Source: Candidatus Ornithospirochaeta stercoripullorum (lineage in GTDB: Bacteria > Spirochaetota > Spirochaetia > Sphaerochaetales > Sphaerochaetaceae). From it: DNA of 38,897 nucleotides. This document shows, in pieces, positions 1 through 38,897 of the stretch. How positions within the stretch are numbered: the first letter of the stretch is position 1; each line of letters opens with the position of its first letter. Both the position numbers and the translations under genes were made by a program. Below the pieces are notes generated by a model. It had not been told where the DNA came from and made no database searches. It was given only the letters and a program-made list of their open reading frames with translations. The stretch is taken from NCBI GenBank assembly GCA_017694595.1, contig JADIMT010000003.1, positions 1-38,897 of the forward strand, written 5' to 3'.

Positions 1-2
1 TC

Positions 3-212
3 GGCAGAAGCTATCCTGACTCAGGCAATTACTGGACAAGGAGACACCGCGAATGGCTTGATTCATTGAAATTCGAGGATCGTAAGCTCAATCACGCATA
101 CCAGTCGTATCTGCAGCAGGTAAAGGACCTGTAATCCAAGCTTGCCCTCATGGATGAGGAGATAGAGAACATCGCCGATGAGGAGAGATACAAGAACAGT
201 GCCGATAGAAAC
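3..212 (+). pseudogene. Decayed IS110-family transposase fragment with in-frame stop at 132-134
   Basis: Frame 3 reads GRSYPDSGNYWTRRHREWLDSLKFEDRKLNHAYQSYLQQVKDL* then SKLALMDEEIENIADEERYKNSADRN*. This resembles the IS110 'YWT.KHR.WL..L.F.....Q..Y..YL..V' segment and following 'LDEEIE..A'. Confidence 0.6.
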
Positions 213-484
213 TGAGCTCTTTCCCTTACCTATACAGGCCTTGCCACTCTATAATCCGGCAGAAGGAGAAAATCGCATAAAAGAGTTCTTTACAACGGTC
301 ACATCATATCAGAAGATGGAGCTTCCGTGCTCTTTCTCTCATCGATGTATCGAGTCTGACTTTCGCTCTTTGTATTTGCATCATTATTTTTTATAATTTC
401 TGCGTTATACTTTTATTTATCAAGGTGAAATTTATAATTCAATCAATATTTCTGAGTGTTATAAATGATTTTCATCAAAAAAGT

Positions 485-513
485 TTGCGCCCTTTCAAAA
501 CTGCATTTATACT
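485..513 (+). promoter_or_regulatory. Candidate sigma70-type promoter for the purine permease
   Basis: TTGCGC (485-490), 17-bp spacer, TATACT (508-513). Confidence 0.45.
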
Positions 514-592
514 AGGCTTGGTATTAGACACCGGATACAGAGGAAAGAGGTAATCCATGTATCTGCGTGAAAAGAATGAGAAAGGAGGCAAT

Positions 593-1969
593 ATGGCTGA
601 TTTCTTTCATCTTCAGGAGAAGAAGACGAATGTAAAGACCGAAATTGTAGCTGGTCTTACAACGTTCTTCACAATGGCCTACATCATATTCGTTAACCCG
701 GGTATGCTTGCAGAAACTGGCATGAACTGGAATGGCGTCTTTGTAGCAACATGTCTTGCAGCAGCTGTAGGAACGCTTGTTATGGCGCTATATGCCAATG
801 TACCGTATGCCATTGCCCCAGGCATGGGATTGAATGCACTTTTCACATACACCATCTGCCTTGCTGGTGGCTTTGTCTGGCAGGAAGCACTTGCAATGGT
901 CTTCATCTGTGGTTTGATCAACATCATCATCACAGTAACCAGACTCAGAAAAGCGATTGTCAAATCGATTCCAGAGGGATTGCAGAACGCAATTGGTGGT
1001 GGTATTGGCCTCTTCATTGCTTATCTCGGAATGAACAATGCTGGTCTTATCTCATTCACAGGCGCTTATCCGAGTGTTACACCAGGCATGCACGCATTTG
1101 ATCAGGCTCATCTAGTTCTAGCTGTAATCGGACTTCTGATCATCGTTGTCCTCATGGTTATGAAAGTCAAAGGAGCCATGCTCATTGGAATCATAGCTAC
1201 TACTATCATTGGTATACCGATGGGTGTTACAAATATCCATCAGTCTATTTTCTCCAGCAGTGAGACAGTAGCAGGTTTCAAGGAAGTAGCTTTCAGTTTC
1301 TTTGGTTCTCCAGGCCTTGGATCGCTTTTCTCGGATCCTGTTAAGATCCCGTTTGTTATTGTTACTATCTTCTCAATGAGCCTTTCTGATACATTCGATT
1401 CGATTGGTACATTCATCGGAACAGGACGCAAGAGCCATATATTCGATGAAGAAGATGAGAAAGCACTTGAGAGCACAGGCTTCAAGAGCCGTCTCGACAA
1501 AGCTCTTGTCGCAGATTGCGTAGCAACATCAATCGGTTCTCTTTTCGGAACAAGCAACGCCACGACATTCGTTGAAAGCTCCGCAGGTATCGCAGTTGGA
1601 GGCCGCACAGGACTTGCAAGCCTTGTAACAGCCGCAATGTTCCTTCTCTGTCTGCCGTTCTCTGGGCTTATCGGAATGGTTCCTTCAGCAGCAACATCAC
1701 CAGCTCTTATCGTTGTTGGTATTCTCATGGTTGAACCATTTGCTGAGATCAACTGGAAGGATCTTACGGAAGCAATTCCTGCATTCTTTACAGTTGCTAT
1801 CATGAGCTTCACATATGGCATTACAAATGGTATCGCAGCAGGCTTTATCATGTATTGCATCACAAAGATCTTTACAAAGAAAGCCAGTGAGATACATCCG
1901 ATTATCGCAGTTGCATCTGTTCTGTTCGTACTTGATTTCGTGCTTAAATCACTGCATATCGGAACGTGA
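593..1969 (+). CDS. NCS2-family purine permease (AzgA/PbuG-like)
   Basis: ORF with SD AAAGGAGG before ATG 593; 'KTEIVAGLTTFFTMAYIIFVNP', 'APGMGLNALFTY' and 'FVESSAGIAVGGRTGLASL' motifs. Confidence 0.92.
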   Translation: MADFFHLQEKKTNVKTEIVAGLTTFFTMAYIIFVNPGMLAETGMNWNGVFVATCLAAAVGTLVMALYANVPYAIAPGMGLNALFTYTICLAGGFVWQEALAMVFICGLINIIITVTRLRKAIVKSIPEGLQNAIGGGIGLFIAYLGMNNAGLISFTGAYPSVTPGMHAFDQAHLVLAVIGLLIIVVLMVMKVKGAMLIGIIATTIIGIPMGVTNIHQSIFSSSETVAGFKEVAFSFFGSPGLGSLFSDPVKIPFVIVTIFSMSLSDTFDSIGTFIGTGRKSHIFDEEDEKALESTGFKSRLDKALVADCVATSIGSLFGTSNATTFVESSAGIAVGGRTGLASLVTAAMFLLCLPFSGLIGMVPSAATSPALIVVGILMVEPFAEINWKDLTEAIPAFFTVAIMSFTYGITNGIAAGFIMYCITKIFTKKASEIHPIIAVASVLFVLDFVLKSLHIGT

Positions 1970-1990
1970 TGATTTCGTGTTATCATTTTG

Positions 1991-2016
1991 ACCGGAGGCA
2001 GATGTCTCCGGTTTTT
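1991..2016 (+). terminator. Intrinsic terminator-like hairpin
   Basis: ACCGGAG-gcagatgt-CTCCGGT followed by a T-run, 5 nt before the next ATG. Confidence 0.6.
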
Positions 2017-2020
2017 AAAT

Positions 2021-2689
2021 ATGAAGAGATTGTTTATTCTTGGTGATTCAACAGCCGCTGTAAAAAGCGATAATGCCCGTCCAGAGACTGGATGGGGTGA
2101 GAAGTTCGGCCAGTATCTGAAGCCTGACTGGCTTCTTGAAAACAGGGCAGTCAACGGACGTTCCACAAAGGATTTTCTTGCAAAAGGCGAGTTAGAAGAA
2201 ATTCTCTCTATTGCTTCTTCTGGAGATATTGCGCTCGTCCAATATGGCCACAATGATGAGAAACTTGATGATCCATCCAGGGGAGCAAGAGCCTGGCATG
2301 AGTATATAGTGAATCTTCTATACATTGCTGGAAAACTACAGCAGAAAGGTGTCAGAGCCATCTTCCTTACATCAATAGCAAGAAGGAAGTTCGAGAATGG
2401 ACTACTTGTTGATACCCATGGTGATTGGCCCGCTGCGATGAAATGTGCAGCAGAAAGGGCTGGCGTTGACTGCATTGATTTGACAATCCCGACAATGATT
2501 GGAATCATGAAGGAAGGGGAGGAATGCTCGAAGAAATACTTCATGAATTTCTCCTCAGGTTTGTATGATAACTATCCGGATGGCGATGAGGATAACACCC
2601 ATTTGCGTCCTGAAGGAGCTGAGTGGATTGCTTCTCTTGTATATGAAGGACTTTCAAAACTTGAAGAGAAGCCGGAGGCGCTGAAGTGA
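2021..2689 (+). CDS. SGNH/GDSL hydrolase, rhamnogalacturonan acetylesterase-like
   Basis: 'LFILGDSTAA' block I, 'NRAVNGRSTKDF', 'VQYGHND' and C-terminal 'DNTHLRPEGA' motifs. Confidence 0.85.
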   Translation: MKRLFILGDSTAAVKSDNARPETGWGEKFGQYLKPDWLLENRAVNGRSTKDFLAKGELEEILSIASSGDIALVQYGHNDEKLDDPSRGARAWHEYIVNLLYIAGKLQQKGVRAIFLTSIARRKFENGLLVDTHGDWPAAMKCAAERAGVDCIDLTIPTMIGIMKEGEECSKKYFMNFSSGLYDNYPDGDEDNTHLRPEGAEWIASLVYEGLSKLEEKPEALK

Positions 2690-3552
2690 GCTTTATCGAG
2701 AAGCTGTTCTCTCCTGGTCATTCTATTGCATGGGATTATATCTCATCATTTTCAGAATTACATGAAATACTTCCACATATTCATGATTTCATCGGCTCAT
2801 GCCAAAAGACAAGATTGGTTGAGATTGCAGATGGTGTATGGGCATCTCCTACAGCTTCAATTGCACGGACTGCGGTGATCATGCCTCCTTGCCTAATAGG
2901 AGAGGGGGCTGAGATCCGGCACTCCGCATACATTCGTGGCAATGCAGTAATCGGCGACAATGCTGTAATCGGGAACTCCTGTGAAATCAAGAATGCTATC
3001 ATTTCAGATAACGCAGAAATTCCTCATTTCAATTATGTTGGCGATAGTATCCTTGGATACAAAGCACACATGGGAGCTGGCGCTATTACATCCAATGTAA
3101 GATCTGACAAGAAACCAATAGTGCTCCATATCAATGGAAAAGATCTGCATACAAAGCTGCACAAAGTCGGAGCTTTCATCGGAGACAGAGCGGAGATAGG
3201 ATGTAATGCTGTTCTGAATCCAGGCACTATAATAGGCAAAGACTCAATCATCTATCCGCTCTCATCTGTTCGTGGCTATGTGCCAGAGCGGATGATTTAT
3301 AAAGCCAATGGCAATTGCGTACAGAGGGAGGAGAAATACATGGGATGGAAAGAAGATGTTCTTGAAAAGATCTTGTCTCTAAAGAAGAAAGAATTCACAT
3401 TGGATGAAGTTTATCAGTTTGAAGATGAGCTACAGAGGCTTTATTCTAACAATCATAATGTTCAAGCAAAAATCAGACAGCAGCTCCAAATGCTTCGCGA
3501 TGATGGTATTCTTGAATTTATTGCACCTGGAAGATATCGGTTGACTCGGTAG
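2686..3552 (+). CDS. LbH nucleotidyltransferase/UDP-GlcNAc pyrophosphorylase-like protein with C-terminal DpnI/Dam-replacing-type winged helix
   Basis: GTG start overlapping the previous TGA. N-terminal hexapeptide repeats ('GAEIRHSAYIRGNAVIGDNAVIGNSCEIKNAI', 'VGDSILGYKAHMGAGAITSNVRSDKK'). C-terminal 'EFTLDEVYQFEDELQRLYSNNHNVQAKIRQQLQMLRDDGILEFIAPGRYRL'. Confidence 0.82.
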   Translation: MSFIEKLFSPGHSIAWDYISSFSELHEILPHIHDFIGSCQKTRLVEIADGVWASPTASIARTAVIMPPCLIGEGAEIRHSAYIRGNAVIGDNAVIGNSCEIKNAIISDNAEIPHFNYVGDSILGYKAHMGAGAITSNVRSDKKPIVLHINGKDLHTKLHKVGAFIGDRAEIGCNAVLNPGTIIGKDSIIYPLSSVRGYVPERMIYKANGNCVQREEKYMGWKEDVLEKILSLKKKEFTLDEVYQFEDELQRLYSNNHNVQAKIRQQLQMLRDDGILEFIAPGRYRLTR

Positions 3553-3558
3553 TGCTGT

Positions 3559-4005
3559 TCAGAAATGGAAATCGAATAGTTTCTTTATTTTGTATACCGT
3601 TCCTTCTCCAATTGTCCTGATTGCATGTAAGACTAATGACTCGGATATTCCATAACCTGCTTCAAAGCATGGAAATGCAAATTTAGTTTCTCGTATTATT
3701 CTGATCGTGTCCTCAACTGCTTTGAATGGGGTCGTGTAATCAGAGACTTGATTGGATATGGTTGTTAAGAGATTCTTGTAGCTGAGTGTGAAGCAACCTT
3801 CTTTTTCATCCACATTCTGACCATACTTTTCCAAGTAGTTGAAAAAGGCAATGAGATTACTTTGGTATACGTCCTGATTGTTCTCTATTGGAATGATGTA
3901 ATCAAAAAGAGCTGATCCACCATAGGCTGACATAATTTCCTTGATTGATGGGATATAAGCTTCATCGCTGTTTATATTTTCTATTACAACTAACGTTCCA
4001 TGCAT
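3559..4005 (-). CDS. Hypothetical protein, 148 aa
   Basis: ORF convergent with the preceding gene; no confident family. Confidence 0.55.
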   Translation of the reverse strand: MHGTLVVIENINSDEAYIPSIKEIMSAYGGSALFDYIIPIENNQDVYQSNLIAFFNYLEKYGQNVDEKEGCFTLSYKNLLTTISNQVSDYTTPFKAVEDTIRIIRETKFAFPCFEAGYGISESLVLHAIRTIGEGTVYKIKKLFDFHF

Positions 4006-4132
4006 GGTTATCTCAAAATCCTATTGCGATCTTTTAGTTTCTTGATAAGTTACAAAAGATCGTGTTGATATTATTATTGCTCGCATGTAAACTAAAAACA
4101 ACATTAACCATATTGTATTCGTTGGGAGGGAT

Positions 4133-4744
4133 ATGATGATTTCTTTCTATACAGTAAGAGAAAAAGGAACAGAAGCAGAAGGAGTACTTGTTGTTGCGAA
4201 TAACATAGAAGACGCGAAAAGAACCGCGCATAAATTTTATATGAAAACTCTGTTATTCACAAAAAAGCCCGTAGAATTAGAAGTTACTGGGCAATTTTCC
4301 AAAATAATTTCAAAAGAATCTCTTAAACCATATGTGCCGAAAATGATGAATGCCAGCTATTATGAATCAAATGGAGTGGAGATTATCAATGGAAAAGAAT
4401 TTTATACCACGTTTTTGAATAGGCTTGGTATTGACTGGAGCAAACGTATAACTTTTCAAGTGATGCCTGAATTTTTACTTTATGTAAAATCAAGTAATTC
4501 TGTATTCTTTGTTATTGATAATCAGAATAAGACGGCGGATGTGTTTTATTCTCTTCTCCAGTCTTGTGCTTTTTTGAAATCGCAGTGCATGAAGATTTTT
4601 GACGGTACAGGTATAAAGTGCGAAGTTGTTTTTATATCAAAAAAAAGATTACGTTGTAAAATTGATAGGGATGCGGTTCTTTATGCTGAAAGCATGGGAT
4701 GTCACTGTTACACGGAGTGTATTCCATTGTCTGTTTTATTGTAA
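4133..4744 (+). CDS. Hypothetical protein, 203 aa (AT-rich ORFan)
   Basis: ORF with SD-like GGGAGGG before the start; no recognised domain. Confidence 0.6.
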   Translation: MMISFYTVREKGTEAEGVLVVANNIEDAKRTAHKFYMKTLLFTKKPVELEVTGQFSKIISKESLKPYVPKMMNASYYESNGVEIINGKEFYTTFLNRLGIDWSKRITFQVMPEFLLYVKSSNSVFFVIDNQNKTADVFYSLLQSCAFLKSQCMKIFDGTGIKCEVVFISKKRLRCKIDRDAVLYAESMGCHCYTECIPLSVLL

Positions 4745-4785
4745 TTAGAAGTTGTAATTGAAGTGACACCTAGAATATTTCATGC

Positions 4786-4887
4786 TTTTGGGCTGGATAG
4801 CTTAACAGATAATACAGCTGGATCGATATTGATAAACGATATATCGAAATTGCTAAAAAGCGCTTGGAAGATATCAAGCAAAGGTGA
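4786..4887 (+). pseudogene. C-terminal relic of a DNA N4/N6 methyltransferase
   Basis: Frame 4801 reads LNR*YSWIDIDKRYIEIAKKRLEDIKQR*, matching the conserved 'LNR.YIGIDID..Y.EIAKKRL' ending; preceded by FWAG*. Confidence 0.55.
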
Positions 4888-4892
4888 AAAGA

Positions 4893-4911
4893 GAGCCATG
4901 CCAAATGGCTC
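4893..4911. terminator. Hairpin, possibly a bidirectional terminator
   Basis: GAGCCAT-gccaa-ATGGCTC, just downstream of the methyltransferase relic; TCTTTT follows it on the minus strand. Confidence 0.45.
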
Positions 4912-5118
4912 CCTTTATAGCTTTTCAGATATCAGCAAGGCGGGTATCTGGATAATCACCACCTATCAAATTTGAGTTTTCCACATTGATTGTAGCAGTG
5001 GCTATTGCTTTGTCATACTGATAAATATCGACTCTCTGTATACCGTTAGAACATGTTGAGATGCTTCTAGATAGCCTGATGGTTTTAACTTTTCTTGTTC
5101 TAAACGAATCCTTAGATA

Positions 5119-5149
5119 TTGACATAAGCCAACCGGGGGGGGGTATGTT
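5119..5149 (+). promoter_or_regulatory. Candidate phase-variable promoter with G9 tract in the spacer
   Basis: TTGACA (5119-5124), 19-nt spacer containing GGGGGGGGG (5135-5143), TATGTT (5144-5149). Confidence 0.5.
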
Positions 5150-5168
5150 GTATGGAGAGGAGTATGTG

Positions 5169-6221
5169 ATGAAAAAACTTTCAATCATTATTTTGTCTGT
5201 TATTTGTTTGGTTGCTGGTTTTACAGCTTGCACAGCCGGTAATACACTGCCTCCACCACCGAGCATTGACAGGACACCTTATGATGTTGATACAAGTTCA
5301 GAGCTTATCTTAATGCTTTCTGAAAGCGGGCAGGCAAGGCTTACTAATGACATTACTTTGGATGCGCTTCCTCTGGATGCGGATTCACCAGCAGAAACCA
5401 CGATAGACCTCAATGGAAATGAACTCACTTTTGCAACAGAGGATACTATGGTTATCCCTGAAGGAAAGAGCCTGAAGATTGAAAATGGTGATATCATTAC
5501 AACCTTTTCGAGCCCTGATCTTGTTCAAGTTGTTTTTAGAGTTGGCAAGGATAGCAAACTTGAGTTTGATGGCGTGAACTACAAGGCAGCTTCTTCTGGA
5601 ATTCTTCCATCTGATAATGCAGAAGTTGTCATAAATGATTCCGTGCTGGAAATTGCAGGAGCTTGGGGAATCTCTACGAATGCTGGGAATCCTGAAGGAT
5701 ATAGCGTTTCTATTAGAATCACAGATTCAGAAATATCTGAAACAACTAGAACGGGCACGGCAGTCATGCTCAATACCCCAACTGATCTATGGATTGAGAA
5801 TTCTACAATCACTGGTGGCAGGCAAGGCGTAATCTTAAGAGGTGGTAATGGTACTTTCATAAACAGCAGAATCATCTCTCGTGGAGAGTTTGACACAGGG
5901 GATCAATACTATCTAGATGGCACATGGGCTACTGGAAATCGTGTTCCAATGGCTGCTCTTACTGTAGGAAATACATCCACTGATGCTTATAAATATAGCA
6001 CAGTATGCACCATTGACGATGCAACAGAGCTTGTGATGACTGATTCAGGAGAATATGAAGACGGTAGGGCTTTTGAGATTTACGTAGGAAGCCTTGCGAC
6101 AGATTCAGAATTGACAGTCACGCTCTCCGTTCCTTCTGATATCGAGCAATACATTAAAGGTAATAACAGTTGTTGGTGCGGAGCGAATATCACTCTCAAT
6201 GAAGAGAAGCTAACTAAATAA
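5169..6221 (+). CDS. Predicted lipoprotein with right-handed beta-helix-like body
   Basis: Signal peptide MKKLSIIILSVICLVAGFTAC with lipobox-like FTAC; repetitive beta-strand pattern; SD GGAGAGGAG upstream. Confidence 0.75.
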   Translation: MKKLSIIILSVICLVAGFTACTAGNTLPPPPSIDRTPYDVDTSSELILMLSESGQARLTNDITLDALPLDADSPAETTIDLNGNELTFATEDTMVIPEGKSLKIENGDIITTFSSPDLVQVVFRVGKDSKLEFDGVNYKAASSGILPSDNAEVVINDSVLEIAGAWGISTNAGNPEGYSVSIRITDSEISETTRTGTAVMLNTPTDLWIENSTITGGRQGVILRGGNGTFINSRIISRGEFDTGDQYYLDGTWATGNRVPMAALTVGNTSTDAYKYSTVCTIDDATELVMTDSGEYEDGRAFEIYVGSLATDSELTVTLSVPSDIEQYIKGNNSCWCGANITLNEEKLTK

Positions 6222-6261
6222 AAGATAGACGACTGAAGAAGTCTTATTCTTTGTAATTAAA

Positions 6262-6294
6262 TCGGCAGTCATTGTGGCTGCCGACTTGTTTTTA
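6262..6294 (+). terminator. Intrinsic terminator
   Basis: TCGGCAG-tcattgtgg-CTGCCGA followed by cttgttttt. Confidence 0.75.
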
Positions 6295-6304
6295 CATGAT
6301 GCTC

Positions 6305-7090
6305 TTACTGTTCTGTAGAACCTAGAAATCCAAGCACTTTCGAGAGCTCCGCGGTAGTGTTTTTGATTTCTTCTGTTATTTCCTGGAAGCTGTCATTATT
6401 GAAACGGAAGATCGGCCAGGACACAGACATCGCAGCAATCGTTTTCCCAGAATAGTCTTTGATGGGTGCTCCAATGCAAAGCATGTTCTCTTCATGCTCT
6501 TCATCATCGATTGCCCAGCCTCTTTGCCTTGTTCTCTCCAGTTCGTCTCTCAGAGCTTGAGGTGTCTTTATTGACTTCGCTGTGAATGGTTTGAGCTGGT
6601 TTCTATCAAGATACTCTTGAAGTTCTTTTTCAGACATATCCGCAAGGAAGATCTTTCCGATTGCTGTACAATAAAGCGGTATGACCTTGCCGACCCTTGA
6701 GTACATCCTTAATGGATATATTGATTCCTCTTTCAGAACATACACGGCACTGTCATCTTCAAGTATACCCATATGGACAGTTTCACCAAGCTCCTGGCAA
6801 AGATGCTTTGCAAAAGGTTTTGCAGTATTGATCAAATCCATATGCCTAAGAGATCTGGAGCCGATAGAGAACATCTTCAGTGTCAGATGGTATAAATCAG
6901 CTCCATCTCTGTAGACATAACCGAGCGCGGTTAAGGTTGAGAGAAAACGAAGCAATGTTGCTTTCGGCAAATCTGTTTTTCTGGAGAGGTTCTCCAGATT
7001 GCAACTTTCCATTTCTGAGAGCGCTTCAAGTATTGAGATAGTGCGGACGACCGCGCTCATTTGCTTTTCGTCTTCTCTCGCTTTTTCCAT
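6305..7090 (-). CDS. IclR/KdgR-family transcriptional regulator
   Basis: N-terminal HTH 'AVVRTISILEALSEMESCNLENLSRKTDLPKATLLRFLSTL'; C-terminal effector domain 'GKVIPLYCTAIGKIFLA', 'AIDDEEHEENMLCIGAPI'. Confidence 0.92.
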   Translation of the reverse strand: MEKAREDEKQMSAVVRTISILEALSEMESCNLENLSRKTDLPKATLLRFLSTLTALGYVYRDGADLYHLTLKMFSIGSRSLRHMDLINTAKPFAKHLCQELGETVHMGILEDDSAVYVLKEESIYPLRMYSRVGKVIPLYCTAIGKIFLADMSEKELQEYLDRNQLKPFTAKSIKTPQALRDELERTRQRGWAIDDEEHEENMLCIGAPIKDYSGKTIAAMSVSWPIFRFNNDSFQEITEEIKNTTAELSKVLGFLGSTEQ

Positions 7091-7096
7091 TTTTTA

Positions 7097-8497
7097 TTAA
7101 CCCTCGAAGTATCTCTGTGCGTTGTTGAAGGAGATGTTGCGGACAATCTCGCCAAGCATCTCGCTGTCTGCTGGAACTTCTCCGTTCTCTGCCCATCCTC
7201 CGATAACATTGCAGAGTATTCTTCTGAAATACTCATGTCTTGAATAGGAGAGGAAGGACCTTGAATCTGTGAGCATGCCGATGAAGAGTGGGAGTGCTCC
7301 AAGATTTGCGAGAGTCTTGATCTGCTCTTCCATGCCATCTCTGTGATCGCAGAACCACCATGCGGAACCAAGCTGGATTCTTCCCCTTATTCCACCCTGA
7401 TAGCATCCCATCAGTGTTCCAAGCGCGTAGTAATCCTTAGGATTGAGCGAGTAGAGTATGGTCTTCGGTACATCATTTGTATCTGTAAGAGCAGAGAAGA
7501 ATGCTGCAACGCCAGCTGCAAGCTCTGCATCATAGACAGCATCAAAGCCTGTGTCAGGACCCATAACGCGGAACATCTTGGCGTTGTTGTCTCTGATTGC
7601 AGCGAAATGGAGCTGCATGGCAACATTGTTCTTCCTATATGCGCGAGCAAGAGCCGAGAGCAAATATGTTCTCCAGGCATCTGCCTCGAGTGCTGTGACA
7701 TCTGTGCCGTTCATCTTCTTCTGGAACACTTCATTGACTTTGCCAGCTTCCCAGAATGTGTGAGGACATGTCATGAGAGCATGGTCAGATGCGCGGCATC
7801 CCATCTCAACAAAGAACTGCAGTCTCTTCTCGAGAGCTGTGACGACATCATCAGCTGTCTTGATTTCCATCTCCGCAGCTTTTGCCAGCTTAGCGATGTA
7901 GTCAGCGAAATCTGCCTTGTCGATGTTAAGAGCTTTATCAGGTCTGAATGACGGGATGACTTTTGCAGGGCACTTTCCTTCTTCTTTGATAACTTTATGC
8001 CACTTCAAGTCATCTGCAGGATCATCTGTTGTTCCAACTGCATAGACGTTGAACTTCTTCATGATTCCGAAGACAGAAAGCTCTGGGTTTGATTTGAACT
8101 GCTCATTGGCTTCGTCATAGATCTTCTTTGCATTCTTTCTGCAAAGGACATCATAGATGCCGAAGTATCTCTGCAGTTCAAGGTGTGTCCAGTGATAGAG
8201 TGGATTGCCGATCAGGTTCTCCATTGTCTCTGCCCAGGCAAGGAACTTGTCATATGGATCAGCATCTCCTGTGATGAGCTTTTCATCGAAACCACAGGTT
8301 CTCATCTGTCTCCACTTGTAGTGATCGCCGCCAAGCCAAGCATCTGTGATAGTTGTGAATCTCTTGTCCTCAGCGATCTGCTGTGGAATAAGATGGCAGT
8401 GATAGTCGAAAATAGGTGCGTCTGCAGCATACTCGTGATAAAGAGTCTTTGCCATTCCGCTTTCGAGCAGAAAGTCCTTTCCCATGAATTCTGTCAT
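7097..8497 (-). CDS. uxaC: Uronate (glucuronate/galacturonate) isomerase
   Basis: 'PIFDYHCHLIPQQIAEDKRFTTITDAWLGGDHYKWRQMR', 'VYAVGTTDDPADDLKWH', 'GGWAENGEVP'; ATGA overlap with uxaA. Confidence 0.96.
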   Translation of the reverse strand: MTEFMGKDFLLESGMAKTLYHEYAADAPIFDYHCHLIPQQIAEDKRFTTITDAWLGGDHYKWRQMRTCGFDEKLITGDADPYDKFLAWAETMENLIGNPLYHWTHLELQRYFGIYDVLCRKNAKKIYDEANEQFKSNPELSVFGIMKKFNVYAVGTTDDPADDLKWHKVIKEEGKCPAKVIPSFRPDKALNIDKADFADYIAKLAKAAEMEIKTADDVVTALEKRLQFFVEMGCRASDHALMTCPHTFWEAGKVNEVFQKKMNGTDVTALEADAWRTYLLSALARAYRKNNVAMQLHFAAIRDNNAKMFRVMGPDTGFDAVYDAELAAGVAAFFSALTDTNDVPKTILYSLNPKDYYALGTLMGCYQGGIRGRIQLGSAWWFCDHRDGMEEQIKTLANLGALPLFIGMLTDSRSFLSYSRHEYFRRILCNVIGGWAENGEVPADSEMLGEIVRNISFNNAQRYFEG

Positions 8498-10008
8498 AAT
8501 ACAACTCCGTCCTTGAATATAGAGATTTCAGTATAGCCGTTTATCTCATTCTTTGTGCGAGTCTCACCATTTGCAATTGAAATGATGAGTTTGATTAGGT
8601 TCTCTGTGACTTTGCGCGGATCTTCTGTAAGCATTGCAGAAGCATCGAAGTCTATCCAGTCTTTCTTGTGTTCAGCGAGATTGTGGTTTGTAGCAATCTT
8701 CACTGTCGGAACAGGTGCTCCAAGTGGTGTTCCACGGCCTGTCGTGAAGAGAATCATATGTGCTCCAGCAGCGCTCTGAGCTGTTGTCGATACGATATCA
8801 TTTCCTGGACCTGAGAGCAGGTTGAGTCCTGGTGTCTTTACTTTTGCACCATACTCAAGCACCGCAGTAACAGGAGCTCTACCGCCTTTCTGTACACAGC
8901 CAAGGCTCTTGTCCTCCAGCGTGGAGATGCCACCTGCTTTATTGCCTGGTGAAGGATTCTCGTAGACTACTTGGCCATGTGATGTGAAGTAGTGCTTGAA
9001 ATCCTGGATGAGCTTTACAGTCTCGTTATACACATCCTCGTTGATTGCCCTGTTCATCAGCACTTGCTCTGCTCCGAACATCTCAGGTACTTCTGTGAGT
9101 ATTCCTGTGCCACCCATAGCTGTAAGCTCATTGCAGAAACGTCCTACTAGAGGATTTGCAGTGATGCCGGAGAGTCCATCGGAACCACCACACTTAAAGC
9201 CGACAATCAGGCGGGACATCGGCACAGATTCTCTTCTGTCATTCTTCATGACAGCTGTGATTTCAGAGAGCAATCTTCTGCCATCTGCAACTTCATCTTC
9301 AGACTCCTGGCAGATGAGGAACCGTACTCTCTCTGTATCGACTTCACCGAGAAGCTCTTTGAAGGAATCCATCGTATTGTTCTCGCATCCGAGTCCGATT
9401 ACAAGCACACCGCCTGCGTTTGGATGATGGACAAGATCCGCAAGAATTTTCCTTGTGTTCTCATGGTCTCCTCCGAGCTGAGAGCAACCGAATGGGTGAG
9501 TGTAAGCGTGTACGCCATCTTCTAGTCCCAAGTTTTCATTGCCCCAGGCTTCCAGCTGCATTGAGATCCTGTTGACGCAGCCTACGGTTGGAATGATCCA
9601 CAGGCTATTGCGGATACCGATGTCTCCATTTTTCCTTACATAAGCATTGATAGCGGGAATATGATCCTTCCACCTAAGCTTATCAGCTTCAGCTTCTGCT
9701 ATGGCTTCTTCCGCTGTTTTTCTGTCGTAGTGGTACTCTGCGTTTTCGTTCAGCAGCGTGTGGATGTTGAAAGCGTGCACATGGCAACCTTTCTTGATAT
9801 CTTCCTTGGCAGCGCCGATAGGGTAGCCATATTTGATGACGCTTTCGTCTTTTTTGATATCGCAAAGGGCGACTTTATGTCCTGCTGGGATATCGCTGAA
9901 GACGGTGAATGTATCACCATCCACCGTCACTACATCCCCTTTGAGCAGAGGACTGATTGCTACAGCTACATTATCCCTGTTGTTTATCTTGATAATATTA
10001 GCAGCCAT
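8494..10008 (-). CDS. uxaA: Altronate dehydratase
   Basis: N-terminal SAF-type region and 'HPFGCSQLGGDHENTRKILADLVHHPNAGGVLVIGLGCENN', 'GFKCGGSDGLSGITANPLVG'. Confidence 0.96.
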   Translation of the reverse strand: MAANIIKINNRDNVAVAISPLLKGDVVTVDGDTFTVFSDIPAGHKVALCDIKKDESVIKYGYPIGAAKEDIKKGCHVHAFNIHTLLNENAEYHYDRKTAEEAIAEAEADKLRWKDHIPAINAYVRKNGDIGIRNSLWIIPTVGCVNRISMQLEAWGNENLGLEDGVHAYTHPFGCSQLGGDHENTRKILADLVHHPNAGGVLVIGLGCENNTMDSFKELLGEVDTERVRFLICQESEDEVADGRRLLSEITAVMKNDRRESVPMSRLIVGFKCGGSDGLSGITANPLVGRFCNELTAMGGTGILTEVPEMFGAEQVLMNRAINEDVYNETVKLIQDFKHYFTSHGQVVYENPSPGNKAGGISTLEDKSLGCVQKGGRAPVTAVLEYGAKVKTPGLNLLSGPGNDIVSTTAQSAAGAHMILFTTGRGTPLGAPVPTVKIATNHNLAEHKKDWIDFDASAMLTEDPRKVTENLIKLIISIANGETRTKNEINGYTEISIFKDGVVL

Positions 10009-10015
10009 TTTCTCC

Positions 10016-11494
10016 TCAGATCTTCTCAATTGCTTTTGTCATGCCATCAGTCCAGATAGTCTCAAGGTATCCGCTGATCTTCTTCTCAAGTCCAGGAACA
10101 GCTGTAAGATCCTCTCCCCACCATGAGGTATCAGAGAGCACGCTCTTTGCAATAGCCTCAGCCTTTGCTTTTTTACTTGCATAGCTGGTTGAGTAAAGCT
10201 TCTGGAACTTATCGAGAACTTCAGGGCTATCCTGGATGAGATACTTCTCCCCATTCCTATTACCTTTGAGTGCTGTTCCCTCATATTCTGTACCTTCATA
10301 GAAGGAAATCAGGGCAGCAAGTGAGAATGAGAGTACGTCTGGAAGCTTTCCTTCTTTCTTGTAGTAACCAAGAAGGGAAGGCAGATCGCGTGTCTTGAAC
10401 TTGGAAACGCTGTTGAGGGAAATAGATAGAAGAAGGTGCACGATATATGGATTTGCGAATCTTTCAAGAACATCTCCTGCATACTCTTCAAGCTGCTTCT
10501 TGTCTCCATCCATCGATGGGATTATTTCCTCAAAAAGGCCTTTCTTTGCCATCGGGAAGATCAGAGGGCTCTTGATACATTCTTCAACGGTATTGAGGCC
10601 TGTCTGATAAGCTGCCAGAACCATCATAGTATGGGTTCCGTTGAGGATGCGGACCTTTCTTGTACGATAGAAGGACATATCATCAGTCCAGATGACATTT
10701 ACGCCAGCTTTCTCCGTAGGAAGCTCATCTTCATGTGTCTTGCCATGGCATTCGATGACCCAGAGAAGGAAGATCTCAGCGCTGTCCAGAAGATTATCCT
10801 GATACCCAAGCTCATTGCAGATTCTCTCCGCTTCTGCTCTCGGATAGCCTGGTACGATTCTGTCAACAAGGCTGTTGCAGAAATCACAAGCAGTATCCAG
10901 CCATGTGATGAAGCCTTCCTCAAGCTTCCACTCTGCAGCATATTGCTTGACGATTCTCTTGAGGTTATCTCCATTCTTGTCAATCAGCTCGCATGGAATT
11001 GCGATGATGCCTTTATCTGCAGCGCCGTTGAATGCTTTATATCTATGGTAAAGGAATGCACAGACTTTGCCAGGATAGGAGACTTGTGGCTTGTCATCAA
11101 GCTTGTCACCTTCATGGTATGCGATACCCGCTTCTGTCGTGTTGGAGATGATGAATCTCAGGTCCGGGTTCTCAGCCTGCTTCATATACTCATCATACTG
11201 TGTATATGGGTTGATACAGCCCTTTACGCTTGTGATTGTCCTGAACTCCTCCACAGGTTTGCCGTTCTGTACACCGCGAAGCACTGTAGTATAGATTCCG
11301 TTCTGGCTGTTGATCATTTCTCCCATGCCCACGTTCAGTGGCTGTACCATCATTACATCACCATTGAAATCACCTTTTTCATTGAGCAGATCTACAATCC
11401 AATCAACAAATGCGCGAAGGAAATTACCTTCTCCGAACTGGAGGATCTTTACGGGACGCTCCGGCTTGCGGACTGTTTCTTTGACGTTATTCAT
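10016..11494 (-). CDS. uxaB: Tagaturonate reductase (altronate oxidoreductase)
   Basis: 'VKILQFGEGNFLRAFVDWIVDLLNEKGDFNGDVMMVQPL', 'VRILNGTHTMMVLAAYQTG'; SD AAGGAG before ATG at 11494. Confidence 0.95.
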   Translation of the reverse strand: MNNVKETVRKPERPVKILQFGEGNFLRAFVDWIVDLLNEKGDFNGDVMMVQPLNVGMGEMINSQNGIYTTVLRGVQNGKPVEEFRTITSVKGCINPYTQYDEYMKQAENPDLRFIISNTTEAGIAYHEGDKLDDKPQVSYPGKVCAFLYHRYKAFNGAADKGIIAIPCELIDKNGDNLKRIVKQYAAEWKLEEGFITWLDTACDFCNSLVDRIVPGYPRAEAERICNELGYQDNLLDSAEIFLLWVIECHGKTHEDELPTEKAGVNVIWTDDMSFYRTRKVRILNGTHTMMVLAAYQTGLNTVEECIKSPLIFPMAKKGLFEEIIPSMDGDKKQLEEYAGDVLERFANPYIVHLLLSISLNSVSKFKTRDLPSLLGYYKKEGKLPDVLSFSLAALISFYEGTEYEGTALKGNRNGEKYLIQDSPEVLDKFQKLYSTSYASKKAKAEAIAKSVLSDTSWWGEDLTAVPGLEKKISGYLETIWTDGMTKAIEKI

Positions 11495-11730
11495 CACACA
11501 CTCCTTATAAATGCATTCTTCTATGTGTTGCTGTCTCTGTTGGCAAGAATGGCCAGATGCCAAGCACTTATCTGTTCAAGAACAGAAAGTGTGGATGTTT
11601 TATCGTACCTTAGCGATTCAGTCCCTTCTTATCCGCGGAAAACGGAACACAGTTTCAGTTTATACGTTATTGATGATATGTCAAACATAAACGCTCTTTC
11701 CATGCCATTTCAGCAGGGTTTTCTCATTAT

Positions 11731-11748
11731 TTTGTCTTATAAGACAAA
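11731..11748. promoter_or_regulatory. Perfect 18-bp palindrome, candidate operator (cassette A)
   Basis: TTTGTCTTATAAGACAAA; paired with IR CAATTTT-N11-AAAATTG at 11778-11802. Confidence 0.6.
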
Positions 11749-11998
11749 TGTTGAGGATGTGCAAATAGTCGTTTAGGCAATTTTGAATTACCTGAAAAAT
11801 TGGATAGAAAAAGGAGATTGTTTCAGGAATGACCGCATGTTGTTTTCTCAACAAGCCGGTGAGCTCTGTGGATATTCTCGGCAAGAACTAAGGGCTGTGA
11901 CGACTCAAGGAGTTTTTATAGAAGATGTGCATGTCGGGGCTTTTGTCAAATACGAAGAAGAAAATATGATACCGTGAAAAATATACTTTGAATAATTA

Positions 11999-12037
11999 TC
12001 AGCCACTTGGATTAATCCCTTGTGGCTGAATCTTTTT
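11999..12037 (+). terminator. Intrinsic terminator
   Basis: TCAGCCAC-15 nt-GTGGCTGA followed by atcttttt. Confidence 0.7.
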
Positions 12038-12100
12038 GCTGTTTTATGCTCTAAAAATCCTGAAACTAAGGAACGGATGGCTCCGCTTATTTCCCAAAGC

Positions 12101-12286
12101 TTATTTTGAGAAAACAACAATCATCTTGTATCTTGAGAAGCACAGACAGCATCTTCCGACAACTGGTTCCATGGATTCGAATTTATATCCATCGGATTCC
12201 ATTTTATTGATTACTTTTTCGACTTCGTTTGCACGGAGTGTACAAGTAAAGATTCCGGAATTTACTTCTTCAACCTTGTAATCCAT
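12101..12286 (-). CDS. DUF4177-like small protein
   Basis: MDYKVEEVNSGIFTCTLRANEVEKVINKMESDGYKFESMEPVVGRCCLCFSRYKMIVVFSK. Confidence 0.65.
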   Translation of the reverse strand: MDYKVEEVNSGIFTCTLRANEVEKVINKMESDGYKFESMEPVVGRCCLCFSRYKMIVVFSK

Positions 12287-12782
12287 ATTTAACCTCCTTC
12301 GCTTGATTTTCTTTCGCCTTACTTGCAAGAACACGTGCCACAAGGCGCTGTTTCTGCAGTTCCAGGACAACAGAGCGGGAAGAGTAGAGCTTTCTCATTC
12401 TTTCATATTCATCATCAAAGCCGAATTCATGGCAGAGATCATGGATAATCAGGCGAAAACAAGGCTCACACATTTCATATTTGAAATACTCTTCATTGAA
12501 GCCTCTGGTTTTCAGGCGATAGTAACCGATTCTGTAGTATCTCCACTTTTCTCTTGATGTAAGTGCGTATTTAACAAAGAAGAAAAGCGAGACAATGAGT
12601 GAGGCTACAAAAATAAGCGACAAAAGCTCATGCCCAATGAGACAAAGGATTGTTATTAGGGCTATTGATACCAATATAGGTAAAAGCAATAAATACCCAT
12701 ACAAGAAGAATTTAAAGAAGAACTTTACAACAAATTTGCGGAACAGACAAACAGAGTCCTTTCCGCTGAAAACCTCACCCAT
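12270..12782 (-). CDS. Hypothetical membrane protein
   Basis: Two predicted TM segments ('FFKFFLYGYLLLLPILVSIALITILCLIGHELLSLIFVASLIVSLFFFV'); overlaps the start of the DUF4177-like gene. Confidence 0.6.
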   Translation of the reverse strand: MGEVFSGKDSVCLFRKFVVKFFFKFFLYGYLLLLPILVSIALITILCLIGHELLSLIFVASLIVSLFFFVKYALTSREKWRYYRIGYYRLKTRGFNEEYFKYEMCEPCFRLIIHDLCHEFGFDDEYERMRKLYSSRSVVLELQKQRLVARVLASKAKENQAKEVKYGLQG

Positions 12783-13047
12783 GACAGTGAAATAATATAA
12801 TTTATGTGGTACTATTGCAACAGGATTGGCCAATAATCCGGTCTGCGCGGATGGAACTAGCCTCTTGAGTGGCCTTCTCTCCACCATTCCTCTGGGGTTT
12901 AGACTTCAAAGCCATTTGAAAATGAGTAAAAACATCAAAAACAGGTTGTATTCATAATTGATTTCACATTTTCCAGAGATCTTCTAGTGTGCAGGATTAA
13001 TGCCTCTCCGTAATTTCAGTGTTCTTGACAATGAAAGTTTTCTCATC

Positions 13048-13067
13048 ATTTGTCTCATGAAACAAAT
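13048..13067. promoter_or_regulatory. Near-perfect palindrome, candidate operator (cassette B)
   Basis: ATTTGTCTCATGAAACAAAT; paired with IR CAATTTT-N11-AAAATTG at 13096-13120. Confidence 0.6.
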
Positions 13068-13193
13068 GTTAAAGATGTGTAAACAGACGTGTATACAATT
13101 TTTTGGGTGTCTGAAAATTGTATAGAAAAAGATTCTGCTCTGGCATTCTCTTGATGATTCGAGCCCTCTAGAATTTCCTGCAGGAGAGTTTTC

Positions 13194-16018
13194 ATGAAAA
13201 ACTGAATCTTTTTGTTTTGTTGCTGAGCCTGTGCGTGGTAGCTCTCAGTGCTGCTGCATCCGGAGATCCTGCATACAATCCAGCAACAGAGCCTCGTCCG
13301 GAAGGAGCCGGGGTTTTCGCATATGTCCCTCGTGATGGTGTCCAGCATCCTGAAAGTGCAGTGGAATTCAACAATATTCCAGTTTACACAGAAGTGACAT
13401 CCATCATCGGCGAGAAAGTCTACAAAGGCATCAATGTTGCAACTGGTGCATCTGTCACAAAAGAACAGCTTCTCAAAGAGGACGTGATGGTCGACATCAC
13501 GGCATATGGTGCAGAGGCAGGCTATGATGCAGATGCTGTGAAGAATACAGACGCTATCAACAATGCTATCGCAGAACTTTCTGCAGCAGGTGGCGGAACA
13601 GTTGTTGTCCCGAATGGTATATGGAAAATGTATACCATTGTTCTTCAGAGCAATGTGAACATCTATCTCGAGCCAGAAGCCATCATTGTTGGTGCTCGCC
13701 CCGGTGTCGATGGCGGCAACTATCTGGAGCCTGAGGTGAACATCTACTTTGGTTTGCAGGACCATGGCCACTCATTCCTTCGTAACAGCATGGTATATGG
13801 CAAGGAAGTGGAAAATGTGATGATTTATGGTGATGGTATGATTTCAGGCAGCTATGTCGACCAGAGAGGCTATACATACTTCACAGTGTCCAGAAGGGAT
13901 CCTGCAAGCCCTGAGATGAGAACAGAACCAGGATATGTTGGTGCTTGGTATAATCCTGACGACATCGATAGCCTCGATGACCAGGGTTATCATTTCTTCC
14001 TGTATGAACAGCCAATATGGAATAATGCATGCAAAGGCATTGCGTTCCTAGACAGCAAAAACATCGTATTTGCTGATTTCGACATGAGAGAGGCGGGCCA
14101 TTTCGCAATCATCACGACTGGGTGCAGCAATGTGCTTTTCGAGAACATGGTCATTGATACGAATAGAGATGGCATGGATATCGATGGAACAAGCAACGTC
14201 ACAGTACGGAACTGCTGGGTCAATGCTCCTCTCGATGATGCAATCTGTCTGAAATCTTCATTCGGTTCTGGCCGTCTTGATATCACACAGAACGTGCTTA
14301 TCCACAACTGCGTTGTAAGCGGCTATGATGCAGGCTCTGTGCTTGAAGCGACTTTCTCTGAAAACAGGCTTGAGTCAGCAGCTGATGATATCAGAGGAAC
14401 AAATGGCAGGCTTAAGCTTGGTACTGAGGCAACTGGCGGATTTGACAGAGTCACAATCGCCAATGTTCTCTTCTCTCACAGTGAAGGCATCAACTTGGAG
14501 TGCGTTGATTGCTCTAGCCTCACTAATATAATAGCAACTGATATCTACATGACGGATGTTGTTGATTCCCCTGTTTATATTCAGGTAGGGGACAGAGGCA
14601 GGTACCCTGTCACAGGTCATCACACAACAGAGGAAGTCTATCCTGAGAACAGCGTAAGAAAGGATAATTCTGAGTATGTGCTTCCGAATATTCCTGGAAA
14701 ATACCATATATTCCCAGCTCAGCGCTATGCTCCGGCTACAAACTATGAGTGGATTACTATCGCTGATGGAAGTGAGTATAAGAGGCCTGTCGCATCTGAT
14801 CCAATCTACATCAATATGACTAACATCTATACCGATCCTGATACAGGCAAGCACTATAGCTATAAGTGGGATGCTTCCAGGAATGTTTATACAGTGAACT
14901 GGGGTAATCAGCTCTCTGAGCAGGAGCTTTATGGCTATGGCAATGCACTTGGTGGGGATTTTGCAGTAGTCGAAGATGTTTATATCGGCAATCTTACAGC
15001 AGACGATGTCAATCCAAGATATCCAATCGAAGTTGTCGGACTGATGGATAGCAAAGTCCAGAATGTCACATTCGAGCATGTTGATGTCACTTATCGTGGT
15101 GGTCTTACACTCTCAGATGCTGCAGAGCAGAGGCAGATCAGAGGCAGATCAGAAGCACATGGACATTCACAGAAGATCATTCTCCGGTCTATTCACAGCA
15201 GTTTGGCTGGCTTTCCGCACAAGCAGGTCTTCTGCCTAGAATGACATGGGATGCAGAGAGTGGCAGCTGGGTCGAAAGCCCATATAATGTTCCAGAGCTT
15301 GTCAGGGATTACCCGGAGCCTGCACATTATGGCATCCTATGGTCTTTACGCACGTCATGTAGATGGCTTGAATCTTATTGATGTGAATCTTGGATACAGC
15401 TATCCAGATACAAGACCTGCTGTAGTTCTGGACGATGTTAGGAATGTTTCAATCGATGAAGATTCTTCATTCATGAGCGAAGAAGGAGTTTCTGATATCG
15501 TTCTTGTCACGCAGAATTTCAAGAGAAGAACGAATTATGAGTTTGTGCCTAATGAGCCATATATCTCTACAACAGTCACGGAAGCTTCCATCGCAGACAA
15601 CCATGATGTGGAAAATGTCACGGTCAATGCACCAGAACCTGGTACTCCAGCAGATAGTCTTTACAGTTATCCGACTGACCCAATAACGGATCCAGAGTTC
15701 GTCGAAGCATATCTTGCAAAGGGCCGCGAAGTACCAAGGACTGTCTGGAGGCCGTTCTTTGCGCCTTTGAAGGACAAGAATGCTGCAGCCGGGGAGGATC
15801 TCAGCTTTGAAGTGAAGTACTTCAATCCAGCAGATGCTACAGGTACTGTATATCCAGTGGAGCTTACAGCAGCTATGCTTCCGGAAGGAGCTGTATTTGA
15901 AAACGGCATCTTCTCATGGAATATCCCAAAGGAGGCATGTGGAGTTTATAGCGCAGTCTTCACGTTCTCTGATGGTCTTAGCACTGTTGATAAGACAGTT
16001 ACTATCACCGTAGAGTAA
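13194..16018 (+). pseudogene. GH28 polygalacturonase-like secreted enzyme with C-terminal Ig-like region, broken by three frame lesions
   Basis: 'NTDAINNAIAELSAAGGGTVVVPNGIWKM', 'NRDGMDIDGTSNVTVRNCWVNAPLDDAICLKSS', 'YPEPAHYGIL..YGLYARHVDGL'. ORFs 13217-15244 and 15251-16018 are pieces. Lesions lie at 13197-13201, 15131-15152 and about 15331-15340. Confidence 0.85.
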
Positions 16019-16037
16019 AAGATGCTCTGATTATCAG

Positions 16038-16071
16038 CCCTGCAATGTTTGACGACATTCAGGGTTTTTTT
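16038..16071 (+). terminator. Intrinsic terminator
   Basis: CCCTG c AATG-loop-CATT CAGGG followed by T7. Confidence 0.7.
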
Positions 16072-16186
16072 CGTCCTGAGAGATTAAATGCCTGATTCAC
16101 GTGGCCGGAATTGCCTCCTGTATTTTCATGACAAGGAAAAACGCTTCAAGCGTATATGAAATATATGGAGAAGCCAAGGAGACAAT

Positions 16187-16678
16187 ATGGCAGAGACAAA
16201 ATTAGGGAAGGTTGAGCTCTCATTCTATCCTGAAGAGATTTCAAAAGAACTTATTTTAGATTCTTTCAGGGCCTATGCCGCAACAAAGATAGAGAAGAAG
16301 GATTATTTCTTCGTATACCATCCGCTATTCATAGAAGATGATGGAATTTCTTTTTCGCTATGCAATGGTGGCGATGTTCTTTTGATGAGGAATACAAGTA
16401 TCCTCGCAAGTTTCCAGGAGGAATATGGCTTTGGGAAGAAAAAGATGGTTTCATTGGTTCATAGCTGGCTTGAAGAGATTGAAGGAGAAGATTTCATATT
16501 GCAATTCCTTATTCCTTGCACAGATGAAGCCGGTAGTCTTGGTTTTGTTGTTGCGGTAGATTTGACGGATGGTAAGGATGAGATTGCGGGCTATCTGGAG
16601 CTTTTTGAAGAAGTTCTTAGACTTTTTGCCAGCACGTTTGACAGCTGGTTGCAGGATGGAGGCTATCTGACGCTTTGA
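16187..16678 (+). CDS. Hypothetical protein, 163 aa
   Basis: ORF with SD AAGGAG before ATG 16187; no recognised domain. Confidence 0.65.
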   Translation: MAETKLGKVELSFYPEEISKELILDSFRAYAATKIEKKDYFFVYHPLFIEDDGISFSLCNGGDVLLMRNTSILASFQEEYGFGKKKMVSLVHSWLEEIEGEDFILQFLIPCTDEAGSLGFVVAVDLTDGKDEIAGYLELFEEVLRLFASTFDSWLQDGGYLTL

Positions 16679-16783
16679 CGAGCGTTGCGATTTGTTGTTG
16701 TTTCTCTGTATTACTTTTTTATATTTTCATGCACAATATAAAATTAAATTGCTTAAATATAAATAACCGAACTGAAACTCTGT

Positions 16784-16812
16784 TTGACAGCTCACTGTAG
16801 TACAGTTAGAAT
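16784..16812 (+). promoter_or_regulatory. Strong sigma70-type promoter with operator-like palindrome in the spacer
   Basis: TTGACA (16784-16789), 17 bp, TAGAAT (16807-16812); ACTGTA-g-TACAGT at 16794-16806. Confidence 0.7.
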
Positions 16813-16844
16813 TACGCTATAACTTCCTAAAAGGAGATTCTCAG

Positions 16845-17903
16845 ATGAAGAAAACTCTTGCTGTTCTGCTTATGGCAGTCCTCGCTTTGTCTGTTTTTGC
16901 ATCAGGTGCTGGTGAAAGCGCAACAGATGGACAGCTCATGCTTGGAATGGTCACCGATTCAGGAACCATAGATGATCGCTCATTCAATCAGGGTACATAT
17001 GAAGGCGTGAAGAAAGCTGCTGATGAGCTTGGTCTTCAGTGTGTATATCTCAGACCTTCCGGAACAACAACAACGGATTATCTGACAGCTATTTCCGATC
17101 TCTATGACAATGGCTATAGATTCATCGCATGTCCTGGTTACCTCTTTGCTGAAGCAGTCTCCCAGGCTCAGGAGATGTATCCGGATTTGATGATCATCAT
17201 CATTGACGATGCACTTGCTGCTGGAATCGGACAGAATACAGTAGCTATCACATTCAAAGAAGAAGAGTCAGGATTTATGGCTGGTGTTGCAGCAGCACTT
17301 AAAGTCCAGACAGGCGATGCGGGCTTTGTCGGTGGTCTTGAAATTCCAGCTGTACAGAAGTTCAACTGGGGTTTCCAGCAGGGAATCGCATATGCGAACG
17401 AGAATTTCGGTACATCCATCACAATGGATCCTTCCAACTTCGTTTACCAGGGTTCCTTTGCAGATCTCGCAGGTGGACAGCAGCTTGCTGTTGCTATGTA
17501 TGACAAAGGCGTTGATGTCATCTTTGCCGCTGCTGGCGGTACAGGTGTTGGTGTTATCAACGAAGCAAAGAATCGCCGTCTTGCCGGTGAGGATGTCTGG
17601 GTTGTTGGTGTTGACGTAGATCAGTACTCAGTTGGCGATATGGGAAATGGTGAATCTTGTATTCTCACATCAGCTATGAAGGATGTGACAGGTGTTGCAT
17701 ATGATCAGGCAATGGCTGCTGCTACAGGAACTTTCGAAGGCGGCCAGCACCTTGTGCTTGGTGTTGCTGATGATAGAGCAGGCATTCCTGCAACGAATCC
17801 AAACCTCACTCCTGAGATTGAGGAGACAGTTGCTTCCGTTGCCCAGCTGATTAAAGATGGTGCAATTGTTGTACAGGATACAGCTGATGGTCTCATCCCC
17901 TGA
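16845..17903 (+). CDS. BMP-family ABC transporter substrate-binding protein (PnrA/nucleoside type)
   Basis: 'GMVTDSGTIDDRSFNQGTYEGVKKAADELG', 'CPGYLFAEAV', 'VDVIFAAAGGTGVGVINEAK'. Confidence 0.94.
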   Translation: MKKTLAVLLMAVLALSVFASGAGESATDGQLMLGMVTDSGTIDDRSFNQGTYEGVKKAADELGLQCVYLRPSGTTTTDYLTAISDLYDNGYRFIACPGYLFAEAVSQAQEMYPDLMIIIIDDALAAGIGQNTVAITFKEEESGFMAGVAAALKVQTGDAGFVGGLEIPAVQKFNWGFQQGIAYANENFGTSITMDPSNFVYQGSFADLAGGQQLAVAMYDKGVDVIFAAAGGTGVGVINEAKNRRLAGEDVWVVGVDVDQYSVGDMGNGESCILTSAMKDVTGVAYDQAMAAATGTFEGGQHLVLGVADDRAGIPATNPNLTPEIEETVASVAQLIKDGAIVVQDTADGLIP

Positions 17904-17923
17904 GGCTTAAGAATTGCTTGTGG

Positions 17924-17953
17924 GGCCGCCTTGGAATATTGGGCGGCCTTATT
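17924..17953 (+). terminator. Intercistronic hairpin, attenuator-like
   Basis: GGCCGCC-ttggaatattg-GGCGGCC followed by ttattta. Confidence 0.5.
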
Positions 17954-17972
17954 TACCTAATGGGAGATTGCA

Positions 17973-19481
17973 TTGAGCTATGTAATTGAAATGCTTGGAA
18001 TCCGAAAGGAATTTCCCGGAATCGTGGCAAACGACGATATCACACTGCAGGTTGAAGAAGGCGAGATCCATGCCGTATTAGGCGAGAATGGCGCTGGCAA
18101 ATCAACGCTGATGAGTATTCTTTTCGGCCTCTATCATGCAGACAAGGGAATTATTAAAGTCCGTGGCAGGGAAGTGAATATCAAGAGCCCAAATGATGCA
18201 TTCGATTTGGGTATTGGAATGGTTCATCAGCATTTTCAGCTTGTCCATAACTTCACAGTAGCTGAGAACATCATCATGGGAAAGGAAGGGGGCTTCGTTT
18301 ATGATATAAAGAAAGCCTCGAGGAAGATAAAGGAGATTTCTGAGCGCTATGGGCTTGCGATTGAACCCGATATGGTGATTGAGAACATCTCTGTGGGAAT
18401 GCAGCAGCGTGTAGAGATCCTGAAGATGCTCTATCGTGATGCTGATATCCTCATATTCGATGAACCAACTGCTGTCCTGACTCCGCAAGAAATCGATGAG
18501 CTGATGCAAATCATGCGTTCTCTGGTTGCTGAGGGAAAATCCATCATCCTCATCACTCATAAGCTTGATGAGATCAAAGCGGTTGCGAACCGTTGTACAA
18601 TCATCAGAAGAGGCAAGCTGATAGATGTCGTCGATGTAGCATCTACATCAGTCGCTGAGATGGCAGCTGCGATGGTCGGTAGGCCGGTTTCGTTCAAAGT
18701 CGATAAAAAGCCGGCAAAAATAGGCAAGCCCGTACTTGAGATCAAAAATCTCTCTGTGATGAACAGCAAGAAGGTTTTGGGAGTTAAGAATTTCTCCTTG
18801 ACAGTCCGAGGTGGCGAGATAGTTGGCATAGCTGGAGTTGATGGCAATGGGCAGACTGAGCTTATCGAAGCTGTTACGGGGCTTAGGAAATGCGAAAGTG
18901 GGAGCATCCTTTTCAACGGAAAGGAGATTACGGATGCAGACATCGCAACGCGTAATGAGATGGGAATGGGGCATATCCCTGAAGACAGGCAGAAACGTGG
19001 CTTGATCCTCAAGGAGTCTCTGGCAGCCAATATGGTTATCAAGAAGTTTGCGAAAGCGCCATTCTCTCATCATTGTATCCTTGATTATCCGGAAATCAGG
19101 GAGTATTCGGCCCGCATCATAGACAAATTCGATGTTAGAAGTGGTGAAGGCGTCGATTCGTTGGCTGGTAAGCTTTCAGGAGGTAACCAGCAGAAAGCTA
19201 TCATCGGAAGAGAGATTACTGCGGACCCTGATTTGCTTATTGCTGTGCAGCCTACCCGTGGTTTGGATGTTGGTGCAATTGAGTTCATTCATAAGCAGCT
19301 TGTTGAAGAACGCGATAAAGGCAAAGCTGTGCTTCTGATATCATTCGAGCTCGATGAGATTTTCAATCTGTCCGATCGTATCGCTGTTGTTTCCGGAGGA
19401 GAGCTTATAGATATCGTTGAAACATCATCTACAGACGAACATGAAGTCGGCTTGATGATGGCTGGCATCAGGAGAGGATAG
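17973..19481 (+). CDS. Nucleoside ABC transporter, duplicated ATP-binding protein (NupO/YufO-like)
   Basis: TTG start with GGGAG SD; two ATPase halves ('GENGAGKSTL', 'LSGGNQQKAIIGRE'). Confidence 0.93.
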   Translation: MSYVIEMLGIRKEFPGIVANDDITLQVEEGEIHAVLGENGAGKSTLMSILFGLYHADKGIIKVRGREVNIKSPNDAFDLGIGMVHQHFQLVHNFTVAENIIMGKEGGFVYDIKKASRKIKEISERYGLAIEPDMVIENISVGMQQRVEILKMLYRDADILIFDEPTAVLTPQEIDELMQIMRSLVAEGKSIILITHKLDEIKAVANRCTIIRRGKLIDVVDVASTSVAEMAAAMVGRPVSFKVDKKPAKIGKPVLEIKNLSVMNSKKVLGVKNFSLTVRGGEIVGIAGVDGNGQTELIEAVTGLRKCESGSILFNGKEITDADIATRNEMGMGHIPEDRQKRGLILKESLAANMVIKKFAKAPFSHHCILDYPEIREYSARIIDKFDVRSGEGVDSLAGKLSGGNQQKAIIGREITADPDLLIAVQPTRGLDVGAIEFIHKQLVEERDKGKAVLLISFELDEIFNLSDRIAVVSGGELIDIVETSSTDEHEVGLMMAGIRRG

Positions 19482-19482
19482 G

Positions 19483-20703
19483 ATGAATAGGACAAAGATT
19501 GCAAAACCTCTTGAAGCAAGAAAAGCCTCACCATTGGTGGTTTCTCTCTCAGCAGTCCTGCTGGGAATCGTTGCAGGCTGTATCTTTATTCTTTGCATTG
19601 GCAAAAATCCTTTCGCCGGTTTTGAAAGGATTCTCTTTGGAGCTCTTTCCAATACAAGGCGCATCGGCAATACGCTGAGCATGTCCACACAGCTTATTCT
19701 GATTGGGCTTTCAGTTGCATTCGCATTCAAGACTGGTCTTTTCAATATTGGAGCATCGGGGCAGATGCTGATGGGTGGAATAACTGGTTCAATTCTGGCT
19801 TATTATCTGCCGCTGGATATGCCGAGGATCATCTATCTTCCGATAATAATCATTGCATCAATGCTCGTAGGGTCCCTTTGGGGATTCATTTCAGGGTTCT
19901 TGAAAGCTAAGTTCAATGTCCATGAAGTTGTTTCAACTATCATGCTCAACTGGATAGCTTACTGGATTTGCTATGATTTCATTCCACGTTTCATTATCGA
20001 TCCTACAATCTCAGTGAAATCAAAGCCAATAGAGACTGTGCATACATTGCGCGCCGATTGGCTTACGGATCTCACAGGTTTCTCAACACTGAATTATGGT
20101 TTCTTTGTCGCTATCATAATGTGCTTTGTAGTCTGGTTCATTTTGCAGAAGACAACGTTGGGCTTCAACCTTAAAGCTGTTGGTTCAAACAGATTCTGTG
20201 CAGAGTATGCAGGTATAAAAGTAAATAGATCCATCATGATCTCCATGGCTATCGCAGGAGCGCTTGCAAGTCTTGCTGGACTGACGTACTACTGCGGTTA
20301 CTCGAATATCATGGAGATGGGGAAGATGCCGAATGAAGGTTATGATGGCATCGCTGTTGCGCTTCTTGGCAATTGTTCTCCAGTCGGGATATTCTTCTCA
20401 GCGATATTCTTTGGAATACTGAAGATGGGAAGGGGTTCATTGGCTGCAACTGGTATTCCTACAGAGATTGCAGACACGATCATAGCGACGATTATTTACT
20501 TCACAGCCACTAATGTAATCCTTGCTTCGTTCTGGAATTCTATTTTCCATCGCAGTTTCACGGGAAAAGAGGAAGCTGTCATAGCGTATCTGAAAGCTAA
20601 GAACGACACTACACCAATTGAAAAGCTCTCGAAAGAACAATTCAAAGCGTATGCTAAAGAAGGCAAAGCACTTTTGAAAAATGCAAAGAAGGAGGTAGAG
20701 TAA
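19483..20703 (+). CDS. Nucleoside ABC transporter permease (NupP/YufP-like)
   Basis: 'GLFNIGASGQMLMGG', 'FNVHEVVSTIMLNWIAYW', 'GYDGIAVALLG'. Confidence 0.92.
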   Translation: MNRTKIAKPLEARKASPLVVSLSAVLLGIVAGCIFILCIGKNPFAGFERILFGALSNTRRIGNTLSMSTQLILIGLSVAFAFKTGLFNIGASGQMLMGGITGSILAYYLPLDMPRIIYLPIIIIASMLVGSLWGFISGFLKAKFNVHEVVSTIMLNWIAYWICYDFIPRFIIDPTISVKSKPIETVHTLRADWLTDLTGFSTLNYGFFVAIIMCFVVWFILQKTTLGFNLKAVGSNRFCAEYAGIKVNRSIMISMAIAGALASLAGLTYYCGYSNIMEMGKMPNEGYDGIAVALLGNCSPVGIFFSAIFFGILKMGRGSLAATGIPTEIADTIIATIIYFTATNVILASFWNSIFHRSFTGKEEAVIAYLKAKNDTTPIEKLSKEQFKAYAKEGKALLKNAKKEVE

Positions 20704-21656
20704 TGGAATTCTGGAATGTAGTCACAAGTATAATACCATCAGCAATTGCATATACTGTACCTATCCTCATGGGAGCTCTGGGAGGGCTGTATTCGGAGAG
20801 ATCCGGCGTCACTAACCTCTGTATAGAAGGCTTGATGCTTTTCGGAGTCTTTTCCGCTGCTGCGACTATTGTCAAACTGCAGGCTATTCCAGGTTTTAGC
20901 TTTACGCTTGCTATCGTGATAGGCATTGCAGTCGCAATGGTAGCCTCGATGCTGCTGTCGCTTCTTCATGCATTTGCTGCTATCAATCTGAAAGCTAATC
21001 AGGTTATATCTGGAACAGCCATCAATATGCTTTCAACAGCTGTCTCGCTCTTTTTGGCTCAGACAATCACTGGAAGCGGTAATATTACGATTGTTCGCGC
21101 AATTGTACGCCAGAACGTTCCAGTTCTTTCCAGGATACCTGTCATTGGCACGCTTTTCTTCTCGAGCACATACTGGACAACATGGATTTGTCTTCTTCTT
21201 TGGGCTTTGTCTTGGTTCTTGCTTTATAAGACATCGTTTGGTCTACGCCTCCGCGCTTGCGGCGAGCACCCGTCTGCAGTAGCGTCTGCTGGCGTCAATG
21301 TGCATAAGATGCGATATATCGGAGTTATGGCTTCAGGCTTGCTTTCGGGTTTGGGTGGAGCGTGCATACTTGTCACTTATGCTGGTGAGTATAATGCAGG
21401 AAGTGGTATCAACGGACTTGGATTCTTGGCAATCGCTGCATTGATATTCGGACAGTGGAAGCCTCTGGGAATACTTGGCTCCACGTTCTTCTTCGGCCTT
21501 TGCATGACGATTGCCAACATGGGGAAGGTCTTCCCGATTTTCCAGAGTATACCAACAGGTTATCTGGGCATGTTCCCTTATGTTGCAACACTTATCGCTC
21601 TTATATTCTCCAGTCGCAGGAGTTCAGCTCCGCTTGCAACGGGAGAACCATTCTAG
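20703..21656 (+). CDS. Nucleoside ABC transporter permease (NupQ/YufQ-like)
   Basis: 'ALGGLYSERSGVTNLCIEGLML', 'LKANQVISGTAINML', 'GLGFLAIAALIFGQW'. Confidence 0.92.
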   Translation: MEFWNVVTSIIPSAIAYTVPILMGALGGLYSERSGVTNLCIEGLMLFGVFSAAATIVKLQAIPGFSFTLAIVIGIAVAMVASMLLSLLHAFAAINLKANQVISGTAINMLSTAVSLFLAQTITGSGNITIVRAIVRQNVPVLSRIPVIGTLFFSSTYWTTWICLLLWALSWFLLYKTSFGLRLRACGEHPSAVASAGVNVHKMRYIGVMASGLLSGLGGACILVTYAGEYNAGSGINGLGFLAIAALIFGQWKPLGILGSTFFFGLCMTIANMGKVFPIFQSIPTGYLGMFPYVATLIALIFSSRRSSAPLATGEPF

Positions 21657-21665
21657 GAGAAGAAT

Positions 21666-22502
21666 ATGGAATTAATGGAGAAGCTTAACGCATCGCGCGA
21701 TTATATCGCATCAAAACTCGACGGAAGGAAGCCTGTAATCGGGTTGATTCTTGGCTCAGGCTTGGGGGATCTGGCAGATGAGCTGCATGATGCAGTCATC
21801 ATTGATTATCATGATATCCCGTATTTCCCTGTATCAACAGTTGAAGGGCACAAGGGCAGGCTTGTTATAGGGGAGCTGGAAGGAAAGACAGTTCTCTGCA
21901 TGCAGGGACGTTTCCATTACTATGAAGGCTATTCGATGGATGAGGTGGTCTATCCTGTTCGTACGATGAAGATGCTTGGCATCAACGGCCTTTTCCTTAC
22001 AAATGCGGCAGGTTGCGTGAATACAGAGTGGAAGCCGGGGGATCTGATGCTCATCTCGGATCATATAAAGCTCATCGCGGACAATCCTCTGCGTGGAAAG
22101 AATCCTGATGAGCTTGGGCTGCGCTTCTTTGATATGACCCAGGCTTATGACAAAGACCTTCTTGCAATGGCGGAGAAGGCTGCGTGCGATATCGGCATCG
22201 CAGTCAGGAAAGGTATCTACATGCTCTTTACCGGCCCATCTTTTGAAACACCTGCTGAAGTACGCTTCGCACGTCTTGCAGGTGCAGATGCGGTCGGCAT
22301 GTCGACAGTACCAGAGGCGATTGCGGCTTCGCATATGAGAATGCATACAGTCGGAATCAGCTGCATGACAAATATGGCGGCAGGAATACTTGATCAGCCT
22401 CTCAATCATGTGGAAGTACTAGAGACCGGAGAGAGGGTGAAGAAGACATTCTCGGCTCTTGTCAAGGAGATTGTGAAGCGCTGGCCTCAGGATAAGCTCT
22501 GA
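21666..22502 (+). CDS. Purine nucleoside phosphorylase (family I, PunA-like)
   Basis: 'IGLILGSGLGDLADEL', 'MQGRFHYYEGYSMDEVVYPVR', 'TNAAGCVN', 'GPSFETPAEVR'. Confidence 0.95.
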   Translation: MELMEKLNASRDYIASKLDGRKPVIGLILGSGLGDLADELHDAVIIDYHDIPYFPVSTVEGHKGRLVIGELEGKTVLCMQGRFHYYEGYSMDEVVYPVRTMKMLGINGLFLTNAAGCVNTEWKPGDLMLISDHIKLIADNPLRGKNPDELGLRFFDMTQAYDKDLLAMAEKAACDIGIAVRKGIYMLFTGPSFETPAEVRFARLAGADAVGMSTVPEAIAASHMRMHTVGISCMTNMAAGILDQPLNHVEVLETGERVKKTFSALVKEIVKRWPQDKL

Positions 22503-22534
22503 GGGAAGAGAAACTGAATATTTCATAATTAACC

Positions 22535-22614
22535 GTCTCAGAATCTGAGACACCTCAAAGATAAGATTATCTCAGTTTTGGTTCTGTGCCAAAACTGGGA
22601 GGTATTGTAATCTT
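22535..22614. other. Tandem strong hairpins in the PNP-cupin intergenic region
   Basis: GTCTCAG-aat-CTGAGAC (22535-22551) and CAGTTTTGG-ttctgtg-CCAAAACTG (22573-22597), flanked by AAGATTA/TAATCTT (22563-22569, 22608-22614). Confidence 0.5.
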
Positions 22615-22688
22615 CATCGGTATCCAAGAGAATTTACTTAGCATTGAAAAATGATTTCTTGTCATCAGCAAAAGAAAGGAGAATAGTG

Positions 22689-23105
22689 ATGGCTGAAGAT
22701 GTAGCTTCGGATGTTATTGAGCGCCTTGGACTTGAACCATTGGAGGGAGAAGGTGGTTATTTTCGATTTCTTGGCAAGTTTGGTGATGGAGCCGGTTCTA
22801 TCTACTACTTGATCACAAAAGATTCTTTTTCCTCTCTTCATCTTCTGGATGATGATGAGCTCTGGTTCTTCCTCGAAGGTGGAGAAGCTGAGCAGATCAT
22901 ATTCGATGGCGAGAAGAAGGAGAGGAGGATTCTCTCCCCTTCGTCCCGTGTATCATTTGTTCCTGCAGGTATGTGGCAAGAGACAAAACTGCTTTCAGGA
23001 AACTATGCACTTTTCTCGACAGTGATGAGCCCAGCTTATAGTGACGAGATATACCATTCGCCAGATTCTGCTGTGCTTAAAGCTTTTGAGGATGTTAAAA
23101 TCTAA
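22689..23105 (+). CDS. Cupin, DUF985-like
   Basis: 'LGLEPLEGEGGYFRFLG', 'GSIYYLITKDSFSSLHLLDDDELWFFLEGG', 'VPAGMWQETKLL'. Confidence 0.85.
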   Translation: MAEDVASDVIERLGLEPLEGEGGYFRFLGKFGDGAGSIYYLITKDSFSSLHLLDDDELWFFLEGGEAEQIIFDGEKKERRILSPSSRVSFVPAGMWQETKLLSGNYALFSTVMSPAYSDEIYHSPDSAVLKAFEDVKI

Positions 23106-23188
23106 AGTGAATATTGTGTAAAATCTAAAGTGGATGTTGTTTAAAATCTAAAGTGGCAGTATTCAAAAATCTAAAGTGCAGATATTAT
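23097..23188. repeat. Four direct repeats of exact 23-bp period, core AAAATCTAAAGTG
   Basis: Cores start at 23097, 23120, 23143 and 23166; identical 13-bp core each time, with 10-bp variable parts. Confidence 0.95.
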
Positions 23189-23194
23189 TAAGAC

Positions 23195-24409
23195 ATGGCT
23201 GAGAAAAAATATCTGATAAAGCGGACGCTTGAGAAGAACATCGCAGAATTGAGTGGCGAGTTCCGTTCATTGCTCCTCACTGGCTCACGGCAAGTGGGGA
23301 AATCTACGCTTCTGGGGCATCTTGCTGAATCGGAACGTGAGATTGTTAATTTCGATGATGATGTCTTGCGTGAGGAGGCTACAGAGGATCCCTCTCTTTT
23401 CTTTTTTAATCATAAACCACCGTTGTTGCTTGATGAAGTTCATCGTGTTCCTGATATTTTCCTTGCTATAAAAAAGATCATAGATGAGGATGGACGGAAG
23501 AATCTCTTCTGGCTGACAGGAAGCCAGAAACTGAAGTTGATGAAGAATGCAGGTGATTCCCTTGCTGGCAGGGTGTTGGTTGCAGAGATGTATGGTCTTT
23601 CAATTTCTGAGAAACAAGGTATTCCTGACAGGAAACCATTTATTCCCTGTTTTTCTGAACCCAAGAAATCACCATTGGCGCCTGATGATGTTCTTTCAAC
23701 CGTTTTCACTGGTTCGTATCCAGAAGTTCAGGATATGACAGAGCGAGTAAGGACGGCTTGGTTCGAATCATATATAAACACATATTTTGAGAATGACATT
23801 TCTGAGTTTATTAAGCCATCGAATTTCGCTATTTTCAGAAATTTTCTAGCTATCATTGCTCTACGGACTGGGGAAGAACTGAATTATGCAGATATTGCTT
23901 CTTCTGTAGGAGTTTCTGCTGTGACAGTCCAGTATTGGATATCAGTGCTTGAAGCTTTCGGCATTCTGTATATACTTCAGCCTTATTATACGAATAAGCT
24001 CAAAAGGCTTGTTAAGAGAGGCAAGCTCTATTTCATGGATACAGGGCTATGTGCATATCTTTGTGGACTGAATACATATGATGATTTCCGTTCGAGCAAG
24101 TTGGCTGGCCATCTGATTGAGACGTTCGTCGTTACAGAGATAATAAAGAGCTACTCGAATAATCTTGTGCATCGTGGATTGTATTTTTACCGTGATTACA
24201 GCGGATGTGAGATAGGTTTGCTGATAGAAGAAAACGGAAAGCTGTATCCAGTTGAAATAAAAATGGCAATGACGCCCAAAAAAGAGATGGTTAAACATTT
24301 CAAGATTATTCCTCCAGAGGAGAGAGGAATTGGTGCTCTTGTGAGTTTGTATCCTAAAAAAGAACTTATAGAGAGGGATGTTGTCCTGGTTCCAATCTCA
24401 GAAATATGA
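23195..24409 (+). CDS. AAA-type ATP-binding protein with DUF4143 domain
   Basis: 'LLTGSRQVGKSTLLGHL', 'LLDEVHRVPDIFLAIKKIID', 'WLTGSQKL', C-terminal 'YFMDTGLCAYLCGL', 'YYRDYSGCEIGLLIEENGKLYPVEIK'. Confidence 0.93.
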   Translation: MAEKKYLIKRTLEKNIAELSGEFRSLLLTGSRQVGKSTLLGHLAESEREIVNFDDDVLREEATEDPSLFFFNHKPPLLLDEVHRVPDIFLAIKKIIDEDGRKNLFWLTGSQKLKLMKNAGDSLAGRVLVAEMYGLSISEKQGIPDRKPFIPCFSEPKKSPLAPDDVLSTVFTGSYPEVQDMTERVRTAWFESYINTYFENDISEFIKPSNFAIFRNFLAIIALRTGEELNYADIASSVGVSAVTVQYWISVLEAFGILYILQPYYTNKLKRLVKRGKLYFMDTGLCAYLCGLNTYDDFRSSKLAGHLIETFVVTEIIKSYSNNLVHRGLYFYRDYSGCEIGLLIEENGKLYPVEIKMAMTPKKEMVKHFKIIPPEERGIGALVSLYPKKELIERDVVLVPISEI

Positions 24410-24462
24410 TAATTTTCACCTTCTTCACAAAAGCGGAGCATTTCATGATAATGTAGCTGATT

Positions 24463-25158
24463 ATGAAGATCCTCTGCATATCGGATACGACAGACACATT
24501 GATTTATTCCTCTGTTGCTCCAGAGCTGTACAGGGATGTTGATTTTGTTATCTCTGCAGGTGATCTTCCATTGCGCTATTACGACTATATACAGACGATG
24601 CTCCGGAAGGATGTATGGTATGTCTATGGTAATCATAATCTTGAGGAATTCGGACGCATGATGCGCCGCTCGTCTGATAACAGTGGATTTTCATCTTTCT
24701 CTCCTCGTGGCTCACTGCCATCATTTGGTGGTTTCTTCGTCGATGGCAAGTGCATTTACGACAAGCAGCATGATTTGATTATAATGGGGCTTGGTGGTTC
24801 AATGCTCTACAACTATGGAGAGAGCCAGTACACGGAGCGTCAGATGCAGAGACGAATCAATAAGCTTGTTCCTCGTCTCATGTATAACAAAAAACGCTAT
24901 GGGCGTGCTGTTGATATCCTCATCACTCATGCACCTCCTTTTGGCATGGGCGATGGAGAGGATCTCTGTCATAAAGGTTTTGAATGCTTCTTGCAGTTCA
25001 TGGAAAAATACAAGCCTAAATATCTTCTGCATGGACATGTCCATCTTGATGATATCAATGCGCCACGTATTTCCGAGTTCTGCGATACGAAAGTCATCAA
25101 TATCTACAAGAATTACATCCTTGAGGATGATACGCTGGGGAAGAGCTATGGCAATTGA
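24463..25158 (+). CDS. Metallophosphoesterase-family protein
   Basis: 'CISDTTDTLIYS', 'VISAGDLP', 'YGNHN', 'ITHAPP', 'LHGHVH'. Confidence 0.85.
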   Translation: MKILCISDTTDTLIYSSVAPELYRDVDFVISAGDLPLRYYDYIQTMLRKDVWYVYGNHNLEEFGRMMRRSSDNSGFSSFSPRGSLPSFGGFFVDGKCIYDKQHDLIIMGLGGSMLYNYGESQYTERQMQRRINKLVPRLMYNKKRYGRAVDILITHAPPFGMGDGEDLCHKGFECFLQFMEKYKPKYLLHGHVHLDDINAPRISEFCDTKVINIYKNYILEDDTLGKSYGN

Positions 25159-26053
25159 CTCAACCGCTTTGGAAGATTTCTCACGGGCTAAGCGCAAAGC
25201 AAAATTTCAGAGTATTCTTTCAGCTTTGACATGGAAGAACAATGATCTGCTCTCTTTGTATGAAGTCACGTCAATCATCAAGCCGAAGTCAGAGACTTAT
25301 ATGGGCATGCGCACGATTCCTGTGAATAAGATCATAGGTTCAGAGGGGCGGTATCATGATTTTTCATCTGCCTTTTTCCCAAAACGTGAACAGCTCAGGA
25401 ATCGCTGGTGCAGTATTGATTCAGCAGTGATTAATGATGTCATACTGCCTCCTATCTCTGTATATAGCTTGGGTGGTTATTACTTCGTCCGGGATGGAAA
25501 TCACAGAGTATCTGTCGCGAAGGCGCAAGGCGTTGAGTTTATCGATGCTGAGGTTGTTGAGCTTGATACAGAGATTCCTCTCTATCCTGGCATGTCGATG
25601 AAAGAGCTGAAGGATAAGGTTGTGGATTATGAGCGTAATATGTTCATTGCCCAGTATAAGCCTTCCTATCTGCCGATGGGCGATATAGTCTTCACATCTC
25701 CAGGCTCATACCCGGAGATGGTCAATCATATACTTGTCCATAAGTATTATATAAACCAGAATATCGATTACGAGATCTCTTTCGAAGATGCTGCTAAGAG
25801 CTGGTATGAGAATGTCTATTCTCCAATCGTAAAAGAAATCAGGGCAGAGCATTTGCTGGCAGCATTTCCCGGTCAGACTGAAGGGGACATGTACATGTGG
25901 CTTGTCAGACGTTGGGATGAATATAAAAGAGAGAATAAGAATATCAGCGCTGCAGAAGCTGTCAGAAGGGCAGGAAAAGAGCGGGGGAAGGATGTCTTCC
26001 ACCGCCTTGAACGCTACATGGCTTATTATCTGAAGAAATTATCAAAGTCCTAA
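25148..26053 (+). CDS. ParB/Srx-like N-terminal-domain regulator-like protein
   Basis: 'RTIPVNKIIGSEGRYHDF', 'FVRDGNHRVSVAKAQGVEFIDAEVVEL'; start overlaps the upstream stop. Confidence 0.75.
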   Translation: MAIDSTALEDFSRAKRKAKFQSILSALTWKNNDLLSLYEVTSIIKPKSETYMGMRTIPVNKIIGSEGRYHDFSSAFFPKREQLRNRWCSIDSAVINDVILPPISVYSLGGYYFVRDGNHRVSVAKAQGVEFIDAEVVELDTEIPLYPGMSMKELKDKVVDYERNMFIAQYKPSYLPMGDIVFTSPGSYPEMVNHILVHKYYINQNIDYEISFEDAAKSWYENVYSPIVKEIRAEHLLAAFPGQTEGDMYMWLVRRWDEYKRENKNISAAEAVRRAGKERGKDVFHRLERYMAYYLKKLSKS

Positions 26054-26593
26054 ATCTGGAAGAGAGGCCATCTCCGCTAGTTTCTCCGCTACAGTATCGA
26101 TCATTTCAGATGGACGCTGTGGCATTATCTCGCTCTCAAGATGGATGTAAGGTTCAAATGGTACAGGGTATAGTTGCATCATCTCTGCCCATCTATAGAG
26201 TCCTGAGACAGCTCTGCGTCCATCGTTCTCGTCGATAGTTGTAGATGCGTATGCATAGAACTTTTTGCCGGCAAGCGACGATTTAAGGAACTGGTTCCAT
26301 GTGGAATCGAGGAATGCTTTCATCTCGGCTGTTGGCATGCCAAAGCGGGATGGTGTTCCCAAAATAATCAGATCCGCAGAGGCAAGCTTCTCTGGAGTTG
26401 CTTCCGGCAATGCTGTTATTTCCTCGTAATATTCAATCGCTTCTGTCTTCTCGTTTGCCGCGAGATGCAAATCAGGATCGGATACACAGTAGATCCGTGC
26501 ATCCATACCCCGTTCTTTCAATTTCTCGGCAAAAGTGTCTGCTATCAGATAAAGGTTTCCCGAAATGGAGTGGATTATGATATTGGCACGCAT
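26042..26593 (-). CDS. Flavodoxin/NADPH-quinone-reductase (WrbA-like) fold protein
   Basis: 'IIIHSISGNLYLIADTFAEKL', 'SADLIILGTPSRFGMPTAEMKAFLDST'. Confidence 0.85.
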   Translation of the reverse strand: MRANIIIHSISGNLYLIADTFAEKLKERGMDARIYCVSDPDLHLAANEKTEAIEYYEEITALPEATPEKLASADLIILGTPSRFGMPTAEMKAFLDSTWNQFLKSSLAGKKFYAYASTTIDENDGRRAVSGLYRWAEMMQLYPVPFEPYIHLESEIMPQRPSEMIDTVAEKLAEMASLPDLGL

Positions 26594-26645
26594 AGTGTCC
26601 TCCTCCTTTGATTATACTCCATCTCCAGAATAATCGGGGAAAAGC

Positions 26646-27809
26646 TTATTTGCGACTGGCACTTCCCAGCGTCATCGTCCCGCTCTGGCTCTCTGTGCTG
26701 ATGCTCTTGTGGAAGAATGCTGGCATCGTAGCCACCAGGCCTTCTGTTGTATATACAGCATCCGTTGGTTTCAATGGCAGCTTCACTTCTTTGCCTGTAG
26801 CCGCTGAGAGATAGAATGCATCTATGAACTCTGTAGCTCTTCTTCCATCTTCAGCTGTGGCATCGGGCTCTTCGCCATTCTCGATTGCATCGATAAAACG
26901 TGAGATGGCGGAATCATGGCCTTCCTTCTCTTCTGCTGGAATTGAGGAGAAGATTCTCATCAGTTCTTCCTCCCTTTCCCTGTCTTCTTCAGGATAGCCA
27001 TTCGGCTGAGGTTTTTTGACGCTTACTTTCCACTCAGGAAGCGTGAATGCAGCTTTTTCACATTGGAATCTGAAGCCCTGGAACTCATCCATATCGCAAA
27101 GCGAGGATGTGAACGTGCCTAGCGCTGATGGGAAACGCATTACTGCCATACCCATATCCTCTGTCTCGCTGTTCGTGTGCTTCTTGTTATCCATGATTGC
27201 GTAGATGGAAGTCGGAAGTGAACCCATCAGCCAGAGAAGCATATCAACCTGGTGTACACCCTGGCTTGTTAAGCAGCCACCGCCTTCGCTTCTCCAAGTG
27301 CCTCTCCAGTATAGATTGTGATAGTTCACGCCTCTGAACCAGTGGGATGTGACATCTACAGAGAGGATCTTGCCGAAGCAACCGTCTTCAAGCATCTTCT
27401 TAGCTCTCTGGATGGATGTGTAGTATCTGTTCTGGAAGATGATACCAAGTTTCTTTCCGCTCTCATCACGAGATTGTATCATCTTGTCTTCTTCATCCAG
27501 AGAGAGTGCCATCGGCTTTTCGAGGAGGACATGCTTTCCGCTTCTGAGAAATGCTGAGGCTGTCTCTTCATGAAGTTCCGGAGGAAGCGCGATGGAGACA
27601 ATATCTATATCATCACGATCAAGGAGTGTGTGCCAGTCATCCGTAATCGTGATATCCTCTCCATCTTTTCCAAGCGTTGCTGCAAGCTCTGTGCACTTTG
27701 AAGGTGTGCGGGAACAGAGTGCTTTGATCCTGCATCGTCCATCATTGATGAAGGCGTTGAAATGTACCTTCCCGATTCCTCCTGTTCCTATGATTGCAAT
27801 ATTATGCAT
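26646..27809 (-). CDS. Gfo/Idh/MocA-family oxidoreductase
   Basis: 'NIAIIGTGGIGKVHFNAF', 'VSIALPPELHEETASAFLRSGKHVLLEKPMAL'. Confidence 0.94.
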   Translation of the reverse strand: MHNIAIIGTGGIGKVHFNAFINDGRCRIKALCSRTPSKCTELAATLGKDGEDITITDDWHTLLDRDDIDIVSIALPPELHEETASAFLRSGKHVLLEKPMALSLDEEDKMIQSRDESGKKLGIIFQNRYYTSIQRAKKMLEDGCFGKILSVDVTSHWFRGVNYHNLYWRGTWRSEGGGCLTSQGVHQVDMLLWLMGSLPTSIYAIMDNKKHTNSETEDMGMAVMRFPSALGTFTSSLCDMDEFQGFRFQCEKAAFTLPEWKVSVKKPQPNGYPEEDREREEELMRIFSSIPAEEKEGHDSAISRFIDAIENGEEPDATAEDGRRATEFIDAFYLSAATGKEVKLPLKPTDAVYTTEGLVATMPAFFHKSISTESQSGTMTLGSASRK

Positions 27810-27820
27810 TTTTTCCTCCA

Positions 27821-28597
27821 TCAGCAGAATGCTGTATAGATGCCGTCTGCTTCGGCGACATGTACTTTTCTTGAGTAAAGGTCTGAGAGTATATCCTCCC
27901 TCAGCGTCTCTTCTTTATTGCCTTCCATGACAATCTTTCCATCTTTCATCAGAACGATTCTGTCTATTGCAGGAATGATTTCTGAAAGCTCATGAGTCAC
28001 CATGACTATCGTTCTGTTTTCAGTCGCGTAGTTCGATATCGTTGTTCTCAAATCTGCCCTGGAAGGGAAGTCCAAGCCAGCAGTCGCTTCATCAAGAAGC
28101 AGTATTGATGGCTCTGTTATCGCGGCTCTTGCAAGAAGAACTCTCCTCATCTCTCCTGTGGAGAGTGTGTTCATTGTTCTATCTTTCTTTCCAAGCATGG
28201 AGACTTTCTCCAGTTCCCTGTCAGCTTTTTCCCAGTCCTGTGGATCGATTTCGTGGTGAAAGTCAAATCCGAGAGACGCATGAAGGCCTGAGGCGACAAT
28301 CTCACGAGCTGTGTATGTTGTCCTGAAGAATTCATCTTGGCTCGGCGAGACATGCCCGATTTTCACTCTCAGCTCCGAGACTATCCATCTCTCTTCGCCG
28401 AATAGCGATGATTTGTATCTCTCTGTCGCCAATGGATAGACTCTTCTGTCTATCACATCGACAAGTGTTGATTTACCAGCTCCATTTGGGCCTATTATTG
28501 CAATTCTCTCTCCGATTTCTGCTTTGATGGAGACATCGGAAAGGATGTATTTGCCGTCTCTTCTGACATCTGCGTGCTCTATCCTGAAAGCTTCCAT
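27821..28597 (-). CDS. ABC transporter ATP-binding protein (stand-alone)
   Basis: 'IAIIGPNGAGKSTLVDVI', 'LSTGEMRRVLLARA', 'ILLLDEATAGLDFPSR'. Confidence 0.92.
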   Translation of the reverse strand: MEAFRIEHADVRRDGKYILSDVSIKAEIGERIAIIGPNGAGKSTLVDVIDRRVYPLATERYKSSLFGEERWIVSELRVKIGHVSPSQDEFFRTTYTAREIVASGLHASLGFDFHHEIDPQDWEKADRELEKVSMLGKKDRTMNTLSTGEMRRVLLARAAITEPSILLLDEATAGLDFPSRADLRTTISNYATENRTIVMVTHELSEIIPAIDRIVLMKDGKIVMEGNKEETLREDILSDLYSRKVHVAEADGIYTAFC

Positions 28598-28693
28598 GTC
28601 ATGATGATAATCTAATCGATTTTTATATTCTACGTGCCACGTGAATTATCTGTTAATGCTTTGTTAAAAATTTACTGAAATTTACTAAAGCTG

Positions 28694-28722
28694 TTGACTA
28701 TAGCAATCATCCATAGTCTAAT
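28694..28722 (+). promoter_or_regulatory. Candidate promoter/operator of the LacI-type regulator operon
   Basis: TTGACT-17 bp-TCTAAT, with inverted repeat GACTAT-N11-ATAGTC (28696-28718) inside. Confidence 0.5.
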
Positions 28723-28737
28723 GGAACCGGAGGCAGG

Positions 28738-29655
28738 ATGGCTGGAATAAAGAACATTGCAGAGAAATGCTCTGTAAGTGAGTCGACAGTGTCGAGGATT
28801 CTTAACAATGATCCGACTCTTTCAGTTTCCGAAGCAGTACGCACAAGCGTTGAGAATGAAGCGAGAAGGCTGGGATACAAAACACCCAGGCAGAGAAAGG
28901 CTCAGTCTATGCGTGTCTCTCTTGTGCTTTCTCCTGTTGATAAACCTGGTTTTGAGGAGCGTCTTCTGGAGTATCTTCAGCCGATTGCATCTGAATCGGG
29001 TTTCACGCTATCGCTTTCTGCGGGAGCGGAATGTGCTCCGGCTTTGATAGCGCTTGGCGAGTTCACCAAAGAGGAGATTGCTTATTTTAAAAGTACTGCC
29101 AATGAGCTTCTTTTCATCAATAACCTCGGGCTTGAATATGCTTACGATTCAATCATGATTGACTACAACAATGCAGAGAAGCAAGTGTTGGATTATTTCC
29201 TTGATAAAGGCATCAAAAAGATTGGATACGTAGGCGGAATCTTTCATCGCACATCATCTGTAATCGGGATGAAACGCATGAAAGAATTCAATAGACTTCT
29301 TGCAGATAATAACCTCCTGAATGATAAATGGTTTGTTTCGGGAACAATGGATAGGGATTCAGGCTATCATATGGTAATGAATATGGAGAATCTTCCCGAT
29401 GGTATATTCATCTCCGATCCAGAGACAGCGGAAGGTGTTTTCAAAGCCTTGAAGGAGAGGCGCGCATCTGTTGAGACTGTCACATACAACAATTTCTTTC
29501 CTGGTGCAGTCAGACAAGGCATGGAGCTCAGAATCTTCACTCCCGATGTCTGGCGTACAGCATTCAGGCTTTTGACAGAGAAAGTGAAAGGCGAGAGAGA
29601 ACAGAATCTCAGTGTATTCTGTCCTGCCTGCCTTTACTCAAATACAGCTTCATAG
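28738..29655 (+). CDS. LacI-family transcriptional regulator
   Basis: 'IKNIAEKCSVSESTVSRILNNDPTLSVSEAVRTSVENEARRLGYKTP'. Confidence 0.94.
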   Translation: MAGIKNIAEKCSVSESTVSRILNNDPTLSVSEAVRTSVENEARRLGYKTPRQRKAQSMRVSLVLSPVDKPGFEERLLEYLQPIASESGFTLSLSAGAECAPALIALGEFTKEEIAYFKSTANELLFINNLGLEYAYDSIMIDYNNAEKQVLDYFLDKGIKKIGYVGGIFHRTSSVIGMKRMKEFNRLLADNNLLNDKWFVSGTMDRDSGYHMVMNMENLPDGIFISDPETAEGVFKALKERRASVETVTYNNFFPGAVRQGMELRIFTPDVWRTAFRLLTEKVKGEREQNLSVFCPACLYSNTAS

Positions 29656-29671
29656 AAGTAAGGAGATCCAA

Positions 29672-30715
29672 ATGAAGAAGGCTTTACTGGTCTTTGCTGT
29701 GGCGCTTATGTCGCTCAGCCTGTTTGCACAGGGCAGCCAAGAGGCTGCTGTGTCGGAGTCAGGGAACATAATTGTCCCCGAACTCAGAATCATGTATGTT
29801 CCTTCCCGCGAGCCAAGCGAGATCATTATGGTCACGGAGCCATTGAAGAACCTCCTGACAGAGGAACTTGCAACTCTGGGATATGATGTTGAGAATGTCA
29901 GCATCTCTGTAGGCACGAACTATGAAGCAGTCGGTATTGCACTCTCTGCTGGTACTGCGGACATTGCAGTTGGTATGCCTGCTAATACTTACATTCTTTA
30001 CGAAGATGGCTGCGACGTCATTCTTACAGCAACACGTGATGGACTTTCTGTAGATAGCGACGACCCAAGAGATTGGAACAACAATGAGCCTATCACAGCT
30101 AGCACAGAGCAGGCTGTAGGTTATCGTGCTCTCATCATTGCAGGTCCTTCCGCAAAGGGACAGGAACTCGCAGCTAAAGTCAACTCAGGCGAAGCGCTTA
30201 CATGGGATGACCTCAACTCAGCAAACTGGGCTGTAATGAGCTCAACAAGTTCCGCTGGGTATGTCTATCCTACAATCTGGCTTATGAACAACTACGATGG
30301 AAAGACAATCGGAGATTTGCAGCATACAGTTCAGGTTGATTCCTATCCTTCAGCTTTCGCGCGCCTGGCATCCGGACAGGTTGATGTGCTTTGCACATTC
30401 GCAGATGCAAGAAGAGACTATGAAGATGACTGGACATCCACATTCGGACGTTCTGCTGATATCTGGAGCGAGACCGATCTTATTGGTGTAACTCCGATGA
30501 TCTACAACGATACAGTCTGTGTTTCCAAGACAAGCAAGACAATCACACCGGAGTTTGTAGAAGCACTTCAGACAGCTTTCATGAACCTCAACAAGACAGA
30601 AGAGGGCAAGGCTGTTATTGCAATCTACAGCCACACTGGTTACCTGCCGGCAGTCTCCTCTGATTATGACAATGAGAGAATCGCTCAGGAAATCATGAGG
30701 AATTCTGGCGTATAA
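29672..30715 (+). CDS. PhnD-like (phosphate/phosphite/phosphonate) ABC substrate-binding protein
   Basis: Signal peptide MKKALLVFAVALMSLSLFAQG; 'MVTEPLKNLLTEELATLGYDVENVSISVGTNYEAVGIALSAGTADIAVG'. Confidence 0.9.
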   Translation: MKKALLVFAVALMSLSLFAQGSQEAAVSESGNIIVPELRIMYVPSREPSEIIMVTEPLKNLLTEELATLGYDVENVSISVGTNYEAVGIALSAGTADIAVGMPANTYILYEDGCDVILTATRDGLSVDSDDPRDWNNNEPITASTEQAVGYRALIIAGPSAKGQELAAKVNSGEALTWDDLNSANWAVMSSTSSAGYVYPTIWLMNNYDGKTIGDLQHTVQVDSYPSAFARLASGQVDVLCTFADARRDYEDDWTSTFGRSADIWSETDLIGVTPMIYNDTVCVSKTSKTITPEFVEALQTAFMNLNKTEEGKAVIAIYSHTGYLPAVSSDYDNERIAQEIMRNSGV

Positions 30716-30724
30716 GAAAACAGC

Positions 30725-30750
30725 AGGAGAGGGGTAACCCTCTCCTCTTT
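30725..30750 (+). terminator. Strong intercistronic hairpin between phnD and phnC
   Basis: AGGAGAGGG-gtaa-CCCTCTCCT then cttt. Confidence 0.55.
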
Positions 30751-30761
30751 GGTGGTAGATG

Positions 30762-31514
30762 ATGATAATTTTCAAAGATGTGACGAAGGTATATCCCAAT
30801 GGGACTGTAGGACTCAAAGATGTGAATCTTACGATAGATGATGGCGAGTTCGTCGCTGTTATCGGACTATCAGGAGCAGGGAAATCGACTCTTATCAGGG
30901 CGATAAACAGGATGCATCCCATCTCTTCCGGCACGCTTACAGTGGATGGAACTGATGTCAGCAGGCTTACTGGAAAAAGCTTGAGGCAGCTGAGAAGGAA
31001 GATTGGCATGATTTTCCAGTCCTTCAATCTAGTCACACGCACGACAGTAATCAGGAATGTGCTTACTGCTTTTGTCCCGGAGCTTCCGCTATGGCGGCGC
31101 GTTCTTGGTATATTCCCGAAGAGTATGAGGCTTAAGGCGCTTGAGGCGCTGGATAAAGTTGGCATCCTGGAGAAAGCTTACACAAGAGTGGATCAGCTTT
31201 CAGGTGGTCAGCAGCAGAGAGTAGCACTGGCACGCACTCTGGCCCAGAATCCATCGATAATACTGGCAGATGAGCCTGTTGCAGCGCTCGATCCAGTTAC
31301 TGCCAAGATAGTTATGGATGACTTCAGGAATATCAACAAGAATATGGGAATAACAGTTCTGATTAACATCCATCACGTAGAACTGGCCTTGGAATACTGC
31401 GATAGAGTCGTTGGTGTACGTTCCGGGCAGATTGTGTTTGACGGACCATCTTCAGCTGTCGACAAAACTGTTCTTGCCTCTATTTATGGAGATGAGAATG
31501 ATGAAGAAATCTGA
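30762..31514 (+). CDS. PhnC-like ABC ATP-binding protein
   Basis: 'VIGLSGAGKSTLIRAINRMHPISSG', 'IGMIFQSFNLV', 'LSGGQQQRVALARTLAQNP'. Confidence 0.93.
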   Translation: MIIFKDVTKVYPNGTVGLKDVNLTIDDGEFVAVIGLSGAGKSTLIRAINRMHPISSGTLTVDGTDVSRLTGKSLRQLRRKIGMIFQSFNLVTRTTVIRNVLTAFVPELPLWRRVLGIFPKSMRLKALEALDKVGILEKAYTRVDQLSGGQQQRVALARTLAQNPSIILADEPVAALDPVTAKIVMDDFRNINKNMGITVLINIHHVELALEYCDRVVGVRSGQIVFDGPSSAVDKTVLASIYGDENDEEI

Positions 31515-32340
31515 AAGCATCAAACTGTACGATCGGATTTTCAAACCCCGTAAATTTACGCTCAGTAATGGAAAAGTGATAAACGAGAAGCGCTCAAGAC
31601 TGCCGTTGGTGCTTATTTTGCTAGTTGTTGCAGTCATCATCTCAGGAGAGATTACAGGCTTCAGCATCACGACGCTTTTAGGCAGAATAAACTACTTCTT
31701 CGTCATGCTTTTCGATATGTTCCCTCCTGACTGGGCATATATGAAGGATGTCTGGACACCACTTTGGGACACTATAAAGATGAGTCTTCTAGGTTCTGCT
31801 GCAGGTGCTCTTCTCTGTATTCCTGTCGCAGTGCTAGCAAGCAGCAACCTGATTGCAAGCAAAGCTGTTACAGCGTTCTTCAAGTTCTTCTTCTCCGTTG
31901 TCAGGACATTGCCAACACTCGTTGTGGCGCTAATTGCGACATATGTGTTCGGGCTAGGAACTTTTGCCGGTACAGTAGCTATTGCTGTATTCACATTTGC
32001 TTATTGCGGCAAGATTCTTTACGAGCAGATAGAAACTGTTGACATGGGAGCTCATGAAGCGCTGGAAGCGTTAGGCATGGGACGTCTTTCCGCTATCCGC
32101 TACTCAGTCTGGCCGCAGGTTTTGCCGTCATTTCTCTCTACAGTGCTCTTCTGTTTCGAAGGCAATGTCAGGTACGCTTCTATTCTCGGTTATGTAGGAG
32201 CAGGAGGCCTTGGTCTTATTCTCAACGAGAAGATAGGATGGAGAGAGTATCCAAGAGTTGGCATGATACTTATCGCGCTCTTTGTCGCAGTTGTCGCAAT
32301 CGAATCTCTTAGTTCATGGCTGAGAAGCAAGCTTACGTAG
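31501..32340 (+). CDS. PhnE-like ABC permease 1
   Basis: 'WTPLWDTIKMSLLGSAAGALLCIPVAVLASSN', 'VRTLPTLVVALI', 'EALGMGRLSAIRYSVWPQVLPSF'. Confidence 0.92.
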   Translation: MKKSESIKLYDRIFKPRKFTLSNGKVINEKRSRLPLVLILLVVAVIISGEITGFSITTLLGRINYFFVMLFDMFPPDWAYMKDVWTPLWDTIKMSLLGSAAGALLCIPVAVLASSNLIASKAVTAFFKFFFSVVRTLPTLVVALIATYVFGLGTFAGTVAIAVFTFAYCGKILYEQIETVDMGAHEALEALGMGRLSAIRYSVWPQVLPSFLSTVLFCFEGNVRYASILGYVGAGGLGLILNEKIGWREYPRVGMILIALFVAVVAIESLSSWLRSKLT

Positions 32341-32351
32341 GGGAGGAGAAG

Positions 32352-33170
32352 ATGAATGAGATGAAACTGACACCTGCAGAGATGCTCTCCAGAGAACCTA
32401 AGAAGTGGATAGCGACACTCTTTATTGCTTTGATAACCGTAATGCTTCTGGCCTGGTCGGGCAGCGCGCTTGAATCGAATTCTACAGGAGGTTCTGGATT
32501 ATCTGTTGCTAAAGGAATCTTCCTTGGCATCCTCCATCCAACAACCTCAATGCTCTTTACGCTGGGTACGAATGGCGTGCCATATCTTCTGCTGGAGACA
32601 ATGTGTATAGCATTCCTTGGTACGCTTGTAGGCGCTGTTATATCCATACCGTTAGCGTTCTTTGGTGCTGGTAATATCGTTCCAAAGCCTGTTGCTGTCA
32701 TTTTCCGTGTGATTGTCATGGCTATCAGGACAATACCATCATTTGTTTATGGTTTGATGTTTATCATGGTCACTGGCCCTGGTGCGTTCGCAGGTCTATT
32801 GACGATGTCTGTATGCTCGATTGGCATGCTTTCAAAGATGTTCATAGAGACGATTGAGGATCTGGACAAAGGCATACTTGAGTCACTCTCCGCTTCGGGA
32901 TGCACAGTCTTCGACAAAATCCGATATGGAATCATACCGCAGCTCATGCCGTCTTTTGCCTCTACGCTGATTTATCGCTTTGATATGAATCTCCGCGATG
33001 CTACTGTACTTGGTATAGTTGGCGCAGGCGGCATAGGAGCTCCATTGATCTTCGCTATGAATTCCTACAGGTGGAACGATGTTGGAGCAATACTTTTAGG
33101 TCTTGTCATTCTCGTCCTAATCGTCGAGTGGATTTCAGCAAAGCTCAGGACTGCACTGATAAAAGGGTGA
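32352..33170 (+). CDS. PhnE-like ABC permease 2
   Basis: 'LLETMCIAFLGTLVGAVISIPLAFFGAGN', 'AIRTIPSFVYGLMFI'; SD GGGGAGGAG upstream. Confidence 0.92.
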   Translation: MNEMKLTPAEMLSREPKKWIATLFIALITVMLLAWSGSALESNSTGGSGLSVAKGIFLGILHPTTSMLFTLGTNGVPYLLLETMCIAFLGTLVGAVISIPLAFFGAGNIVPKPVAVIFRVIVMAIRTIPSFVYGLMFIMVTGPGAFAGLLTMSVCSIGMLSKMFIETIEDLDKGILESLSASGCTVFDKIRYGIIPQLMPSFASTLIYRFDMNLRDATVLGIVGAGGIGAPLIFAMNSYRWNDVGAILLGLVILVLIVEWISAKLRTALIKG

Positions 33171-33172
33171 TT

Positions 33173-34657
33173 ATGGCTGATATCTGGTTTACTAGTGATA
33201 CGCACTCATATCTCTATCCAACTGATTATATTTCCAAAAAAAAGCAGGATATGGGATACATTGCTCTCTCTTCATCTTTCACAGCTGGGGCTATCATCGT
33301 AGATGGTGGTGATATGCTTCAAGGTTCTCCGCTTGTGCGCTATGAAATGAAGAATGCAATCAGGCCTTTCCTGGCAGCAGAAGTATTTAACAGGGTTGGA
33401 CTCGGTATCTATGTACCGGGCAACCATGATTTCAACTTCGGCTATGACGTGCTTTCCTCCTTTCTCTCTTCGCTTAAGGCTGAGAAGCTTGCTGCTAATG
33501 TCGTGGACGATAGGGGGGAACTTGGTCTGAAGCGATATGCTCTGATAGAAGCAGCAGATGGAATCAGAATACTTTTCGTTGGTGTTGTCACTGACTATGT
33601 GAATATCTGGGAGAGCAGGAAGAATCTTGAAGGTCTACGCATCACAGATTCTGTGAAGGCTGCTGAGGAAGCGCTTAAGGAAGGCTCATCCTTTTCTCCT
33701 GATTACACAGTCTGTGTTTATCATGGAGGGTTCGGCGATGAGGAAGGAGAAATAAGGGAGAACAGAGGCGCTGAGCTAGCTGCCCTTGGCTTTGATATCC
33801 TCCTCACAGGACACCAGCATGCAATCATTGAACCAAAGCATATTGGCAGGACTTTGACATTGCAAGCAGGGGCCAAAGCTATGTTCAGTGCGCATATAAT
33901 GCTTGGCCATGATGGGAAGATAGATGCCGAGCTCGTAAAGACTGATGCTTCTCTTCCTCTGCGAAGTGAATTTTGCGATCTGTCTGGAAAAGAAGAGGAA
34001 GCTGTCATGGCATCTCTGGCAGTTCCTATCGGAAACGTCAATGGCTCTTTGATAGATGCTTCCAAGCTGGAGAGCGCTATCCATGGTTCATCTCTTGCAG
34101 ATTTCCTCAATGATATGCAACTGGAGTTCACCGGTGCTGATATCTCGGCTGTATCGCTTTTCAATGAACCGTATTCATTGGGACCTGTTGTCACGCTTGG
34201 CGATATTCTAGCAGCATATCCATTTTCGAATACTCTCTTGAAGATACGACTGACAGGACGTATGCTTCGGCAGGCTATGGAGAGGAGCGCAGGGTATTTT
34301 GAGATAGAAGACGGGAAAGTCAGGATCAGCGATAGATTCATCATCCCAAAAGAGGAACATTATAACTATGATTTCTATCGTGGCATCTCCTATTCTTTTG
34401 ATATCAGCAGAAAGCTGGGTGAGCGGGTTGTCAGATTAGTATGGAACAATATCAATCTGCTCGAGAATCCAGATACGCAGTTGACAATGGCTCTCAATAG
34501 CTATAGGGCGACCGGCACGGGCGGCTATGGCATATATCGCTCTGCTGAAGTGATTGAACGCTATAGCCAGGATGTGCAGGATTTGCTGATTGATCGTTTT
34601 TCAGATGGTCCTGCTGTCGATGTGCCTGTGCGTACAGATTTCCTCTTGATCCGGTAA
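33173..34657 (+). CDS. 5'-nucleotidase/UshA-like metallophosphoesterase, no signal peptide
   Basis: 'ADIWFTSDTHSYLYPT', 'IIVDGGDMLQGSPL', 'GNHDFNFG', 'LLTGHQH'. Confidence 0.88.
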   Translation: MADIWFTSDTHSYLYPTDYISKKKQDMGYIALSSSFTAGAIIVDGGDMLQGSPLVRYEMKNAIRPFLAAEVFNRVGLGIYVPGNHDFNFGYDVLSSFLSSLKAEKLAANVVDDRGELGLKRYALIEAADGIRILFVGVVTDYVNIWESRKNLEGLRITDSVKAAEEALKEGSSFSPDYTVCVYHGGFGDEEGEIRENRGAELAALGFDILLTGHQHAIIEPKHIGRTLTLQAGAKAMFSAHIMLGHDGKIDAELVKTDASLPLRSEFCDLSGKEEEAVMASLAVPIGNVNGSLIDASKLESAIHGSSLADFLNDMQLEFTGADISAVSLFNEPYSLGPVVTLGDILAAYPFSNTLLKIRLTGRMLRQAMERSAGYFEIEDGKVRISDRFIIPKEEHYNYDFYRGISYSFDISRKLGERVVRLVWNNINLLENPDTQLTMALNSYRATGTGGYGIYRSAEVIERYSQDVQDLLIDRFSDGPAVDVPVRTDFLLIR

Positions 34658-36334
34658 TCAGACCTTCCGCGCGAGGCTAAGAAACTCAGCTACTGTGAGA
34701 ATTGTGTCGTTTGATCCGAGCTTTCTTGCAAGAGAAGAGACATGCGGCTCTTCAAGTCCGGCTCTCTTCAATGTCTCGCTGTGGCTGAAGACCTCTTCAG
34801 GTGCTCCGTCATCAATGACTGTACCGTGTGCCATCGCTATTACACGGTCAAAAGATGAAGCAACCAGATCCATATCGTGGAGGATTGAGATGACAAGCTT
34901 TCCTTCTTTAGCGAGTTCAGCAATCACATCCCTCATCATCTGTTTGCCATCATCATCCTGTGCAATCGTAGGTTCATCGAAGATTATGACGCTTGGTGAC
35001 ATCGCAATGACTGAGGCGAGTGCGACCATCTTCCTCTCATGCAAATCCAGGTCGTATGGATTGCGTTCAAGAGTGGTCTCAAGCCTGACCATCTCCAGCG
35101 CTTTCATTGCTTGCTCTTTGGCCTTCGCTTCTCCCATTCCTATATTAAGAGGACCAAACATGACTTCATCGAGCACCTTTGGTTTGAAAATCTGGTCATC
35201 AGGATTTTGGAAGACATAGCCGATATCAGGGGCGATGGAAGCTGCTGTCCGATTCTTTGTATCAATATCTTTGAAAAAGATTCTTCCTTCACTTGGCTTC
35301 AGAAGACCTTTCAATAGTTTTGCCAGCGTAGTCTTCCCCGCGCCGTTCTGGCCAATAATTGCAGTAGGACGTGAGTCGAAAGAGAGCGATATGGAAGAGA
35401 GCACGTCTTTTCCTTCATTGTAATGAAAGGAGAGGTTCTCAGCTCGCATTATAGCATCTGTTGCTTCCTCTCTCGTATGTCTTGCCTCTGTGAAGATGAT
35501 ATGCTCGCTCATGAGGGGGATTGCATCTTGCTCTAATACCGGAAGCGTTTCATTGCTTTTCCTGAAAGAAAGTGCATCTGCAATCTGCACGACAGCTGGT
35601 GGTAGTACTCCATAACGAGTCGTGTCATAGTTTGCAAAGAGCTCCTCTGGTGTGCCATAGCCAATAGTTTTGCCATTTTCCAGCAAGAGAATATGATCAG
35701 AATACTTAGCGATTTTATCGATTTTCTGTTCAATCATGATGACAGTGATTCCGCGTTCGCGCAGCTTATCGACAGCTTGGAACACTTCCTCAGAGCCTTG
35801 TGGATCTAGCTGGCTTGTGGGTTCATCGAGGATTATGACATCAGGTTCCATGACGAGGACGGAAGAGAGCGCGACTCGTTGCATCTGTCCTCCCGAGAGG
35901 TCGAATGGATTGCGGTCTTTGTACTCTGTCATTCCCATCAGTGAGAGCACTTGATCCGCGCGTCGTATCATCTCGTCACGGTCTATTGCGAAGTTCTGCA
36001 TCCCGAAGCAGATTTCATCATAGACATTGTCTGCAGCTCCTGAGAGCTGATTGAAAGGATTCTGGAAGACAAGTCCTACTTTACTTGAGAGTGTGCTTAC
36101 AGGCGTCCTGGAGGCATCGAGTGAATCGACAAGGACACGACCTCCGTATGCACCTTTATAGAACTGCGGGACAAGGCCTGCAATTGCAGAAGCGAGCGTG
36201 GATTTGCCAGCCCCATTGCGTCCAATGATGCCAAGAAAGCTCCCTTTCTCTATTTGCAGTGAGATTCCATCGAGAGCGAAATGTTCTGAACTTGGGTATC
36301 TGTAGCGCAGATTCTCTATTTCTATGAAAGCCAT
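34658..36334 (-). CDS. ECF-type transporter, fused double ATPase
   Basis: Two ABC ATPase halves ('GIIGRNGAGKSTLASAIAGL', 'LSGGQMQRVALSSVLVMEP', 'IIGQNGAGKTTLAKLLKGL'). Confidence 0.92.
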   Translation of the reverse strand: MAFIEIENLRYRYPSSEHFALDGISLQIEKGSFLGIIGRNGAGKSTLASAIAGLVPQFYKGAYGGRVLVDSLDASRTPVSTLSSKVGLVFQNPFNQLSGAADNVYDEICFGMQNFAIDRDEMIRRADQVLSLMGMTEYKDRNPFDLSGGQMQRVALSSVLVMEPDVIILDEPTSQLDPQGSEEVFQAVDKLRERGITVIMIEQKIDKIAKYSDHILLLENGKTIGYGTPEELFANYDTTRYGVLPPAVVQIADALSFRKSNETLPVLEQDAIPLMSEHIIFTEARHTREEATDAIMRAENLSFHYNEGKDVLSSISLSFDSRPTAIIGQNGAGKTTLAKLLKGLLKPSEGRIFFKDIDTKNRTAASIAPDIGYVFQNPDDQIFKPKVLDEVMFGPLNIGMGEAKAKEQAMKALEMVRLETTLERNPYDLDLHERKMVALASVIAMSPSVIIFDEPTIAQDDDGKQMMRDVIAELAKEGKLVISILHDMDLVASSFDRVIAMAHGTVIDDGAPEEVFSHSETLKRAGLEEPHVSSLARKLGSNDTILTVAEFLSLARKV

Positions 36335-37098
36335 ATGAAGATTCTCCAGAGAGCAGAGAGGATGATAGCTGCAAAAAGCATGATTGTGATTGCTTTATCC
36401 CCTCTGTGCTTCTTCCAGCTATGGACAAAGCTTCTCTTGCTTCTGCTGCCAAAGCCTCTCACTTCCAGTGCGATAGCTCTCTCGCGTGTGTTGATCAGTG
36501 AGCTTGAGACTACTGGCGTGATTAAAGGTATGAATGCTTTGATGCGTACGGACAGCTTGCCTTCAGTCTCCATTCCTCTGCTTTTCTGTGCATCCATGAT
36601 AGTATTCACAGTGCCCATCATCTGTGGAATTATGTTGAAGACAGATGTGATCACATAACACAAGCGTGGGGGGAGTCCGTGTTTCTCTAGTTCTTCCGTG
36701 AGATCGGAAGGCCGTGTTGTAAGCACGAAAGCTGCGAAAGAGAGCAGCATATTGATAATCACTGCGTCAGTTCTCAAAGCTTTCATCAGGCCTTCTTTGT
36801 AAAAGATGATTGGTCCGATTGAGAAGAGCTTTGAGACATTATTCTCATCAAATAAACCTTTGATGATGAAAATCGTTACAATGATAGTCAGCGAGAAGAT
36901 GATCAAAGGCCTTGAACGCTTCAGAATCTTCCCGCTGATCAGTATTGCGATATCCAGGATAATCAAAGCAGCATATGCCCAGAGTGAATGGATAAACAGA
37001 GGGACGAGGATTGCGAATGTGATGTACATCAGCTTTGTGAAGGGATGGACACTGCATAGCCACGTGCCGTTATCCCTGTAAAGACTGATGCTTTTCAC
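36322..37098 (-). CDS. ECF transporter transmembrane component (EcfT)
   Basis: 'SVHPFTKLMYITFAILVPLF', 'RDAQ/MDAQKSRGM', 'ALEVRGFGSRSKRSF'. Confidence 0.88.
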   Translation of the reverse strand: MKSISLYRDNGTWLCSVHPFTKLMYITFAILVPLFIHSLWAYAALIILDIAILISGKILKRSRPLIIFSLTIIVTIFIIKGLFDENNVSKLFSIGPIIFYKEGLMKALRTDAVIINMLLSFAAFVLTTRPSDLTEELEKHGLPPRLCYVITSVFNIIPQMMGTVNTIMDAQKSRGMETEGKLSVRIKAFIPLITPVVSSSLINTRERAIALEVRGFGSRSKRSFVHSWKKHRGDKAITIMLFAAIILSALWRIFIWLS

Positions 37099-37706
37099 TG
37101 ATCAAGCCTCTCTATCTCATCGGATCCTGCATAGAGCGAGGTGAGCTTCTCCGGCAATGATTTCACGATGATGAAGACAAGAATCAATGTGACTATCTTG
37201 TCAGGAACGTCAACAATCACTTCATCAAAGAACGATGAGAGCCAGAGTGGTATTGAAGCCGCTTGTGCAGCTGCGAAGACTGCATCTCCCCAGATGTTGC
37301 CAGTCTGTCCTCCCCAGAAGATGATATTGAGAGGAGTGGATACAACGATGGCTGCAAGCGCAGCAACAAGCGATGTGATCAGAGCTTTCGGGAATGTCTG
37401 CATAAAGCCGCTTCTGGCCATGACACCAACGAAAAAGCCGATGAAAAGGCTGGAGAGCGCATAAATTATGGAGATGGAATCGCCCATTACGAGGCCATAG
37501 ATTATATTATTCAGCGCGCCGCTTATACCACCGATGACTGGACCACCAAGGCATGCTGCGATGCATGTTCCGATGCTATCAAGCCATAGTGGAAGCTTGA
37601 GGGCCTGTGCGAAAAACTTGCCTATGAAGTTGATTCCTATACAGGCAGGAATCAATACAATTGTCGCTGTGTCGAATTTAGTTCTGAAGATATTGTTCTT
37701 CATCAT
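37095..37706 (-). CDS. ECF transporter S component-like membrane protein
   Basis: 'LPLWLDSIGTCIAACLGGPVIGGISGALNNIIYGL'; gene order S-T-A. Confidence 0.8.
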   Translation of the reverse strand: MMKNNIFRTKFDTATIVLIPACIGINFIGKFFAQALKLPLWLDSIGTCIAACLGGPVIGGISGALNNIIYGLVMGDSISIIYALSSLFIGFFVGVMARSGFMQTFPKALITSLVAALAAIVVSTPLNIIFWGGQTGNIWGDAVFAAAQAASIPLWLSSFFDEVIVDVPDKIVTLILVFIIVKSLPEKLTSLYAGSDEIERLDQ

Positions 37707-38445
37707 TCATTCCTCCGTCAATTTCATGCAGCGTTTCAAGCGCAAGCATGATTTCATCTTTCTCTCCATCCATAGCGTCACGGGAAGCGGCTGCATACCG
37801 GCCAACAGAAGAGGGGACATCGCTCTTGAATGCTGATACTGTATTCAGCACGGAAGCTGCATGTATGCCCCTCAGTGAAGCAACTGTCAGCAAAGTTGCT
37901 GTCTCCATATCTGAAGCCAGCGCTGGCGTAGCTGACCACTTCGCATATAGTTCAGGATTTCTATCGCTATACATCGTATCATGACTACGGCAGATTCCGG
38001 TGAAAAATCTTAGTTTGAGCTCTCTCGCTTTACGCCGCAGTGTTTCTACAAGGTCGATATCTGCAATGGCAGGGTATTCGGAATCGATATAGCCTTTGCT
38101 TGTACCATCATTCCTGATAGCTCCAGTGACAATTACCAAGTCGCCGATTGCAATATCGCTTTTGAGCGCCCCAGAACTTCCGATGCGGATAATCCACTCA
38201 ACGCCAAGCTTGCCCAGCTCCTCCACTGCTATTGCTGTAGAAGGGCCTCCCATGCCTGTTGAGATGCTGAGGATTCTAGTTCCCTTGTAAGAACCAGCTA
38301 TGCTCCTGTACTCCCTGTTCATGCCATAATCATCTGTATCTGTGAAATAATCTGCTATCCGCTCGGCACGTTTGGGATCCCCTGGCAGGATGGCGAAGCG
38401 TGTCGCAATACTTTCATCCAGTTGTATATGAGGCATTCGTTCCAT
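37678..38445 (-). CDS. udp: Uridine phosphorylase-like nucleoside phosphorylase
   Basis: 'FAILPGDPKRAERIADYF', 'STGMGGPSTAIAVEELGKLGVEWIIRIGSSGAL', 'ASDMETATLLTVASLRG'; start placed by SD AAGGTG. Confidence 0.9.
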   Translation of the reverse strand: MERMPHIQLDESIATRFAILPGDPKRAERIADYFTDTDDYGMNREYRSIAGSYKGTRILSISTGMGGPSTAIAVEELGKLGVEWIIRIGSSGALKSDIAIGDLVIVTGAIRNDGTSKGYIDSEYPAIADIDLVETLRRKARELKLRFFTGICRSHDTMYSDRNPELYAKWSATPALASDMETATLLTVASLRGIHAASVLNTVSAFKSDVPSSVGRYAAASRDAMDGEKDEIMLALETLHEIDGGMNDEEQYLQN

Positions 38446-38493
38446 ATTTTTCACCTTTGCCATTTTAGCACTCATTCGCTTTATAATTAAATC

Positions 38494-38897
38494 ATGAATG
38501 ATTTGATTCTCGTAATTGATATGCAAAATGCCTATCGCGAGGGGATGCCGTGGGCATGTCATGCCTTTGGCGACACGATAAGCAATATAAAGAAATTGCT
38601 GGATAGTGGCAGAGATGCTGCTTTTACGCTTTTCATCCCGCCTGCAAAGCCTTTTGGTGCATGGAATGAATATATGAGAGTAAACAAAAGCATCAATGAA
38701 AACGAGTGGGCTGGAAAGCTTATCGATGAGCTTGTTCCTTATACCGAGCATTATCCTGTCTTTGAGAAATCAACATACTCATCGCTTTCAAATCCTGTCT
38801 TTCGTGAGCTTGCGCATAAATATGAGCGCCTTGTAGTCACTGGCGTAGTGGCAGAATGCTGTGTTCTGTCCACTGTCTTGAGCGCTATCGACGAAGG
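38494..38897 (+). CDS. Isochorismatase/nicotinamidase-family cysteine hydrolase, partial at window edge
   Basis: Own translation: MNDLILVIDMQNAYREGMPWACHAFGDTI...HYPVFEKSTYSSLSNPVFRELAHKYERLVVTGVVAECCVLSTVLSAIDE; not in the ORF track because it runs off the window. Confidence 0.88.
   Translation, partial: MNDLILVIDMQNAYREGMPWACHAFGDTISNIKKLLDSGRDAAFTLFIPPAKPFGAWNEYMRVNKSINENEWAGKLIDELVPYTEHYPVFEKSTYSSLSNPVFRELAHKYERLVVTGVVAECCVLSTVLSAIDE

Follow-up and report, generated by a model that had tools for sequence, protein, structure and literature searches.

Poly-G tracts that govern promoters of surface-protein genes are best described in Treponema pallidum. Its gene tp0126, which encodes an OmpW homologue, carries poly-G between the -35 and -10 boxes, and the optimal spacing is 17 nt (PMC7864442); tprE/G/J and tprL also have poly-G upstream, short tracts being permissive (PMC7864442). 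Among 46 poly-G/C tracts in this organism that are at least 8 long, 24 vary between clones; poly-A/T tracts do not (PMC10013896). In Neisseria meningitidis, gain or loss of one G in the poly-G of the porA -35/-10 spacer changes transcription (PMC3899988). A set of lipoprotein genes, vlp, follows a related plan in Mycoplasma hyorhinis: a homopolymer in each promoter switches transcription (PMC10502178), and the genes were found by their conserved signal region (PMC12815946); their mature parts are diverse.

The promoter considered here lies in a 38.9-kb stretch of DNA from Candidatus Ornithospirochaeta stercoripullorum that was analysed as a whole and is called the window. On the forward strand, a -35 box, TTGACA (5119-5124), is followed by ten fixed spacer nucleotides, TAAGCCAACC (5125-5134), the last three of them a conserved ACC, then by a G9 tract (5135-5143), the proposed slippage switch (G6 to G12 at equivalent sites of the genus, with a mode of 9), and, immediately 3' of the G run, by a -10-like box, TATGTT (5144-5149). 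The -35/-10 spacer is 19 nt; a Shine-Dalgarno sequence, GGAGAGGAG (5154-5162), precedes the ATG at 5169. (A preliminary description of this DNA had given the positions of TTGACA, G9, TATGTT and ATG, and the 19-nt spacer; all of them agree with the sequence.) The G9 tract is the sole run of more than 6 G or C in the window; shuffled windows contain a mean of 0.20 G8 matches.

As in porA and tp0126, then, a homopolymer of at least 8 separates the -35 and -10 boxes. With tp0126, the likeness extends to phylum, to the position of the poly-G within the spacer, to a surface-protein gene as the target, and to a tract whose length is reported to set the spacing; poly-G tracts upstream of surface-type genes are also what tprE/G/J and tprL offer for comparison. 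The difference is that T. pallidum has single outer-membrane protein genes under such control, whereas the promoters here are nearly identical to one another, dedicated to lipoproteins, and share a conserved ACC-Gn-TAGNCT. The porA promoter shares poly-G in the -35/-10 spacer, but serves one porin gene in an unrelated phylum, and we know of no shared signal-peptide cassette that goes with it. It appears highly probable from comparison of sequences that the G9 tract is a phase-variable switch of a sigma-70-type promoter, one of a genus-wide set dedicated to lipoprotein genes; promoter phase variation of the porA/tp0126 kind, turned here to lipoproteins, is very likely what such a switch would represent. 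The initial suggestion of slippage-prone poly-G within the -35/-10 spacer of a lipoprotein gene thus finds strong support in comparison: in recurrence against zero controls, conserved position, 93% lipoprotein targets, differences in G count, and spacer compensation.

Of 49 genomes of the genus, 35 contain the pattern TTGACA-N(2-20)-G(6+)-TANNNT, at about 238 sites in all, while the reversed pattern, serving as control, has 0 matches among the same 49; matching genomes have from about 1 to 15 such promoters each, dispersed over their contigs. Across the phylum (395 genomes), 96 genomes match, against 10 single matches in all for the control. The consensus of the main class is C-TTGACA-AA-N5-ACC-G9-TAGNCT: a 10-nt part before the G run is the modal length (125 of 238 genus sites), and in this 10-nt class the three bases of the preceding ACC are 100, 98 and 78% conserved. 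To avoid selecting for the pattern, an unselected census was made of every G8+ tract of five genomes (80 distinct tracts). TTGACA, with at most 1 mismatch, stands 3-16 nt upstream of 44 of these (chance, about 6%), at exactly 10 nt in 26 of the 44, and TANNNT follows the tract directly in 37; a lipoprotein gene comes next in 35 of the 44 promoter-type tracts, as against 6 of the 36 long G tracts that lie outside such promoter context. The source genome itself, a 2.04-Mb draft assembly of 113 contigs with 83.5% completeness, contains just 3 G runs of exactly 7 and 11 of 8 or more; five of the latter (on contigs C27, C40, C48, C66, which is the window, and C74) have a perfect TTGACA 10 nt before and a lipoprotein gene just after.

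What these promoters serve was read for 200 distinct genus sites, with a simple lipobox rule deciding what is called a lipoprotein. The downstream gene is readable at 190 of the 200, and encodes a lipoprotein at 177 of the 190 (93%); several of the remaining targets have ordinary signal peptides. Applied to neighbouring genes, the same rule yields 44 lipoproteins in 218 (20%), a figure that is probably inflated by lipoprotein clusters nearby. The resemblance to vlp lies here: lipoprotein genes (177 of 190) with a homopolymer in each promoter and, for the genus set and not for the window gene, a conserved promoter and signal peptide placed before divergent bodies. The vlp homopolymers are poly-A and the vlp genes are clustered in one locus, whereas the tracts here are poly-G, dispersed, and found in a diderm spirochaete. 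By analogy, the genus system would work like vlp without being a member of it; no homology is implied. No report of a genus-wide lipoprotein switch system was found in the literature covered, from which subscription papers were mostly absent.

Is the length of the tract actually variable? The poly-G might instead be a structural element: as rigid, A-like DNA, or as a feature bound by protein, it would set the strength or regulation of the promoter, with a length essentially fixed at about 9. G9 is indeed the commonest length and dominates the genus (128 of 238 sites), and the conserved ACC and TAGNCT flanks could mark a binding site. Variation speaks against a fixed length: of 43 pairs of same-genome promoters that match throughout except for the tract, 24 have unequal numbers of Gs (L050 and L350, for example, have 116 identical flanking nucleotides around G10 and G9, respectively), and leader-related pairs of the same genome differ in 47 of 66, it being understood that G numbers come from metagenome assemblies, in which an error of one is possible. 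Tracts of similar length vary in a related spirochaete as well (PMC10013896). Two genomes, G029 and G014, show a striking dyad about the G run (AGCCTAC-Gn-GTAGGCT). A dyad operator was considered and set aside as not general: CTACC..GGTAG symmetry of the flanks is as frequent in shuffled sequence (mean arm, 1.66 versus 1.62 in shuffles). All told, a structural element of fixed length is an unlikely account of these promoters. (Three close homologues from three species, L014, L016 and L033, have nearly the same promoter with tracts of C6, C8 and C8, differing flanking bases, and different spacers; a same-species copy of the window tract with another G number was looked for in viral contigs, and none was found there.)

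Constrained spacing is another property to be expected of a switch of the porA/tp0126 kind. Across the phylum outside the genus, longer G runs go with fewer other spacer bases (rho -0.42), and the standard deviation of the total spacer is 2.28, compared with 3.32 on shuffling (0 of 5000 shuffles as low), neither figure being corrected for kinship among sites. Compensation of this sort is what a constraint on promoter spacing predicts. The total lies near 17 nt in the phylum (mean 17.7); the mode for the genus is 19.

On the reading that we prefer, the G9 tract as a phase-variable promoter switch, slipped-strand mispairing at replication would add Gs to, or remove them from, positions 5135-5143. 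A changed number of Gs would shift both how far apart the -35 and -10 boxes stand (19 nt with G9) and at what angle to each other, RNA polymerase binding would be altered, and transcription of one envelope lipoprotein gene would go up or down. With promoters of the same design dispersed across the genome, the lipoproteins displayed by any one cell would be a random selection, which might amount to bet-hedging. Which lengths would be ON is a more delicate matter. By the 17-nt rule of tp0126, the window promoter would be strong at G7 and weak at G9; in the genus, the commonest spacer is 19 nt (105 of 238 sites), with only 13 sites at 17 nt, so that either most copies are weak in natural populations or the optimum of this lineage differs. 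To call G9 the OFF state, as had been proposed, is a guess, since its 19-nt spacer is the commonest of the genus: in most cells G9 may be OFF, or this lineage may simply tolerate it. The -10 box of the genus is in most cases TAGNCT, which matches TATAAT only weakly; this, together with a modal spacer of 19 instead of 17, suggests that some other factor may take part.

The preliminary description had also worried about a leader of only about 12 nt. The leader turns out not to be unusual: the distance from G run to ATG in the genus is 21-46 nt (mode 38, with a single outlier at 63), and the 25 nt of the window falls among the 21-27 nt found at 20 of 177 genus sites. A transcription start about 6-8 nt past the -10 box would keep AGGAG within the leader.

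The gene (5169-6221, forward strand) encodes a lipoprotein of 350 aa. Its signal peptide, MKKLSIIILSVICLVAGFTAC (5169-5231), ends in FTAC, with Cys21 as the lipobox cysteine, and an intrinsic terminator is predicted at 6262-6284 (forward strand), so that the transcript probably comprises this gene only. Homologues occur in 19 other genomes of the genus; of roughly 22 whose lipoprotein start can be read, 14 have a run of 6-11 Gs or Cs just before it. The protein is a candidate right-handed beta-helix, to judge from its homologues (alignment A1), an AlphaFold model, and weak structure matches. That fold, first suggested from sequence, is moderately supported. A Pfam search with the window protein itself returned no family, and a PDB sequence search nothing significant; one of 16 relatives matches Pfam Beta_helix (2.4e-5). 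The AlphaFold model, made from the single sequence, is of low quality (pLDDT 50) and shows strands that are short and regular; its structure matches, of which pectate lyases and other beta-helices are the best and which include tailspikes and the adhesin PfbA, have E values of 0.026 or worse. The term "surface antigen" implies an exposure at the cell surface that we infer only from the lipobox.

The source genome also suggests a second place for slippage. The source-genome paralogue on contig C73 (L266) lacks a promoter tract but has C8 at codon 28, directly past the lipobox, and a change of one base there would truncate the protein; the gene on C107 (L268) is alike, and that on C25 (L223) has G8 at codon 25, its reading frame at present ending prematurely. 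Tracts of C8 or G8-9 at codons 21-28 of lipoprotein frames thus occur on C73, C107 and C25 of the source genome (G000), and also in genome G047 (L286, L221). Such in-frame tracts just past the lipobox are likely devices for translational switching, and it seems that two alternative sites serve to bring the family of the window gene under slippage control.

Might the window tract, too, act by frameshifting, either within a longer frame starting at ATG 5061 or within a 113-aa ORF on the minus strand (4925-5266)? Both frames are open across the tract, and the in-frame tracts of other source-genome lipoproteins, the C73 paralogue among them, lend the idea some precedent. It is nevertheless very improbable: the Shine-Dalgarno sequence, signal peptide and lipobox all belong to ATG 5169, homologues begin at the equivalent position and have their tracts upstream of it, and the ORF on the minus strand, which overlaps the promoter, is without a recognised family or signal peptide. 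The 5061 start and the minus-strand ORF were rejected on these grounds. Least credible of all is a chance G run or an assembly artefact, for while assemblies are error-prone at homopolymers and any single site could be chance, chance placement of the motif set is refuted by about 238 sites in 49 genomes against 0 control matches, and by the fixed position and gene class.

How might so many lipoprotein genes have come by the same promoter? At 73 of the 177 lipoprotein sites, a partner in the same genome is at least 80% identical in the DNA between the G run and the codon of the lipobox Cys; in 46 of 58 such pairs the mature parts are less than 35% identical (random pairs, 27%). In three pairs (L276/L230, L398/L399 and L340/L337), identity of 85-100% runs from just upstream of the -35 box to about 100 nt past the G run, and then drops to chance within 20-40 nt. 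At least 29 of the 238 sites lie 150 nt or less from a contig end, where about 1.6% would be expected, as should be the case if cassettes break assemblies. One possibility, which we hold only tentatively and are inclined to doubt, is that a unit of about 120-150 bp, made up of poly-G promoter, leader and signal peptide, acts as a transferable on/off cassette, which recombination copies to the 5' side of lipoprotein bodies that are themselves unrelated; duplication with fast divergence of the bodies could also be the origin. If cassettes are transferable, new surface proteins would join the switching set simply by acquiring one, and shared cassettes suggest just such a route for new genes. In the source genome, the sites on C40, C48 and C74 form one cassette set, with which the window promoter does not pair. 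(Near-identical promoter, leader and signal-peptide DNA that is lost abruptly after the lipobox, before unrelated bodies, is seen in L276/L230, L279/L274, L376/L053, L399/L398 and L340/L337.)

The syphilis organism, a difficult one to study, is the main source of what is known about poly-G promoter switching in spirochaetes. In the present case an entire genus of uncultured spirochaetes from the gut seems to operate a lipoprotein repertoire with one standard switch, and metagenomic reads could directly measure switching in its natural populations. A broad survey of other lineages also looks worthwhile. A scan of contigs from which records of, or near, the source genome were excluded found promoters of the form TTGACA-N-G9+-TANNNT (L099-L215) in many of them (Clostridia, Bacilli, Saccharibacteria, Alphaproteobacteria and others), many from animal guts; by simple rules, most of the readable downstream genes look secreted or membrane-bound. 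In family f25 (G084, G259, G414, G425 and other genomes), G runs of 12-17 nearly fill the -35/-10 spacer, and the -10 boxes are good and TATAAT-like.

Two other settings of the tract dispense with TTGACA. An element, ACCTTTCGGGGGTCAGTTCA or ACCTTCAGGGGGTTAGTTCA, stands immediately before G9-10 and TA at L239, L242, L252, L264 and L282, near contig starts or ends, with lipoprotein genes downstream in at least three cases. The other is a G9-11 tract about 70-79 nt upstream of a conserved secreted protein, "AYQLSPLN...", found at one locus each in G000, G042, G034 and G047 (L243, L256, L281 and L287, respectively): the gene is apparently orthologous, and has its tract in four species.
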